The translations under genes and the position numbers were made by a program. From Caldicellulosiruptor kronotskyensis 2002 (GTDB lineage: Bacteria > Bacillota > Thermoanaerobacteria > Caldicellulosiruptorales > Caldicellulosiruptoraceae), in contig NC_014720.1 in the NCBI RefSeq assembly GCF_000166775.1, positions 583,501 through 647,500 of the forward strand: DNA of 64,000 nt, read 5' to 3'. Position 1 is the stretch's first letter. The number at the start of each line of letters is the position of its first letter. The notes beneath the pieces were generated by a model, which was given only the letters and a program-made list of their open reading frames with translations, was not told where the DNA came from and did no database searches. This document shows positions 1 to 64,000 of this stretch, piece after piece.

Positions 1-30
1 AAAACCTAAAGTTAAAGTGAGGGGAAAGAT

Positions 31-83
31 GAGGATAGTAAGAGGATTTGTAAATTAAGTGCTTCTTGCTATCCTCTTTTTTT
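31..83 (+). terminator. Rho-independent terminator upstream of flgB
   Basis: A 13-bp stem pairs 31-43 with 64-76 (one G-T pair) and is followed by seven Ts. It probably ends an upstream transcript that lies outside the window and insulates the flagellar operon. The first 30 bases are too short to assign to a gene. Confidence 0.8.
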
Positions 84-135
84 ATGTAATTTTCAGTCTA
101 AAAAATTTTGTATGGTATTTTTATCAAAAATTTTG

Positions 136-162
136 TAAAATAAAATAAAAGATTGTCGAAAA
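136..162 (+). promoter_or_regulatory. Possible sigma-28/sigma-D promoter of the fla/che operon
   Basis: TAAA at 136-139 is followed after exactly 15 nt by GTCGAAAA (155-162), which matches six of eight bases of the FliA/SigD -10 consensus GCCGATAA. The -10 box ends only 15 nt before the flgB start, so the leader would be very short. The AT-rich setting makes chance matches likely. No convincing sigma-A promoter was seen in the same gap. Confidence 0.25.
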
Positions 163-177
163 ATAGAGGGATAAAGA

Positions 178-579
178 ATGATAAATATGTTTGATAAAAT
201 TGACCTTTACAAAAAGGCGCTTGACTGGGCGTGGGAGAGAAACAAAATAATATCAAACAACATAGCAAATGCGGATACGCCTGGCTATAAAGCAAAAGAT
301 TTGAATTTTGAAGCATTCTTGCAGAGAAGTTTGGACCAAGAAGAAAGTTTAGAACTTGTAACAACCAATGAAAGACATATAAAAGAAAGCAGTAGCAATC
401 CAGACAATTCCATAGAAGTGCTTGACAGCAGTCTGCAGATGAGACTTGACCAGAACACTGTGGACATAGAACAGGAGATGGGGAAACTTTTGCAAAATTC
501 TCTGTATTTTGATGGTGTGTCACTTCAGCTTTCAAGGGAGATAAACAAGTGGAAGACGGTTATCAAGGAAGGAAGGTGA
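178..579 (+). CDS. flgB: Flagellar basal-body rod protein FlgB
   Basis: This is a proximal rod subunit of the flagellar basal body, exported by the flagellar type III apparatus. The 133 residues fit the family. The N-terminal rod/hook signature NNIANADTPGYKAKD lies near residues 23-37, and the C-terminal third holds the helical segment that packs in the rod. The ATG has the SD GAGGG 7 nt upstream; a second ATG three codons in is less well placed. It is the first gene of the long motility operon and is followed 6 nt later by flgC, the usual Bacillus/Clostridium order. Confidence 0.95.
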   Translation: MINMFDKIDLYKKALDWAWERNKIISNNIANADTPGYKAKDLNFEAFLQRSLDQEESLELVTTNERHIKESSSNPDNSIEVLDSSLQMRLDQNTVDIEQEMGKLLQNSLYFDGVSLQLSREINKWKTVIKEGR

Positions 580-585
580 TAAGGA

Positions 586-1029
586 ATGGGAATGTTTGAT
601 GCAATAAATATTTCTTCGTCGGCTTTGAGTGCACAGCGTGTTAGAATGGATGTAATTGCCCAAAATATTGCAAACGCTAACACAACAAGAACAGAAAATG
701 GTCAGCCTTACAGAAGAAAAGTTGTGGTTTTTGAAGAAAGTAAGCAGAGTTTTGCTGATATATTAAGTCAGAAGATTGGGAAAGATCAAACATCATCTTA
801 TGGTGGTGTGAGAGTAAAGGCTATTTTAGAAGACCCAAGCCCATTTAAGAAGGTATATGACCCTACACACCCAGATGCTGACCAAAACGGTTATGTAAAT
901 TATCCAAATGTAGACATTGTCACAGAGATGGTTAATATGATTGAAGCATCGCGTTCGTATGAGGCAAATGTCACTGCTCTTAACATTACAAAGTCGATGA
1001 TAACAAGAACGTTTGAAATAGGCAAATAA
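586..1029 (+). CDS. flgC: Flagellar basal-body rod protein FlgC
   Basis: This proximal rod protein partners FlgB. It has 147 residues, the usual length. The N-terminal signature NIANANTTRTENGQPYRRK and the C-terminal segment VDIVTEMVNMIEASRSYEAN are both typical of FlgC. The ATG is preceded by an AAGGAAGGTG SD that sits inside the end of flgB, so the two genes are tightly coupled. fliE follows within about 20 nt. Confidence 0.95.
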   Translation: MGMFDAINISSSALSAQRVRMDVIAQNIANANTTRTENGQPYRRKVVVFEESKQSFADILSQKIGKDQTSSYGGVRVKAILEDPSPFKKVYDPTHPDADQNGYVNYPNVDIVTEMVNMIEASRSYEANVTALNITKSMITRTFEIGK

Positions 1030-1049
1030 TTAAGGGGGATTTGTTGACA

Positions 1050-1364
1050 ATGGTGGGGAACATAAACTTTGATAGCATTACAAAAGCTTTTGAAAAGCAG
1101 TTTTCGAGCATAAATACAAACAGCGCAAGTACTCAAAATTCCCAGGTTTCGTTTGTTGATTTTCTTTACAAAGCGTTAGAAGGCGTGGATGGGCTTCAAA
1201 AAGAAGCAGATTATCAAAATAGGCTTTTTTTGCTGGGGCTTTCTACAAATCCGCAGGATGCAATAGTAGCCTCTGAAAAAGCTTCAATAGCATTGCAGCT
1301 TACCTTGCAGATTCGAAACAAGATTTTGGATGCATACAATGAGATTATGCGTATGCAGGTGTAA
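1050..1364 (+). CDS. fliE: Flagellar hook-basal body protein FliE
   Basis: FliE joins the MS ring to the rod and is an early substrate of the export gate. The C-terminal half, with ALQLTLQIRNKILDAYNEIM, is the conserved FliE helix. The frame is open from a TTG at 1041, but the GGGGG SD at 1034-1038 lies too close to it. ATG at 1050 (11 nt spacing, 104 residues) or TTG at 1044 (5 nt) fits better, and I chose the ATG. The order flgB-flgC-fliE-fliF supports the call. Confidence 0.93.
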   Translation: MVGNINFDSITKAFEKQFSSINTNSASTQNSQVSFVDFLYKALEGVDGLQKEADYQNRLFLLGLSTNPQDAIVASEKASIALQLTLQIRNKILDAYNEIMRMQV

Positions 1365-1396
1365 CCCTTTTATTTCTTTGCGGGGAGGTATTATAG

Positions 1397-3079
1397 TTGC
1401 CTCAATTTTTAAATGATTATTTGAAAAATATAAAAGAAAAATGGAGTAGCTTATCCAAATCACAGAAGATAATGTTTGTTGTATCTTCTTCTATAATACT
1501 ATTATCGGTCATTGTAGCCATTTACATTACAACAAGGCCTCACTATGTCACAATCTTTTCTGGGCTTGACCCGAAAGAAGCAGCAGAGATTCAAAACATT
1601 TTAAGCGACCAAAAGATTGATTCAAAAGCTGCAAACGGTGGTACAACTATATTAGTAAGAGATAAAGATGTTGACAGGGCAAAGATGGCGGCAGCTCAAG
1701 CAGGATATCCTAAAAATAGCAGTATCACATTTGAAGATGCGTTAAAACTTTCAAGCTCTATGACGGCAACAGAAACCGATAAAAGAAGAACATTTATAAA
1801 ACTTAAAGAAAGTGAAATTCAACAAGCTCTAAAACAAATGTCAGATTACATAGAGGACGCGGTTGTAAATTTGAGCATACCTGAGGACTACACTTTTGCG
1901 CTTAAAAGTGAAGCAGAAAAACCTACTGCAAGTGTAAAGCTCACTTTGAAAAAGAGTTTGAGCTCGGACCAAATAGAGGGTATTCAGAGGTTTGTTGCAG
2001 CTTCAGTTGAAGGACTTTTGCCAGAAAATGTAGTGATAATAGACAACAAAGGAAATTATCTTTCAGACAATTCGTCAGATACAACCGAAGGACTTTCAAG
2101 CAAGCAGCTTCAACTCAAGATTGCAACTAAAAATGAGATTGAGAAAAAGATAAAAGAGCTTTTAGGAAGCTATGTAAGTTCCCCTGAAGATGTGAAGGTG
2201 TCAGTGAATTTAGATATGAATTTTGATATGCAAAAAATAAGCGAAACGAAGTACTCACCTGTTTTAGAAGACAGTGGCATAGTTGTATCAAAAAAAACAA
2301 CAAAGGAGGAAGCTCAGAGCACAAATTCTTCATCCAGCGGTGTTCCTGGGACTGATACTAATCCCACACAAAATGCACCACAGTATCCTATAACTTCTCA
2401 AGGAGGGCAGTCTACATATACAAAGACTGATGAGACTGTGAATTATCAAAATAATGAAAAAAAAATTGAGACTATAAAAGCACCTGGCACTATTAACTAT
2501 GACAAATCTTCAATAGCAGTTGTGCTGTACAGATACGTTACATATACTCAGGAAGATTTTGAAAAGTCTGAGCAAGCAAAAAATATGAGCTGGGCACAGT
2601 TCAAACTCCAGAATCAGAACAATAAAAGGTCATTTTTGACAGACCAGAAAGAAGTGGAAACAATTATAAATCTTATAAAGAGTGCAACAGGTATACAAAA
2701 CGTTACAGTAGAAGGGTATGAAATTCCAACCTTTGTTGACAAGCCTCAAAGACAAATTCCTGTTGATTACATTTACGTTGCGCTTGCGTTTTTGCTTTTG
2801 ATGGTGTTTGCGGCAAGCGTCTTAATAAAGGCATCAAGGAGCAAGTCTAAAACTGTGGAACTTGCAGGAGTTGGGCCTTTAGAGATTTCAGAGGGAAAAC
2901 CCACAGCTGAGGAAATTTTACACGAAGCTGAAAAAAGAAAAGAACCAGAAGTTGAAGAGATAAATGTTGAAGAGTTTGGTGTTAGCCAGTATGAAAAACA
3001 GATTGACAAACTCTTAAAAGAAAAACCTGAAATAGTTGCACAACTTCTCAGAAACTGGCTCAACGAAGATTGGGAGTGA
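1397..3079 (+). CDS. fliF: Flagellar MS-ring protein FliF
   Basis: FliF forms the membrane-embedded MS ring that houses the export gate and carries the FliG switch. It has 560 residues, with a transmembrane helix near residues 24-45, the periplasmic YscJ/FliF ring domains, a Ser/Thr/Gln-rich loop near residues 310-345, a second transmembrane helix near 456-478, and an acidic C-terminal tail ending NWLNEDWE that should bind FliG. The start is TTG, set 8 nt after a strong GGGGAGG SD. fliG follows 9 nt after the stop. Confidence 0.97.
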   Translation: MPQFLNDYLKNIKEKWSSLSKSQKIMFVVSSSIILLSVIVAIYITTRPHYVTIFSGLDPKEAAEIQNILSDQKIDSKAANGGTTILVRDKDVDRAKMAAAQAGYPKNSSITFEDALKLSSSMTATETDKRRTFIKLKESEIQQALKQMSDYIEDAVVNLSIPEDYTFALKSEAEKPTASVKLTLKKSLSSDQIEGIQRFVAASVEGLLPENVVIIDNKGNYLSDNSSDTTEGLSSKQLQLKIATKNEIEKKIKELLGSYVSSPEDVKVSVNLDMNFDMQKISETKYSPVLEDSGIVVSKKTTKEEAQSTNSSSSGVPGTDTNPTQNAPQYPITSQGGQSTYTKTDETVNYQNNEKKIETIKAPGTINYDKSSIAVVLYRYVTYTQEDFEKSEQAKNMSWAQFKLQNQNNKRSFLTDQKEVETIINLIKSATGIQNVTVEGYEIPTFVDKPQRQIPVDYIYVALAFLLLMVFAASVLIKASRSKSKTVELAGVGPLEISEGKPTAEEILHEAEKRKEPEVEEINVEEFGVSQYEKQIDKLLKEKPEIVAQLLRNWLNEDWE

Positions 3080-3088
3080 TGAATCTTA

Positions 3089-4096
3089 ATGGCAAAAAGT
3101 AATATTTCAGGAAAGCAAAAGGCAGCTATGCTATTAATTGCGCTTGGACCTGAGAGGTCAGCAAAGATTTTTAAGCACTTAAAAGAAGAAGAGATTGAAG
3201 AACTGACATTAGAGATAGCCAATATAAGGACAGTATCGCCTGAGCAAAAACAGGCCATCTTAGAAGAATTTTATAACCTTTGTCTTGCGCAGGAATATAT
3301 TGCCGAAGGTGGAATTGACTACGCAAAAGAGGTTTTAGAAAAGGCACTTGGTCCTGAAAAGGCAAGAGAGGTTATAGAGAAACTTACAGTATCGCTGCAG
3401 GTAAGACCTTTTGACTTTATAAGAAAAGCTGATGCATCACAGATACTCAACTTTATTCAAAACGAACATCCGCAGACAATAGCACTTGTCATTTCGTATT
3501 TAAAGCCTCAACAGGCTGCTCAGGTGTTGGCATCTCTGCCTCAGGAAAAACAGGCTGATGTTGCGCGAAGGATTGCGCTTATGGACAGAACCTCGCCTGA
3601 TGTAATACGCGAGGTTGAAAAGGTGCTTGAAAAAAAACTTTCATCTGTTGTAATGCAGGATTATACAGTTGTTGGTGGTATTCAGGCTATTGTTGACATA
3701 TTGAATGCTGTTGACAGAGGCACAGAAAAGAGGATTTTGGAAGCTTTAGAACTTGAAGATGTTGAGCTTGTTGAAGAGATTAGAAAACGTATGTTTGTAT
3801 TCGAAGACATTGTTAAACTTGACAACAGGTCTATCCAGAGGATTTTGCGAGAGGTTGAGAACAATACATTGGCAATTGCACTAAAAGGCACGACTGAAGA
3901 GGTTCGAAAGGTTATCTTTAGTAATATGTCAAAACGTATGGCAGAGATGATTCAAGAAGATATGGAGTATATGGGACCTGTTAGAATACGTGATGTTGAA
4001 GAAGCTCAGCAGAAGATTGTCAATATTATAAGAAAACTTGAAGATGCCGGCGAGATTGTAATTTCTCGTGGTGGGGGAGATGAGATAATTGTCTAA
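3089..4096 (+). CDS. fliG: Flagellar motor switch protein FliG
   Basis: FliG is the rotor protein that receives torque from the stator and couples FliF to FliM. It has 335 residues, the usual length, with N, middle and C domains. The EHPQTIALVISYL segment near residue 130 is the FliG middle-domain hallmark. The charged helix of the C domain, near residues 280-300, carries the Glu and Arg residues expected at the stator interface. Its 3' end overlaps the fliH start by 8 nt, so the two are translationally coupled. Confidence 0.97.
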   Translation: MAKSNISGKQKAAMLLIALGPERSAKIFKHLKEEEIEELTLEIANIRTVSPEQKQAILEEFYNLCLAQEYIAEGGIDYAKEVLEKALGPEKAREVIEKLTVSLQVRPFDFIRKADASQILNFIQNEHPQTIALVISYLKPQQAAQVLASLPQEKQADVARRIALMDRTSPDVIREVEKVLEKKLSSVVMQDYTVVGGIQAIVDILNAVDRGTEKRILEALELEDVELVEEIRKRMFVFEDIVKLDNRSIQRILREVENNTLAIALKGTTEEVRKVIFSNMSKRMAEMIQEDMEYMGPVRIRDVEEAQQKIVNIIRKLEDAGEIVISRGGGDEIIV

Positions 4097-4844
4097 TGTT
4101 ATCAGAAATAACCAGGTACTGATTCAAAATCCAGTTGAAACAAACTACAAAGTGCTTCTTGAAAAGCTTATAAAGGCAAAGGCTGAGATTGAGCACTATG
4201 AAAGAAGATTAAAAGAGCAGGAAGAAGAGTTTGAAAAGCAAAAAAATAGAGCCGAGGTTCTTCAAAAAGAAGCTGAAGAGGTTTTACAAAAAGCGAAGGA
4301 AGAAGCACAGAGAATAGTAGATGAAGCAAATGTTCGCGCACAGCTAATTTTGCAGCAGGCACAGGAAGATGGTTACAGAGAAGGGCTTGAAAAGGGTTTA
4401 CTTGATGCTCAAAAAGAGTATGAAAAGATGCTTGAGGATATAGAAATTCAAAAGGCAATGATATTAAAAGAAAGAGAGAATATACTCAAAGACCTTGAGA
4501 CCAAGGTTTTGTTCCTTGTACCTCAAATTTTAGAAAAGGTATTGGAAAGGGAGATAAAAGATAAAAGCTTTTTACAGCAGTATATTAAAAATGCTATTTT
4601 ACAACTTTCTATTCGAAACAATTTAACTTTAAGAGTTAGCGAGGAAGATTTTGAGTACGTAAATAGTAAACTTGATGAGATTTTACGGGGGATTGACGGG
4701 ATTGACAAAGTAGATGTGAAAGTTGACAAAGCCTTGAGAAGCGGTGATGTAGTGGTTGAAACTCCATACGGTTTTGTCGAAACAGGTGTAAAGATGAGAC
4801 TTGAAAAGATACAGGAAATAGTTTTATCTTTGATTGGTGATTGA
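4089..4844 (+). CDS. fliH: Flagellar assembly protein FliH
   Basis: FliH regulates the export ATPase FliI and links it to the C ring. The 251-residue protein is a long charged coiled coil (about residues 18-130) followed by a C-terminal domain resembling the V-ATPase E subunit, as in the family. The coiled coil includes a G-x-x-x-G-like patch (YREGLEKGLLDAQ). The start is TTG, overlapping the end of fliG, with the SD GGGGGAGATGAG inside fliG. It is followed immediately by fliI. Confidence 0.9.
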   Translation: MSNVIRNNQVLIQNPVETNYKVLLEKLIKAKAEIEHYERRLKEQEEEFEKQKNRAEVLQKEAEEVLQKAKEEAQRIVDEANVRAQLILQQAQEDGYREGLEKGLLDAQKEYEKMLEDIEIQKAMILKERENILKDLETKVLFLVPQILEKVLEREIKDKSFLQQYIKNAILQLSIRNNLTLRVSEEDFEYVNSKLDEILRGIDGIDKVDVKVDKALRSGDVVVETPYGFVETGVKMRLEKIQEIVLSLIGD

Positions 4845-4845
4845 G

Positions 4846-6141
4846 ATGATTGAAAAACTAAAATCAAAGATTGAAAATGCAAACTTTTACCAGTTCACAG
4901 GGTTTGTTAATCAGGTTATAGGTCTTACAATAGAATCACAGGGTCCGGCTGTTAGTATAGGGACTCTGTGCCGCATAAAAGCTGCAAAGACAGAGACCTT
5001 GGCAGAGGTTGTAGGGTTTAAAGAAAATAAAGTGCTTTTGATGCCGTACTCTGACCTTGTAGGTGTTTTTCCTGGCTGCAAGGTGATTGCACAGGACAGC
5101 ATGTTTGAGGTGAAGGTGGGAAAAGAACTTTTGGGAAGAATCCTTGACGGTTTGGGTCAACCAATCGATGGCAAAGGCGAGATAAAATCTAAGATAAAGT
5201 ACCCTGTTGAAAACAGGGCGCCAAACCCCCTTGAAAGACCCAGAATAGACACCATAATGCCCCTTGGGATAAAGGCAATAGATACTCTTTTGACAATTGG
5301 CAAGGGACAGAGAGTTGGGATATTTGCAGGAAGCGGTGTTGGCAAAAGTACCCTTCTTGGCATGATTGCCCGAAATGCAAAGGCAGACGTCAATGTTCTT
5401 GCTTTGATTGGTGAAAGAGGAAGAGAGCTAAAAGAGTTTTTGGAAAAGGATTTGAAAGAAGAAGGGCTTAAAAGGTCTGTTGTAGTAGTTGCAACCTCTG
5501 ACGAGTCGGCACTCAAAAGAGTTAAGGCAGCATATGTTGCAATGGCAATTGCAGAGTATTTTCGCGACCAAGGACTGGACGTTCTTTTTTTGATGGATTC
5601 ACTTACAAGGTTTGCAATGGCACAAAGGGAGATTGGGCTTGCAATTGGCGAACCGCCAGTGTCAAGAGGGTATACACCATCTGTGTTTTCTATCATGCCA
5701 AAGCTTTTGGAGCGTGCGGGAAAGAACCAGAAAGGATCTATCACAGCTCTTTTCACTGTGCTTGTTGACGGTGACGATTTTAACGAGCCTATTACTGACA
5801 CAGCAAGGGGTATTTTGGATGGGCACATTGTGCTGTCAAGGGCGATAGCTAATAAAAACCATTATCCAGCAATTGATGTGCTTGCAAGCATTAGCAGGGT
5901 GATGAACGATATTGTTGAGCCTTTTCACAGAGATCTTGCGAACGAGACAAAACGAGTTTTAGCTGTGTACAGGGAAGCAGAGGACTTAATAAACATTGGT
6001 GCGTATACCAAAGGTTCAAATCCGGAGATTGATAGAGCAATTGAACTTGTGCCACGGATAAACCAGTTTTTAAGACAGGATGTTGACGAGAGGTTTGAGT
6101 TTGAAGAGGAGATTGATATGCTAAAAGCTATAATTTCCTAA
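4846..6141 (+). CDS. fliI: Flagellum-specific export ATPase FliI
   Basis: FliI hydrolyses ATP to energise and unload substrates at the flagellar type III export gate. It has 431 residues, with the Walker A motif GSGVGKST near residue 166, a Walker B stretch DVLFLMDSLTRFAMAQ, and a C-terminal helical domain. The frame is open upstream to a TTG at 4834, but the ATG 1 nt after the fliH stop, with GGTGA 5 nt before it, is the better start. It sits between fliH and fliJ, the standard export-ATPase module. Confidence 0.96.
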   Translation: MIEKLKSKIENANFYQFTGFVNQVIGLTIESQGPAVSIGTLCRIKAAKTETLAEVVGFKENKVLLMPYSDLVGVFPGCKVIAQDSMFEVKVGKELLGRILDGLGQPIDGKGEIKSKIKYPVENRAPNPLERPRIDTIMPLGIKAIDTLLTIGKGQRVGIFAGSGVGKSTLLGMIARNAKADVNVLALIGERGRELKEFLEKDLKEEGLKRSVVVVATSDESALKRVKAAYVAMAIAEYFRDQGLDVLFLMDSLTRFAMAQREIGLAIGEPPVSRGYTPSVFSIMPKLLERAGKNQKGSITALFTVLVDGDDFNEPITDTARGILDGHIVLSRAIANKNHYPAIDVLASISRVMNDIVEPFHRDLANETKRVLAVYREAEDLINIGAYTKGSNPEIDRAIELVPRINQFLRQDVDERFEFEEEIDMLKAIIS

Positions 6142-6168
6142 CACACTTTTTGAAGGGTTGAAAAGAAA

Positions 6169-6627
6169 ATGGAAAAGTTTAGATTTGACCAGCTTTTGAG
6201 TATAAAAACGCAGTTTGAAGAAATAAAAAAGAGTGAGCTTGCCAAGCAAAATCAGATTTTGAATGAATACATTGAAAAAAAACTTGAACTGGAGGAAAAT
6301 ATAAAAAAGGCAAGAGAAGATCTAAAAAGTCTTTGCTTGAATGGTTTTTCGCCCCAGCAGATGAAGGTTTATTCCCAGTTTTTAAGCATGCTAAAAAAAA
6401 GAGTAGACGTTCAAAATCAGTTAATTTACTATCAGCAAATAAGAGTTGAAGAGAAGAAAAAAGAGGTAATTGAAAGTATGATAGAAAAGAAAAAGTTCGA
6501 AAAGTTAAAAGAAAGGTATTTGATAAACTTAATGAATAAGATAAAACAGCTTGAAAACAAGGAACTTGACAGAGTGGTGTCATACAAAATCTACAAAGGT
6601 ATAGGTGATAGAAGTGGCAGAAACTAA
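6169..6627 (+). CDS. fliJ: Flagellar export chaperone/stalk protein FliJ
   Basis: FliJ is the small coiled-coil protein that inserts into the FliI ring and helps couple the ATPase to FlhA. The 152-residue product is almost wholly helical and charged, beginning FRFDQLLSIKTQFEE, typical of FliJ. Sequence conservation is low in this family, so the position right after fliI carries much of the weight. Its end overlaps the next gene by 23 nt. Confidence 0.88.
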   Translation: MEKFRFDQLLSIKTQFEEIKKSELAKQNQILNEYIEKKLELEENIKKAREDLKSLCLNGFSPQQMKVYSQFLSMLKKRVDVQNQLIYYQQIRVEEKKKEVIESMIEKKKFEKLKERYLINLMNKIKQLENKELDRVVSYKIYKGIGDRSGRN

Positions 6628-7435
6628 ACTTGTTGAGGATTTGACAGTTGAAAATATGCCAAAAAAGAAAGAGAAGAAAAAGAGAAAGGGTTTATTAGTA
6701 TTCTTGGTAATTTTTCTAATTCTTGCTGGAGCGTCATTTGCCACAGTGCATTTTAATCTTTTTGGTGCAAAGACTGCTTTAGATGGGATTTTAAAGAAGA
6801 CTCCTTTTGCAAAAAGTGCAAATAAGACACAGACTGTGGATATGCAAAAGGTTTATGAAAAGCAGATTGCTGACCTTCAAAAACAGAAAGAGGCTCTGCA
6901 ATCAAAACTTTCTTTGCTGGAAAAACAAAATGCTGATTTGCAAAAGAGAATAGAAGATTTGACGATGAAAATAACAGATCTTACTTCAAAGCAGCAAGAT
7001 ATTCAAAACAGGACAAAATATTTTGCAAGTTTGCTTCAAAATATGGACTCAAAAAAAGCTGCAAAGATAGTTGAGAACTTGTTAGACACAAATAGTCAGA
7101 TGGCAAATGATGTGCTTTCAGCTATACCGTCTGAGACTGCATCGGAGATACTATCAAATATTGCACCTGAGAAGACGATAAAATTATTAGGGATTTCAAA
7201 CTCAAATCAAAAGACAAATTCTGAAGATATCTCTATTTTGACAAACATCTATAAAAACATTGACCCGAAAGTTGCAGCGTCAATATTTGAAAATATGATG
7301 AGTGATAATACAAAATATACATTAGTGGTTAGAATATTAAAGTCACTTGATACAAAGACATCTTCGCAGATAATTAGTAATATGAGCGCTGAAAATGCTG
7401 CAAAGGTTACGTCCAGCCTTTCAGCATTTAGATAA
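6605..7435 (+). CDS. YlxF-like membrane coiled-coil protein with MgtE-type domain
   Basis: This protein occupies the place of Bacillus ylxF between fliJ and fliK. It has a Lys-rich N-terminus, one transmembrane helix (about residues 28-48), a coiled coil (about 80-140), and a C-terminal domain with repeated SxIxSxMSxENAAK-type segments resembling the MgtE intracellular N domain and MotE. Such proteins are thought to help motor or stator assembly, but the function here is not shown. The start is GTG at 6605, overlapping fliJ; GTG at 6614 is equally possible. Confidence 0.8.
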   Translation: MIEVAETKLVEDLTVENMPKKKEKKKRKGLLVFLVIFLILAGASFATVHFNLFGAKTALDGILKKTPFAKSANKTQTVDMQKVYEKQIADLQKQKEALQSKLSLLEKQNADLQKRIEDLTMKITDLTSKQQDIQNRTKYFASLLQNMDSKKAAKIVENLLDTNSQMANDVLSAIPSETASEILSNIAPEKTIKLLGISNSNQKTNSEDISILTNIYKNIDPKVAASIFENMMSDNTKYTLVVRILKSLDTKTSSQIISNMSAENAAKVTSSLSAFR

Positions 7436-7479
7436 TCTAAAATTTGAAATTTTAACAAGAAAGGAGGGAGAAAGATAAG

Positions 7480-9018
7480 GTGGGCACACAGAACATTGTT
7501 AACACTAATATGCTGTTTTTAAAAACATTCTCTGCGACATCAAAGACAAAAGATAGGCAGGAAAACAGTATATCATTTAAAGATGTTTTCAAAAAGGCAT
7601 CTGACATTGCAAAAAATACGGACAAAAAAAGTAATGGTTTGCAAAAAAATGTAGAAGAAAGCTACAGAGCAGCTATTGTAACTTCTAAAAGACAAGTTCA
7701 AAATGAGAACCAAAACTTACACGTAGACACACCTTTTTCTAAAGAATTGCCAGACGGTACAAATTCAGACTTAGAAAACAGGGCTGAAATTCAATCATTG
7801 CAAGCTCAGATGATGGAATTTTTACAGCTAATTTTTAATTTACTACAAAGCGGTGAAAGCTTGGACAAGTTTAATTTAGACAAGCTTTTTCAGAATAGTA
7901 GCATCCAAGGGACAGACTTTTTAAATTTGCAGCTGCAATCACTAAAGATGGAAGGGGATTTAGATCAATATTTAAATTTAAACATTAATCAAAGCAATAA
8001 AACAACAATTACGAAAATTTTACACAATATATTGCAAAAAATGGTTAAAGATACTCAAAATCAGCAAGTTCAAAATTTTATCTATGTGCAAGGAAGTGAA
8101 GTTAATCAAGAAAATATTTTTGAGTTGTTAAAAAAGGTCTTGCTTGAAAAAGAAGGGGAAAAACAGATATTTGATGTTAAATCGGATGATAATTCATGGG
8201 TTAAAAGTTTTATAAATTTTTTTGCACAGGAAGATCAAAGCTTCAAAGTTTTGTCTGAAGCAAGTGGTGGCAAAGAGATTTTAAATAATGTTTTAAATGA
8301 GCTTGAGAATATTGCTAAAAGATTAAATGGGCAAAAAATAGTAGATAGTTTTAATATGGAGAGTCCAGAGAGAGTACAAATAGCCGAAAAAGAGAACAGC
8401 AATTTTAATGGTATAGGTTCAAATGATGGTGATTTTAACAAAGTTTTTTCAACCTTGTTGAAAAAAGATGAAGGCAGTAGCATAAATGACCAAAAAGGAG
8501 AAGTTAAAACCTTAGATTTGAGACAGCATGCTTTTGCTTTTCAGAACAAGGTAGAGAATATAGAGAACACAACACCTTCCCAAAATGACAGAATAATGAA
8601 AGATCTCAGAATGTCTATAATTAATCAGCTTGCAGAAAAAATTTCTGTAGTCAGTAGACAGAATTTGACTACATTGCAGGTGAGCATAAAACCTGAGTGG
8701 CTTGGAAGTGTTGTGATTGAACTGAGCAAAGATAGTAGCGGAAAGATTTTTGGAAATTTCATTGTAACAACGCCGCATGTTAAAGAAATCATAGAAGGGT
8801 CACTGAATAGTCTTCTTACTATACTCAAAGACCAGGGAATAAACATATCACAACTTAATGTAAGCTTGGGAGGAAATTTTACTGGTCAGCAGAATCAAGA
8901 ACAGCAGAGGTTTTCTCAAAGAAGAAATTTGATTGTTCAAGGTAATGAGGAGAGTATCAGAAGTATAGAGAGTTTGATTTATGAGATAAATGAAAGTATT
9001 CTTAACTTGAAAGCTTGA
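7480..9018 (+). CDS. fliK: Flagellar hook-length control protein FliK
   Basis: FliK measures hook length and switches export specificity from hook to filament proteins. The long N-terminal region (about residues 1-380) is Asn/Gln/Ser/Lys-rich and poorly conserved, as expected for the ruler. The C-terminal Flg_hook domain (about 385-480) shows LQVSIKPEWLGSVVIEL, the typical LxPxxLGxVxV core. It has 512 residues and starts with GTG, with AAGGAGGG 12 nt upstream. It lies just before flgD and upstream of the hook gene it controls. Confidence 0.9.
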   Translation: MGTQNIVNTNMLFLKTFSATSKTKDRQENSISFKDVFKKASDIAKNTDKKSNGLQKNVEESYRAAIVTSKRQVQNENQNLHVDTPFSKELPDGTNSDLENRAEIQSLQAQMMEFLQLIFNLLQSGESLDKFNLDKLFQNSSIQGTDFLNLQLQSLKMEGDLDQYLNLNINQSNKTTITKILHNILQKMVKDTQNQQVQNFIYVQGSEVNQENIFELLKKVLLEKEGEKQIFDVKSDDNSWVKSFINFFAQEDQSFKVLSEASGGKEILNNVLNELENIAKRLNGQKIVDSFNMESPERVQIAEKENSNFNGIGSNDGDFNKVFSTLLKKDEGSSINDQKGEVKTLDLRQHAFAFQNKVENIENTTPSQNDRIMKDLRMSIINQLAEKISVVSRQNLTTLQVSIKPEWLGSVVIELSKDSSGKIFGNFIVTTPHVKEIIEGSLNSLLTILKDQGINISQLNVSLGGNFTGQQNQEQQRFSQRRNLIVQGNEESIRSIESLIYEINESILNLKA

Positions 9019-9030
9019 GGTGAAAAAGAG

Positions 9031-9525
9031 ATGCCCGACTTAATTGTAAGTAATAATACAAATATATCAAATTCAACTCAAGGTTCAGCTACATCATTGG
9101 GTAAAAATGTTCTTGGCAAACAGGAGTTTTTAAATCTTTTAGTCACACAACTAAGGTATCAGGACCCATTAAAACCAATGGAAGACAAAGAATTTGTTGC
9201 TCAGCTTGCTCAGTTTTCTGCGCTTGAACAGATGCAAAACTTGAATGAGTCATTTGAATTTTTGAAAGCTCAGAGCATGATAGGAAGATATGTTGTAGCG
9301 ACAAATCCGGCAGACACATCAAAGACCATAGAGGGGAGAATTGACAGTATAAGAGTAGATGGTAGCAAGGTATATTTAAAAGTAAACGGCACCGAAGTAC
9401 TTTCTGATAATGTAAAAGAGGTTTATCATTCTTATTCTGAGGAGGTTATATCAAGTCTTCTAAGTAAAGTACCTTCAAAGGAAGACCTGCTTGAGATACT
9501 AAGCTCCTTGCAAAAGGGAGAATGA
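9031..9525 (+). CDS. flgD: Flagellar hook assembly scaffold FlgD
   Basis: FlgD caps the growing hook and is required to polymerise FlgE. The first half carries the family signature FLNLLVTQLRYQDPLKPMED and FVAQLAQFSALEQM (about residues 31-70). At 164 residues it is a short FlgD, like that of Bacillus, without the larger C-terminal FnIII region of enterics. Its stop codon overlaps a potential ATG of the next gene. Confidence 0.95.
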   Translation: MPDLIVSNNTNISNSTQGSATSLGKNVLGKQEFLNLLVTQLRYQDPLKPMEDKEFVAQLAQFSALEQMQNLNESFEFLKAQSMIGRYVVATNPADTSKTIEGRIDSIRVDGSKVYLKVNGTEVLSDNVKEVYHSYSEEVISSLLSKVPSKEDLLEILSSLQKGE

Positions 9526-9530
9526 GATGG

Positions 9531-9893
9531 ATGACAGTAAATAATAATATAAAAGGTATTACTGGTGGGAAACTTGAAGGTTTTGTTTCAACTAATCCAA
9601 AGAAAGCAACAGAAAGTTTTGCAAGTATTTTTTCTCAAACGCTTAAAATCTCAAAACATGCAAGCGAAAGGTTAAAATTTCAGAATATAAATTTGGATGA
9701 GGTTACCTTAAGCAAGCTTGAAGAGGCTGTGAAGAAGGCTGAGCAAAAAGGTCTTAAAAATGATGTACTGGTTTTAGATGGGAACAAGGCGTATATAGTA
9801 AATATTAAAAACAAGGTTGTTGTGACTGTAAAAGATGTGTCAGGCTTGAAAGATAACATATTCACAAATATTGATGGTGTGCTGATGATTTAA
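9531..9893 (+). CDS. Flagellar operon protein of TIGR02530 type
   Basis: This small soluble protein (about 120 residues) contains ISKHASERLKFQNINL and a segment ending VLVLDGNKAYIVNIKNKVVVT, the pattern of the uncharacterised TIGR02530 flagellar operon family found between flgD and flgE in many Firmicutes. Its function is unknown. An ATG at 9522 overlaps the flgD stop, but it lies only 1 nt from the AAGGGAG SD. The ATG at 9531 has 10 nt spacing and is preferred. Confidence 0.8.
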   Translation: MTVNNNIKGITGGKLEGFVSTNPKKATESFASIFSQTLKISKHASERLKFQNINLDEVTLSKLEEAVKKAEQKGLKNDVLVLDGNKAYIVNIKNKVVVTVKDVSGLKDNIFTNIDGVLMI

Positions 9894-9972
9894 AATTGAC
9901 AATGGGGGATGGACCTGAAAAGTAGGAGGTCCCCCAATTAAAGGGCCTTTCTGACTGACAGAAGGAAGGCCC
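9894..9972 (+). ncRNA. Tandem RNA hairpins in the flgE leader
   Basis: Two GC-rich hairpins sit back to back in an otherwise AT-rich gap. Hairpin A pairs GGACCT (9911-9916) with AGGTCC (9927-9932), extended by GGG (9906-9908) with CCC (9933-9935) and by AATTG (9894-9898) with CAATT (9935-9939, sharing one base). Hairpin B pairs GGGCCT and TTCTG (9943-9953) with CAGAA and AGGCCC (9959-9972), leaving a 3-nt bulge. Neither is followed by a T run, so this is not an ordinary terminator. A role in mRNA processing, stability or translation of flgE is inferred. Confidence 0.5.
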
Positions 9973-10019
9973 ACAAAAAGGATGCAATTTCAGATGAAAA
10001 GGGGGATTTTATTAAAGCC

Positions 10020-11486
10020 ATGATGAGGTCAATGTTTTCATCTATCTCTGCCCTCCGCGCTCACCAGACAAGAATGGACGTTATTGGTGATAACATCGCC
10101 AATGTAAATACAGTGGGGTTTAAGTCAAGCAGAGTGACATTTGCCTCTGTATTTGCTTCTGTTTTAAAATCAGCGTCAGCACCAGATACAGCGTCAGGTC
10201 GAGGCGGGTCAAACCCTATGCAGATTGGTCTTGGTGTGTCGGTTGCCTCTGTTGATATGAACATGACAAGAGGAAGCCTTCAGAGAACAGATAATCCAAC
10301 AGACCTTGCAATTGAAGGTGATGGATTTTTTGTTGTGGGAGGGGACGGGAAAGCTCCGCGATTCACCAGAGCGGGGAATTTCAGTTTAGACAAGATGGGG
10401 AATTTAGTGACAGCAACAGGATTAAATGTTCTGGGATGGATGTATGACCCTGTAAACAATCAAATTGATACAACAAAATCGCCTTCAAAGATCAACATAC
10501 TTGCATTTCCAACTTTACCTCCAAAGGCAACAGATAAGATTAGTTTTGACGGGAACCTAAGCGCGGATACAAAAATATATTCAGGTCAAATAACAAAATT
10601 TGAAGATTTATTGAACGTGCCTGCCGATAGCAAATATTCAACAAGTTTTAAGATTTTCGATTCACAGGGCAAAGAACACACGTTACAGCTCACTTTTATA
10701 AAAACAGGCGATAACACATGGGAATGGTTTGTGGATGCTCCGAGGGTAAAGAAGAATATAGGTACTGCCCAAAATCCACAAGAAGCGTATGTATATGTTG
10801 ATGATATGATAGAGGCAAACAATGACTATGACAACTTTATTGCAAGAGGAACAATAACATTTGGACAAGCAGGAAAGGTGCTTGATGATGAAAATACACC
10901 TGATGTAGAAGGAATTGCTATAACAGGTGGAAGGTTTATTAATACACAAGACGGTACATTTACAATTAATTTCAAGAACAGTGTTGTGAATCCTGTTACA
11001 TTAAAAGTTAATAGTTCTCAATTTGATGTGAATGATGCCACAAACATTGCCTTTTTCTTGAAGAATATAACTCAATTTGGTAATATGGAAAGTTCAATAA
11101 GAGTTGCGCAGATGACAGGGTACAGTGCAGGAAGTCTTCAAGGATTTAACGTTGATGCATCAGGTAAGATAACAGGTGTATATTCAAATGGTTTGAACCA
11201 GCTAATTGGTCAGATTGCGATTGCAACATTTGCAAACCCTGCAGGACTTCAGCGAATAGGCGATAATCTTTATATAAACACAGTAAACTCAGGTGACCCT
11301 GAGATTGGTACACCTGGTTCTGGCTCAAGAGGTACAATATCTCAGGGAACGCTTGAGATGTCAAATGTGGACTTAGCAAAAGAATTTACAGACATGATAG
11401 TAACTCAGAGAGGGTATCAGGCAAACGCAAGGGTGATAACTGCATCAGATGAACTTTTGCAGGATTTGGTCAATATTAAAAGGTAA
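10020..11486 (+). CDS. flgE: Flagellar hook protein FlgE
   Basis: FlgE polymerises into the hook, the universal joint outside the cell. It has 488 residues. The N-terminus carries SMFSSISALRAHQTRMDVIG and NIANVNTVGFKSSRVTF. The C-terminus carries GTLEMSNVDLAKEFTDMI and QRGYQANARVITASDELLQD, the coiled-coil termini shared by axial proteins. The nearest SD (GGGGG at 10001-10005) lies 14 nt from the ATG, unusually far, and the leader is highly structured. Together with the hairpin after the gene, this suggests special control of the abundant hook subunit. Confidence 0.95.
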   Translation: MMRSMFSSISALRAHQTRMDVIGDNIANVNTVGFKSSRVTFASVFASVLKSASAPDTASGRGGSNPMQIGLGVSVASVDMNMTRGSLQRTDNPTDLAIEGDGFFVVGGDGKAPRFTRAGNFSLDKMGNLVTATGLNVLGWMYDPVNNQIDTTKSPSKINILAFPTLPPKATDKISFDGNLSADTKIYSGQITKFEDLLNVPADSKYSTSFKIFDSQGKEHTLQLTFIKTGDNTWEWFVDAPRVKKNIGTAQNPQEAYVYVDDMIEANNDYDNFIARGTITFGQAGKVLDDENTPDVEGIAITGGRFINTQDGTFTINFKNSVVNPVTLKVNSSQFDVNDATNIAFFLKNITQFGNMESSIRVAQMTGYSAGSLQGFNVDASGKITGVYSNGLNQLIGQIAIATFANPAGLQRIGDNLYINTVNSGDPEIGTPGSGSRGTISQGTLEMSNVDLAKEFTDMIVTQRGYQANARVITASDELLQDLVNIKR

Positions 11487-11499
11487 ATAAGTGAAAAGT

Positions 11500-11546
11500 A
11501 AGGGAAGGAGAAAAAGATACAGTGTAATATCTTTTCTCCTTCCCTT
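11500..11546 (+). other. Long perfect hairpin downstream of flgE
   Basis: A 19-bp stem pairs 11500-11519 with 11528-11546, with a single bulged A and an 8-nt loop. It starts 13 nt after the flgE stop. It is not directly followed by a T tract (the next bases are GCAAAAAG; a T6 run comes about 17 nt later), so read-through into flbD is plausible. It may protect the flgE mRNA from 3' exonucleases or act as a partial terminator. Confidence 0.75.
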
Positions 11547-11600
11547 GCAAAAAGACAGATGTATTTTTTCATTTCAATATCTTTAAGAGGTTGATTGTGT

Positions 11601-11828
11601 ATGATAAAATTGAGAAGGATAAACAACAAAGAGTTTGTGGTAAATGCAGATTTTATAGAGTTTGTGGAATCCACACCAGATACTGTTATAACCCTCACAA
11701 ACGGTGTAAAACTTGTTGTGAAAGAGTCTGTAGATGAAGTTATTGAAAAGGTCATTGAATATAAAAAGAGAATTTTTGAGGGTATTATATTTAATATACA
11801 ACCTATGCAAAAGGAGCATGAAGGATGA
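11601..11828 (+). CDS. flbD: Flagellar protein FlbD (SwrD family)
   Basis: This is a 75-residue protein of the FlbD/SwrD family, which in Bacillus subtilis raises motor power for swarming by an unknown mechanism. The sequence IKLRRINNKEFVVNADFIEF and TPDTVITLTNGVKLVVKESVDEV covers the whole conserved domain. ATG 11601 has AAGAGG 10 nt upstream; a TTG two codons earlier is too close to the SD. It ends in an ATGA overlap with fliL. Confidence 0.9.
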   Translation: MIKLRRINNKEFVVNADFIEFVESTPDTVITLTNGVKLVVKESVDEVIEKVIEYKKRIFEGIIFNIQPMQKEHEG

Positions 11829-12295
11829 AAGGCGAAAAGATGAACTCAATAATTCTTATTTTACTTGTTCTGCTTCTTCTAATGATGGTGGGGATGGGAA
11901 TAGGATTTTTGACTGTTGTGAAAAATCTATCACCTACTTCGTCAGCTGCAAAGACTACTACAGTTGAGAAAAAACCAGAAAAGCTTTATACATACGATGT
12001 TAACGACGGTAAAGCTCTTATGAGCAACCTGCAGGATACTCAAACAAATGCAGGAAGAATTATTAGAGTGACAGTCCAACTTGAGGTGACAGACAAGAAA
12101 CTTCCTGAGACTATGAAGGAGAAAAACATAGTAATTGCTGATATAATCGACAGTGTTTTGAGAAGCAAGACAGCAGATGAGCTTTTAAAACCTGAGGGGA
12201 AAGAAAAGGTCAGAAAAGAAATTAAAGACAGGTTAAATGAGATATTTGGGAATAAGGTATACAATGTAAACTTTGGTGAGTTTATAATCCAGTAA
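11825..12295 (+). CDS. fliL: Flagellar basal body-associated protein FliL
   Basis: FliL is a single-pass membrane protein around the stator that supports torque. It has 156 residues, with a transmembrane helix near 8-31 and a periplasmic domain holding the FliL core RVTVQLEVTDKKLPETM and ending VYNVNFGEFIIQ. The ATG overlaps the flbD stop and is preceded by AAGGAG at 8 nt. fliM follows after 22 nt. Confidence 0.92.
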   Translation: MKGEKMNSIILILLVLLLLMMVGMGIGFLTVVKNLSPTSSAAKTTTVEKKPEKLYTYDVNDGKALMSNLQDTQTNAGRIIRVTVQLEVTDKKLPETMKEKNIVIADIIDSVLRSKTADELLKPEGKEKVRKEIKDRLNEIFGNKVYNVNFGEFIIQ

Positions 12296-12317
12296 ATAAG
12301 GTGGTGAAAGTAAGAAT

Positions 12318-13307
12318 ATGGGCGATATACTGTCTCAGAGTGAAATAGATGAGCTTTTGCGTTCTCTTACATCTGGTGAACTTTCAATCGAAGAGATTCA
12401 AAAACCAAAACAAGAAAAGAATGTAAGGGTATATGATTTTAAAAGACCAAGTAAGTTTGCAAAAGACCATTTGAGGACCCTTCAAATGATATTTGAAAAC
12501 TACGCCCGGATTGTCACCACCTTTTTATCTGGGTATTTAAGGACAGTTGTTCAGATGGACGTTTTGTCGGTTGAACAACTGACATATTATGAATTCAGCA
12601 ATTCTCTTTCCAATCCAGTTGTGATGGGTATTGTAAATTTTTCGCCATTAAAAGGAAGTATTGTATTTGAGATGGCACCAGAGATTGCGTTTGCCATGAT
12701 AGATAGAGTCCTTGGAGGGTTTGGCAAAGGAATAGATAAAGTGAGAACTTTTACGGAGATCGAGCTTGCACTGATAGAAAGGCTACTTCAACAACTCATC
12801 AATTATTTCCAAGAAGCGTGGGAGAATATTGTTGATCTTAGACCACGGCTTGAAAAGATAGAAACAAATCCACAGTTTACCCAGATTGTATCACCTAATG
12901 AGACAGTAGCACTTGTTACAATTGCCATGAAAGTTGGCGAGGCAGAAGGGATGGCGAATATCTGTATTCCGCATATGGTGATAGAGCCGATAATGCCAAG
13001 GCTTTCAACAAAGTTCTGGTTTTCAACATCTGCAAAAGAGTCATCAGAGGAGACAAAAGAGTATTTACAGAAAAAAATTGAAAGAACGAGGGTTACAGTG
13101 AAAGCGGTGCTTGGCAGAACACAGATTACAGTCAGAGAATTTTTAGAGCTTCAGGTGGGTGATGTACTGAGGCTTGACAGAAGAAAGAACCAGGAGATAG
13201 AAGTTTTTGTCGGGAACAAATTAAAATTTTATGGTGTTCCAGGACGAAAAGAAGGCAGGATTGCAGTAAAGATTACACGAGTAGAAGAGGGGGAGGATTT
13301 TAGATGA
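12318..13307 (+). CDS. fliM: Flagellar motor switch protein FliM
   Basis: FliM is the C-ring switch subunit that binds phospho-CheY. It has 329 residues. The N-terminal peptide GDILSQSEIDELLRSL is the CheY-binding motif, the middle domain is CheC-like, and the C-terminal SpoA/FliN domain contains LGRTQITVREFLELQVGDVL. It overlaps fliY by 4 nt (ATGA), implying coupled synthesis of the two C-ring proteins. Confidence 0.97.
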   Translation: MGDILSQSEIDELLRSLTSGELSIEEIQKPKQEKNVRVYDFKRPSKFAKDHLRTLQMIFENYARIVTTFLSGYLRTVVQMDVLSVEQLTYYEFSNSLSNPVVMGIVNFSPLKGSIVFEMAPEIAFAMIDRVLGGFGKGIDKVRTFTEIELALIERLLQQLINYFQEAWENIVDLRPRLEKIETNPQFTQIVSPNETVALVTIAMKVGEAEGMANICIPHMVIEPIMPRLSTKFWFSTSAKESSEETKEYLQKKIERTRVTVKAVLGRTQITVREFLELQVGDVLRLDRRKNQEIEVFVGNKLKFYGVPGRKEGRIAVKITRVEEGEDFR

Positions 13308-14440
13308 GCGATTTGCTCTCTCAGGACGAAATAGACGCTCTTTTGCGGGGAATGAGCGAAACATCACCATCATCACCTACGATATCTGACCAAGACAAAG
13401 ATGTTTTAGGCGAAATTGGAAACATCTCAATGGGCACAGCAGCCACTACGTTAAGCATTTTACTGAACCAGAAGGTAAACATTACAACACCAGTTGTGAG
13501 CATTTTAAAATGGGATGAGCTTCCCAGGGAGTTTCCTGTACCATATGTTGCAATAAAGGTTGTTTACAAGGAAGGGCTTGACGGCGTAAATCTCCTCATT
13601 CTTAAAAAAGAGGATGTTGAAATTATTGCAGACCTTATGATGGGCGGTACAGGTCAAATTGAGTTTACTGATGAGCTGACAGAACTTCAGCTTTCGGCAA
13701 TACAGGAAGCAATGAACCAGATGGTGGGTTCTGCTTCCACATCGCTTTCTTCCATGCTAAATTTAAAGATTGACATAAATCCGCCCGAAGCCTTTGTGAT
13801 TGATTTTGCCCAGAATGCCGAAGAGATGATACCTGAGCTAAAAAGAGCTGACGAGATTGTCAAGGTAGCTTTTCGGATGACCATAGGAGATTTGATAGAC
13901 AGCCAGATTATGCAGTTGATACCTGTTGACTTTGCAAAACAGCTTGTGGATGCTATGCTCAAAAATACACTTGGTACACCTGCGCAGTCAGAAACATCAA
14001 CACAAACTCAGCAAGAGACTTTGAAGGAAGAGGTATTAAGACAAACTTTTTCTCAGACTACAAAGAGTCAGAAGAAAGCATCACAGCCTTCTTACACACC
14101 GCCACCACAGAGGACAGAGCAGCCGCAACAAGTTTATAATGTTTCGCCTGTGCAGTTTGAAAGTTTTGATGAGGAAGAGGAAAGAAGGTATCCTGAGAAC
14201 ATTGAACTCATTTTGGATGTGCCGCTTGAGATAACTGTCGAGCTTGGAAGGACACAGAAACTTGTAAGAGAGATTTTGGAATTTTCAACAGGGTCAATTA
14301 TTGAGCTTGAAAAGCTTGCAGGTGAGCCTGTTGACATTTTGGTAAACGGAAAAGTCATAGCAAAAGGCGAGGTTGTGGTAATTGATGAGAATTTTGGTGT
14401 GAGGATAACTGATATTGTCAACCCATCAAATAGATTATAA
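13304..14440 (+). CDS. fliY: Flagellar motor switch phosphatase FliY
   Basis: FliY is the Firmicute C-ring protein that replaces FliN and also dephosphorylates CheY-P. It has 378 residues: an N-terminal CheY-binding peptide SDLLSQDEIDALLRGM, a CheC-like domain with both phosphatase motifs intact (D-x3-E-x2-N in DVLGEIGN and S-x3-E-x2-N in SAIQEAMN), a Gln/Thr/Pro-rich linker (about 225-285), and a C-terminal FliN domain with LGRTQKLVREILEFSTGSII. It is the first of three CheC/FliY/CheX phosphatases in the window. Confidence 0.96.
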   Translation: MSDLLSQDEIDALLRGMSETSPSSPTISDQDKDVLGEIGNISMGTAATTLSILLNQKVNITTPVVSILKWDELPREFPVPYVAIKVVYKEGLDGVNLLILKKEDVEIIADLMMGGTGQIEFTDELTELQLSAIQEAMNQMVGSASTSLSSMLNLKIDINPPEAFVIDFAQNAEEMIPELKRADEIVKVAFRMTIGDLIDSQIMQLIPVDFAKQLVDAMLKNTLGTPAQSETSTQTQQETLKEEVLRQTFSQTTKSQKKASQPSYTPPPQRTEQPQQVYNVSPVQFESFDEEEERRYPENIELILDVPLEITVELGRTQKLVREILEFSTGSIIELEKLAGEPVDILVNGKVIAKGEVVVIDENFGVRITDIVNPSNRL

Positions 14441-14529
14441 AATATAAATAAGTTATTTTTTCGTGTTCAAGATTTAAACTTTAAAACTACAATTAAAAAA
14501 AAGAACTACATTGAAAAGGAGAGAGATTG

Positions 14530-14892
14530 ATGGCAAAAAGGATTCTGATAGTTGATGATGCAGCTTTTATGAGAATGATGTTAAAAGATATTATTACAAA
14601 AAACGGTTACGAGGTTGCAGGAGAGGCAGAAAACGGGGCTAAGGCTGTGGAGATGTACAAAGAACTAAAACCTGACCTTGTTATGATGGACATCACAATG
14701 CCTGAAATGGACGGGATTCAAGCTGTAAGAGAAATAAAAAAGATAGACCCACAAGCAAAAATAATCATGTGTTCTGCTATGGGTCAGCAGGCAATGGTTA
14801 TAGAATCTATTCAAGCAGGTGCACGTGATTTTATAGTAAAACCGTTCCAGGCAGAGAGAATTGTTGAAGCAATCAAAAAAGTGCTTGGGTAA
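14530..14892 (+). CDS. cheY: Chemotaxis response regulator CheY
   Basis: CheY is a single receiver domain that carries the signal from CheA to the motor switch. It has 120 residues, with the acidic pair D9-D10, phospho-acceptor D54 in VMMDITMPEMDG, the switch region CSAMGQQ, and the lysine of KPFQAE. A TTG one codon upstream is open, but ATG 14530 is 6 nt after AAGGAGAG and is preferred. The 89-bp AT-rich gap before it holds no clear terminator. Confidence 0.96.
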   Translation: MAKRILIVDDAAFMRMMLKDIITKNGYEVAGEAENGAKAVEMYKELKPDLVMMDITMPEMDGIQAVREIKKIDPQAKIIMCSAMGQQAMVIESIQAGARDFIVKPFQAERIVEAIKKVLG

Positions 14893-14924
14893 AAATAGAT
14901 TTTTGAGGAGATAAAAATATAAAA

Positions 14925-15320
14925 ATGGAACTTGGAATTAGGATAGTTTTTGCACTGGTAGTTATATGTGTTCTCATATACATTACCTACTATGTACTTA
15001 GGATTGTGAACAAAAAGATGCTTGGCAGGAAAGGGGAATACATTAAGATAGTTGACCTTCTTCCCCTTTCTCAAGATAGTATACTTGTGCTTGTTGAGAT
15101 TGGTGACAAGGTTATTTTGCTTGGTAAGACACAAAAGAGCATAACATTTTTGAAAGAGTTCAGCAAAGACCAACTGTTCAATTTAGGTGAACAACATCAC
15201 AGTTTTAAAAACATAATTGATAATCAGATAAACTCTTCTTTTGAGATGAAGAACAAGGTATTAAACCTTTACAACCTAATTAAAGACAGTGAAGGTAAAG
15301 AGGATGATGAAAAAAAATAA
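14925..15320 (+). CDS. fliO: Flagellar biosynthetic protein FliO
   Basis: FliO is a membrane protein that helps assemble the FliP ring of the export gate. It has 131 residues, with one N-terminal transmembrane helix (about 5-25) and a small cytoplasmic FliO/FliZ domain (IKIVDLLPLSQDSILVLVEI). The GAGGAG SD lies 14 nt from the ATG, which is long. Its 3' end overlaps fliP. Confidence 0.88.
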   Translation: MELGIRIVFALVVICVLIYITYYVLRIVNKKMLGRKGEYIKIVDLLPLSQDSILVLVEIGDKVILLGKTQKSITFLKEFSKDQLFNLGEQHHSFKNIIDNQINSSFEMKNKVLNLYNLIKDSEGKEDDEKK

Positions 15321-16065
15321 ATCTCTTTATATTATATCGACACTACTTTTAATTTTGATAACCACATGTACAAAAAAAGAGATAGCCTTTGCAACAGCAA
15401 GCCTTAATATAAATCTTGGTAATCCGCAAAATCCAAATGATGTATCGTCTGCCCTGCAACTTATAATATTTCTTACCATCCTAACCCTGGCACCGTCTAT
15501 TCTGATAATGATGACATCATTTACGCGCATACTTATTGTTCTTGGATTTATTCGAAATGCGCTTGGTACCCAGCAAATGCCGCCGAACCAGATTTTGATT
15601 GGGCTTGCACTGTTTTTGACCTTTTTTGTAATGGCGCCTGTGACAGATAAAATTTATACTCAGGCTTATCAGCCATACATAAATGGAAGAATAACATCCC
15701 AAGAAGCTCTCAAAAGGGCAGAAGAGCCTTTAAAGGAGTTTATGTTAAAAAATACGCGCAAAAAAGACCTTGACCTTTTTGTAAAGCTTAGCAATGTAAA
15801 TCCAAATACAAATGTAAAAGACCTTCCACTAAGAGTTGTAGTTCCTGCTTTCATAATAAGCGAGCTCAAAAGTGCGTTCGAAATGGGGTTTTTAATATAT
15901 GTGCCATTTTTAATAATTGATATGGTTGTAGCAAGTATTCTGATGTCAATGGGAATGCTTATGATTCCACCTGTTATGATATCACTACCATTCAAAATTT
16001 TGTTATTTATTTTAGTTGATGGTTGGAATTTGGTTGTAGAGTCGCTTGTGAGAAGTTTTAAATGA
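15304..16065 (+). CDS. fliP: Flagellar export gate protein FliP
   Basis: FliP forms the core pore of the flagellar type III export gate with FliQ and FliR. It has about 253 residues, with a cleavable-type signal sequence (KKNKSLYIISTLLLILIT), the conserved LTLAPSILIMMTSFTRILIV and LGTQQMPPNQILIGLALFLT segments, and C-terminal transmembrane helices with MGMLMIPPVMISLPFKIL. A GTG at 15289 extends the frame, but GAAGGT at 15291-15296 favours the ATG at 15304 or 15307. It overlaps fliO by 17 nt. Confidence 0.96.
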   Translation: MMKKNKSLYIISTLLLILITTCTKKEIAFATASLNINLGNPQNPNDVSSALQLIIFLTILTLAPSILIMMTSFTRILIVLGFIRNALGTQQMPPNQILIGLALFLTFFVMAPVTDKIYTQAYQPYINGRITSQEALKRAEEPLKEFMLKNTRKKDLDLFVKLSNVNPNTNVKDLPLRVVVPAFIISELKSAFEMGFLIYVPFLIIDMVVASILMSMGMLMIPPVMISLPFKILLFILVDGWNLVVESLVRSFK

Positions 16066-16088
16066 AAGAAAAGTGAGAAGATGTAAAG

Positions 16089-16358
16089 ATGGATACAACG
16101 GTTGTGCTTGAGATTGCAAGACAGGCAATTTTAACAGCATTTTATGTTGCGGGGCCTATTTTGCTTATATCAATGGTAGTAGGTATAGTTGTATCAATTT
16201 TGCAGGCAACTACTCAGATAAACGAACAGACACTCACTTTTGTGCCAAAACTGATTGCAATTGCACTTTCGCTTTTGATTTTCGGACAGTGGATGCTCAC
16301 AAAAGTGATAGAATTTACGAGATATTTGTGGACAAATATTAACCAGTTTGTAAAGTAA
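16089..16358 (+). CDS. fliQ: Flagellar export gate protein FliQ
   Basis: FliQ is a two-helix membrane subunit of the export gate. The 89-residue length and the sequence VSILQATTQINEQTLTFVPK, just after the first helix, are diagnostic. It lies in the fixed order fliO-fliP-fliQ-fliR. Confidence 0.96.
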   Translation: MDTTVVLEIARQAILTAFYVAGPILLISMVVGIVVSILQATTQINEQTLTFVPKLIAIALSLLIFGQWMLTKVIEFTRYLWTNINQFVK

Positions 16359-16380
16359 ATCTTTTTAAGGAAGAACTCTT

Positions 16381-17163
16381 ATGACAGATATTATTAACGC
16401 TTTTTTAAATAGTTCATATATATTTTTTCTTGTACTTGCAAGGATGAGTGGTCTTTTTATAGTCTCACCAATATTTGGTAGAAGAAATATACCTGCGTAT
16501 TTTAAAATTGGTTTTGCTTTTTTCTTAAGCTTACTTGTTGTCTCAACTTACAGATTTTCTTACAGTGCACCTTCCAATTTGCTGGAGTATATATTTGTAG
16601 TGATTAAAGAATTCATTGTTGGGCTTTTGATAGGGTATATATCATACATGATATTTTCAGCTATACTTTTGGCGGGTCAAATCATTGACAATGCAATAGG
16701 TTTTGGTATGGCAAACGTCATTGACCCTATGAGTGAGGTTCAGGTACCTCTTTTAGGAAACTTTTTATACCTTTATATGCTTGTTGTCTTTTTTGGAACA
16801 GACGCTCATCATCTTCTTATAAGAGCTGTAATTTATAGCTACAAGCTTGTACCTATTGGATATGAAGGTTTTAGAAGAGAATTTACTTGGAATTTTTTTA
16901 GATTTTTTTCAGAGCTTTTCTTGATAGGTGTTGAGATAAGCCTGCCAATTTTAATGAGCATGCTTATTGTGGACATAATTTTAGCTGTGTTGTCACGAGC
17001 AGTTCCACAGATGAATGTGTTCATGGTAGGGCTTCCTATAAAGATTGCAATTGGTTTTTTGGTGCTTGTTATAATTTTTCCTTTCATGAACAAGATGATA
17101 TTTGTACTAATTGACAAAATAGCTGTATATACTTTTGAAACCTTGAGAGGGGGCATCAGGTGA
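16381..17163 (+). CDS. fliR: Flagellar export gate protein FliR
   Basis: FliR is the single-copy export-gate subunit that completes the FliP-FliQ pore. It has 260 residues with about six hydrophobic helices; LARMSGLFIVSPIFGRRNIP near the N-terminus is characteristic. Its stop overlaps the GTG start of flhB (GTGA), so the two are coupled. Confidence 0.95.
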   Translation: MTDIINAFLNSSYIFFLVLARMSGLFIVSPIFGRRNIPAYFKIGFAFFLSLLVVSTYRFSYSAPSNLLEYIFVVIKEFIVGLLIGYISYMIFSAILLAGQIIDNAIGFGMANVIDPMSEVQVPLLGNFLYLYMLVVFFGTDAHHLLIRAVIYSYKLVPIGYEGFRREFTWNFFRFFSELFLIGVEISLPILMSMLIVDIILAVLSRAVPQMNVFMVGLPIKIAIGFLVLVIIFPFMNKMIFVLIDKIAVYTFETLRGGIR

Positions 17164-18260
17164 AGTTAAAATTTGATATCCAGTTGTTTTCTGAGGCAAG
17201 TGCTAAAACTGAAAAGGCCACCCCCCGAAAACGTCAGGAAGCAAGAAAACGTGGTATGGTAGCAAAAAGCAGAGAGGTTACCTCTGCTTTTGCTTTATTG
17301 ATAAGTGTACTTTTTTTAAAGTTTGGTTATTCTTTAATTATCGTTCCATTGCAGCAAGGAAGCAAATATTTTTTTAGCAATTTGAATTATAGTTTAGAAG
17401 ATATAAGCGATGCAAGCAAACTTTTGAGTTTTATAATTACAACTTCTTTGAAGATAGTTCTTCCATTCTGCGTTACAATTATGTTTGTGGCAGCAATTGT
17501 AGAGTGGGCACAAAGCAGTTTTCTTATTACAGGGCAGTCGCTTAAAATGAGTTTTCAAAAGATTAATCCTATTGAAGGATTTAAAAGAATATTTTCAATT
17601 AATTCGGTTGTTGAACTTATAAAGTCTGTACTAAAAGTTCTGATAATAGGATACACAGGTTATTGCTATACACAGACTTTTGCTAAAAAGCTTTTAGAGA
17701 TGTATGAGATGAATGTGTTTACAATTGTCAGGTTTTCATTTGATTCAGCTATTAATTTGATTTTATGGATGGCAGTAATGTTTTTTGGAATAGCTGTGAT
17801 AGATTTTATTTTTCAGCGCCAGCAGTATGAAAAAAAGCTAATGATGACAAAGGAAGAGGTAAAGGAAGAGTTCAAACAGACAGAAGGGAATCCCCAGATA
17901 AAGTCCAAGATAAGAGAAAGGCAGAGAAGGATTTCTCTTCAGCGTATGTTTCAGCAGCTTCCCAAGGCAGATGTTGTTATAACTAACCCGACACACTATG
18001 CGGTTGCTCTTTTATATGAACCTGAAAAATTTGACGCACCGAGAGTGATTGCAAAGGGTAAAGATTACATAGCCCAAAAGATAAAACAGGAGGCAATAAA
18101 ACACAGGATTGAAATTGTTGAAAATAGAGAGCTTGCAAGGGCTCTTTATAATATGTGTGAGGTTGGCGATTTCATTCCGCCAGAACTTTATCAGGCAGTT
18201 GCAGAAGTCTTAGCATATGTATACAGTCTTAAAAATTACCAGAAGGTGAATACAAGATGA
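17160..18260 (+). CDS. flhB: Flagellar export switch protein FlhB
   Basis: FlhB controls substrate specificity of the export gate. It has 366 residues: N-terminal KTEKATPRKRQEARKRG, four transmembrane helices, and a cytoplasmic domain with the autocleavage motif NPTH (Asn276-Pro277) in VVITNPTHYAVALLYE. Cleavage there normally accompanies the FliK-driven switch from hook to filament export. The GTG start overlaps the fliR stop and the stop overlaps the flhA ATG. Confidence 0.97.
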   Translation: MKLKFDIQLFSEASAKTEKATPRKRQEARKRGMVAKSREVTSAFALLISVLFLKFGYSLIIVPLQQGSKYFFSNLNYSLEDISDASKLLSFIITTSLKIVLPFCVTIMFVAAIVEWAQSSFLITGQSLKMSFQKINPIEGFKRIFSINSVVELIKSVLKVLIIGYTGYCYTQTFAKKLLEMYEMNVFTIVRFSFDSAINLILWMAVMFFGIAVIDFIFQRQQYEKKLMMTKEEVKEEFKQTEGNPQIKSKIRERQRRISLQRMFQQLPKADVVITNPTHYAVALLYEPEKFDAPRVIAKGKDYIAQKIKQEAIKHRIEIVENRELARALYNMCEVGDFIPPELYQAVAEVLAYVYSLKNYQKVNTR

Positions 18261-20293
18261 ATTTTAAAGGTGCGACTTTTTCTGTATTTGCGATAGTAAT
18301 AGTATTGTCGATGATACTTCCCATACCACCGAGTTTGCTTGACGTTTTGATTGCTGTCAACCTTTCACTTGCACTTGTTATATTCTTAAACAGCATAAAC
18401 ATAAAAGAAGCTTTAGATTTTTCAGTATTTCCATCACTTCTTCTATTTACAACATTGCTCAGGCTTGCTTTAAATATCTCCACAACAAGACAGATATTAA
18501 CTGGGCAAGGTGAAAATGTTAGGATAGTATATACTTTTGGGAATTTTGTTATAGGCAGCAACATTGTTGTTGGTGTAATAATATTCTTTATTATAATCAT
18601 CATCCAGTTTATAGTGATAACCAGAGGTGCTGAGAGGGTATCAGAGGTTGCTGCCAGATTTACACTTGATGCAATGCCGGGCAAACAAATGGCTGTGGAT
18701 GCAGACCTCAATGCAGGGATAATAACTGAAGATGAAGCACGAGAGAGGAGAAAAAAGATTCAAAAAGAGGCAGACTTTTATGGTGCAATGGACGGTGCGA
18801 GCAAGTTTGTCAAAGGTGACGCTATTGCGGCAATATTAATTACTTTTATCAACGCGCTTGGCGGACTTATAATTGGTGTTGCTATGAGAGGCGAAGATGT
18901 CACCGAGGCTATACAAAAATATCTTCTTTTATCTGTAGGGGATGGAATTGCAGCTCAGATACCCGCACTTCTTATTTCAACTGCCACAGGAATTGTTGTG
19001 ACAAAAGCAGCAGATGAGAGCAAGCTCTCAGAAAGTCTTATAAAACAGTTGTTTGAGTTTCACCCAAAAGTGCTCTACACTGTGGGAGGTATTTTAGCAG
19101 TACTTGCTTTAATTCCAACAATGCCAAAACTTTCGCTATTTTTCTTATCTGGGGCTATGTTTGCTATGGGGTTTAGAATGAATAGTAGTCTGAAAAAGAT
19201 AGAGAGTATTGAAGAAAAACAGGTTGAACAGAAAGAGGTTGAAGAACTAAAGAAACCTGAAAATGTTGTAAATCTTTTATATGTCGACCCTATTGAGGTT
19301 GAGTTTGGATATGGAATAATTCCTCTTGCTGACAAAGAACAGGGCGGAGACCTTTTAGAAAGGGTTGTTATGATAAGAAGACAACTTGCGCTTGAACTTG
19401 GGATTATTGTTCCCACAATCAGGCTCAGGGACAACATGGCACTCAAACCTTACGAGTACAGGATTAACATAAAAGGTGTTGAAGTGGCTAAAGCAGAGCT
19501 TATGAGTGACAGTCTTCTTGCAATAAATCCTGGTTTTGTCACAGAACAGATAGAAGGTATACCAACAAAAGAGCCTGCGTTCGGGCTTGATGCACTATGG
19601 ATTCCATCTTCAATGAAAGAAAGAGCCGAGATGGCAGGGTACACTGTGGTTGACCTTCCATCTGTTATAGCAACTCACCTTACAGAGATAATAAGACGCC
19701 ATGCTCATGAGCTTTTGACACGGCAGGATGTACAAAAACTGATTGACAATGTCAAGGAAATAAATCCTGTTGTAGTTGATGAACTCATTCCAAAACTAAT
19801 GACAGTTGGGGAAGTTCAGAAGGTTTTGGCAAACCTTTTAAAAGAGCGGATTTCAATAAGGGATATGGTTACCATATTAGAGACACTTGCTGACTGGGCA
19901 CCAACGACAAAAGATACTGATATTTTGACAGAATATGTGCGTCAGGCAATGTCAAGGTATATCACTAAAAAGTATGTATCTGGTAATGTACTCGAAGCGG
20001 TTACTCTTTCTCCTGAGGTTGAAGATATGATAATGAATTCTATACAAAAGACTGAACAGGGAAGTTTTTTAAACCTTCCGCCTGATTATATTCAAAAACT
20101 TATAAACAATCTCAGCAATATTTTAGAAAAGCTGGTAAGCGCGTCATCACAACCAATTGTTATTTGTTCGCCGATAGTTAGGATATATTTTAGGAGGCTT
20201 ATAGAAAATATATTTCCTGATGTTGTAGTACTTTCGTACAATGAGATACTGCCCAGTGTGCAGATTAAAACAGTTGGGATGGTGGAAGTTTAA
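18257..20293 (+). CDS. flhA: Flagellar export protein FlhA
   Basis: FlhA is the large export-gate protein that converts proton motive force into export and docks chaperone-substrate complexes. It has 678 residues, with about eight N-terminal transmembrane helices (to about residue 310), the FHIPEP-region sequence RFTLDAMPGKQMAVDADLNA, and a four-subdomain cytoplasmic C-terminus. It starts in an ATGA overlap with flhB, and flhF follows 2 nt after its stop. Confidence 0.97.
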   Translation: MNFKGATFSVFAIVIVLSMILPIPPSLLDVLIAVNLSLALVIFLNSINIKEALDFSVFPSLLLFTTLLRLALNISTTRQILTGQGENVRIVYTFGNFVIGSNIVVGVIIFFIIIIIQFIVITRGAERVSEVAARFTLDAMPGKQMAVDADLNAGIITEDEARERRKKIQKEADFYGAMDGASKFVKGDAIAAILITFINALGGLIIGVAMRGEDVTEAIQKYLLLSVGDGIAAQIPALLISTATGIVVTKAADESKLSESLIKQLFEFHPKVLYTVGGILAVLALIPTMPKLSLFFLSGAMFAMGFRMNSSLKKIESIEEKQVEQKEVEELKKPENVVNLLYVDPIEVEFGYGIIPLADKEQGGDLLERVVMIRRQLALELGIIVPTIRLRDNMALKPYEYRINIKGVEVAKAELMSDSLLAINPGFVTEQIEGIPTKEPAFGLDALWIPSSMKERAEMAGYTVVDLPSVIATHLTEIIRRHAHELLTRQDVQKLIDNVKEINPVVVDELIPKLMTVGEVQKVLANLLKERISIRDMVTILETLADWAPTTKDTDILTEYVRQAMSRYITKKYVSGNVLEAVTLSPEVEDMIMNSIQKTEQGSFLNLPPDYIQKLINNLSNILEKLVSASSQPIVICSPIVRIYFRRLIENIFPDVVVLSYNEILPSVQIKTVGMVEV

Positions 20294-20295
20294 AG

Positions 20296-21414
20296 ATGAG
20301 AATCAAGAGGTATTTGGCACATGATATGCAGGAAGCATTAATAAGAATAAAAGCAGATTTGGGTAAGGATGCTGTTATACTTTCAACCAAAAAGGTAAGA
20401 CAAAAAGGTCTGTTTGGTTTTTTCAAAAGACCCTTAATAGAGGTTACAGCTGCATGCGAGGATGAAAAGATAGTCAAAAAAGAGGAAGAATCTATAAAAC
20501 AGGAAAGTTTGGCATTGAGTCTCCAACTAACCCAGATAAAAGAACTTGAAAGAAAGATTGATTCTCTTGAAAAGATTTTAAAAGAGGTTATAAAGAAAGA
20601 GCAGGAAGAAGATATTAGTCAAACAAAAGAACTTAGTAAGAAAAATTTTATTGATGTTATGAGAGAAAATTTAATAAAAAATGGCGTGGAAAGTGAAATT
20701 ATAGATATGCTGTTTTCAAACCTAAGCGGAGAAGCTTCAATAAACAACGTAGTAAACAATATATACAAGGAAATAAAGAATATGCTCGGAGTGGCAGCAC
20801 CACTTTCATTCAACTCAAAAATTCCAAAGATTGTGTTTTTTGTAGGGCCAACAGGTGTTGGCAAGACAACCACAATTGCCAAGATTGCTGCTAAACTCAT
20901 GTTTGAGGATGGGAAAAAGGTAGGATTTATTACAGCAGATACATACAGAATTGCTGCGGTTGAACAGCTTAAGACATATGCTGAGATTATGAATATCAAG
21001 ACTAAGGTGTGGTATGAGGTGGACGAGTATGATAGAATAATTGAAAACTTTTCTGACTCAGATGTAGTTCTTGTTGACACTGCGGGAAGAAGTCACAAGA
21101 ATCAGGAACATATGGACGAACTAAAAGCGTTTGTCGCTAAGGCAAATCCAGATGAAGTGTTTTTACTTCTTAGTGCAACAACCCAGCCGTCGGTGTTCAA
21201 AGAGGTGGTGAATACCTATTCATTTTTAAATGATTATAAAGTTATCATAACCAAAGTAGATGAAGTATCAACTTATGGGAACATATTAAATATCCGCTAC
21301 TTTACACAAAAGCCAATTGCGTATATAACGACTGGTCAAAATGTACCTGATGATATTGAACAGTTTAACCCTGAACAATTTGCAAAACTTATCATAGGGA
21401 GTAAGGTTTTATGA
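20296..21414 (+). CDS. flhF: Flagellar SRP-like GTPase FlhF
   Basis: FlhF is an SRP-family GTPase that sets the site of flagellar assembly. It has 372 residues: a basic N-terminal B domain (MRIKRYLAHDMQEALIRIK), then an NG domain with the P-loop GPTGVGKTTTIAKI, the TADTYRIAAVEQLKTYA segment, the DTAGRSHKN motif and a TKVDE-type guanine-specificity motif. It overlaps flhG by 4 nt, matching their functional pairing. Confidence 0.96.
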   Translation: MRIKRYLAHDMQEALIRIKADLGKDAVILSTKKVRQKGLFGFFKRPLIEVTAACEDEKIVKKEEESIKQESLALSLQLTQIKELERKIDSLEKILKEVIKKEQEEDISQTKELSKKNFIDVMRENLIKNGVESEIIDMLFSNLSGEASINNVVNNIYKEIKNMLGVAAPLSFNSKIPKIVFFVGPTGVGKTTTIAKIAAKLMFEDGKKVGFITADTYRIAAVEQLKTYAEIMNIKTKVWYEVDEYDRIIENFSDSDVVLVDTAGRSHKNQEHMDELKAFVAKANPDEVFLLLSATTQPSVFKEVVNTYSFLNDYKVIITKVDEVSTYGNILNIRYFTQKPIAYITTGQNVPDDIEQFNPEQFAKLIIGSKVL

Positions 21415-22307
21415 GAGATCAGGCACAGGGGCTGAGAAACCTTGTAAGAAAAGCTGAAATTTGTACAAATATTCCTGCCTATCAAGGTACGCAATCAAAG
21501 GTTGTGACCATTACAAGTGGTAAAGGCGGTGTTGGCAAGACAAATCTTACTGTTAACTTGGCAATTGCTTTGAAAAAGATGGGTAAAAGAGTGCTCATAA
21601 TTGATGCTGATTTAGGACTTTCAAATGTTGAAGTTTTGCTTGGAACGTCGCCCAAATACAATGTAAAAGATGTCTTGGAAGGCAAGAAAGATATATTTTC
21701 AATTGTGGAAGAAGGGCCGCTGGGTATCAATTTTATATCAGGTGGTTCAGGGATAGTTGACCTTGCCAATTTGGATGAGGAGAGGCTTTTGAGGTTAATT
21801 GAGTGTGCCCAGCTGATAAATAAATCGTTTGACGTAGTTCTCATAGATACAGGTGCGGGGATTTCAAGAAATGTTATGGAGTTTGTAATGATGTCAGATG
21901 AGGTGATTGTAATTACAACTCCAGAACCTACCTCTATCACAGATGCTTATGCTATAATAAAGGCAATTATTGCGAGAGATTTTAATCATAAAATAAACCT
22001 TTTGGTAAACAGGGTAAATGGGGTCAAGGAAGCAGAAGAGATTTTTTTTAGACTAAATAGCGTGATTAAAAGGTTTTTGCAAAGAGAAGTAGAATATATA
22101 GGGTATATAGAAGAAAATAGTATTGTTTCAAAATCAGTTATCAAACAGGTACCATTTATGATATCATATGAAAAGAGCAACATTTCACGACAGGTTGAAA
22201 ATGTGGCATTGAAACTTGTAAAATCTTCTGAGAATGTTGAGGAAAAAAATCAGGGTGGTTTTTCACGGTTTATTGACTCAATTATCAAAAGACTTCGTGA
22301 AAAATAA
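21411..22307 (+). CDS. flhG: Flagellar number regulator FlhG (YlxH, MinD-like ATPase)
   Basis: FlhG is a MinD/ParA-type ATPase that stimulates FlhF GTPase activity and limits flagellar number. It has 298 residues. An N-terminal stretch (DQAQGLRNLVRKAE) resembles the FlhF-activating helix. It is followed by the deviant Walker A SGKGGVGKTNLTVNLA, the DADLGLSNVEVLLG motif and the switch DTGAGIS. It ends in a basic amphipathic helix (FSRFIDSIIKRLREK) suited to membrane binding. Confidence 0.95.
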   Translation: MRDQAQGLRNLVRKAEICTNIPAYQGTQSKVVTITSGKGGVGKTNLTVNLAIALKKMGKRVLIIDADLGLSNVEVLLGTSPKYNVKDVLEGKKDIFSIVEEGPLGINFISGGSGIVDLANLDEERLLRLIECAQLINKSFDVVLIDTGAGISRNVMEFVMMSDEVIVITTPEPTSITDAYAIIKAIIARDFNHKINLLVNRVNGVKEAEEIFFRLNSVIKRFLQREVEYIGYIEENSIVSKSVIKQVPFMISYEKSNISRQVENVALKLVKSSENVEEKNQGGFSRFIDSIIKRLREK

Positions 22308-22322
22308 AAGAGGGGGCTTTTT

Positions 22323-23024
22323 ATGCAAAAGATTTTCAAAGTAGGTGATAAGATTGAAATTGTCAGAATAGACAGACGCACGTGGGAAGAAAAGGATGTG
22401 CAGTATATTTCCAAAATTGCCGATATAAAAGATGAGTATTTTTATATCTTCACGCCCATAAAAGAAGGAGTTTATGTAACATTTTACATTGATGAGATTT
22501 TGAGGGTGTACAAGGTTTCAAGCGACGGTGTGTGGATGTTTGATGGAGTTGTTGAGGAGAGGTTTAAAGAACCAGAATACATTGTAAAAGTCAAGCAGAT
22601 ATCTGATGTTAGGAAAATCCAGAGAAGAATGTTTTTCAGACTTCCAATAAATTTAGATATATTTGTTAAGGTTTTAAACTCTGATAAAATGTCAAAGGAA
22701 AATACACATGAAGATTGGGCAGCAGATGACTTTTCAGAAGGGAAAATTGTAAAAGCCCTCACAAAGGATATCAGTGGTGGAGGTGTTTGTTTTATAGCAC
22801 AAGAAGAGTTTGAAATAGGTGACCTAATCTTGGCCAAGATACCAATTGAACAAGAAGAGCTTATCTTAAAAGCACAGATACTTAGAAAAGAAAGGGTGCA
22901 ACACCCGACGTACAGGTTTATGTACGGCTGCAAGTTTGTTGAGGCAAGACAAAATGAAATAGACAAAATAGTGAGGTTTATTTTTGCTCAGCAACAAAAG
23001 ATGAGACAAAAGGGTCTGCTTTAA
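22323..23024 (+). CDS. PilZ-domain flagellar brake protein (YcgR/YpfA-like)
   Basis: This is a cyclic-di-GMP receptor that in relatives slows the flagellar motor or alters switching. It has 233 residues: an N-terminal YcgR-N-like beta domain (about 1-100) and a C-terminal PilZ domain with the RxxxR motif in RRMFFRLP (about 100-107) and D-x-S-x-x-G in DISGGGVCF, both needed for c-di-GMP binding. It sits between flhG and cheA, where Bacillus has cheB. The position argues for a direct role in motility. Confidence 0.9.
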   Translation: MQKIFKVGDKIEIVRIDRRTWEEKDVQYISKIADIKDEYFYIFTPIKEGVYVTFYIDEILRVYKVSSDGVWMFDGVVEERFKEPEYIVKVKQISDVRKIQRRMFFRLPINLDIFVKVLNSDKMSKENTHEDWAADDFSEGKIVKALTKDISGGGVCFIAQEEFEIGDLILAKIPIEQEELILKAQILRKERVQHPTYRFMYGCKFVEARQNEIDKIVRFIFAQQQKMRQKGLL

Positions 23025-23076
23025 GAATTAATACCCAAAAAAGCTTTTTGTGCAAAAGAAGGAGAGTGATGAAAAA

Positions 23077-25077
23077 ATGGATATGTCTCAGTATCTTGGA
23101 ATGTTTATAGAAGAGGCAAGAGACCACATTCAAAGCCTTAACGACAATATGCTAAAACTTGAAGAAAACCCGGAGGATTTGCAAATTGTAAATGAGATTT
23201 TCAGGTCAGCCCATACTTTAAAAGGCATGGCCGGCACAATGGGATTTGTTAACATGCAAAAACTTACACATGCGATGGAAAATGTTCTTGCTGCTGCACG
23301 CGATGGCAAGTTAAAAGTAAATCCTAATATCATGGATATTCTTTTCAAGACAGTTGATGCGCTTGAATCATACTTAGATGTTATAATTGCAACAGGTACA
23401 GAAGGACAAGAGGCAAATTTGCATCTTGTCAATGCTTTAAATGCTATTTTAGGGAAACCTGCCGAAGATGTGGCGGTGTCTTCAGCAACAAAAGCAGGTA
23501 AGAAATATGAATATGATGAGTTTGTTGTAAGAGCAATAGAACGTGCATGGGACCAAGGGTTTAATGTTTACAGATTTGATGTTGAGCTTGACCAGAACTG
23601 TCTTTTAAAATCTGCACGTGCATACCTTGTTTTCAGAGCGGTTGAGGAACTTGGTGAAATTATTCATTCTAAACCCTCAGTTCAGGACATTGAGGATGAA
23701 AAGTTTGATTTTGAGTTTTCTATTACCGTTATAAGCAAGCAGCCGATTGAAAAAATAAGAGATAGAATTCTTTCAATTTCAGAGATAAGAGAAGTAAAAG
23801 CCCTTGAGATAAAGTCTGGCGAAGTAAGTATGGCAGAAGAAAAAGAGGAGATTGAAGAGGTACAGCAAGAGACACAAGTACAGGAAACTGTAAAGGTTGT
23901 AAGACAGCAGAAACAAGAATCTTTGCAGAAGACAAGCAAAACAGTTAGAGTTGACATTGAAAGATTGGATGTTCTTATGAACTTGGTGAGCGAGCTTATT
24001 ATAATCAAAAGCCGAATAGAGGGACTTGCAAAAAAGTATAACGATAGACAATACGAAGAGTCTATTGAGTATTTGGAGAGAATTACAACAAGTTTACACG
24101 ATGCTGTAATGAAGGTACGAATGGTCCCGGTTGAAAGGGTATTTTCACGTTTTCCAAGGATGATGAGAGATTTAGCAAGAGAACTTGGAAAGGAATTTGA
24201 GCTTGTAATGTCTGGTGAGGATACTGAGGTTGACAGGACTATTGTGGACGAGCTTGGAGATCCTCTTATTCATCTTCTGAGAAATGCTGCCGACCATGGA
24301 ATAGAAGACCCTGATGAGAGGGTCAAAAACGGCAAACCAAGAAGTGGGCTTATTAAACTTTCAGCTTATCATGACGGGAACAATGTTGTCATTGAGGTTG
24401 AAGATGATGGCAAAGGAATTGATTTAGAAAAGGTAAAGCAAAAAGCGATAGAAAAGGGGCTTTTGAAAGAGGACCAAATAGAATTGACAGAGCAGGAAAT
24501 AATAGATTTTCTGTTTATGCCGAGCTTTTCAACAAAAGACAAGGTTACAAACCTTTCTGGACGTGGTGTTGGACTTGATGTTGTAAAGACCAAGATTGAA
24601 CAGCTTGGTGGAATGGTTGAAGTGAAGACACAGAAAGGAAAAGGGACAAAGTTTGTTATACGACTTCCGTTAACTCTTGCTATCATTCAGGCATTGCTTG
24701 TCACTGTACATGATGAGATATATGCAATTCCTGTTGCATCAATCAGAGAGATTGTGGATGTTGCAAAAGAGGATATAAAGGTTGTTCAAAAAGGAAAGGA
24801 AATAATCATGCTGAGAAATCAGGTGATTCCAATAAAGCATTTACATTCTATTGTGGGGTTAGAGCCAGTTCTTGACAAGAAGAAATTTACAGTTGTGATA
24901 GTAAGACGTGGCGAAAAACTGACAGGAATCATTGTTGACAAACTTTTAGGACAACAGGATATTGTTATAAAATCGCTTGGAAAGTATTTAGAGGGAATTA
25001 GACTCATATCAGGTGCAACAATCCTTGGCGATGGGTCTGTTGCAATGATACTTGATCCTAACATGCTTACAGTGTAA
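23077..25077 (+). CDS. cheA: Chemotaxis histidine kinase CheA
   Basis: CheA is the receptor-coupled kinase that phosphorylates CheY. It has 666 residues: an HPt domain with phospho-histidine H46 in AHTLKGMAGTMGF, a CheY-binding P2 region, dimerisation helices, an HATPase domain with LLRNAADHGIEDP and GRGVGLDVVKTKIEQLGG, and a C-terminal CheW-like domain. The frame is open from a GTG at 23050, but AAGGAGAG supports the ATG at 23077. cheW follows closely. Confidence 0.96.
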   Translation: MDMSQYLGMFIEEARDHIQSLNDNMLKLEENPEDLQIVNEIFRSAHTLKGMAGTMGFVNMQKLTHAMENVLAAARDGKLKVNPNIMDILFKTVDALESYLDVIIATGTEGQEANLHLVNALNAILGKPAEDVAVSSATKAGKKYEYDEFVVRAIERAWDQGFNVYRFDVELDQNCLLKSARAYLVFRAVEELGEIIHSKPSVQDIEDEKFDFEFSITVISKQPIEKIRDRILSISEIREVKALEIKSGEVSMAEEKEEIEEVQQETQVQETVKVVRQQKQESLQKTSKTVRVDIERLDVLMNLVSELIIIKSRIEGLAKKYNDRQYEESIEYLERITTSLHDAVMKVRMVPVERVFSRFPRMMRDLARELGKEFELVMSGEDTEVDRTIVDELGDPLIHLLRNAADHGIEDPDERVKNGKPRSGLIKLSAYHDGNNVVIEVEDDGKGIDLEKVKQKAIEKGLLKEDQIELTEQEIIDFLFMPSFSTKDKVTNLSGRGVGLDVVKTKIEQLGGMVEVKTQKGKGTKFVIRLPLTLAIIQALLVTVHDEIYAIPVASIREIVDVAKEDIKVVQKGKEIIMLRNQVIPIKHLHSIVGLEPVLDKKKFTVVIVRRGEKLTGIIVDKLLGQQDIVIKSLGKYLEGIRLISGATILGDGSVAMILDPNMLTV

Positions 25078-25107
25078 AAGAAAAAAGTATAGAGGTGAAA
25101 AAAGAAG

Positions 25108-25530
25108 ATGGAACAATATTTAGTTTTCAGGCTTGCGGATGAGCATTATGGACTGAATGTGAACAATATAGAGAATATTGAAAAACTAATGCCAATAACC
25201 CGTGTACCTCACACAAAGCAGTATGTAAAAGGAGTAATAAATCTTCGTGGTGAGATTGTACCAGTGATAGACCTTCGTGAAAAGATTGGTGTTGAGAAAG
25301 AGGAGTTTGGTGAGGAGACAAGAATTTTGGTTGTTAACTGGAAAGGCGAGTTCAAGGTAGGACTGATAATTGACGAGGTTTTAGATGTGGTATATCTTTC
25401 TAAAGAGGATTTTGACCAAGCAACAAGGGACAGGAATGAGTTTAAATTTTCGATTGCAAAGTACAATGGGATGCTCATAAACATCATAAACCTTGAAGAT
25501 GTGCTTTTTGAGAAAGCCGAGGAGGTTTAA
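25108..25530 (+). CDS. cheW: Chemotaxis coupling protein CheW
   Basis: CheW links chemoreceptors to CheA. It has 140 residues. The sequences YLVFRLADEHYGLNVNNIENI, ITRVPHTKQYVKGVINLRGEIVPVIDLR and VGLIIDEVLDVVYL cover the CheW SH3-like fold and its receptor-binding surface. It lies between cheA and cheC. Confidence 0.96.
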   Translation: MEQYLVFRLADEHYGLNVNNIENIEKLMPITRVPHTKQYVKGVINLRGEIVPVIDLREKIGVEKEEFGEETRILVVNWKGEFKVGLIIDEVLDVVYLSKEDFDQATRDRNEFKFSIAKYNGMLINIINLEDVLFEKAEEV

Positions 25531-25535
25531 TTTTT

Positions 25536-26153
25536 ATGAATTTGTCAAATAACGAAATGAACGAAATGTATTTAGATGTATTAAAAGAGCTGGGGAACAT
25601 AGGAACAGGTAACGCGGTGTCAGCTCTTGCCATGATGATAGGCAGGAAAATAAACATGAAGGTTCCTGTTGTAAAGATGGTAAAGCTCCAAGAAGTTCCA
25701 GAAATACTTGGCGGGGCAGAGATTCCTGTAGTTGGAATCTTATTGAATGTAGAAGGCGATATAGAAGGATTTATCATGTTTGTTATGTCTCAATCATCTG
25801 CCCACCTTCTTGTAAACATGTTATTGGGCACAACTTTGAATGGGTACAGTGAATTTACTGATATAGAAAAGTCTGCTTTGATGGAGATAGGAAACATTTT
25901 AGCAGGGGCGTATTTAACAGCACTATCAACTCTCACAGGTTTTAAAATGATTCAGTCTGTTCCGCAGCTTGCTGAAGACATGGCAGGTGCAATTTTAAGT
26001 TTTCCTGCCATTCAGTTTGGTGAAACTGGTGATACTGCGCTTTATATCGAAACAGAGATTTTTGAGGAAAGCAATAGAATTGTTGCTGATTTTTTCCTTA
26101 TACCAACAATAGAGTCATATCAAAAAATGTTAAAAGCACTGGGAGTAGCATAA
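25536..26153 (+). CDS. cheC: CheY-P phosphatase CheC
   Basis: CheC dephosphorylates CheY-P and works with CheD in adaptation. It has 205 residues with both catalytic motifs intact: D-x3-E-x2-N in DVLKELGNIGTGNA near the N-terminus and S-x3-E-x2-N in SALMEIGNILAGAY in the middle. It is adjacent to cheD, its known partner. Confidence 0.95.
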   Translation: MNLSNNEMNEMYLDVLKELGNIGTGNAVSALAMMIGRKINMKVPVVKMVKLQEVPEILGGAEIPVVGILLNVEGDIEGFIMFVMSQSSAHLLVNMLLGTTLNGYSEFTDIEKSALMEIGNILAGAYLTALSTLTGFKMIQSVPQLAEDMAGAILSFPAIQFGETGDTALYIETEIFEESNRIVADFFLIPTIESYQKMLKALGVA

Positions 26154-26156
26154 AAG

Positions 26157-26639
26157 ATGATGGAGATTATAAAGGTAGGCATGGCAGATTTGAATGTTAC
26201 AGGCTATCCAAACGCTCTTACTACACTTGGACTTGGTTCTTGCGTTGGGGTGTGTATATACGACACAAAGACAAAGATAATAGGTATGATACATATTATG
26301 CTTCCTTACAGCTGGGGTGTAAAAAATAATACCAATCCTGCAAAGTTTGCAGATACAGGTATACCACTACTAATAGAGAAGATGGAAGAACTTGGTGCTG
26401 CAAAAAAGAATATGCTTGCCAAACTTGCGGGCGGAGCTCAGATGTTTGAGGTAACACGTTCTGAGTTTATGAACATTGGAAAAAGAAATGTGGAGGCTGC
26501 TAAAAAAGTTTTACAGGAACAAAATATACCCATTGTGGCAGAAGATACTGGAGGAAATTATGGTAGAACAATCATATTTTACTCAGAAGATGGTAGACTT
26601 GAAATAAAGACAATAGGCAAGGGAACAAAAACAATTTAA
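26157..26639 (+). CDS. cheD: Chemoreceptor glutamine deamidase CheD
   Basis: CheD deamidates chemoreceptor glutamines and stimulates CheC. It has 160 residues. The Cys-His-Thr active site is visible as the Thr and Cys of TTLGLGSCVGVCIYD and the His of GMIHIMLP. There are two adjacent ATG codons at 26157 and 26160; either could start the protein. No cheB or cheR is in this cluster, so methylation enzymes, if present, are elsewhere. Confidence 0.95.
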   Translation: MMEIIKVGMADLNVTGYPNALTTLGLGSCVGVCIYDTKTKIIGMIHIMLPYSWGVKNNTNPAKFADTGIPLLIEKMEELGAAKKNMLAKLAGGAQMFEVTRSEFMNIGKRNVEAAKKVLQEQNIPIVAEDTGGNYGRTIIFYSEDGRLEIKTIGKGTKTI

Positions 26640-26656
26640 AGGAGAAGACTTGAAAG

Positions 26657-26848
26657 TTGAAAGGGGAGCAACTATTACCTGAGATTTTAGCACTTGTAGG
26701 TGGAAGTATTGTTCTTGTTACATGTCTTGTTACAAGGAAGTCTGGAGAGTATACATTTTTTGCAACTGCTTTAGTGTCGATTATAGGTTATGTGTTTGGA
26801 AGTATAGTTAAAGATATATTGAATGACAACAAGGACCATAATCCTTAA
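26657..26848 (+). CDS. Small two-helix membrane protein in the che-sigD interval
   Basis: This 63-residue protein has two predicted membrane segments (about residues 6-25 and 33-53) separated by a short basic loop (TRKSGEY) and a charged tail (DILNDNKDHNP). It starts with TTG, 8 nt after AAAGGAGAAG. I do not recognise a family. Its place between cheD and the flagellar sigma factor, in the same operon, suggests a motility-linked role. Confidence 0.65.
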   Translation: MKGEQLLPEILALVGGSIVLVTCLVTRKSGEYTFFATALVSIIGYVFGSIVKDILNDNKDHNP

Positions 26849-26871
26849 ATAGCTGAGAGGTACGAATAGGT

Positions 26872-27612
26872 ATGGATGATGCACTTTTGTGGGAAAAGTT
26901 TACAAAGACAAAAGACCCTAAAATAAAAGAACAACTTATAATAAAATACATGCCACTTGTAAAGCTTGTGGCTGGCAGGATGGCCATTTATTTTGGTGGT
27001 AATGTTGAGTATGATGACTTGGTAAGTTATGGTTCAATTGGTCTTCTTGATGCAATCGAAAAGTTTGATAGTCAAAAAGGAGTCAAATTTGAGACGTATG
27101 CATATACAAGAATAAAAGGAGCAATAATTGACTGTGTTAGAAACCAGGATTTTTTGCCACGAAGCATTCGACAGAAAGCAAAAGAGATAGAAAGGGCTTA
27201 CATTGAGATAGAAAAAGAAGGTAAAACCCCGACAAATCAAGAAGTTGCTAAGAGAATTGGAATTTCTGTAGAGGAACTTCAGAAACTGCAAGACAGGATA
27301 TCCAGTGGGATGATTATTTCACTGGAAAGTTTTTTAGAACAGAATTATGAAAGCAAAATTGGCGGGCTTGAAGATTTTGTGTCCCAGCCAGAACATTTTA
27401 TAGAGAATGAAGAGCTTAGAAAAGTGTTGAGGCAGCAGATAGATAATCTTATGGAGAATGAAAGGATGGTAATAGTGCTTTATTACTATGAAGATCTTAG
27501 CATAAAAGAGATAGCAAAAGTTCTGGGCGTATCTGAATCACGTGTAAGTCAGCTTCACACGCGAGCGCTTTTAAAACTCAGAAGTGCATTACAAAAGTAT
27601 TTGGAAAAATAA
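26872..27612 (+). CDS. fliA: Flagellar RNA polymerase sigma factor FliA/SigD
   Basis: This sigma-28 factor transcribes late flagellar and chemotaxis genes. It has 246 residues: region 2 (YDDLVSYGSIGLLDAIEKFD, VKFETYAYTRIKGAIID), region 3 with the SigD-specific NQDFLPRSIRQKAKEIE segment, and region 4 with the helix-turn-helix LSIKEIAKVLGVSESRVSQL. It lies near the end of the operon, as sigD does in Bacillus. No flgM anti-sigma gene is in the window. Confidence 0.96.
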   Translation: MDDALLWEKFTKTKDPKIKEQLIIKYMPLVKLVAGRMAIYFGGNVEYDDLVSYGSIGLLDAIEKFDSQKGVKFETYAYTRIKGAIIDCVRNQDFLPRSIRQKAKEIERAYIEIEKEGKTPTNQEVAKRIGISVEELQKLQDRISSGMIISLESFLEQNYESKIGGLEDFVSQPEHFIENEELRKVLRQQIDNLMENERMVIVLYYYEDLSIKEIAKVLGVSESRVSQLHTRALLKLRSALQKYLEK

Positions 27613-27648
27613 TATTTATTTTTTTGCGGGGAAAGGGGAAAGATTGAG

Positions 27649-29034
27649 ATGTCAAGTGAACAAAAAGTTGATATAAAGGTTATGGTAACATCTGATAGGC
27701 TAAAAGCAAGTGTGGTGCTTGTACAAAATCAAAATGGTGTGGATTTGACGTTTGAAAATGTGATGAATAAATTGAGGGAAAATAAAATTACGTTTGGGAT
27801 TGATGATGAAGCTATAAAAAAACTTGTTGAAAATCCCATTTTTGGAACACCTATTGTGGTTGCGCAAGGGAAACCACCTGGCAAACCTGTTGATGGAAAG
27901 CTCATATATCATTTTGATATCAAACGTGAGATAAGGCCCAAAGAACTTCCTGATGGAAGAGTAGATTACAAGGACTTGGGAATTGTTCAGAATGTGCGAA
28001 AAGATGATGTTCTTGTTACAATGATAGACCCTGTTGATGGAGAAAATGGTATGGATGTTTTTGGAGGGGTGATAAGAGGACAAAAAGGGAGAAAGTTAAA
28101 TCTTCCAAGGGGAAAAAATACATACATAGATTCTGATGGGCATACATTAAAAGCTGCGTGCGATGGTCAGGTGTGCATCATTGAGGGCAAGGTCACAGTT
28201 TTAAACACATTGGAGATTAACTCTGACATAGACAATTCAACAGGTAACATAAACTTTGTTGGCAATGTTCATATAAAAGGGAGTGTGCTATCTGGTTTTA
28301 AGGTTGTTGCTGAAGGAAATGTAGAAGTAGATGGTATTGTTGAGGCAGCTGAAATTGAGGCAAAAGGGAATGTAGTGCTGCACAAAGGGATTACAGGTAT
28401 GGGCAAAGGCAGAGTTGTTGCTGGCAAGAGCGTTTTTGCAAAGTTTATAGAGAACGCTACTATTGTTGCTGGTGAAGATGTTCAGGCAGAAGCAATTGTT
28501 CACAGTGACGTAAAGTGCGGGAATAAACTTATTCTTGTTGGCAGGAAAGCTTCTATTGTTGGTGGGTCTTGTAAGGTTGGCAAAGAGGTTGAAGCAAAGG
28601 TAATAGGTTCGTATCTTTCCACCGCTACTGAGATAGAAGTTGGGGTTGACCCTCTGATGGTGGAAAGATACAGAGAGATAAGGAGAGAGATGTCAGAGTT
28701 AAGAGAAAATATAAAAAAATGTGATCAGGGAATTGAGGTTTTGAGGAAGATAGAAGCAGCAGGTCTTTTGACAGACGAGAAAAGAGAAATGCTTCAAAAG
28801 TTTACAAGGTCAAAGATTACGGCATCAGAAAAATTAAAAGAATTGCAGAGTGAATTTGAGGAGATTGAAAAAAGACTTGAGGAGAGAAACGAGGGGATTG
28901 TTAAGGTTCAGGATACCATTTACCCTGGGGTTAAGATAACCATAGGAAATGTGTGCAAACTTATAAAGGAGCCAGTAAAATATTGCAAGATTTACAGAGA
29001 AGATGCTGATATAAAGATAGCGCCGTATGCTTAA
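27649..29034 (+). CDS. FapA family (DUF342) protein
   Basis: This is a 461-residue protein of the FapA/DUF342 family. An N-terminal domain (about 1-170) is followed by a right-handed beta-helix-like region rich in Gly/Val/Asn repeats such as NINFVGNVHIKGSVLSGF (about 185-330), then a coiled coil (about 345-420). Such genes commonly follow sigD in clostridia. A role in polymerisation or membrane association has been proposed for the family, but the function is unknown. Confidence 0.85.
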   Translation: MSSEQKVDIKVMVTSDRLKASVVLVQNQNGVDLTFENVMNKLRENKITFGIDDEAIKKLVENPIFGTPIVVAQGKPPGKPVDGKLIYHFDIKREIRPKELPDGRVDYKDLGIVQNVRKDDVLVTMIDPVDGENGMDVFGGVIRGQKGRKLNLPRGKNTYIDSDGHTLKAACDGQVCIIEGKVTVLNTLEINSDIDNSTGNINFVGNVHIKGSVLSGFKVVAEGNVEVDGIVEAAEIEAKGNVVLHKGITGMGKGRVVAGKSVFAKFIENATIVAGEDVQAEAIVHSDVKCGNKLILVGRKASIVGGSCKVGKEVEAKVIGSYLSTATEIEVGVDPLMVERYREIRREMSELRENIKKCDQGIEVLRKIEAAGLLTDEKREMLQKFTRSKITASEKLKELQSEFEEIEKRLEERNEGIVKVQDTIYPGVKITIGNVCKLIKEPVKYCKIYREDADIKIAPYA

Positions 29035-29082
29035 AGTTGAGGATTTTTATTGCTTTTGTAGATAAGAGGGAGATGGTGAAAG

Positions 29083-29346
29083 ATGAATATAAGACCAATT
29101 GATGTAAAGATTTTGTATCCCAAATCGACAGAGGTGTCACAGGTTGTGCTTGGGGAGCAGCAGAAAGAGAATATGCTAAGGCACATAAATAGCCAGAAAA
29201 ACCAGGCAAAAGTAGATGAAGATTTGAGAAGGGTAAGAGAAAAGGATAATGTATCTGAGATTAGGCTTACCCAAAAACAGGAAAGAGAAAAACAGGAACT
29301 CAAAAAATCTAAAAAGCAACAGAAGGGATTTGATATTAGAATATAA
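29083..29346 (+). CDS. Small charged protein of the sigD operon
   Basis: This 87-residue hydrophilic protein starts MNIRPIDVKILYPKSTEVSQ, then becomes a highly charged, probably helical region and ends in a Lys-rich tail. A GGGAGATGGTG SD precedes the ATG. I do not recognise a characterised family. Position and size match the small hypothetical protein found between fapA and the SwrB-like gene in related clostridia. Confidence 0.6.
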   Translation: MNIRPIDVKILYPKSTEVSQVVLGEQQKENMLRHINSQKNQAKVDEDLRRVREKDNVSEIRLTQKQEREKQELKKSKKQQKGFDIRI

Positions 29347-29377
29347 AGTTTTGTGCAGAGGAGAAGATAAGAAGAAA

Positions 29378-29908
29378 ATGGACGCCTATGTAATCTTGTT
29401 TATATTTTTTGGGTTAATTATAGTATTGTGGTCGTTGAGGTCGATAAAAAAGGATATAGAAAGAGGCGAGAAGATTTTACATGAATCAGAAAAGGCTCAA
29501 AAAACTCTATCACAGCTTTTGAGTGAAGCCATTGAGACAGTTGAGGAATTGGACAGTTTTGGAGAATATATTATTGAAAGAATAGAAAACAAGGTAAGAT
29601 GGGCAAAAGGTGAGATTTTAGATATTGAAAAAGCACCAGTCAAGGGAGATACTGAACATCTAAACACTGAGGAAAAAGTTGAAAAGTCAGATCAGACAAA
29701 ATCTTATGCAGGAAAAGAAGATTTTATTGAACCTGGCAAGGATATGCAAAGAGATGAAGGCAAGAAACATTCAAAAGAAGAACTTTACAGAAAGGCGGTT
29801 GAGCTTTACAAACAGGGGTATACAGTAGATGAGATTGCGTCGAGCTTAAATATTGGCAAGGGAGAAGCAAAGCTTGCTATAAGGATAGTTGGGAGGGAGA
29901 GAAGCTGA
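29378..29908 (+). CDS. SwrB/YlxL-like membrane protein with C-terminal HTH-like segment
   Basis: This 176-residue protein has a single N-terminal transmembrane helix (about 3-20), a charged coiled-coil region, and a C-terminal helix-turn-helix-like end (LYRKAVELYKQGYTVDEIAS and the following SLNIGKGEAK). Position after sigD and the TM-plus-coil layout resemble Bacillus SwrB, which activates flagellar export, and the DUF6115 proteins. The frame is open from 29249, overlapping the previous gene, but the ATG at 29378 follows a GAGGAGAAG SD. Confidence 0.7.
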   Translation: MDAYVILFIFFGLIIVLWSLRSIKKDIERGEKILHESEKAQKTLSQLLSEAIETVEELDSFGEYIIERIENKVRWAKGEILDIEKAPVKGDTEHLNTEEKVEKSDQTKSYAGKEDFIEPGKDMQRDEGKKHSKEELYRKAVELYKQGYTVDEIASSLNIGKGEAKLAIRIVGRERS

Positions 29909-30225
29909 AGTGGTACAAGTTTTTTCTATTGGGGATAGGAGTTGGATGGGTACTTGGTGTTTGTGCAATGTATTTTGTTACTATTTCAAAGGCTAAAGAA
30001 GTTTTACCAAATCTCAATAATACGGTGGACATTTATATTGACAATATTGATAACATTGCAGATGTTCTTTACCAAAATGGAGTTGTTCAAGATAAAGAGT
30101 CGTTTGAAAGGTTTATAAAAAGCAAAAATGTGAATTCTAACTTGTTGGTAGGTCAAAGGATAACATTTTCTAAAGCAATGACGTATGAAGAGATTTTTGA
30201 AGCGGTATATAAAAGTCATAAGTAA
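29905..30225 (+). CDS. Small membrane protein with MltG/YceG-like domain (probable CTG start)
   Basis: The protein has an N-terminal membrane anchor (KWYKFFLLGIGVGWVLGVC) and a soluble tail whose VDIYIDNIDNIADVLYQNG, VQDKESFERFIKSKN and GQRITFSKAMTYEEIFEAV segments resemble the LysM-like N-terminal domain of MltG/YceG transglycosylases. There is no catalytic domain. The first ATG/GTG/TTG-type codon is a TTG at 29929, which would cut the membrane helix. A CTG at 29905, 7 nt after GGAGGG and overlapping the previous stop as CTGA, is the best start (106 residues). Confidence 0.6.
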   Translation: MKWYKFFLLGIGVGWVLGVCAMYFVTISKAKEVLPNLNNTVDIYIDNIDNIADVLYQNGVVQDKESFERFIKSKNVNSNLLVGQRITFSKAMTYEEIFEAVYKSHK

Positions 30226-30243
30226 AACAAGCGGGGTTGGAAG

Positions 30244-31092
30244 ATGATAGAAGCAATTAATAAAATTCTGCCCGTAATAGTAAAGACGCTTGAGAGAGTT
30301 CATGATAATAGTTGGAAAATGGATTACAATATTCATGACAGTTATGAACTTATATTCATAAAGAAAGGAAACATTGATTTTTGGGTAGAGGAAGAAAAAA
30401 TTGATCTAAAAGCTGGTGACCTTTTGATAATAAAACCTTTTACAAAGCACAAGTTCGAGGTTATAGGTTCAACCAAGGCTGAGTTTGTTGTAATTGGATT
30501 TTATTTAAATCCAGAGAACAAGGCAAAGGTAAATGATCTTAAAGAAATTTATGGTTTTTTAAAAGTTTTAGAAAACACAACAAATAAATTTTATTTTTTT
30601 CATGTTCGAAAAAGAAGCAATATTTTCTTTTGCTTAGAATCTATTCTTCGTGAGGCAAAAGAAAGCAAAAATAGTATTCTTCTTTATATAAAATGTTTAG
30701 AACTTTTCGTATATATAACACGAGAAGTTGATAGTCTTGAGATGATAAAAAATTACGATTATTCACTGATTGCAAAACATATTAAAGAGTACATTGACAA
30801 TAACTACATGGAAGACATAAAAATGGGTGATGTTGCAAAGAGGTTTTTCATGTCTGAAAGTAGTCTTTCGAGGATATTTAAAAATCATTTTGGGATTTTG
30901 CCAAAGGAATACCTACTTTCAAAGCGAATAGAAAAGGCAAAGGAGTATCTTACCATCTCAAACCTAAAGATTAGCAATATTGCTATGATGTGTGGGTTTT
31001 CCTCACTTCAGCGGTTTAACGACATTTTCAAAAAGTACACAGGTCTGAGTCCTACCCAGTATCGAAAGCAAATTTTACAGGATTTTAAGTGA
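30244..31092 (+). CDS. AraC family transcriptional regulator
   Basis: This 282-residue regulator has an N-terminal cupin-like sensing domain (YELIFIKKGNIDFWVEEEK, LKAGDLLIIKPFTKHKFEV) and a C-terminal AraC/XylS DNA-binding domain with two helix-turn-helix units (DIKMGDVAKRFFMSESSLSR and ISNIAMMCGFSSLQRFNDIF, then TGLSPTQYR). Such proteins usually sense sugars. The target is not evident: no sugar gene is adjacent, and the gene may be carried in the tail of the motility operon. Confidence 0.9.
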   Translation: MIEAINKILPVIVKTLERVHDNSWKMDYNIHDSYELIFIKKGNIDFWVEEEKIDLKAGDLLIIKPFTKHKFEVIGSTKAEFVVIGFYLNPENKAKVNDLKEIYGFLKVLENTTNKFYFFHVRKRSNIFFCLESILREAKESKNSILLYIKCLELFVYITREVDSLEMIKNYDYSLIAKHIKEYIDNNYMEDIKMGDVAKRFFMSESSLSRIFKNHFGILPKEYLLSKRIEKAKEYLTISNLKISNIAMMCGFSSLQRFNDIFKKYTGLSPTQYRKQILQDFK

Positions 31093-31216
31093 ATAGCGGG
31101 ATATAAAAATAAGAGCAGTAAAGAGAAAATGAGAGTTTGAAGAAGATATTTTTATATTTTCCCATTAAATTCAGCGAAAATTGAATATAGTGTGCTTTTT
31201 TTGGGTAAAATCAGAC

Positions 31217-31246
31217 TTGATTAGAAAAGGAAGAATATACTATAGT
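31217..31246 (+). promoter_or_regulatory. Sigma-A promoter of groESL
   Basis: TTGATT (31217-31222) and TATAGT (31241-31246) are separated by 18 nt. The predicted transcription start lies at about 31253, just before the CIRCE operator. The preceding 120 bp of the gap are AT-rich and hold only a weak AT-only stem. Confidence 0.7.
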
Positions 31247-31257
31247 ATTTATTGTGA

Positions 31258-31284
31258 TTAGCACTCATTAAAAGTGAGTGCTAA
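31258..31284. promoter_or_regulatory. CIRCE operator (HrcA binding site)
   Basis: TTAGCACTC, a 9-nt spacer, and GAGTGCTAA form a perfect 9-bp inverted repeat identical to the CIRCE consensus. It sits 27 nt upstream of the groES ATG, at the start of the transcript. HrcA is expected to repress groESL here in the absence of heat stress. Confidence 0.97.
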
Positions 31285-31311
31285 CAAACTTGAAAAAGGA
31301 GGGGAAGTTCA

Positions 31312-31599
31312 ATGAAGATAAGACCAATTGGCGATAGGATACTCATCAAATTCAAGGAAAGAGAAGAAGTAACAAAGAGTGGTATTGTTCTTCCAGATAC
31401 TGTGAAGGAAAAACCACAGATTGCTGAAGTAATCGAGGTTGGTCCTGGTGGAATAGTAGATGGTGAGAAGGTTGAAATGGTTGTAAAGAAAGGTGACAAG
31501 GTAATTGTAAGCAAATATGCTGGAACAGAAATTAAGATTGATGGTGAAGAATACACAATAATCAGACAAGATGACGTCTTAGCAATTATTGAAGACTAA
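31312..31599 (+). CDS. groES: Co-chaperonin GroES
   Basis: GroES is the 10-kDa lid of the GroEL folding chamber. It has 95 residues, beginning MKIRPIGDRILIKFKE, with the mobile loop EVTKSGIVLPDTVKEKPQ. A strong AAGGAGGGG SD precedes the ATG. Expression is heat-inducible through the CIRCE element directly upstream, and groEL follows after 32 nt. Confidence 0.98.
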   Translation: MKIRPIGDRILIKFKEREEVTKSGIVLPDTVKEKPQIAEVIEVGPGGIVDGEKVEMVVKKGDKVIVSKYAGTEIKIDGEEYTIIRQDDVLAIIED

Positions 31600-31610
31600 T
31601 TTTGAATTGA

Positions 31611-33251
<1,641 letters not shown>

Positions 33252-33256
33252 TCTCA

Positions 33257-33298
33257 AAAATAAAGGCTGCCATGATTGGCAGCCTTTATTTTTTTTTG
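33257..33298 (+). terminator. Rho-independent terminator of groESL
   Basis: A 14-bp perfect stem (33258-33271 with 33278-33291) with a 6-nt loop runs into a long T tract. It starts 6 nt after the groEL stop. Confidence 0.95.
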
Positions 33299-33356
33299 AT
33301 ATAATAAATTGTAACAAATTATCTTTAAAATTTATTAAAATAGGTGAAGGCAAAAG

Positions 33357-34196
33357 ATGTACAAACTTATTGCAATTGACCTTGACATGACGCTTTTGGA
33401 CAAAAATAAAAATATATCTTCGAGAAACAAAAGGGCTATTGAACTTGTAAAACAAAAAGGTGTTCAGATTGTTCTGTGCTCAGGAAGAATCCTCAAAGGA
33501 GTGATGTATTTTGCAAAGGTTTTGGGACTTTATGACCAGGTTATTGTTGCCTGCAACGGAGCGATTGTAAGAGACCTGAAGAAGAACAAAGATATCTATT
33601 ATATTGGTCTTGAAAACTCAAAAAGTTTAGAGATTGCCAGAATTTGCAAAGAAAATGACATCTATTATCATTATTATTTTCAAGATACAATGATAGCAAG
33701 AAGGCTTGATTATTCATCCAAATTTTACTACGAAAAGAATAAGGAACTTCCTGAAGAAGAGAGAATTAATATCATAATTGACGATTCTGAAAATACTATT
33801 AAAGCTTGCGGTGATTTAATCACTAAATTTGTCATAATTGATAAAGACTTAGAAAAAGTAAATTATGTAAGAAAAATAATAGAAAGTAAGATTCCAGGTA
33901 TTGAGACCACAAAATCAGACATTAATATTTTAGAAGTTATGAAAGAAGGGGTTAACAAGAAGAGAGCACTTGAATTTGTCATTTCATATTTGGGGATAGC
34001 ACCTGAGGAAGTGATGGCAATAGGTGACAATGAAAATGACCTTGAGATGGTAGAGTTTGCCGGACTTGGTGTTGCAATGGGGAATGCTATTGAAGAGCTC
34101 AAAAAAATAGCTGATTATGTGACAAGCTCTTATGAAAACGACGGGGTGGCAAGAGCAATAGAAAAGTTTGTTTTGGGGGAAACAATTAATGTGTAA
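33357..34196 (+). CDS. HAD superfamily (Cof-type) phosphatase
   Basis: This 279-residue HAD hydrolase has motif I DLDMTLLDKN near the N-terminus, a C2-type cap, and the C-terminal motifs KKRALEFVISYLGI and GDNENDLEMV. Cof-type enzymes dephosphorylate sugar phosphates or cofactor phosphates; the substrate cannot be read from sequence. Its last 8 nt overlap the following DUF362 gene, so the two are coupled. A similar but separate paralogue lies after the serine operon. Confidence 0.9.
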   Translation: MYKLIAIDLDMTLLDKNKNISSRNKRAIELVKQKGVQIVLCSGRILKGVMYFAKVLGLYDQVIVACNGAIVRDLKKNKDIYYIGLENSKSLEIARICKENDIYYHYYFQDTMIARRLDYSSKFYYEKNKELPEEERINIIIDDSENTIKACGDLITKFVIIDKDLEKVNYVRKIIESKIPGIETTKSDINILEVMKEGVNKKRALEFVISYLGIAPEEVMAIGDNENDLEMVEFAGLGVAMGNAIEELKKIADYVTSSYENDGVARAIEKFVLGETINV

Positions 34197-35316
34197 AGTT
34201 GCGATTGTAAAGTGTGATACATATAACCTGCAGGATGTGAAGGAGGCAATTTTAAAGGGTATAAACCTAATAGGTTATGAAATTCCGAAAAAAGATTGTG
34301 TGCTTGTAAAACCGAATCTTCTTATGAAAAAAAACCCTGAAGATGCTGTTACCACCCATCCTTCTATTGCTCAGGCAACTGTGGAAATTATTAAAGAAAA
34401 AGCAAGCAAGATTATAATAGCTGACAGTCCAGGTGGACCGTATACCAAAAAGAGGCTTGAAAGTATATATCAAGCTGCAGGAATTAAAGTACTTGAAAAG
34501 CTTGAAAATGTTTATTTGAACTATGATACATCTTACAAAGACCTTAGTATTGAAACTACAACTTTTAAAAAACTTTCGTTGATATCCCCATACTTTGAAA
34601 GCCAGGGGATCATAAATCTTCCAAAACTTAAAACCCATCAGATGGCAGTCTACACAGGTGCTGTAAAGAACTTATTTGGGCTTGTCCCAGGTGGGCAGAA
34701 AGCTGAGATGCATTTTAGATTCCAAGATGTCAGAAGGTTTATGGAGATGCTACTTGAAATCTTAACGGTAGCAAAGCCAATGCTAAATATTATGGACGGC
34801 ATTGTTGCAATGGAAGGGGAAGGACCGTCAGCAGGAAAACCCAAAGAGCTTGGTATTTTGCTAATATCCGAGGATGCAATTGCTTTGGATTATGTGGCTT
34901 GTAAGATTATTGGGCTTGACATAAAAGATGTTCCTCTTTTGGAGGTGGCGAATGAAAAAGGACTTTTAAATCCTGATAAGGTTGAGATTGTTGGTGAGAG
35001 GATTGAAGATGTTGCTCCATCAAGTTTTGAACTTGTCTTAAGACCCGAGATATCTTTTGTTAAAGGAAGGCTTCCACAATTTTTGGCAAGGTTTTTGGAT
35101 AATTTTCTTTCACCAAGACCAATTTTCGACATAAATATTTGTATAGGTTGTGCAGAGTGTTTCAATGCATGTCCTGCTCAGGCTATTGAGATGAGAAGCA
35201 GGAAAGCATATGTTGATTTGAAAAAGTGTATAAGGTGTTATTGCTGTCATGAACTTTGTCCTGCAAAGGCTATAAAAATCAAAAGATCATTTTTATTTGA
35301 GAAAATACTAAAATGA
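34189..35316 (+). CDS. DUF362 protein with two 4Fe-4S ferredoxin motifs
   Basis: This 375-residue protein has an N-terminal DUF362 domain (VLVKPNLLMKKNPEDAVTTHP, ADSPGGPYT, INLPKLKTHQMAVYTGAVKN) and a C-terminal bacterial ferredoxin domain with CIGCAECFNACP and CIRCYCCHELCP, which should hold two 4Fe-4S clusters. The biochemical role of DUF362 is unknown; an electron-transfer role is inferred from the clusters. ATG 34189 overlaps the HAD gene and follows TTGGGGGAAA; an upstream TTG at 34168 is less likely. Confidence 0.88.
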   Translation: MCKVAIVKCDTYNLQDVKEAILKGINLIGYEIPKKDCVLVKPNLLMKKNPEDAVTTHPSIAQATVEIIKEKASKIIIADSPGGPYTKKRLESIYQAAGIKVLEKLENVYLNYDTSYKDLSIETTTFKKLSLISPYFESQGIINLPKLKTHQMAVYTGAVKNLFGLVPGGQKAEMHFRFQDVRRFMEMLLEILTVAKPMLNIMDGIVAMEGEGPSAGKPKELGILLISEDAIALDYVACKIIGLDIKDVPLLEVANEKGLLNPDKVEIVGERIEDVAPSSFELVLRPEISFVKGRLPQFLARFLDNFLSPRPIFDINICIGCAECFNACPAQAIEMRSRKAYVDLKKCIRCYCCHELCPAKAIKIKRSFLFEKILK

Positions 35317-35376
35317 TGAAAGGAGGAAAGTCTTGTATTCTGCCAAATAAAGTGGCAGGGTGACAAGGCAAATAAA

Positions 35377-35853
35377 ATGGCAAGTGTAAATGTTGAGTAC
35401 ATCAATCCGTTTATTCAGGCGAGCCAGCAAGTACTAAAACAGGTTGCAAACATTGACTTTAAGCTTGGGAAAGTGTACATTAAAGAACCCACATACAAAG
35501 TTGATCAGGTTGTTGTTATAATTGGAATGACAGGTAATATCAAAGGACAGGTAAACTTCTGCATGTCAATTGAGACAGCAAAAAAAATTGCCTCAATGAT
35601 GATGGGGGGTTTTCCTGTATCGGACTTTGATGAACTTGCAAAAAGTGCGATTGGCGAGATGGCAAATATGATTATGGGTAACACTTCAACACTGTTTTCA
35701 CAAAAGGGACTGAAGGTTGAGATAACACCCCCTTCAATTTTAATAGGTGAGAACATGACGCTCAGCACATCAAAAATGATAAACATATGTGTGCCACTTT
35801 TACTTGACAACGGTGATAAAATTGATATGGATGTTGCGTTCATGGAAAACTAA
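35377..35853 (+). CDS. cheX: CheY-P phosphatase CheX
   Basis: CheX is a dimeric CheY-P phosphatase. It has 158 residues. The single catalytic motif E-x2-N is seen in KSAIGEMANMIMGNTSTLFS, and the start SVNVEYINPFIQASQQVLKQ is typical. It lies about 8 kb outside the main che operon. Its only nearby SD (AAGG at 35365-35368) is weak, while a strong AAAGGAGG lies 51 nt upstream, before a five-codon mini-ORF and a small hairpin. Confidence 0.9.
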   Translation: MASVNVEYINPFIQASQQVLKQVANIDFKLGKVYIKEPTYKVDQVVVIIGMTGNIKGQVNFCMSIETAKKIASMMMGGFPVSDFDELAKSAIGEMANMIMGNTSTLFSQKGLKVEITPPSILIGENMTLSTSKMINICVPLLLDNGDKIDMDVAFMEN

Positions 35854-35882
35854 ATTAAAAAAGGGGGCTTTTTCTCTATATC

Positions 35883-36347
35883 ATGCCAATAAATATAGTA
35901 CTGCATGAACCTGAAATTCCATACAACACAGGAAACATTGCGAGAACGTGTGCATGTACAGGAAGCAAGCTCCATCTTATAGAGCCTCTTGGTTTTTCAT
36001 TGGAAGACAAGTACTTGAAAAGAGCAGGGCTTGACTACTGGCAGTATTTGGATGTGAAAATCTACAAGGATTTAAACGACTTTTTTGAGAAAAATAGAGG
36101 AGCAAACATATTCTATTTTTCTACCAAAGGCAAACAATATTATACCCAGGCGCCATATGAAGACAATTGCTACCTTATGTTTGGGAAAGAAACAGCTGGT
36201 CTTCCTCAGTGGCTTATTGAACAGAACATACACAGGACTTACAGAATACCTATGATAAGCGATGTGAGGTCTTTAAATCTTTCAAATTCGGTTGCTATTG
36301 TTTTATATGAAGCTCTTAGACAGCTTGGTTTTCCTAATCTGGTGTAG
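35883..36347 (+). CDS. trmL: tRNA (cytidine/uridine-34-2'-O)-methyltransferase TrmL
   Basis: TrmL is a SPOUT-fold enzyme that 2'-O-methylates the wobble base of certain leucine tRNAs using SAM. It has 154 residues with the trefoil-knot motifs INIVLHEPEIPYNTGNIART, LMFGKETAGLP and YRIPMISDVRSLNLSNSVAI. The SD AAAAAGGGGG precedes the ATG. Confidence 0.93.
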   Translation: MPINIVLHEPEIPYNTGNIARTCACTGSKLHLIEPLGFSLEDKYLKRAGLDYWQYLDVKIYKDLNDFFEKNRGANIFYFSTKGKQYYTQAPYEDNCYLMFGKETAGLPQWLIEQNIHRTYRIPMISDVRSLNLSNSVAIVLYEALRQLGFPNLV

Positions 36348-36374
36348 TCCACAGAGATAAAAGGGGGATTTTGG

Positions 36375-37217
36375 ATGGGTGTTACTATAGTTACAGATTC
36401 GACATGTGATTTGAGTCCTCAGATGCTAAATGAATTTGGTATCAAAATGGTACCATTAAAAGTTTTTTTTGAAGATGAAGTTTATAAAGACTGGGTAGAA
36501 ATTACACCTGAAATGTTTTACGAAAAATTAGCATCATCAACAGTTCTTCCAAGAACGTCTCAGCCAAGTCCGGAAGAGTTTTTGGATGTATTTAAACAAG
36601 AGATTGAAAATGGTAATGAAGTTGTGTCAATTCATCTTTCTTCAAAATTATCAGGGACTTATAATTCTGCTTGTTTGGCTAAGGATATGTTAGATCCTCA
36701 AAAGATTTTTGTTATTGATGGAAAAAGCGCATCGATTGGTACAGGAGTTTTAGCTATTTTGGCTAAAAGGTTAGCAGAGAAAGGTATGCCAGCAAAAGAT
36801 ATAGCTTCATTGATAATACAAAAAACAAATACTATAAGACATATTTTTGCAGTTGAAACCTTAGAATATCTTAAAAAAGGTGGAAGAATATCACCTGCGA
36901 AAGCAACGATAGGAAATATATTAAACATAAAACCTATACTTCACATAGTTGATGGAGTTGTTGAGCCGCTTGACAAAGTAAGGGGCATGAAAAGAGCTTT
37001 GCCAAGAATAATTGAAGAGGTAAACAAAAAAGGATTAGACCTTAAAAATCAGGTTTGTGGTTTTTGTTATGCTGGTGATTTAAGTGAAGCTGAAGAACTT
37101 ATAAATGCGATAAAACAAGAACTTTCGCCTGGAGAACTTATAGTAACTCAAATAGGTAGTGTAATAGGCACATATGTTGGACCAGGGACGTTTGCGTTTA
37201 TTTTCTTTGAGGAATAA
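36375..37217 (+). CDS. DegV family fatty-acid-binding protein
   Basis: This 280-residue DegV protein begins with TIVTDSTCDLSPQMLNEFGI and has the conserved TSQPSPEEF, SIHLSSKLSGTYNSA and VETLEYLKKGGRIS motifs. DegV/FakB proteins bind a fatty acid and present it to a fatty-acid kinase; no kinase gene is nearby, so the partner is elsewhere or absent. The gene has a clean SD (AAAAGGGGG) and is followed by a terminator-like hairpin. Confidence 0.92.
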   Translation: MGVTIVTDSTCDLSPQMLNEFGIKMVPLKVFFEDEVYKDWVEITPEMFYEKLASSTVLPRTSQPSPEEFLDVFKQEIENGNEVVSIHLSSKLSGTYNSACLAKDMLDPQKIFVIDGKSASIGTGVLAILAKRLAEKGMPAKDIASLIIQKTNTIRHIFAVETLEYLKKGGRISPAKATIGNILNIKPILHIVDGVVEPLDKVRGMKRALPRIIEEVNKKGLDLKNQVCGFCYAGDLSEAEELINAIKQELSPGELIVTQIGSVIGTYVGPGTFAFIFFEE

Positions 37218-37242
37218 TAAAATTTAAGATTTTAAGCTTTTC

Positions 37243-37276
37243 AGCTACAGGGTAGCCTGTAGCTTATTGTATTTTT
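37243..37276 (+). terminator. Terminator-like hairpin after degV
   Basis: AGCTACAGG (37243-37251) pairs perfectly with CCTGTAGCT (37256-37264) around a GTAG loop, followed by TATTGTATTTTT. The T tract is interrupted, so termination may be partial. Confidence 0.65.
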
Positions 37277-37303
37277 AATATAAAGAAGAGGTGTAAGACA
37301 AAA

Positions 37304-39145
37304 GTGATTGTAAAAGACAAGGTATTTAAACTGCTCTATGATGTTGAAAAACCGGGAAGATATATCGGCAACGAAATAAATATGGTAAAAAAAGATCCTG
37401 AAAAGGTAGATATAAGGTTTGCATTTTGCTTTCCGGATGTGTACGAGATTGGTATGTCTAACTTGGGTCTCAAAATATTGTATCATCTTTTGAATGAAAG
37501 AGAAGATGTATACTGCGAAAGGGCTTTTATGCCATGGGTAGATATGCAGAAGAAGATGAAAAAAGAGGGAATAAAACTATTTTCACTTGAAACTTTTACT
37601 GAACTTGATAGATTTGATATAATAGGATTTTCTCTTTCATATGAAATGAGCTATACAAATGTTTTGAAGATGCTTGAACTTGGTGGTCTTCCTCTTGAAA
37701 GTCAAAAAAGAGAAAAAGGAATGCCAATTGTAATTGCAGGAGGTCCGTGTACGTACAATCCAGAACCTCTATGGGAGTTTATAGATGTGTTTGTTATTGG
37801 TGAGGGTGAAGAGGTCATTTTGGAGATTATTGACCTTTATAAAAGATATAAATTTTCTAATATGACAAAGGAAGAGTTCTTACATGAATGTGCGGCTATT
37901 GAAGGATGTTACGTTCCTTCACTTTACAATGTAGAGTATAACCCCGATGGAACTATAAAGTCTATAGTACCTGTATCAGAAAATGTACCAGCAAGAGTAA
38001 AAAAGAGAATTGTAAAAGATTTAGATACAAGCTATTTTCCAACAAAGATGATAACACCTCTTATAGAAGTTGTTCATGATAGAATAACCTTGGAAATTTT
38101 CAGAGGTTGTGCAAGAGGGTGCAGGTTTTGCCAGGCAGGTATAATATACAGACCTGTTAGGTTCAGAAAGGCAGAAAAGGTTTTACAGTATGCAAAAGAA
38201 CTTGTTGAAAATTGTGGGTGTAATGAGATATCGCTTGTATCCCTCAGTACAAGTGACTATCCGAATATAGATGAACTTGCAAGGGAAATTTTGAAGTTTG
38301 CAGAGGACAAAAAGGTAAACATTTCTTTGCCATCTTTGAGGCTTGACACGACATCTTTAGACCTTTTAAAAGAAGTTGAAAAGGTAAGGAAACCTACACT
38401 GACCTTTGCACCCGAGGCAGGAACACAGAGACTAAGAGATGTTATAAATAAAAATATAAAAGAAGAAGATATATACTCTACAGTCAGACTTGCATTTGAA
38501 AGAGGGTTTCAAAATATAAAACTCTATTTCATGCTTGGACTTCCTCTTGAAAAAGATGAAGATGTAATGGGAATATACACAATAGCAAAGAATATAAGGG
38601 AGATTTACAAAGAACTTGGATTTAAAAAGAGAATAAGAATAACAGTGTCCACGTCCTTTTTTGTACCAAAACCACACACGCCCTTTCAGTGGGAAGCGCA
38701 GGATAGTATTGAAAACATGCAAAGAAAGATGAAACTTTTAAAGGAGAATCTCAAAAAGGTAAAGGATGTTGAGTATAGCTGGCATGATTTTTATCTTAGC
38801 AAACTTGAAGCGGTACTTTCGCGGGGTGACAGAAGGCTTTCTAAGGTGATTAAAAGAGCAGTTGATCTTGGTTGCCAGTTTGACGACTGGGGCGAGTTTT
38901 TTGACTTTTCAAAATGGGAAAAAACATTCCAGCAAGAAAACATCGACTGGAGGTTTTACTCTGATCGAAAAAGAAGTTTTGATGAGGTTTTGCCATGGGA
39001 CATTATAGATACTGGCGTGACCAAAGAGTTTTTAAAAAGAGAATGTCTTTTAGCATATGAGGGAAAAACTACAAGTTCGTGTTTTGATAGATGTACAGGT
39101 TGCGGTGTAGCTTCTTTTCGAGGGGGAATTTGTGTTGACAAATAA
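37304..39145 (+). CDS. B12-binding-like radical SAM protein (TIGR03960 family)
   Basis: This 613-residue protein has an N-terminal B12-binding-like domain (PDVYEIGMSNLGLKILYHLL, FVIGEGEEVI), a radical SAM core with CARGCRFCQAG (the CxxxCxxC cluster) and a C-terminal region ending CFDRCTGCGV. The family is uncharacterised; an RNA- or cofactor-modifying role is inferred from its fixed linkage to the next gene and RNase G. The GTG start has GAAGAGGTG about 10 nt upstream. Its end overlaps the next gene by 14 nt. Confidence 0.88.
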   Translation: MIVKDKVFKLLYDVEKPGRYIGNEINMVKKDPEKVDIRFAFCFPDVYEIGMSNLGLKILYHLLNEREDVYCERAFMPWVDMQKKMKKEGIKLFSLETFTELDRFDIIGFSLSYEMSYTNVLKMLELGGLPLESQKREKGMPIVIAGGPCTYNPEPLWEFIDVFVIGEGEEVILEIIDLYKRYKFSNMTKEEFLHECAAIEGCYVPSLYNVEYNPDGTIKSIVPVSENVPARVKKRIVKDLDTSYFPTKMITPLIEVVHDRITLEIFRGCARGCRFCQAGIIYRPVRFRKAEKVLQYAKELVENCGCNEISLVSLSTSDYPNIDELAREILKFAEDKKVNISLPSLRLDTTSLDLLKEVEKVRKPTLTFAPEAGTQRLRDVINKNIKEEDIYSTVRLAFERGFQNIKLYFMLGLPLEKDEDVMGIYTIAKNIREIYKELGFKKRIRITVSTSFFVPKPHTPFQWEAQDSIENMQRKMKLLKENLKKVKDVEYSWHDFYLSKLEAVLSRGDRRLSKVIKRAVDLGCQFDDWGEFFDFSKWEKTFQQENIDWRFYSDRKRSFDEVLPWDIIDTGVTKEFLKRECLLAYEGKTTSSCFDRCTGCGVASFRGGICVDK

Positions 39146-39767
39146 GTATAGATTTTACTTTTCACGTGATTTGCCTGCAGCGTTTATATCCCATCTTGAC
39201 ATGACAAGGTTATTTGAAAGGTTATTTAGAAGGTTGAATATAAAGCTTAAGTTTACACAAGGATTCAACCCACACCCAAAGATAGTTTTTATTCTTCCAA
39301 TGCCAGTTGGGCTTTGTTCAAAAGAAGAGATATTTGAGGTTGAGTGCGAGCAGGAACTTGATATCAGTATCATTGAGAATTTCAACAAAATATTACCAGA
39401 AGGATTAAAAATATTGAAAGTTGAGCTGGCTACTGATAAAATACAAGTAAGTGATATGTATTATCAATGTTTTGTTGAAGCTGAGGAAGAATTTTGTAAG
39501 TACTTTGATGAATTTATGAAAAAAAACCCTGCTATAAAAAAAGAGAAGGAAGGTAAAGTAACAGTAAAGAAAATTTTTGATTTTATTTTGAGCTATGAAT
39601 GTGAAAAAGAAGAGAAAGCTATAAAAATAAGTTTTCATATAAATGTTTTGAATGGAAGCTATATAAAACCAGAAGATATATTAAGAGAGTTTTCGCAAGA
39701 GTATAATATTGAGTGTAAGATTGTGAGGGTTGAAAGGGTAAAAGTTAACTATAAAAGGGTGATATAA
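39132..39767 (+). CDS. DUF2344 radical-SAM-linked protein (TIGR03936 family)
   Basis: This 211-residue protein starts YRFYFSRDLPAAFISHLDMT and carries FTQGFNPHPKIVFILPMPVG, the TIGR03936/DUF2344 pattern. In other bacteria it is fused to the preceding radical SAM protein, so the two act together. The start may be GTG 39132 or TTG 39135; AGGGGG lies 5 or 8 nt upstream. Its stop overlaps the rng ATG (TAATG). Confidence 0.88.
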   Translation: MLTNKYRFYFSRDLPAAFISHLDMTRLFERLFRRLNIKLKFTQGFNPHPKIVFILPMPVGLCSKEEIFEVECEQELDISIIENFNKILPEGLKILKVELATDKIQVSDMYYQCFVEAEEEFCKYFDEFMKKNPAIKKEKEGKVTVKKIFDFILSYECEKEEKAIKISFHINVLNGSYIKPEDILREFSQEYNIECKIVRVERVKVNYKRVI

Positions 39768-41482
39768 TGCAAAGTGAGATTATAGTTGATGTAAGTTTTA
39801 ACCAAACAAGGGTTGCTGTTTTGGAAGACAAAGAACTTGTCGAGATTTACATCGAGAGGGAAGACAGTCAAAGCATAGTAGGGAATATCTATAAAGGGGT
39901 TGTTGAAAACATTCTGCCTGGTATGGATGCAGCTTTTGTCAATATTGGTCAGGAAAAAAATGCTTTTTTGTACCTTGGCGATGTGAACAGGCTTGAATTT
40001 GGAGATACTGATGAGTATTATGAAATAAAAACAAATCCGCTTGCTCTGAGGTGTGGTCAGGAGATAGTTGTGCAGGTAATAAAGGAAGGGTATGACCAGA
40101 AAGGACCAAGGGTTACCACAAACATAACGTTGCCAGGAAGGTACTTAGTTCTTTTGCCATGCACAGAATATGTTGGTGTTTCAAAAAGGATTGAGAGTGA
40201 AGAAGAAAGGCAGAGACTTAAAGAGATAGCCTGCAGGATAAGACCTGAGGGAATGGGTTTGATTGTCAGAACTGCGGCAGAAAGCAAGAGTGAAGAGATT
40301 TTAAAAAGCGAACTTGAGTTTTTAAAGAATATGTGGAAAAAAATAAGACAGAAAAGCTGTCAGAGCGCTCCTGTTCTTCTTTACAAAGACTATGACCTTG
40401 TGTTCAAAGCTGTAAGAGACATGTTTACTAATCAGGTTGACAGGTTTGTTATAAACGATAGGAAAAAATATAACAAGATAATAGAGTTTTTATCCTCTTA
40501 TGCCCCAAGCTTGAAGAGTAAAGTTGAGTATTTTAACCTCGCAACAAATATATTCGAATATTTTCAGATAGAACAAAAGCTTTCAAAAGCTTTATCAAAA
40601 AGAGTGTGGCTCAAAAGTGGTGGGTATATAGTAATAGATGAGACAGAGGCATTGACTGTAATTGATGTCAACACAGGAAAGTATGTTGGCAAGACTGATG
40701 TTGCAGAAACAATCTTAAAGACAAATCTTGAAGCTGCACAGGAGATTGCAAGGCAGCTAAGGCTCAGAGATATTGGCGGAATAATCATAATTGACTTTAT
40801 TGATATGAAAAATCCAGATCATCAGAAGATAGTTTTAGATGCTTTGAAAGAGGCTCTCAAAAGAGACAAGACAAAAACAGTGGTTGTTGACATAACGCCG
40901 CTTGGGCTTGTTGAGATGACAAGAAAAAAGGTAAGACAGCGACTTTCATGTGTTATGCAATCAAACTGTCCTTACTGTGAGGGTACAGGTAAGATTTTAT
41001 CTCCTGAGAGCGTCGCGTTTAAAGTTTTGAAAGAGATTGAGTGGTATTGCAAAAACAAGGTAGAAGACAAGTTCTTTGTTGAAATTAACACAAAAGTATG
41101 TGAGATTTTAAGAAAGGGTGAAATTGACAGGATAAAAGATCTTGAGCAAAAGTACAAAAAGAAAATCTATATCAAAGCTTCTTCAAATATTCACATAAAT
41201 AAGTTTACCATATGCCCTGTAAAGGATGAGGACCATTACATGGCGTTGTGTGGCTGGCTTTGTGAAGGAGATGAGGTTTTGGCGTTTGTTGAGGAGGAAG
41301 ACAGGTTCAATCCGAAAAATGCAATTGGGTATGTAAACCAGAATAGAATAGAGCTTGATGATGCAGCTGACCTTGTTGGCAAGTATATCTATGCAAAGAT
41401 TGAAAAGGTGTATGGAACACTTTCAAAAGGAAAGATTTTAGATGTATATGAGGTTGATAAAGAGGATGTAAAAGAGTTTTAA
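39767..41482 (+). CDS. rng: Ribonuclease G/E family endoribonuclease
   Basis: This enzyme cleaves single-stranded RNA in rRNA maturation and mRNA decay. It has 571 residues: an N-terminal S1 domain (IVGNIYKGVVENILPGMDAA), the catalytic DNase I-like region with VIDVNTGKYVGK and IIIIDFIDMKNPDHQ, which supply the metal-binding aspartates, and the zinc-link cysteines in CPYCEGTGK. A C-terminal extension (about residues 450-571) resembles a TRAM/OB-type RNA-binding domain. Confidence 0.93.
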   Translation: MQSEIIVDVSFNQTRVAVLEDKELVEIYIEREDSQSIVGNIYKGVVENILPGMDAAFVNIGQEKNAFLYLGDVNRLEFGDTDEYYEIKTNPLALRCGQEIVVQVIKEGYDQKGPRVTTNITLPGRYLVLLPCTEYVGVSKRIESEEERQRLKEIACRIRPEGMGLIVRTAAESKSEEILKSELEFLKNMWKKIRQKSCQSAPVLLYKDYDLVFKAVRDMFTNQVDRFVINDRKKYNKIIEFLSSYAPSLKSKVEYFNLATNIFEYFQIEQKLSKALSKRVWLKSGGYIVIDETEALTVIDVNTGKYVGKTDVAETILKTNLEAAQEIARQLRLRDIGGIIIIDFIDMKNPDHQKIVLDALKEALKRDKTKTVVVDITPLGLVEMTRKKVRQRLSCVMQSNCPYCEGTGKILSPESVAFKVLKEIEWYCKNKVEDKFFVEINTKVCEILRKGEIDRIKDLEQKYKKKIYIKASSNIHINKFTICPVKDEDHYMALCGWLCEGDEVLAFVEEEDRFNPKNAIGYVNQNRIELDDAADLVGKYIYAKIEKVYGTLSKGKILDVYEVDKEDVKEF

Positions 41483-41487
41483 TTTGG

Positions 41488-41517
41488 TTGAAAAAAATAT
41501 GTTATTTTTGATAAAAT
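41488..41517 (+). promoter_or_regulatory. Putative sigma-A promoter of efp
   Basis: TTGAAA (41488-41493) and TAAAAT (41512-41517) are 18 nt apart, in the 68-bp gap before efp. The predicted start lies about 27 nt before the efp ATG. Confidence 0.55.
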
Positions 41518-41550
41518 AGAAGAGCAAAATTTTAAATCGGAGGGAAGCTG

Positions 41551-42108
41551 ATGGTTGAGGCAGGCGATTTTCGAAGAGGATTAACAATAGAGTATGAAGG
41601 TCAGATATTTCAGGTAATTGAATTTTTACACGTAAAACCTGGCAAGGGCGCAGCTTTTGTTAGGACAAAACTTAAAAATATAAAGACAGGTGCTGTGATT
41701 GAAAAGACATTCAGACCGGATGAGAGAATGCCTCTTGCTCACATTGAAAGAAGAGAGATGCAGTACCTTTACAACGACGGTGAGCTCTACTATTTCATGG
41801 ACACCCAGACATACGAGCAAATTGCGCTAAATCAAGAGATGGTTGGTGATGCACTCAAGTTTGTAAAGGAAAATATGACAGTTACAGTTCTTTCTCACAA
41901 TGGAGTTGTATTTGGAGTTGAACCACCAAGATTTGTGGAGCTTGAGGTAATTGATACAGAACCGGGCTTTAAAGGTGATACTCAAACTGGTGCAACAAAA
42001 CCAGCGAAGGTTGAAACAGGCGCTGTAATACAGGTTCCACTTTTTATAAATGTTGGCGATAAAATTAAGATTGATACATCGACAGAAGAGTATCTGTCGC
42101 GAGTGTAA
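41551..42108 (+). CDS. efp: Translation elongation factor P
   Basis: EF-P relieves ribosome stalling at polyproline. It has 185 residues in three beta-barrel domains. The loop [17 protein letters not shown] holds the lysine that is modified in many bacteria. The C-terminal signature [17 protein letters not shown] is diagnostic. A CGGAGGGAAG SD precedes the ATG. Confidence 0.97.
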
Positions 42109-42211
42109 TTGATTTGACATTTTTCTATTATATGCTTTGTGTATAAACTATTTTTTATGGGTAAATATTATGTATAGACAAGGTTATTCTGTGTTGTAGG
42201 AGGATACTTTA

Positions 42212-42682
42212 ATGGAAAATTTATATGAAAAGGTTGCATACTTGAGAGGGCTTGCAGAGGGTCTGGGCGTAAATGAGGATTCAAAAGAAGGAAGGCTTCT
42301 TCTGAGTATCATTGATGTGCTTGACGAGTTTGCAGATGCAATAAATGAGCTTGACGTCAAGCAAGCAGAGCTTGAAGATGTTGTTGATTCAATTGACGAG
42401 GATTTGGAAAAGTTAGAAGATGAAGTGTATGAAAATTATGATGAGGATTATGATGACTACTACGATGATGAAGATGACGAAGACTTGGTGGAAGTGACCT
42501 GTCCAAACTGCAAGGTAACATTTTATTTAGAAGAAGACGAGTACTTAAACGAGGACGAGATTGAATGCCCTAACTGCAACGAAATAATATATCTTGACGA
42601 ACTTGAAGAAGAGTTTGACGATGAAGAAGACGATGATGAGTATGAAGACGAAGTAGATGATGAGGACAAAAAAGATAAATAA
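42212..42682 (+). CDS. Acidic zinc-ribbon protein (CD1247 N-terminal domain-like)
   Basis: This 156-residue, strongly acidic protein begins LYEKVAYLRGLAEGLGVNED and a predicted helical segment (about 1-75), like proteins annotated with a CD1247 N-terminal domain. Asp/Glu-rich stretches follow, enclosing a rubredoxin-like zinc ribbon with CPNC (twice: VTCPNCKVTFYLEEDEY and IECPNCNEIIYLDE). Its function is unknown. An AGGAGG SD is present; a TTGACA at 42114 hints at its own promoter but lacks a well-spaced -10 box. Confidence 0.75.
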   Translation: MENLYEKVAYLRGLAEGLGVNEDSKEGRLLLSIIDVLDEFADAINELDVKQAELEDVVDSIDEDLEKLEDEVYENYDEDYDDYYDDEDDEDLVEVTCPNCKVTFYLEEDEYLNEDEIECPNCNEIIYLDELEEEFDDEEDDDEYEDEVDDEDKKDK

Positions 42683-42711
42683 AGATTATATTAATAAAGA
42701 AAGAAGGTTTT

Positions 42712-42738
42712 AGCCGGTGCTTCTTGCCGGCTTTTTGT
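42712..42738 (+). terminator. Rho-independent terminator
   Basis: AGCCGG (42712-42717) pairs with CCGGCT (42727-42732) around a 9-nt loop and runs into TTTTGTTT. It ends the efp and zinc-ribbon transcript. Confidence 0.8.
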
Positions 42739-42827
42739 TTATATTACCAATTATTTGTTGCAAGGGGTTGTTATAAATAAACAAAAACATTCTGCTTTTA
42801 TATGTTTAAAATGTATAATAATAAGAT

Positions 42828-42866
42828 TGTCAAATTATTGACATTGTCAGACGCATTAGATATAAT
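42828..42866 (+). promoter_or_regulatory. Consensus sigma-A promoter of the serine operon with overlapping dyad
   Basis: TTGACA (42838-42843) and TATAAT (42861-42866) are 17 nt apart, a perfect consensus. The -35 box is the right arm of a perfect inverted repeat TGTCAA-N4-TTGACA (42828-42843), which could be a repressor or activator site. The leader to the first gene is about 40 nt. Confidence 0.85.
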
Positions 42867-42912
42867 CAACTTAAAACAAATTGAGTTTGTTTGAAAGGGG
42901 TAGAGTTTAAAT

Positions 42913-44073
42913 ATGAGAAAACCAAAACTTTTGATGACACCTGGTCCAACTCCGCTTCCACCTGAGGTTATTTCTGCCATGTCGCAACAGATTATTCACC
43001 ATCGCACAAAAGAATTTGGTGAAATCTTTTCAAGAGTGAATGAAAATCTAAAAAAGGTGTTCCAGACAAAAAACAATGTTTTAACATTTGCAGCATCAGG
43101 AACAGGTGCAATGGAAGCAAGCGCTGTCAATTTCTTTTCTGAAGGCGACACCGTTTTGGTTGTCTCAGTAGGGGTTTTTGGGGATAGATTTATAAATATA
43201 TGCAAGACATTTGGTCTGAATGTGATTGAAAAGAAGTATCAATATGGTGACGTTGCGAATATTGATGAGATAATTGAAATTATTGAATCTAATAAAGACA
43301 TAAAAGGTGTGTTTATAACACACAACGAAACATCAACAGGTGTTACAAATCCTATTGAGAAACTTGCAAGGTATCTAAAAAATACCGACAAGATATTAAT
43401 TGTTGATGCAGTCAGTTCACTTGGTGCAATTGATTTAAAGACAGATGAGTGGGGCGTTGATGTAGTTGTTACAGGTTCTCAGAAAGCTTTGATGTCCCCT
43501 CCAGGACTTGCTTTTGTCTCTGTATCAGAAAAAGCTTGGGAGTTTTACAAAACGTCAAAACTTAGAAAGTTTTACTGGGACTTTAAAAAGTATCAGGACA
43601 ATCTTTTGAAAGAAAGCCAAGATACACCATTCACTCCAGCTGTTACATTAATCAGAGCTGTTGATGCAGGACTTAGACTAATTTTAGATTATGGACTTGA
43701 AAACAATTTTAAACGTCACACACGTCTTGCACATCTTACTCAGCTTGCAGCTGAAAAACTCAATTTAGAGCTTTTGCCAAAGAAAGAATACTCATCTGCG
43801 GTAATTACTGCAATCAAGTCACCAGAGGGTGTGGATATAGAAAAGGTAAGAAAGATAATGAATCAGAAATATGATATAATGGTAACAGGGGGGCAGGCTA
43901 CTTTAAAAGGGAAGATTATAAGAATAGGTCATATGGGATATGTGGATGAGTTTGATTTACTCAAAACAATAGAATGTTTTGAACTTGCGCTTTTAGAAGT
44001 AGGATACAAAAACTTTGGAGTTGGCGAGGCAACAAAAGCAGTCCTTCAGGAAATTGCTAAGGAGGTAAGGTAA
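42913..44073 (+). CDS. Class V PLP-dependent aminotransferase (serine-pathway type)
   Basis: This 386-residue enzyme resembles serine-pyruvate/alanine-glyoxylate aminotransferases. It begins with TPGPTPLPPEVISAMSQQII, has the DAVSSLGAIDLKTDEWGVDV segment, and the PLP-binding lysine is K191 in TGSQKALMSPPGLAF. Placed 5 nt before serA, it probably provides the transamination step of serine synthesis in place of the usual SerC. Direct use of phosphohydroxypyruvate versus pyruvate or glyoxylate cannot be decided from sequence. Confidence 0.9.
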   Translation: MRKPKLLMTPGPTPLPPEVISAMSQQIIHHRTKEFGEIFSRVNENLKKVFQTKNNVLTFAASGTGAMEASAVNFFSEGDTVLVVSVGVFGDRFINICKTFGLNVIEKKYQYGDVANIDEIIEIIESNKDIKGVFITHNETSTGVTNPIEKLARYLKNTDKILIVDAVSSLGAIDLKTDEWGVDVVVTGSQKALMSPPGLAFVSVSEKAWEFYKTSKLRKFYWDFKKYQDNLLKESQDTPFTPAVTLIRAVDAGLRLILDYGLENNFKRHTRLAHLTQLAAEKLNLELLPKKEYSSAVITAIKSPEGVDIEKVRKIMNQKYDIMVTGGQATLKGKIIRIGHMGYVDEFDLLKTIECFELALLEVGYKNFGVGEATKAVLQEIAKEVR

Positions 44074-44078
44074 ATAAA

Positions 44079-45674
44079 ATGAAGGTCTTGGTGACTGAAA
44101 GAATCGCAAAAGAAGGTATAGATATTTTAAAAAATGAAGGCATTGAAGTTGATGAGAAGGTAGGACTATCTCACCAAGAAATTTGCAATATAATTGGTGA
44201 ATATGATGCTTTAATTGTCAGAAGTGCAACAAAAGTAAATGAAGAGATGATAAAATGTGGCAGGAACTTAAAAGTAATTGCAAGAGCTGGTGTGGGTATT
44301 GACAATGTGGATGTAGAGGCTGCAACAAAACAGGGAATAATTGTTGTCAATGCTCCGGATGGTAACATTATGGCAGCTGCCGAGCTCACAATTGGTCTTA
44401 TATTTAGTATATTCAGATACATTCCACAGGCGTACATGTCTTGCAAGCAGGGCGATTTTAGAAGAAACAAATTCAAAGGTGTTGAGCTTTACGAAAAGAC
44501 AGCAGGAATAATCGGGTTTGGCAAGATAGGAGCGCTTGTTGCAGAAAGACTCAAAGCTTGCGGAATGAGGGTTATTGCGTATGATCCATATGTTTCTGAT
44601 GAAAAGTTCAAAAAATATGGTGTTGAAAAAGTTGATTTTGAAACACTTTTGAAAGAATCCGACCTTATCACTATTCATACACCAAAGACGAAAGAGACAT
44701 ATAACCTTATTTCTGAAAAAGAGTTCAAAAAGATGAAGAAAGGTGTAAGAATTGTTAACTGTGCACGTGGCGGTGTAATAAACGAAAATGATCTTTACAA
44801 TGCGATAAAAGAGGGTATAGTGGCAGCAGCAGCACTTGATGTTCTTGAAAAAGAACCAAACTTTGAGCTTGAAAAGCAAGAATATCATAACCCTCTTTTA
44901 GAACTTGACAATGTGGTAATAACACCTCATCTTGGAGCATCTACCCAGGAAGCTCAGGTAAACGTTGCTGTATCTGTCGCAAGAGAGGTTGCAGCGGTGT
45001 TAAAAGGTGGTATTGCTAAGAATGCTGTCAATCTTCCTGCGTTTGAAAAGGAAAAACTTGAAGAAACTATGCCATATTTAGAACTTGCTGAGGCAATGGG
45101 CAAGATTTTTATCCAGGCAGAAAGGGCTTTTGCCAATAAAATCGAAATTGTGTACAGCGGTCAGATAGATGAAAAAGCAACAACATGGCTCACACGTGCA
45201 CTTTTAAAAGGCTATCTTGAATTTTCAGTACAGGACACTGTCAACTATGTAAATTCCCAGCTATTGGCAAAAGAACAGGGAATTGAGGTAATTGAGAGTA
45301 AAACAGAAGAAGCAGGCAAATTTAAAAATATGATAACTGCAAGGTTTACTACAAGCGAGAAAGTTTTAGAACTTTCTGGAACAGTTTATAACAACGAGGG
45401 CAGAATCATAGATTTCTTTGGCTACAAAGTTGATTTCAAGCCAGAAAAATATATGCTTCTTATTCAGAATATAGATAAACCTGGTATGATAGGGAAAATT
45501 GGTACAATTGTCGGTGAATATGGAATCAATATTGCTACAATGCAAGTGTCCAGAAACAAAAAAGGCGAGAAAGCTGTTATGGTATGTGAGATAGACGGTG
45601 AGCTACCTGATGAGGCTGTAGAAAAGTTAAAAAATACTGATGGTATTTTAAGGGTAACAATGGCAAAGCTGTAA
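44079..45674 (+). CDS. serA: D-3-phosphoglycerate dehydrogenase
   Basis: SerA oxidises 3-phosphoglycerate to 3-phosphohydroxypyruvate, the first step of serine synthesis. It has 531 residues, the long form: a catalytic domain with NAD-binding GFGKIGALVAERLKACGM, the active-site arginine in NCARGGVINENDL and the histidine in VVITPHLGAST, an intervening domain, and a C-terminal ACT domain (IDKPGMIGKIGTIVGEYGIN) that usually binds serine for feedback inhibition. Confidence 0.96.
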   Translation: MKVLVTERIAKEGIDILKNEGIEVDEKVGLSHQEICNIIGEYDALIVRSATKVNEEMIKCGRNLKVIARAGVGIDNVDVEAATKQGIIVVNAPDGNIMAAAELTIGLIFSIFRYIPQAYMSCKQGDFRRNKFKGVELYEKTAGIIGFGKIGALVAERLKACGMRVIAYDPYVSDEKFKKYGVEKVDFETLLKESDLITIHTPKTKETYNLISEKEFKKMKKGVRIVNCARGGVINENDLYNAIKEGIVAAAALDVLEKEPNFELEKQEYHNPLLELDNVVITPHLGASTQEAQVNVAVSVAREVAAVLKGGIAKNAVNLPAFEKEKLEETMPYLELAEAMGKIFIQAERAFANKIEIVYSGQIDEKATTWLTRALLKGYLEFSVQDTVNYVNSQLLAKEQGIEVIESKTEEAGKFKNMITARFTTSEKVLELSGTVYNNEGRIIDFFGYKVDFKPEKYMLLIQNIDKPGMIGKIGTIVGEYGINIATMQVSRNKKGEKAVMVCEIDGELPDEAVEKLKNTDGILRVTMAKL

Positions 45675-45728
45675 TATGGTTTTTGTATGGAAATGGAAAA
45701 TATAAAGTAGAAAGGGTTATGGAGAAGG

Positions 45729-47003
45729 ATGGCTAACATCAAAGGTTTTAGAGGTTTGAGATATTCGCCTGAAATTGAACTTGACAAGTGCATATGTCCT
45801 CCTTATGATATTATTTCTGAAGAGGAAAGAGAGGAACTCTACAGAAAAAGTGAATACAACATAATCCGAGTTGAGTTTGGGAAAGAGTATGAGAATGATA
45901 ACCAGGAAAATAACAAGTTTACCCGTGCAAAAGAATATTTGGATAACTGGATAAAACAGGGAATTTTAAAATTTGACTCAAATGATTGCATTTATGTTCT
46001 TGAACAGGAATTTGAGGTGGATGGGAAGAAATATGTTCGCACAGGACTGATTGTGGTTCTTGAACTTGTTGAATTTGAAAAGGGTATAGTTATACCTCAT
46101 GAATTTACACTTTCAAAACCTAAGCAAGAAAGACTTGAGCTTATGCGAAAGACACATGCTAATATCAGCAGCATATTTGGGCTTTATGAAGATAAGACAA
46201 AAGAAATTAAAGAGATTCTGGATAGAATAAAATCGAAAAAAGAAGATGTTTCTTACAATGGTATTGGCACATTTGAAAGAATGTGGGTTGTATCTGGCAG
46301 TGATACAATTGAAAAATTGAGGCAGCTTTTTTATGATAAGAAGATATTTATTGCAGATGGTCACCACAGGTATGAAACAGCCCTTGAATACAAAAAAGAG
46401 ATGGAACAAAAAGAGGGCAAACGAGATGATGCAGATTATAACTACATAATGATTACACTTACAAGCTTAGAAGACCCGGGAATAGTTATTTTACCCACAC
46501 ACAGGATTGTTCTTTCAACAGATATTGAAGAAGATATATTCGTGGAAAAGTTAAAAGCAGATTTTGAGGTTGAGCAAGGAGATTACAAAAGATTAAAAGA
46601 GAAATTAGAAGCAAAGAAGAAATATGCGTTTTTGGTTTACACATATAACCATAACTTTTACCTAATAACTTTAAAAGAACCTGAAAACTCCTTAAGAGAA
46701 ATTGAGGGAAGTAAAGCTTATAAAAATCTTGATGTTGTGATATTGCAAAAACTTGTTTTAAATAAAGTACTTGAAATTACAGATGAGGACATTCTTTATC
46801 AAAGAAATATAAAGTATACCAAGTCTGATAAGGAACTGATAGAAACAGTAAAAAAAGGTGCCAAATACGGATTTATTTTGAATCCAACCCTTGTTGAGGA
46901 ATTAAAAGATGTATCTTTAAGTGGCGAAAAAATGCCTCAAAAGTCCACATACTTTTATCCAAAACTTATGACAGGAAATGTAATGTATGTTCATTTAAAG
47001 TAA
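45729..47003 (+). CDS. DUF1015 protein with ParB/SerK-like DGHHR motif
   Basis: This 424-residue protein belongs to DUF1015, which starts typically with FRGLRYSPE and has a CPPYDIISEEEREELY segment. The most conserved motif, IADGHHRYETALEYKKEM, holds D210-G-H-H-R214 and resembles the phosphotransfer motif of the ParB/sulfiredoxin-fold serine kinases (SerK, SbnI). It follows serA and the aminotransferase in one operon. A role in phosphoserine/serine phosphoryl transfer is my inference. A terminator follows. Confidence 0.8.
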   Translation: MANIKGFRGLRYSPEIELDKCICPPYDIISEEEREELYRKSEYNIIRVEFGKEYENDNQENNKFTRAKEYLDNWIKQGILKFDSNDCIYVLEQEFEVDGKKYVRTGLIVVLELVEFEKGIVIPHEFTLSKPKQERLELMRKTHANISSIFGLYEDKTKEIKEILDRIKSKKEDVSYNGIGTFERMWVVSGSDTIEKLRQLFYDKKIFIADGHHRYETALEYKKEMEQKEGKRDDADYNYIMITLTSLEDPGIVILPTHRIVLSTDIEEDIFVEKLKADFEVEQGDYKRLKEKLEAKKKYAFLVYTYNHNFYLITLKEPENSLREIEGSKAYKNLDVVILQKLVLNKVLEITDEDILYQRNIKYTKSDKELIETVKKGAKYGFILNPTLVEELKDVSLSGEKMPQKSTYFYPKLMTGNVMYVHLK

Positions 47004-47021
47004 AAGTTTTTATAAAACAAA

Positions 47022-47087
47022 AATGGTTTGGGTGTTGATATCTTGAACAGCAATGTTCAGGTTTCAATATCCAAACCGTTTTTTGTA
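47022..47087 (+). terminator. Rho-independent terminator of the serine operon
   Basis: A 17-bp outer stem (47022-47038 with 47064-47080, some G-T pairs) encloses a perfect inner TGAACA-GCAA-TGTTCA hairpin and is followed by TTTTTTG. The inner hairpin has a GNRA-type loop. Confidence 0.85.
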
Positions 47088-47121
47088 TTTTTTCATGAAT
47101 AAAGAAAGGAGAAATTAAAAG

Positions 47122-47922
47122 ATGATAAAACTTGTAGCAACAGACCTTGATGATACGTTGCTGTCAAAAGACTTAACAATAACTGAGAAAAATTTAAACG
47201 CTATAGAGTTTTTAAAGAAAAACGATATTATTTTAATATTAGCTTCAGGAAGACCATACCCTTCTGTTAAAAATGTGGCGTATGAACTTGAGAATTTTTA
47301 CCCAATGATAACATACCAGGGTGCACTTGTTTATGACCCAAAAACTGACCAGAAGCTTTATGGTTGTGAAATTAGCCCAGATAGTGCAAAAGAACTTGTA
47401 AGGCTTGCAAAAGATGAAGGAATTCATGTTCATATTTACATTGACAATATATGGTATGTTGAAGCTATGAACGAAAAGACTGAATACTATAGAAATCTTA
47501 CAAAGCTTGAGCCCTGCATAGTTAAAAATTTACTTGAATTCATCGACAGACCTGTCACAAAGGTTTTGTTTTTTGATGAACATGAAAGATTAAAAGGTTT
47601 GAAAGAAAGTCTTCCAGATGATTTTTCGAAGAAATTCAACATAATGTTTTCAAAACCCTTCTTCTTGGAATTTACAGATGTCAATGTTTCAAAGGGGAAT
47701 GCTCTTAAGTTTTTAACCGAGTACTACGGTTTGAAAAGAGAAGAGGTTATGGCAATTGGTGATGGTGACAATGATATTTCAATGATTGAATATGCAGGGA
47801 TAGGTGTTGCTGTTGAAAATGCAGTTGAAAAGCTAAAAGAAGCTGCTGACTTTGTTGTTGCAAGGAGTGATGATAGCGGTTTTGCACAGGCTATAGAAAA
47901 AGTATTCAACGTTCATTTTTAA
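47122..47922 (+). CDS. HAD superfamily (Cof-type) phosphatase
   Basis: This 266-residue HAD hydrolase has motif I DLDDTLLSKD, motif II LILASGRPYPSV, a C2 cap, a lysine in NVSKGNALKFLTEYYGL and motif III/IV GDGDNDISMIEYAG. The substrate is unknown. It is a paralogue of the HAD gene after groEL. An AAAGGAG SD precedes the ATG. It lies between two terminators or promoters and appears monocistronic. Confidence 0.92.
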   Translation: MIKLVATDLDDTLLSKDLTITEKNLNAIEFLKKNDIILILASGRPYPSVKNVAYELENFYPMITYQGALVYDPKTDQKLYGCEISPDSAKELVRLAKDEGIHVHIYIDNIWYVEAMNEKTEYYRNLTKLEPCIVKNLLEFIDRPVTKVLFFDEHERLKGLKESLPDDFSKKFNIMFSKPFFLEFTDVNVSKGNALKFLTEYYGLKREEVMAIGDGDNDISMIEYAGIGVAVENAVEKLKEAADFVVARSDDSGFAQAIEKVFNVHF

Positions 47923-48030
47923 AATTTCAATCATATAATAGGATAAGAAAGAGAAAAACAGAGATTTTAATAAGAAAACGAGAGCTAATTTAAAAATTTA
48001 AAGGAAAATGATATTTTTTAAAAAAATATA

Positions 48031-48058
48031 TTGACTTTTGAAAAAATTTTGCTAAAAT
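48031..48058 (+). promoter_or_regulatory. Putative sigma-A promoter of speD
   Basis: TTGACT (48031-48036) and TAAAAT (48053-48058) are 16 nt apart in a very AT-rich gap. The predicted start lies about 40 nt before the speD ATG. Confidence 0.6.
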
Positions 48059-48106
48059 AAATTCTGTTACTTGAAAAGAGTAAATTCCAAGAAGGAGGTA
48101 GGGAAG

Positions 48107-48481
48107 ATGCACGCATTGGGCAGGCACATAATAGCAGAGCTTTACGGGTGTGACAAGGAAGTGCTCAACAACCGCGAATTGATTGAAAAAATAATGGTAG
48201 AATCAGCATTAAAAGCAGGTGCAGAGGTAAGAGAAGTAGCGTTCCACAAGTTTTCACCACAGGGTGTAAGCGGTGTTGTTGTAATTTCAGAGTCACACCT
48301 GACAATCCACACATGGCCGGAGCTTGGCTATGCAGCAGTTGATGTATTTACATGCGGTGAAAGAGTTGATCCATGGCAAGCATGCAATTACATTACAGAA
48401 ATGCTCAAAGCAAGCCACATGACAACTACAGAGGTAAAAAGAGGTTTGTTCGAACAACCTGTCAAGGTAGCAAACCTGTAA
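48107..48481 (+). CDS. speD: S-adenosylmethionine decarboxylase proenzyme SpeD
   Basis: SpeD makes decarboxylated SAM, the aminopropyl donor for spermidine. It has 124 residues, the short Thermotoga/Bacillus class. The self-cleavage site is E62-S63 in [12 protein letters not shown], where S63 becomes the pyruvoyl group; the conserved TCG of [12 protein letters not shown] follows. The frame is open 12 codons upstream, but AAGGAGGT 7 nt before ATG 48107 fixes the start. No speE is adjacent. Confidence 0.96.
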
Positions 48482-48846
48482 TAATACCTCCTTTTTGTTG
48501 ATGGTATAGAAGGTAGTGTTAAAGTTTTGAAGGGATGTGGAACTGGGAACTCTATAAAGGAGGATATACCTTTTTAAATTGTATTACATTTTGAGGTTTT
48601 TGATGTATGAAACAATACAAAAAGGGAAAAATATTTAACAGAAAGACCCCCTTTACTTAAATAAAAATATTTTTGGTGCACAGATTAAACTTTCTGTGCA
48701 CCAATTTTTTTATTGTTCTGCTATCTCAAGCCATGTTCAAAAGACCAAAGTACATGTCAAAGAGTTTTATCTTTTTCTTCACTTCTGAATATTAAATGTT
48801 CTATAATATTGTTATACTTAATAAGAATAAAGGGGGCTACTAATTT
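48482..48846. other. 365-bp gap after speD: structured 3' region and terminator
   Basis: No convincing gene is present. CCTCCTTT (48487-48494) can pair with AAAGGAGG (48556-48563), and GGTATA (48502-48507) with TATACC (48565-48570). These interleave, as in a pseudoknot. The AAAGGAGG resembles an SD but has no well-placed start codon after it (only a TTG 15 nt on, opening 19 codons). A strong terminator lies at 48673-48711. The last 130 bp are AT-rich, with TATAAT at 48802 but no clear -35. Confidence 0.5.
48673..48711 (+). terminator. Rho-independent terminator downstream of speD
   Basis: TTGGTGCACAG (48673-48683) pairs perfectly with CTGTGCACCAA (48694-48704) around a 10-nt loop, followed by TTTTTT. 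It lies 190 nt after the speD stop, so the transcript has a long 3' region or a separate small RNA ends here. Confidence 0.9.
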
Positions 48847-49770
48847 TTGAAAGTTGTCTGCTACGGAGAGGTTTTAATAGATTTTTTGAATGTAAAAGGT
48901 AATCTGTTTGAAGCAAACCCAGGCGGTGCACCGGCAAATGTTGCAGCAGCAGTTGCAAAGTTTGGAGGAAAATCGTATTTAATCTCACAGGTTGGAAATG
49001 ATATATTTGGAAAAATGATTATAGATAGCCTTTCTGCCTGTGGTGTTGATATTTCAAATGTTAAAATGACAGATGAGTATTTTACGACACTTGCGTTTGT
49101 AAAGCTTGATAGCAGGGGTGAAAGGTCTTTTTCGTTCTCAAGAAAATATGGTGCAGATGTTTACCTAAAAGTAGAAGATATTGATATTAATATAGTAAAG
49201 TCAGCTGATATATTTCACTTTGGCTCACTTTCAATGACATATGAGCAAAACAAAAGAACCACCTTAGAGCTTTTAAAGATTGCAAGACAAAGTGGCAGCA
49301 CAATCTCATATGACCCAAACTACAGAAGTAGCCTGTGGGAAAGCCAAAAAAAGGCTTTAGATACTATGATCGAACCTGTTGAGAATGGGTTTGTTGATAT
49401 TTTGAAGATGTCCGAGGAAGAGGTTTTGTTATATGAAAAGGATGTAAATGATTTTTATAACCGAATAAAAGACAAGGTAAAGATTTTCCTTGTGACACTT
49501 GGCGAGAAAGGTAGCATGGTTTTCTTTAAAGGAAAGTCATATTTTGTTGATACAATAAAGGTTGATGTTGTTGATACAACTGGGTGTGGAGACTGTTTTG
49601 TCGGCATGGTTTTACATGAAATCTCAAAGTCTTTGCCAATTGAAAATCTATCAGAAGATGAAATTGTGAATATTGTAAAAAAAGCGAACATAGCAGGGGC
49701 TCTGTGTGCAACCAAAAAAGGTGCTATTCCTGCAATTCCTGAGTACAATCAAGTTTTAGAAAGGCTTTGA
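48847..49770 (+). CDS. PfkB family carbohydrate kinase (fructokinase-like)
   Basis: This 307-residue sugar kinase begins VVCYGEVLIDFLNVKG and has the PfkB signature 1 region NPGGAPANVAAAVAKFGGKS and signature 2 VDTTGCGDCFVGMV, where the last Asp is the catalytic base. The usual GAGD is GCGD here. Sequence style matches ScrK-type fructokinases, but ribokinase-like specificity is possible. The start is TTG, with AGGGGG 10 nt upstream. Confidence 0.88.
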   Translation: MKVVCYGEVLIDFLNVKGNLFEANPGGAPANVAAAVAKFGGKSYLISQVGNDIFGKMIIDSLSACGVDISNVKMTDEYFTTLAFVKLDSRGERSFSFSRKYGADVYLKVEDIDINIVKSADIFHFGSLSMTYEQNKRTTLELLKIARQSGSTISYDPNYRSSLWESQKKALDTMIEPVENGFVDILKMSEEEVLLYEKDVNDFYNRIKDKVKIFLVTLGEKGSMVFFKGKSYFVDTIKVDVVDTTGCGDCFVGMVLHEISKSLPIENLSEDEIVNIVKKANIAGALCATKKGAIPAIPEYNQVLERL

Positions 49771-49810
49771 AGTCCAAAAAACTTTATTATAAAAACTTTT
49801 GGAGGAAAGA

Positions 49811-50083
49811 ATGATGAGAGCAATAATAACAGTTGTTGGTAAGGATAAAGTTGGTATAATTGCAGCAATCTCGAGCTTACTTGCTCAGAACAATGTAAAT
49901 ATTCTTGATATAAGCCAGACAATTATGCAGGGGTTTTTTACTATGATAATGCTTGTTGACCTTCAAGATTGCAAATTGAAGTTTTCTGAACTGAAAGATC
50001 TTCTCATAAAAAGAGGGCGGGAGATTGGCGTTGATGTAAATATGCAGCACGAAGACCTTTTCAATAGCATAAACAGAATATAG
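49811..50083 (+). CDS. ACT domain protein (UPF0237 family)
   Basis: This 90-residue protein is a single ACT domain: RAIITVVGKDKVGIIAAISS, NVNILDISQTIMQGFFTMIM. It probably senses an amino acid or regulates the next gene, with which it is paired in many Firmicutes. ATG 49811 or 49814 follows GGAGGAAAG; an upstream TTG overlaps the SD and is unlikely. Confidence 0.9.
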   Translation: MMRAIITVVGKDKVGIIAAISSLLAQNNVNILDISQTIMQGFFTMIMLVDLQDCKLKFSELKDLLIKRGREIGVDVNMQHEDLFNSINRI

Positions 50084-50114
50084 TAATTTTTCTTTTTGAG
50101 GAGATGAAAGCAGA

Positions 50115-51473
50115 ATGTTCACATCACAGGAGATAATTGAAACTATTAATATGGTAAAGCAGAGCAATTTGGATATTCGAACAATCACAGTGGGGATAAA
50201 CCTTTTTGATTGTAGCTCTGACATTCCCCAGAGGTTTATTGATAACATGAGAAAAAAGATTATAAAATATGCGGGGAATCTCAAAAATGTGGCAAATGAG
50301 ATTGAGGATATGTTTGGACTTCCAATTGTCAACAGAAGGGTTGCGCTAACACCTATTTCTCTTTTGACCTTTTCTTATTCATATGAAGATCTCATAGAAG
50401 TTGCGCTTGCCATTGATGAGATTGCCAAAGAGCTTGAGGTTGATCTGATAGGTGGTTACTCTGCGGCTGTTCACAAAAGCTATGATGAAAATACTAAAAA
50501 ATTCATATCTTCTATCCCAGATGCATTGGCCTCAACAGATAGACTATGTTCTTCGGTTGACGTTGGTACAACAAGGGCGGGTATTAACCTTGATGTGATT
50601 GCACATCTTGGGTTTATAATAAAAGATATTGCACAAAAAACAAAGGACAAAGACAGTTTTGGATGTGCAAGGTTTGTTGTGTTTGCAAACGCACCAGATG
50701 ACAATCCTTTTATGGCAGGTGCGTTTCATGGGACAGGCGAGGGAGATAGCGCAATAAATGTAGGAATCTCAGGTCCCGGTGTTGTAAAAAGGGCTTTGGA
50801 AGAGAAAAAATATGCGTCAATTGATGAGATTTATGAGACAATAAAAAAGATGGCATTTAAAATAACAAGGGCTGGTCAGCTTGTTTTGCAGTATGCAAGC
50901 AAAAAGCTCCAAATTCCAGCCGGGATTGTAGATTTGTCGCTTGCACCAACACCGAAGGTTGGAGATAGCATTGCAGAGATACTTGAAGAGATAGGACTTG
51001 AAAAGGTTGGCGGGTATGGCACCACATTTGCTTTGGCACTTTTGAACGATGCTGTAAAAAAGGGCGGAGCGATGGCTGCAACATTTACAGGTGGACTTTC
51101 TGGAGCATTTATACCTGTATCAGAAGACTCTGGAATGGTAAGGGCTGTTGAGGCAGGGACACTCTCTTTAGAAAAACTTGAGGCAATGACAAGTGTGTGC
51201 TCTGTTGGTCTTGACATGATTGTTGTGCCAGGTGATGTAGAAGCTGAAGTTATCTCTGCTATGATTGCAGATGAGATTGCAATTGGCGTTTACAACAACA
51301 AAACAACAGCTGTGCGCGTAATTCCTGCATATGGTAAAAAAGAAGGGGATGAGGTCAACTTTGGTGGACTTTTGGGAAGATCAAAGGTGATGAGTGTCAA
51401 CAGAAGTTCACCAAAAAGACTAATTGAACGTGGAGGAAGAGTTCCACCACCTATAATTTCGCTCAGAAACTAA
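50115..51473 (+). CDS. PFL family protein (DUF711, UPF0210)
   Basis: This 452-residue protein is a DUF711/UPF0210 member, annotated as PFL-like because of fold similarity to pyruvate formate-lyase. It has [20 protein letters not shown] at the start, [20 protein letters not shown] and [12 protein letters not shown] in the middle, and ends [14 protein letters not shown]. Its biochemical role is not established. Its pairing with the preceding ACT-domain gene suggests control by a small metabolite. Confidence 0.92.
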
Positions 51474-51498
51474 TAGTTTTTAAAAGGGGGACAAGAAA

Positions 51499-52335
51499 AT
51501 GCTTTTTTCTAAGATGCACGGGCTTGGAAATGACTTTATTGTAATAGATGCAAGAGGCAAAGAGGATATAGATTATAACTTGCTTGCAAAGAGGATGTGT
51601 CATCGGCACATTGGTGTTGGAGCAGACGGTTTGTTGCTTGTTTTAGATTCGAAGCTTGCTGATATCAGGATGAGAATTATAAACTCAGACGGGTCTGAAG
51701 CTGAGATGTGTGGAAATGGAATTCGGTGTTTTGCAAAATATGTATTTGAAAGGGGAATTGTAAAAGCTACTAAATTCAAAGTTGAAACATTGGCAGGAAT
51801 AATTGAACCTGAGCTATTTATAAACGAATATGGACTTGTTGATAAAGTTAAAGTGAATATGGGAAAGCCCAGCTTTAAAAGAAAAGATATACCAATGCAA
51901 GGCGACCCAAAAAGTGATGCCATAAATACATCTATTGTAGTTGATGGCAATGAATACAGAATTACATCTCTTTTGATGGGTGTTCCGCACACTATTTTGT
52001 TTGTTGACGATTTAGAAAAGGTAGACATTTATACTTTAGGACCTAAAATAGAAAAGCATGAGATATTTCCAAGGAAAACAAATGTCAATTTTGTTCAGGT
52101 GATTGACAAGAATAATATAAAAGTGAGAACTTGGGAAAGAGGTGCAGGGGCTACATTTGCATGCGGCACTGGTTCTTGTGCTTCTGTGATAGCAGCAAAC
52201 TTAAATGGACTTACAGAAAGAAAAGCAAATGTCCACCTTTATTTTGGAATTCTTGAAATAGAGTGGCGAGAAGACGGTATAGTTTTTATGACAGGACCTG
52301 CCGAGGAGGTTTTTGTTGGGGAATATTTGGATTAA
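51499..52335 (+). CDS. dapF: Diaminopimelate epimerase
   Basis: DapF interconverts LL- and meso-diaminopimelate for lysine and peptidoglycan synthesis. It has 278 residues. The two catalytic cysteines are C71 in EMCGNGIRCFAKY and C222 in FACGTGSCASV, each in its conserved glycine-rich loop. AAAAGGGGG precedes the ATG. The gene converges on the minus-strand pair across a shared terminator. Confidence 0.97.
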   Translation: MLFSKMHGLGNDFIVIDARGKEDIDYNLLAKRMCHRHIGVGADGLLLVLDSKLADIRMRIINSDGSEAEMCGNGIRCFAKYVFERGIVKATKFKVETLAGIIEPELFINEYGLVDKVKVNMGKPSFKRKDIPMQGDPKSDAINTSIVVDGNEYRITSLLMGVPHTILFVDDLEKVDIYTLGPKIEKHEIFPRKTNVNFVQVIDKNNIKVRTWERGAGATFACGTGSCASVIAANLNGLTERKANVHLYFGILEIEWREDGIVFMTGPAEEVFVGEYLD

Positions 52336-52361
52336 AGATTATTTTTAGAAATTACAAGACA

Positions 52362-52428
52362 AAAAGCTCCCTGTTCTTGGCTGTATGTAAGATATAAATA
52401 AAAGCTAATGCCAAGAAAGGGAGCTTTT
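52362..52428. terminator. Bidirectional terminator between dapF and the minus-strand pair
   Basis: 52362-52381 pairs with 52410-52428 over about 19 bp, with one bulged G and a 28-nt loop. Reading +, the stem ends in TTTTCT. Reading -, it ends in GCTTTTTG. It therefore serves both dapF and the convergent gene, whose stop codon abuts it. Confidence 0.88.
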
Positions 52429-52998
52429 CTATGTGTTAATATTGAACATATAAAGTATTCCTTTTTCTGCATCGTAGATTGCCAAATAAAAATCATATGA
52501 ATAAAGGTTGTCAAGAATTTTAATATCAAGGTTTTCATAATCTATAAGCTTTGCTGTTAAAACCGACCTGTCACCAACTGCTCTCCAAAATCCTTTGGAA
52601 ATTTTAGGAAGACAAACTTTTTTCGCAAATCCTATTCTTTCTAAAGTATTGCACGGTGAATCTTGTACTTTTCCGCCATACATAAGTATTTGATATGCAG
52701 GGTTTAAGGGTAGTTTTTTCCAATTTTTTTGTTTTGCGATATATGAAGTAAAACTTTTCCTTCCGTCAGTAGTAAAAACAAATTTATAAAGTTTCATGCC
52801 ATCATTGTGAAAACTACCGTAGTCATCATACATTTTTTCTGACACAGTACCTTTTGGAAGTCTTATGTTAAAAGTTTTTTCAAATTCTTTCACACCACTG
52901 TCTTGCAAAGATAGAAGTTTAAATGAGAAGACAGTGATTAGAAAGATGGTTAGAAATAAACCCAAAATAATTGTTGAAAAAATAAAAAATTTTTTCAT
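52429..52998 (-). CDS. Hypothetical membrane-anchored protein
   Basis: This 189-residue protein has an N-terminal transmembrane anchor (about 4-27, FIFSTIILGLFLTIFLITVF) and an extracytoplasmic domain with EKTFNIRLPKGTVSEKMYDD, one CNTL cysteine and one KKVCLP cysteine, which could form a disulfide. I do not recognise a family. It is the second gene of a minus-strand pair; its SD AGGTGAAC overlaps the first gene's stop, so it is co-translated. Confidence 0.75.
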   Translation of the reverse strand: MKKFFIFSTIILGLFLTIFLITVFSFKLLSLQDSGVKEFEKTFNIRLPKGTVSEKMYDDYGSFHNDGMKLYKFVFTTDGRKSFTSYIAKQKNWKKLPLNPAYQILMYGGKVQDSPCNTLERIGFAKKVCLPKISKGFWRAVGDRSVLTAKLIDYENLDIKILDNLYSYDFYLAIYDAEKGILYMFNINT

Positions 52999-53009
52999 AA
53001 TTTGTTCAC

Positions 53010-53708
53010 CTACTGTTCTGATAAAGTTATTATTACACTAATAGGATGTAACACATGTGTTTGCTGACATAGCCAAGCCCAATTATTAACAATATTAGTA
53101 AAAAGATCATTGTAATTATTATCATATGCAAAATCAAATGTATCTAAAATTGTTATAGTATAAATGGACAGTAATCCTTTACTTGATTTAATATTTACTT
53201 TGTGTAGTGCATAAAATAAATCTGCGTTATCGCTTTTGCTAAATGTGATTGAATTTGGTATTTTACTGTCAGACTTTAGTTTTGAAATATAATCTTTGTA
53301 TACTGATATTGTTCTAATTTTATTTATGAATAAACCTTCACCACATTCGGAGTATGGAATATTTTTTACGGAAAATTCGACAAGAGTAGCTGCACACGGA
53401 TAACCGTAGTTTCTTGCAATTTGTGCTGCGGCAAGCCATGCTAATTGAATAGAATTATACTGTTCTACAGAGACAGTTTGAAGAATTGAGGTTTGACTCG
53501 TTTTTGAGTTAGAATAGGATGTAGCAATGTTATTTATAAAATTATTTAGTTCTTCATTTGACATTTTTTCAAAGACTTCGTGTGCATTCTCATAAGTTAT
53601 TTGAAAATTTCCTTCTGACTCTGCGAATACTTTTGATGGCAAGAAAAGTAGTGTAATTAAGGTTAGGCAAATAATTATGACTAGTGTTTGGAAACGCCTA
53701 TTATTCAT
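53010..53708 (-). CDS. Hypothetical secreted protein
   Basis: This 232-residue protein has a signal peptide with a predicted cleavage after VFA (about residue 29) and a mature domain of about 200 residues. Distinctive segments are YGYPCAATLVEFSVKN, DLFYALHKVNIK, ITILDTFDFAYDNNYNDLFT and NNWAWLCQQTHVLHPISVII. Similar secreted proteins of unknown role occur in Firmicutes, as far as I recall. GGAGG lies upstream of the ATG. It has its own promoter and leader and is followed 11 nt later by the membrane-anchored gene. Confidence 0.78.
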   Translation of the reverse strand: MNNRRFQTLVIIICLTLITLLFLPSKVFAESEGNFQITYENAHEVFEKMSNEELNNFINNIATSYSNSKTSQTSILQTVSVEQYNSIQLAWLAAAQIARNYGYPCAATLVEFSVKNIPYSECGEGLFINKIRTISVYKDYISKLKSDSKIPNSITFSKSDNADLFYALHKVNIKSSKGLLSIYTITILDTFDFAYDNNYNDLFTNIVNNWAWLCQQTHVLHPISVIITLSEQ

Positions 53709-53831
53709 TATTAATCATCCTCCAGTGATAAGTTTTATTCATTACAGAAAGAAAAAAGAAAATTTTTAGCCAATTATTGGAAATAACATGGTTTATCATC
53801 TCCTTTTAATAAATAAAGTAACTATAACTAA

Positions 53832-53860
53832 ATTGTATCAAAAAGACATAAAAAATTCAA
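53832..53860 (-). promoter_or_regulatory. Sigma-A promoter of the minus-strand pair
   Basis: On the minus strand, TTGAAT (53855-53860) and TACAAT (53832-53837) are 17 nt apart. The leader of about 115 nt contains an AAAAGGAG SD 10 nt before a seven-codon ORF (ATG at 53789, stop at 53766), a possible leader peptide. Confidence 0.65.
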
Positions 53861-54129
53861 TAGTTTTTTCAATAGCTAATGTTTGGTAAAGTATAAATTT
53901 TGTTGTATTATAACAGATATATTCTTAAATGTTTTTTTGCAACATTTCTTTAACATTTATTAGTTCCTAAATTGCAATATTAAATGCAACACTTTTTTAA
54001 AATGAACTGGAAATTGTAATTTGATTAGGACAGCGACTGTGTATGATATTAGTTGCTAATATATGCCAGCTTACCTACAAGGAAACTGGAGCTGCCATAT
54101 TGTGTTATATATTCTTCTATTTAGGTAGC
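53861..54129. other. AT-rich gap between the minus-strand promoter and the IS remnant
   Basis: No gene, terminator or clear repeat is visible in this stretch. It is markedly AT-rich even for this genome and is bounded by the decayed transposase, so it may be old insertion debris. Confidence 0.4.
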
Positions 54130-54467
<338 letters not shown>

Positions 54468-54472
<5 letters not shown>

Positions 54473-54543
54473 AGCTTCAAACCTTCTCTTGTGTATGGTT
54501 TTGTCTTTTTATACTGCCATCATACACAGTTTGAAGCTGTGGC
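54468..54543. repeat. Long imperfect inverted repeat at the 5' end of the IS30 remnant
   Basis: GCCATAGCTTCAAAC (54468-54482) pairs with GTTTGAAGCTGTGGC (54529-54543; 14 of 15), and inside it TGTGTATG (54490-54497) pairs perfectly with CATACACA (54521-54528). It overlaps the transposase start codon and may be a leftover terminal or subterminal structure of the element, or an RNA hairpin that limited transposase translation. Confidence 0.65.
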
Positions 54544-54613
54544 TTTAATATTTTCTTCCCCCTGTTGCATTTAATTTTACAACAAACAGTTGAAGTAAAC
54601 CTCTTCATTTTGA

Positions 54614-54641
54614 TTGAATTTTTCTTATCTTGTGATATAAT
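54614..54641 (+). promoter_or_regulatory. Putative sigma-A promoter of a small ORF
   Basis: TTGAAT (54614-54619) and TATAAT (54636-54641) are 16 nt apart, with an extended -10 TG (TGATATAAT). The start would lie about 37 nt before the small gene downstream. Confidence 0.65.
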
Positions 54642-54684
54642 TTTAATATGGTTTTTATGGCTTTTTGCAAGGAAGGTGAATGTA

Positions 54685-54849
54685 TTGAAAGTCTTCTATG
54701 TTAAGATTGAATACAAAGATGGAAGAAAGGTAGAAGATATCTTTCTTACAAACGCTAAGGCAAAAGAGATGTGTGATTTACTTTTAGGTGAGGACAAAGA
54801 GGGAGCTATCAAACTTGTTGAGACAAAGTGCAGAGAAGTGGATTTATAA
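54685..54849 (+). CDS. Small hypothetical protein
   Basis: This 54-residue soluble protein (MKVFYVKIEYKDGRKVEDIF...) has a TTG start 8 nt after AAGGAAGG; a GTG three codons earlier overlaps the SD. It has one cysteine near the C-terminus (ETKCREVDL) and one in KEMCDLL. I do not recognise a family. Good promoter and SD signals and the position before secG support it as a real gene. Confidence 0.6.
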   Translation: MKVFYVKIEYKDGRKVEDIFLTNAKAKEMCDLLLGEDKEGAIKLVETKCREVDL

Positions 54850-54906
54850 ATTTAATCTGTAAATCTTACAAGTCAATACAAATTTTTTAGGAGGTTTTAA
54901 AACACA

Positions 54907-55143
54907 ATGGCAAAGATAATTTTAACCGTGTTGGAACTTCTTTTAGCAATTGCACTTATAATTGTTGTGCTTTTGCAGTCTGGCAAGAGTGCAGGACTTT
55001 CTGGTTCAATTGCAGGTGGAGCTGAAACATTTTTTGGAAAGTACAAGGGAAGAACTCTTGATGCTATGCTTGGAAGATACACATGGATAATTGCAGCAGC
55101 GTTCTTTGTTGTATCAATAGTTTTGTTCTTTGTAATAAAGTAA
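54907..55143 (+). CDS. secG: Preprotein translocase subunit SecG
   Basis: SecG is the small auxiliary subunit of the SecYEG channel. It has 78 residues, with two transmembrane helices (about 4-21 and 56-76) flanking the conserved [20 protein letters not shown] loop. AGGAGG precedes the ATG, and a terminator follows directly. secA, its motor partner, lies 6.5 kb downstream. Confidence 0.95.
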
Positions 55144-55180
55144 AACCTGAGGTTGAATGTCAACCTTGGGTTTTTATTTT
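55143..55180 (+). terminator. Rho-independent terminator after secG
   Basis: A 14-bp stem (55143-55156 with 55160-55173, two G-T pairs) closes on a 3-nt loop and is followed by a T tract. It starts at the secG stop codon. Confidence 0.85.
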
Positions 55181-55241
55181 AACCATAAATGTTCACAATA
55201 TCTTACAAAACGCTAAATACAAAAGGAGGAAAGTTTTAAAA

Positions 55242-55799
55242 ATGAGCATTACACGTGAAGTTGCGCTAGAAGAGCTCAAGAAGAGAATAAAGACACAGAA
55301 TCTTTTCAAACATTGTCTGGCTTGCGAGGCTATCATGCGCGAGCTTGCATGCTATTTTGAACAGGATATGGACAAGTGGGGGATTTGTGGGCTTGTTCAT
55401 GATATAGATTATGAAGATACCAAAAATGACCCTAATGCACACAGCTTAGTTGGTGCAAAAATTTTGGAGGATTTGGGGTTTGACAAGGACATTGTGTATG
55501 CTGTGAAGGTTCACAACGACGCACATGGTCTTCCAAGACTTTCACTTTTGGATAAAGCTCTTTACTGTGTTGACCCAACTTCAGGTTTTATTGTTGCAGG
55601 TGCGCTGATTCTACCATCAAAAAAACTTTCGGATGTGACAGTGCCGTTTTTATTAAACAGATTTAATGAAAAAAGCTTTGCAAAGGGTGCAAACAGAGAA
55701 CAGATGAAAGCATGTTCTGAACTTGGACTTGAACTTGAAGAATTTTTGGGAATAGCCCTTAAAGCTATGCAAAAAATATCTAATGATCTTGGATTGTAA
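55242..55799 (+). CDS. HD/HDIG domain phosphohydrolase
   Basis: This 185-residue protein has an HD domain: HCLACEAIMRELACYFEQD provides the first histidine, and GLVHDIDYEDT the HD pair. Such proteins hydrolyse phosphate esters of nucleotides; the substrate is unknown. A frame open from 55083 overlaps secG, but AAAGGAGG supports ATG 55242. rnr follows after 26 nt. Confidence 0.88.
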   Translation: MSITREVALEELKKRIKTQNLFKHCLACEAIMRELACYFEQDMDKWGICGLVHDIDYEDTKNDPNAHSLVGAKILEDLGFDKDIVYAVKVHNDAHGLPRLSLLDKALYCVDPTSGFIVAGALILPSKKLSDVTVPFLLNRFNEKSFAKGANREQMKACSELGLELEEFLGIALKAMQKISNDLGL

Positions 55800-55825
55800 A
55801 TTTAGAAAAAGGATGTGATAGTCCT

Positions 55826-57976
55826 GTGAAAAAAATTAAATTTGAAGAGAAAAAACAGGAGGTTTTAAATCTTTTTCAGGAAGAAAGTTATCATCCCATG
55901 ACCTTTTCAGAAATCCTTGAGATTTTGAACTGGCAAGAAAAAGATGAAAAGCTTCTCAGAAAGATATTAGAAGAATTAGAACAAGAGGGCAAGATTGTAA
56001 AGACGAAGCGTGGCAGGTTCGGTCTTGCCGAAGAGATGAACTTGTTTGCTGGAGTGCTTGAGGTAAATCCGCGCGGCTATGGTTTTCTGATTCCTGACAA
56101 TCCAAATGTTCCAGATATTTATATTTCACCTGAGAACATGAATGGTGCTATGCATGGAGACAGAGTGCTTGTCAAGGCACTTTCTGCTGTTCCTGTTGAG
56201 GGTAAAAAAATTGAAGGATATGTTGAGAGAATTTTACAAAGGGGTATTACAAAAGTTGTTGGAAGGTATGAGGATAGCAAAAACTTTGGTTTTGTTATTC
56301 CAGATGACCAGAGGATAACATATGATATCTATATTCCAAAGAGCAGTAAGAATAAAGCAAAGACAGGTCAGAAGGTTGTTGTTGAGATTACAAGGTATCC
56401 TGAAAAAAGAAGAAATCCTGAAGGGAAAATTGTTGAGATTTTGGGGTATGAAAATGCCAAAGGTGTTGACATTCTCTCAATAATCAAGAAATATGAACTT
56501 GACGAGGAATTTCCAAAAGAGGTACTAAAAGAAGTTGAGAATATTCCAGATGAAGTGACAGAAGAGGATTTAGAAGGAAGGGTTGACCTTCGCAACTTAA
56601 CAATCTTTACAATTGATGGCGAGGACGCAAAAGACTTTGATGATGCAGTATCTATCCAAAAACTTCCAAATGGGAACTATCTTTTGGGTGTTCACATTGC
56701 TGATGTAAGCCACTATGTAAAACCAAACACCCATCTTGACAAGGAAGCCTACAAGCGTGGAACATCTGTATATCTTGTTGACAGAGTTATACCAATGCTT
56801 CCGTTTAAGCTTTCAAATGGTATCTGTTCACTTAACCCCAATGTTGACAGATTGACGTTTTCAGTTATGATGGAGATTGATAAGCAAGGAAATGTTGTAA
56901 AACATGATATATTTGAAAGTGTTATAAGAAGCAAAGAGAGAATGACCTATACAAATGTTACAAAGATTCTCAAAGAAGAGGACAAGGAGCTTTTGAAAAG
57001 GTATGAACATATAAGGGAAGACTTAGAGCTTATGCGCGAGCTTGCACTTATCCTGCGAGAAAAGAGAATGAAAAGAGGGGCTTTGGACTTTGATTTTGAC
57101 GAGACAAAAGTCATACTGGACAAAAACGGCAAACCTATAGATGTTGTTCGATATGAGCTTACAATCTCTAATAAAATAATTGAAGAGTTTATGTTGATTT
57201 GTAATGAAACAGTTGCAAATCATTTTTACTGGTTAAATGTTCCGTTTTTGTACAGGGTTCATGAAGAACCTGATATTGAAAAGATTTATCAATTTGCAGA
57301 GTTCATATACAATATGGGATATGTTTTAAAAGGTATATCAAATAAGGTTCATCCCAAAGCTTTACAGGCAGTTTTAGAGCAAAGCCGTGGAACACCAGAA
57401 GAAAGGGTCATTCATACTTTGTGTTTGAGGTCGCTAAAAAAAGCCAGATACTGTGAAGAAAATCTTGGGCACTTTGGTCTTTCGACAGAATACTATTGTC
57501 ACTTTACCTCTCCAATTAGAAGGTATCCTGACCTTGTCATCCACAGAATTATGAAAGATGTATTAAAAGGTAAAATGACAGAAAAGAAGGCTCAAAAATT
57601 AAAACTTAAAATGCCAGAGATTGCAAAGTGGACGTCACAGAGAGAAAGAGTTGCAGAAGAAGCAGAAAGAGAAACAATTGACCTCAAGAAGGTTGAATTT
57701 ATGCAGGACAAGATTGGTCAGGTCTTTGAAGGAATTATTTCGAATGTCACGCCTTTTGGATTTTTTGTTGAACTTGAAAATACAATCGAAGGCTTGGTAA
57801 GAGTCAGCTCTTTAGAAGATGATTATTATGTCTTTAATGAAAAAACTTATCAGCTAATAGGCGAGAAGTCCAAAAAGGTATACAAGATAGGTGACAAGGT
57901 AAAAGTAATGCTCATTGACGCCAATGTCCCGCTAAGACAAATTGAGTTTTCTGTTGTTGAAAAACTCAAAATGTAG
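55826..57976 (+). CDS. rnr: Ribonuclease R
   Basis: RNase R is a 3'-5' exoribonuclease that degrades structured RNA. It has 716 residues: an N-terminal helix-turn-helix-like segment, cold-shock domains, an RNB catalytic domain with TIDGEDAKDFDDAVS supplying the metal-binding aspartates and HFTSPIRRYPDLVIHR near its end, and a C-terminal S1 domain (VFEGIISNVTPFGFFVELEN). The start is GTG. secG-rnr proximity is common in Firmicutes. Confidence 0.97.
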   Translation: MKKIKFEEKKQEVLNLFQEESYHPMTFSEILEILNWQEKDEKLLRKILEELEQEGKIVKTKRGRFGLAEEMNLFAGVLEVNPRGYGFLIPDNPNVPDIYISPENMNGAMHGDRVLVKALSAVPVEGKKIEGYVERILQRGITKVVGRYEDSKNFGFVIPDDQRITYDIYIPKSSKNKAKTGQKVVVEITRYPEKRRNPEGKIVEILGYENAKGVDILSIIKKYELDEEFPKEVLKEVENIPDEVTEEDLEGRVDLRNLTIFTIDGEDAKDFDDAVSIQKLPNGNYLLGVHIADVSHYVKPNTHLDKEAYKRGTSVYLVDRVIPMLPFKLSNGICSLNPNVDRLTFSVMMEIDKQGNVVKHDIFESVIRSKERMTYTNVTKILKEEDKELLKRYEHIREDLELMRELALILREKRMKRGALDFDFDETKVILDKNGKPIDVVRYELTISNKIIEEFMLICNETVANHFYWLNVPFLYRVHEEPDIEKIYQFAEFIYNMGYVLKGISNKVHPKALQAVLEQSRGTPEERVIHTLCLRSLKKARYCEENLGHFGLSTEYYCHFTSPIRRYPDLVIHRIMKDVLKGKMTEKKAQKLKLKMPEIAKWTSQRERVAEEAERETIDLKKVEFMQDKIGQVFEGIISNVTPFGFFVELENTIEGLVRVSSLEDDYYVFNEKTYQLIGEKSKKVYKIGDKVKVMLIDANVPLRQIEFSVVEKLKM

Positions 57977-57993
57977 AAAAAAGGGTGATAAGT

Positions 57994-59598
57994 ATGCACA
58001 TAGCACTTTACAGGAAATACAGGCCCAAAGTGTTTGAAGATGTTGTTGCACAAGAGCACATAACAAGGACTTTAAAAAATCAAATAAAACAGGACAAAGT
58101 AGCTCACGCATACATCTTTTGCGGCCCGAGAGGCACTGGCAAGACAACAACTGCAAAAATAATGTCAAGAGCTGTGAACTGTTTGAATCCCAAGGATGGG
58201 AATCCGTGCAACGAATGTGAGATATGCAGAAGCATCTTGGATGAAAAGACGCTTGATGTTTTGGAGATTGACGCTGCATCAAACACAAGTGTAAATGATG
58301 TGAGACAAATCAGGGACGAGGTCAGGTACCCACCTTCTGTTTGCAAAAAGAAGGTATATATAATAGACGAGGTGCACATGCTCTCAACAGGGGCTTTCAA
58401 CGCGCTTTTAAAAACCCTTGAAGAACCTCCCGAACATGCACTTTTTATTCTGGCAACCACAGATATTCAGAAAGTACCTGCAACCATTCTTTCAAGATGT
58501 CAGAGGTTTGATTTTAAAAGGATTTCTGTAAAGGACATATATGAAAGGCTCAAAAAGATTGTTCAGATGGAAAATATTTCGATTGACGATAATGCCCTCT
58601 ATTTGATTTCGCAAAAGGCAGAAGGTGCTCTGAGGGATGCTTTGACCATATTAGAAAGGTGTATAAATACATCTGATGAACATATAACCTACAAGTTTGT
58701 TGCAAATCTTTTAGGTGTTACATCAACCGAGATAGTGAAAGAATATATTGCTGCTATTGTAGAAAATGATTCAAACAAAGGACTTAAAGTCGTAAATAGA
58801 CTTTGGGATGAAGGAATGGATGTAAATACTTTTTTAGAAGAAGCTGTGAAGCTTTTGAGAAGTGCACTTATTTTGCGACTTGGCGCAAAAGATGTTTTAG
58901 TTGACATGCTTGAAAGTGATAAAGATTTTGTCATTAATATATCAAACCTTGTTGATTCAAACAGACTTGTTTCAATTATAAAGATGCTTATTGACACCGC
59001 CAACCAGATACGCTGGACAAGGTTTCCAAAGGTTTTGCTTGAAATAAACACAATAAAGCTTTGCGACAGCCAGTTTGACACCTCATTTGAAACGCTCATT
59101 GAAAGAGTTCGAAAACTTGAGACAAAACTTTCTCAGCTTGCTGAAAATCCCAAGGCTTTTGAAGCTTTAAAGTTTGAAAAAGCTCAATCTACAAAACAAG
59201 AGCAAAAGACAGTAAATATAGCTGAAAAAAGTGCATCAAGTGTGGACAGCAATGCATCTTTTTCATTGTCTGAGATTTTGAGCAGGTGGCAGGAAATAAA
59301 AGAGGCTATCAAAGAAGAAAAGCCGGGACTTTCGCATGTTCTTCAAAATGCCAGCCTGAGGTTAGAAAATGGTGTGAAGGTGTGTTTTAAGCAGGAAGAT
59401 AGTGTGTTTGCAGAGGTTTTGAGCAGAAACATGGAGTATTTTAAGTCAGTTCTAAAGAGGATTGTGGGGTATGAAGGTGAAGTCATTGTTGATGTTGAAA
59501 AGCAAGAGCCATTTAAAGAAAATACTGTGTCTGACCAGGAAATAATAAACAAGCTTAAGGACATCTTCCCTGACACAGAGATTACTATAAAAGAGTGA
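57994..59598 (+). CDS. dnaX: DNA polymerase III subunit gamma/tau
   Basis: DnaX is the clamp-loader ATPase. It has 534 residues, with Walker A GPRGTGKTTTAKI, zinc-binding cysteines in CLNPKDGNPCNECEIC, Walker B IIDEVHMLS, the sensor 1 LATTDIQKVPATILSRCQRF and a C-terminal tau-type region after about residue 390. The frame is open from a GTG at 57985, but ATG 57994 with AAGGG 9 nt upstream fits better. The usual partners yaaK/recR do not follow. Confidence 0.96.
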   Translation: MHIALYRKYRPKVFEDVVAQEHITRTLKNQIKQDKVAHAYIFCGPRGTGKTTTAKIMSRAVNCLNPKDGNPCNECEICRSILDEKTLDVLEIDAASNTSVNDVRQIRDEVRYPPSVCKKKVYIIDEVHMLSTGAFNALLKTLEEPPEHALFILATTDIQKVPATILSRCQRFDFKRISVKDIYERLKKIVQMENISIDDNALYLISQKAEGALRDALTILERCINTSDEHITYKFVANLLGVTSTEIVKEYIAAIVENDSNKGLKVVNRLWDEGMDVNTFLEEAVKLLRSALILRLGAKDVLVDMLESDKDFVINISNLVDSNRLVSIIKMLIDTANQIRWTRFPKVLLEINTIKLCDSQFDTSFETLIERVRKLETKLSQLAENPKAFEALKFEKAQSTKQEQKTVNIAEKSASSVDSNASFSLSEILSRWQEIKEAIKEEKPGLSHVLQNASLRLENGVKVCFKQEDSVFAEVLSRNMEYFKSVLKRIVGYEGEVIVDVEKQEPFKENTVSDQEIINKLKDIFPDTEITIKE

Positions 59599-59612
59599 AA
59601 GGAAGAAAAAAT

Positions 59613-60695
59613 ATGAACAACAATATTTACATCATCTACGGTAAAGATGCTAAATCTATGACAAAACAGCTTCTTGAGTATGCCGATGTGAAAAAATATA
59701 TTCCTCTGGGGAGCAAAATTGCTATAAAGCCCAACTTGGTTGTTGCAAAGCCGTATACCTCAGGTGCTACAACAAATCCACATATTGTTGAAGGAATCAT
59801 AGAGTACTTGAGTGAAAATGGGTTTGAAAACATTGCAATTTTAGAGGGTGCATGGCTTGGCGCTTCTACAAAAAGGGCGTTTGAAGTTTGTGGGTATACT
59901 GAGATTGCAAAGAAGTATAATGTAAAGCTCATTGACACGAAAGATGATAAGCCTTTGAAGATAAATGTTGATGGATTTGAACTGAACATTTGTAGCCAGG
60001 TCTATAGCTACGATTTTTTAATAAACGTTCCGCTTTTGAAAGGGCACTGCCAGACACAACTTACCTGTGCTTTGAAAAATCTCAAAGGGCTTATTCCTGA
60101 CAGTGAAAAGAGAAGGTTTCACACACTTGGTCTTCACAAACCAATTGCCTACTTGAACAAAGCAATAAAGACACATATAATAGTGGTGGACAGTATTATG
60201 CCAGACCCTGACTTTGAAGAGGGAGGAAATCCTGTTGAGAAGGATTTTATAGCCCTTGGCTTTGACCCGGTTCTGATTGACAGCTTTGCTGCCGAGCATT
60301 TGGGATACAACCCATATGACATTGAATACATAAGATTAGCAGAAAAATTAGGTATTGGGAAAGCAGGTGAGTATAATCTCATAGAAATAAATTCTGATAA
60401 AAAACCTACAGGAGTTTCAAAAAGGTCTTCAATTGTTTCAAGATACACAAAATATATTGAAGAAAAAGACGCATGTTCTGTATGTTATGCAAACCTCATA
60501 AGTGCTCTTATGAGGTTAGACGAGCAGGGGATTTTAAAAAGACTTTCGAAAAAACTCTACATTGGACAAGGCTATAAAGGGAAAGTTATGGATGGAATAG
60601 GAATTGGGAGCTGTACAAGCGATTTTAATATATGCAAACAGGGATGTCCTCCAAAGTCAAACGAGATTGTTGAATTTTTAAAACAGAATTTATAG
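59613..60695 (+). CDS. DUF362 protein with Cys-rich C-terminus
   Basis: This 360-residue DUF362 protein shares KIAIKPNLVVAKPYTSGATT and LINVPLLKGHCQTQLTCALK with the other DUF362 gene. It lacks the double ferredoxin domain. Its C-terminus instead has CSVC, GSCTSDFNICKQGCPPKSNE, five or more cysteines that might bind one Fe-S cluster or zinc. The function is unknown. ATG 59613 follows AAAGGAAG; an upstream GTG overlaps the dnaX stop. Confidence 0.85.
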   Translation: MNNNIYIIYGKDAKSMTKQLLEYADVKKYIPLGSKIAIKPNLVVAKPYTSGATTNPHIVEGIIEYLSENGFENIAILEGAWLGASTKRAFEVCGYTEIAKKYNVKLIDTKDDKPLKINVDGFELNICSQVYSYDFLINVPLLKGHCQTQLTCALKNLKGLIPDSEKRRFHTLGLHKPIAYLNKAIKTHIIVVDSIMPDPDFEEGGNPVEKDFIALGFDPVLIDSFAAEHLGYNPYDIEYIRLAEKLGIGKAGEYNLIEINSDKKPTGVSKRSSIVSRYTKYIEEKDACSVCYANLISALMRLDEQGILKRLSKKLYIGQGYKGKVMDGIGIGSCTSDFNICKQGCPPKSNEIVEFLKQNL

Positions 60696-60710
60696 TAAAT
60701 ACTCATACTC

Positions 60711-60753
60711 AAGGGCACATGCATGTAATAGAAGATGTATGTGTCCTTTTTGT
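60711..60753 (+). terminator. Rho-independent terminator after DUF362
   Basis: A 14-bp stem (60711-60724 with 60735-60748, including G-T pairs) is followed by a T tract. It separates the dnaX/DUF362 transcript from the DnaA-box region and hpf. Confidence 0.85.
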
Positions 60754-60803
60754 TTAAAAAATAGAAAGGGACTTTTCAACAACCAGAGACACTTGGGAAA
60801 TAA

Positions 60804-60896
60804 CATATCCACAGAGTTATCCACATTATCCACAGCTTATTTTTAAACAGAATGGATATTTGCTTATTGTGAATTGTGGATAATTTTGTGGAAAAA
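60804..60896. other. Cluster of DnaA boxes upstream of hpf
   Basis: Two perfect TTATCCACA boxes abut at 60817-60825 and 60826-60834. A perfect inverted box TGTGGATAA lies at 60875-60883. One-mismatch boxes lie at 60805-60813 (ATATCCACA) and 60887-60895 (TGTGGAAAA). The spacer 60835-60870 is AT-rich. This could be a DnaA-regulated promoter, a DnaA-titration site, or part of an origin. Confidence 0.8.
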
Positions 60897-60976
60897 ATTT
60901 TTGTGTAAATAAGTCGAAATTGGTGGTATATATATAATATCAAAACAAAACTTTCTACATAGAAAGGATGGTCAAT

Positions 60977-61525
60977 ATGATGAACTTTATTATCAGTGGT
61001 AAAAACATAGAAGTAACTGATGCACTAAAAGAGAGGGTTGAAAAAAAACTTTCAAAACTTGAGAGGTATATAAAACTAAATACAGATGTTCATGTAACTT
61101 TGAGTGTTGAAAAGATTTCACATATAGTTGAAGTGACAATACCGTTTCATGGAATGATTTTGAGAGCTGAAGAGAGAAGCAACGATATGTACAGTGCCAT
61201 AGATTTGGTAGTTGACACCTTGGAAAGACAAATTAGAAAGTTCAAAACAAAGATAGCAAAAAGGGCAAAAGACGCAGAGTCTTTGCGATACATGACATTT
61301 GAATTGGAAGAACCTGAAAAAGAGGTTCAAGAAGAAAATAGTGAGTTTAAAATTGCTAAAACAAAGAGGTTTCCAATAAAGCCAATGAGTGTTGAAGAGG
61401 CTATTTTGCAAATGAATTTGCTTGGTCACAACTTCTTTGTATTCTTAAATCAGGACACAGATAAGGTGAACGTGGTATATAAAAGAAACGACGGCGCGTA
61501 TGGTTTAATTGAACCTGAATATTAA
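60977..61525 (+). CDS. hpf: Ribosome hibernation-promoting factor, long form
   Basis: Long HPF dimerises 70S ribosomes into inactive 100S particles in slow growth. It has 182 residues: an N-terminal HPF/YfiA domain (NFIISGKNIEVTDALKERVE, EVTIPFHGMILRAEE, IDLVVDTLERQIRKFKTKI) and a C-terminal dimerisation domain (VEEAILQMNLLGHNFFVFLN, GLIEPE). ATG 60977 follows AGAAAGGATGG; an earlier ATG at 60968 overlaps the SD. A TATAAT lies at 60933-60938 without a clear -35. Confidence 0.96.
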   Translation: MMNFIISGKNIEVTDALKERVEKKLSKLERYIKLNTDVHVTLSVEKISHIVEVTIPFHGMILRAEERSNDMYSAIDLVVDTLERQIRKFKTKIAKRAKDAESLRYMTFELEEPEKEVQEENSEFKIAKTKRFPIKPMSVEEAILQMNLLGHNFFVFLNQDTDKVNVVYKRNDGAYGLIEPEY

Positions 61526-61567
61526 AAGTTTTTTAACAAAAGAAAAAAATTTAGAGCATCACTGCCC

Positions 61568-61603
61568 CCGCTCAAAGACGTTTTGTCTTTGAGCGGATTT
61601 TTG
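61568..61603 (+). terminator. Rho-independent terminator after hpf
   Basis: CCGCTCAAAGAC (61568-61579) pairs perfectly with GTCTTTGAGCGG (61585-61596) around GTTTT and is followed by ATTTTTG. It ends the hpf transcript before secA. Confidence 0.93.
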
Positions 61604-61680
61604 TTTGAATATGCATTCAAGAAGTGATAAAATAATTATTTGAAATGTCCAAAAAATTTTCAAAAATCGAGGGTGGAAAA

Positions 61681-64000
61681 ATGTTAAAGATAATTGAAAA
61701 GCTTATAGGTAGCTACAGTGAAAGAGAGATAAAAAAAATCTTGCCAATAGTTGACAAAATAGAGTCGCTTGCACCAGAGTATGAAAGATTAACAGATGCA
61801 GAGCTGAGGCAAAAGACAGATATATTCAAACAGAGGCTAAAAAACGGCGAAACTTTGGACGATATCCTGCCAGAAGCATTTGCAGCTGTGCGAGAGGCTG
61901 CTTGGCGAACGCTCAGGATGCGCCATTTTAGAGTGCAGCTTATAGGTGGAATAGTTTTGCACCAGGGCAGGATTGCAGAGATGAAAACTGGTGAAGGTAA
62001 AACCCTTGTGGCAACTCTACCTGCGTACTTGAACGCTTTGGAGGGCAAGGGTGTTCATATAGTAACTGTCAATGACTACTTGGCAAAAAGAGACGCTGAG
62101 TGGATGGGACCTATTTACAATTTCTTGGGGCTTTCTGTTGGTGTTATAGTCCATGGACTTAGTCATGAAGAGAGGAAAAAAGCATACAACTGTGATATTA
62201 CCTATGGTACAAATAACGAGTTTGGGTTTGATTACTTGCGAGACAACATGGCAATTTACAAAGAAGAACTTGTGCAAAGAGAGTTAAACTATGCAATAAT
62301 CGATGAGGTTGACTCAATCTTGATTGATGAGGCAAGAACGCCTCTTATCATCTCAGGTCCTGCTGAGAAATCAACAGACCTTTACAAAAGAGCTGACAAT
62401 TTTGTAAGAAGACTAAAACCTCTTTATTATAACAGTGATGATGACAAACAAATGCCTGATACAAACGGCTATGACTATATAGTAAACGAGAAAAGACACA
62501 CAGTTTCGCTCACAGAAGAGGGTATCAAGAAGGCCGAGAAATATTTTGGTGTTACAAACTTAGCTGACCCAGAAAATGCAACGCTTCATCATCACATTAT
62601 CCAGGCATTGAAAGCCCATGCTCTTATGAAAAGAGATAGGGACTATGTTGTAAAAGATGGGCAGGTAATAATTGTTGATGAGTTCACAGGAAGATTGATG
62701 TACGGACGAAGGTTTTCGGAGGGGCTTCACCAAGCAATAGAGGCAAAAGAAGGTGTGAGGATAGAAAGAGAGAGCAAAACTTTAGCAACAATAACTTTTC
62801 AGAACTATTTCAGGCTTTACAAAAAACTTGCTGGTATGACAGGTACTGCAAAAACTGAAGAGCAGGAGTTCAGAGAGATTTACAAGCTTGATGTTATAGA
62901 AATTCCAACTCATAAACCAATGATAAGAATTGACCATCCAGACAAGGTTTACAAGACAGAAAAGGCAAAGTTTGAAGCAATTGTTCAGGAGATTGTTGAG
63001 ACTCATAAGAAAGGCCAGCCTGTTTTGGTTGGTACAGTGTCAATTGAGAAGTCTGAGATGCTGAGCGAGATGCTCAAAAAACATGGTATAAAACATGAAG
63101 TTTTAAATGCGAAACATCATGAAAAAGAGGCAATGATAATTGCAAAGGCTGGTCAAAGAGGTGCTGTAACAATTGCAACCAACATGGCAGGCCGTGGAAC
63201 AGACATTGTTTTGGGCGAGGGTGTTGCTGAGCTTGGTGGACTCAAAGTAATCGGCACAGAAAGACATGAGAGCAGGCGAATAGACAACCAGCTTCGTGGA
63301 AGAGCCGGCCGTCAGGGTGACCCTGGTGAATCAAGGTTCTATGTATCATTGGAAGACGATTTAATGAGACTTTTTGGTTCAGAGAGGATTAAAAATCTTG
63401 TTGAATCGCTGGGCTTGCCTGATGACCAGCCAATTGAACATAAGATCTTGTCTGATGCAATTGAAAAGGCACAAAAGAGGGTTGAGGCACGAAACTTCGA
63501 GATACGAAAACATCTTTTGCAGTTTGACGATGTTTTGAACAAGCAAAGAGAGATAATATACTCACAAAGGCGCAAGGTTTTAGAAGGCGAGAACTTAAGG
63601 GATTCTATCCTTGGCATGATAGATGAGCTTGTGGACTACAAGATAAAAATTTACACAGGCGAAAGTCCTCACCCTGAAGACTGGGATATAAAAGGTCTTT
63701 TGCAGGATTTGAAGTTTATATTCTTGGATAGTGAGCTTTCTGAGCAGGATGCAAAAAATATGACAAAACAGGAGCTGAAAGAAAAGCTCATCTCAATTGC
63801 AAAAGAAAAATATGAGAAGAAAGAACAAGAAATTGGCGAGCTTATGCGTGAGCTTGAAAGGGTTGTGCTTTTGCGAGTTGTTGACATGCACTGGATGGAG
63901 CATATAGATGCTGTTGAGCAGCTGAGAGAAGGTATATCGCTTCGTGCGATTGGTCAAAAAGACCCAATAGTTGAGTTCAGGTTCGAAGCGTTTGAGATGT
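61681..64000 (+). CDS. secA: Preprotein translocase ATPase SecA (3' end outside the window)
   Basis: SecA drives post-translational export through SecYEG. The 773 residues present show Walker [20 protein letters not shown] (Lys107), the DEAD-like [12 protein letters not shown], the [20 protein letters not shown] motif, the conserved [20 protein letters not shown] motif VI, and [20 protein letters not shown] of the helical wing/scaffold. The frame stays open to the window end; the missing part should be the C-terminal linker. The ATG follows GAGGGTGG. Confidence 0.97.

Follow-up and report, generated by a model that had tools for sequence, protein, structure and literature searches.

Within the window (the whole 64,000-nt stretch of Caldicellulosiruptor kronotskyensis 2002 DNA analyzed here), the gap at positions 9894-10019 separates a gene of the TIGR02530/PF12611 family from the hook protein gene flgE and contains two GC-rich hairpins. 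An earlier note, made from the sequence, had described two such hairpins ahead of flgE; folding, conservation, and covariation confirm them at 9904-9935 and 9943-9972. The features of the locus are as follows.

9522..9893, + strand: TIGR02530/PF12611 gene, directly upstream of flgE; proposed trans-acting partner
9904..9935, + strand: hairpin 1, from folding and the genus alignment, with the same anatomy in the 56-sequence alignment A4
9904-9909/9930-9935, + strand: lower stem of hairpin 1 (GGGGGA/UCCCCC), extended by U9910.G9929
9911..9913, + strand: GGA bulge of hairpin 1, opposite A9927 (G9928)
9914-9916/9924-9926, + strand: apical helix of hairpin 1 (CCU/AGG)
9943..9972, + strand: hairpin 2, whose stem opens with GGGCCUUU and closes with AAGGCCC and carries compensatory changes
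9953..9962, + strand: loop of hairpin 2, GACUGACAGA, in agreement with the family consensus GANYGAYNGA
9997..10006, + strand: flgE ribosome-binding site, AAAAGGGGGA
10020..11486, + strand: flgE, hook protein gene; proposed target of leader control

The 161-nt segment that includes the hairpins folds with an energy of -50.9 kcal/mol (z = -3.46), a value equaled by 2 of 200 shuffled sequences. A search of the gap for an intrinsic terminator or attenuator, that is, a hairpin followed by a T run, found none, in keeping with the earlier observation that the hairpins lack a T tract. The 14-nt spacing between the Shine-Dalgarno (SD) sequence and the flgE start codon, which had been read as unusual, is at the long end, yet other genes of the window (at 12318, 14925, and 7480) have similar spacing, and the argument from spacing to regulation carries no weight.

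We compared the gap among 12 species of the genus and found it in the same place in all 12 genomes. Identity in the genus alignment is 90% for hairpin 1, 88% for hairpin 2, and 92% for the ribosome-binding site, compared with 49 to 52% for the linkers and 56% for flgE fourfold sites. Compensatory changes occur in pair 17-25 of hairpin 1 (U-A or C-G) and in hairpin 2, giving 8 double-change cells compared with 2.4 in shuffled alignments, and none of 500 shuffles reached the observed level. An alternative pairing of hairpin 1 (GGACC/GGUCC) was rejected: it shows no covariation, and in 9 of the 12 species the bases at its sixth position do not pair. As a separate observation, FlgE of G007 (L012/L013) matches in two parts about 780 nt apart within a single frame of 744 aa, and judging from its sequence this protein appears to have a large insertion or an extra domain.

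A two-hairpin RNA family upstream of flgE and flgG

A covariance model built from the genus (R1) recovered one copy in a neighboring genus (G012; E = 1.2e-9), immediately 5' of flgE. Its other genome matches were weak, consisting mainly of the common ribosome-binding site, and were discarded; ribosome sites of the AAAAGGGGGAWTTT type also precede other genes in this genus, for example at L071/L044. Copies before flgE in further families then emerged from a pattern scan of 398 genomes, and inspection of the flgE leaders at 80 named loci revealed the same element in most of them. From 56 clostridial copies we assembled alignment A4 and built a second covariance model, R2.

In A4, hairpin 1 consists of a stem of five pairs with covariation at the inner Y-R pair (C-G in 36 copies, U-A in 10, and U-G in 7), a GGA bulge facing a purine, and an apical CC/GG helix. 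After a short linker, hairpin 2 has a seven-pair stem, in which every pair covaries, closed by the loop N-GANYGAYNGA-N. The linker between the hairpins is variable, and no enclosing stem is present. The unpaired nucleotides are conserved along with the stems, the third base of the bulge being A in 166 of 187 distinct copies. Over the 15 pairs of A4, 94.7% of cells are paired, with 208 double-change cells against 66 in shuffles (these counts refer to sequences, not to evolutionary events), and the covariation score of 0.628, compared with 0.233 for shuffles, was reached by none of 500 shuffled alignments; slid registers all scored far lower. A further 14 copies replace C-G with U-A at apical pair 12-20, a C-A mismatch occurs in none, and U-A at this pair is frequent among flgG copies. 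Some copies from Fermentithermobacillaceae (L117, L141, L154, L171, and L172) have odd hairpin 2 loops, such as GAAGGGCGGA in L141.

The earlier note had held that a lack of compensatory changes among relatives would count against its proposal; such changes are abundant both within the genus and across the phylum. The two hairpins are real, conserved, and part of a much larger family of structured RNAs. That they are ordinary intergenic hairpins of no function is refuted by this covariation, and the conservation, phylum-wide spread, and fixed placement of the element likewise leave that explanation with a negligible chance of being correct.

R2 matches 255 of the 398 genomes sampled from the phylum (Firmicutes), many of them with two copies. 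We read the placement of 125 copies: 92 lie before flgE, 31 lie before flgG, and 2 run off the end of a contig, so that 123 of the 125 are directly upstream of flgE or flgG. At the named flgE loci, 72 of 80 carry the element, in each case solely in the flgE leader, while two element-negative loci (L146 and L165) retain a recognizable hairpin 1. The element begins near where the upstream gene ends and stops 21 to 82 nt (median, 29 nt) short of the start codon. In the genus of the window, a search for an element before flgG found none, and only the flgE copy was seen.

The window copy itself scores weakly with R2 (17.9 bits; E = 0.039), mostly through hairpin 2, because its hairpin 1 contains an additional G and its linker is longer. 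It lies directly upstream of flgE, its hairpin 2 loop fits the family consensus, and the G012 copy, from a genus of the same family, is recognized by both R1 and R2 (41.4 bits with R2). By its placement and synteny, its loop sequence, and this intermediate, the window copy appears to be a divergent member of the family.

A search of the window and 10 relatives with the Rfam 15 covariance models yielded no match above the gathering threshold, the best subthreshold matches being to unrelated families, and a permissive search of Rfam 15 with one element was likewise empty. The statement that the gap does not match the cyclic di-GMP (c-di-GMP) riboswitch cores is thus borne out, since no Rfam family was matched, c-di-GMP riboswitches included. 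A literature search covering a subset of journals found no report on TIGR02530/PF12611 or on a flgE leader RNA.

Taken together, covariation and near-constant placement before flgE or flgG uphold the cis-acting RNA proposed earlier, and the element is very probably a structured cis-regulatory leader. The remainder of that proposal, control of hook protein synthesis through processing, stability, or translation, is something that we infer. One way for such a leader to act would be as a small-molecule riboswitch, or another RNA switch, that sequesters the SD sequence. Its conserved unpaired nucleotides would suit a switch, and so would a bias in the SD sequence itself: at loci L097 to L176, 22 nt before flgE, the flgE SD is GGAGGUC or GGAGGUU in 40 of 61 cases and GGAGGUG in none of the 61, compared with GGAGGUG in 37 of 77 other genes at these loci, and the SD could therefore base-pair either to hairpin 1, at GACC, or to the loop, at GAY. 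The gain in pairing over control SD sequences is small, however (4.0 versus 3.7 bp and 4.3 versus 3.7 bp), and clear covariation between loop and SD was missing when judged by eye, so SD pairing was rejected. Together with the lack of an Rfam match, the variable linker, and the missing enclosing stem, these results make a switch improbable.

TIGR02530 and CsrA as candidate trans-acting factors

The element co-occurs with TIGR02530. In the six other genomes, whose flgE locus lacks the element, TIGR02530 is missing genome-wide; these six make up the full set of flgE-bearing, TIGR02530-negative genomes examined. Conversely, among 80 mostly R2-negative genomes, 15 encode TIGR02530, and 13 of these 15 hold an element downstream of it, some of them degenerate. 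Counting against a tie between the protein and the leader, family f99 (G226 and G250; L343 and L344) has TIGR02530 followed by different hairpins before a flgE-like gene; these are possibly a degenerate or replaced element. The co-occurrence could also reflect shared ancestry of one type of flgE operon rather than a functional tie. In G379, a second flgE-like gene after flgD (L285) has its own copy of the element with no TIGR02530 gene between the two, and this genome also contains a TIGR02530-flgE pair of the usual kind, whose copy has GGC (L329). Copies before flgG are distant from the TIGR02530 gene, and any action of the protein on flgG would therefore need to be in trans.

TIGR02530 was represented by two AlphaFold models, with confident prediction over residues 41 to 123 or so, and both align best with RelE/ParE/HigB toxins, which account for nearly all of the best 20 matches (Z of 5 to 6.2 over 67 to 75 residues at 3.0 to 3.5 Å; best, Z of 6.2 over 71 residues at 3.0 Å). 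These scores are moderate, and with Z < 8 and Foldseek E > 0.1 they leave room for no more than a common arrangement. Three of five TIGR02530 members also have weak Pfam matches to DUF4258, which is classed as a RelE/ParE (BECR) family (PMC11980606). Comparison of the TIGR02530 sequence with those of solved structures gave nothing meaningful. A RelE/ParE-like fold is thus predicted for TIGR02530 with moderate scores, and a shared fold alone demonstrates no function. In the TIGR02530 protein encoded at 9522-9893, residues S44, H46, A47, and R50 are invariant family positions, and the C-terminal FTNIDGA motif (PF12611) is highly conserved. TIGR02530 is not FlgV, a different, two-transmembrane protein encoded after flhG (PMC11607428).

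The GGA bulge brings CsrA to mind as a reader, and the hag leader of Bacillus subtilis is a precedent for CsrA bridging a leader GGA and the SD sequence. Here, CsrA would link hairpin 1, through its GGA, to the SD, through its GGAGG. CsrA is present in 67 of 70, 57 of 76, and 73 of 80 genomes tested, nearly all of them element bearing, and in the seven genomes of family f48 (L307 to L313), which have no CsrA match, GGU replaces the GGA of hairpin 1. In Campylobacter, moreover, CsrA copurifies with flgE mRNA (68-fold) and flgG2 mRNA (44-fold), an association that favors this explanation (PMC4894983). The striking pattern in f48 nevertheless failed in the wider set of genomes: at least nine CsrA-positive genomes have GGC or GGU bulges (G399, G101, G360, G119, G258, G234, G210, G158, and G245), so that GGA is not kept wherever CsrA is present. 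The element also persists where CsrA is absent, the seven f48 genomes having an intact hairpin 2, and hairpin 2 has no obligatory GGA. Because of these non-GGA bulges and the otherwise intact f48 copies, CsrA is neither required for the element nor an explanation of its bulge. We regard a CsrA-binding leader as improbable, to the same degree as a switch, and TIGR02530 fits better as the trans-acting factor.

Proposed post-transcriptional control of rod and hook synthesis

Our favored explanation, to which we give an even chance, is that TIGR02530 binds the leader of flgE and flgG and controls both genes post-transcriptionally. The leader would mark the mRNAs of the axial structure, flgE (hook) and, in many relatives, flgG (distal rod), for control separate from that of the other genes in their operons. 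The two hairpins would form a protein recognition site, bound by the small, putatively RelE/ParE-fold TIGR02530 protein at the neighboring flgE and in trans at flgG. Binding, or cleavage, near the ribosome-binding site could then limit or time the synthesis of FlgG and FlgE while the rod and hook are assembled, in a manner comparable to CsrA-FliW control of flagellin but with other parts. That TIGR02530 is the partner of the leader we judge nearly as likely as not to be so, the fold and the co-occurrence being what points to it. In its most specific form, that of a domesticated RelE/ParE-fold protein, RNA binding or RNA cleaving, which recognizes an unnamed two-hairpin flgG/flgE leader across the Firmicutes as a dedicated checkpoint on rod and hook assembly, the proposal is possible but falls short of an even chance.

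As the gap contains no terminator, control of translation or mRNA stability is likelier than attenuation. That the net effect is repression of translation, rather than stabilization, we consider less likely than not, and the 21- to 82-nt spread in distance to the start codon disfavors simple steric blocking. Alternatively, an endonuclease could cut upstream, with the hairpins shielding the flgE (and flgG) mRNA at its new 5' end and raising its dose over that of low-copy neighbors. FlgG and FlgE are high-copy axial proteins made before flagellin, as such a role would favor, and the mid-operon position, variable distance to the start codon, and missing terminator all fit. A 5' clamp, however, needs only stable stems; it calls for neither the invariant GA..GA..GA loop nor the conservation of the GGA bulge, and it leaves the co-occurrence with a single gene, TIGR02530, unexplained. 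We therefore consider a processing or stability element unlikely, and binding by TIGR02530 remains our preferred reading.

An RNA structure that Rfam lacks, yet that almost two thirds of the genomes sampled from a phylum contain, would considerably enlarge the known set of bacterial regulatory RNAs. The distal rod and hook are built from axial proteins assembled in strict order before the filament. With distal rod and hook as its targets, the element therefore suggests a testable explanation of how Firmicutes set the timing and dose of the rod and hook subunits encoded inside long flagellar operons; it probably gives the cell control over when hook and rod protein is produced, or in what amount. 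For the conserved flagellar protein TIGR02530, it also supplies an initial hypothesis of function.

Among known systems, c-di-GMP riboswitches before flagellar operons are likewise structured RNAs linked to motility genes, whereas the flgE leader lies mid-operon, has neither the aptamer core nor a terminator, and matches no Rfam model. CsrA-FliW control of flagellin (hag/flaA) is similarly post-transcriptional and works through the leader of an exported flagellar protein, and the CsrA-bound set in Campylobacter shares flgE and flgG2 with the targets here (PMC4894983). The present element differs in having no obligatory ANGGA loops, in occurring without CsrA, in its covarying two-hairpin architecture, and in preceding flgE and flgG rather than flagellin genes. 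TIGR02530 resembles the RelE/ParE (BECR-fold) families, DUF4258 included, in its predicted fold and weak DUF4258 sequence matches; unlike the toxins, it is a flagellar equivalog family encoded in a flagellar operon rather than in a toxin-antitoxin pair. Protein-binding leaders, autogenous or trans acting, such as those of ribosomal protein genes, share with the element their short hairpins, conserved unpaired nucleotides, position just 5' of the ribosome-binding site, and adjacent gene for a candidate binding protein, here the putative partner TIGR02530; they differ in partner, fold, and target genes, and binding in the present case is a prediction.
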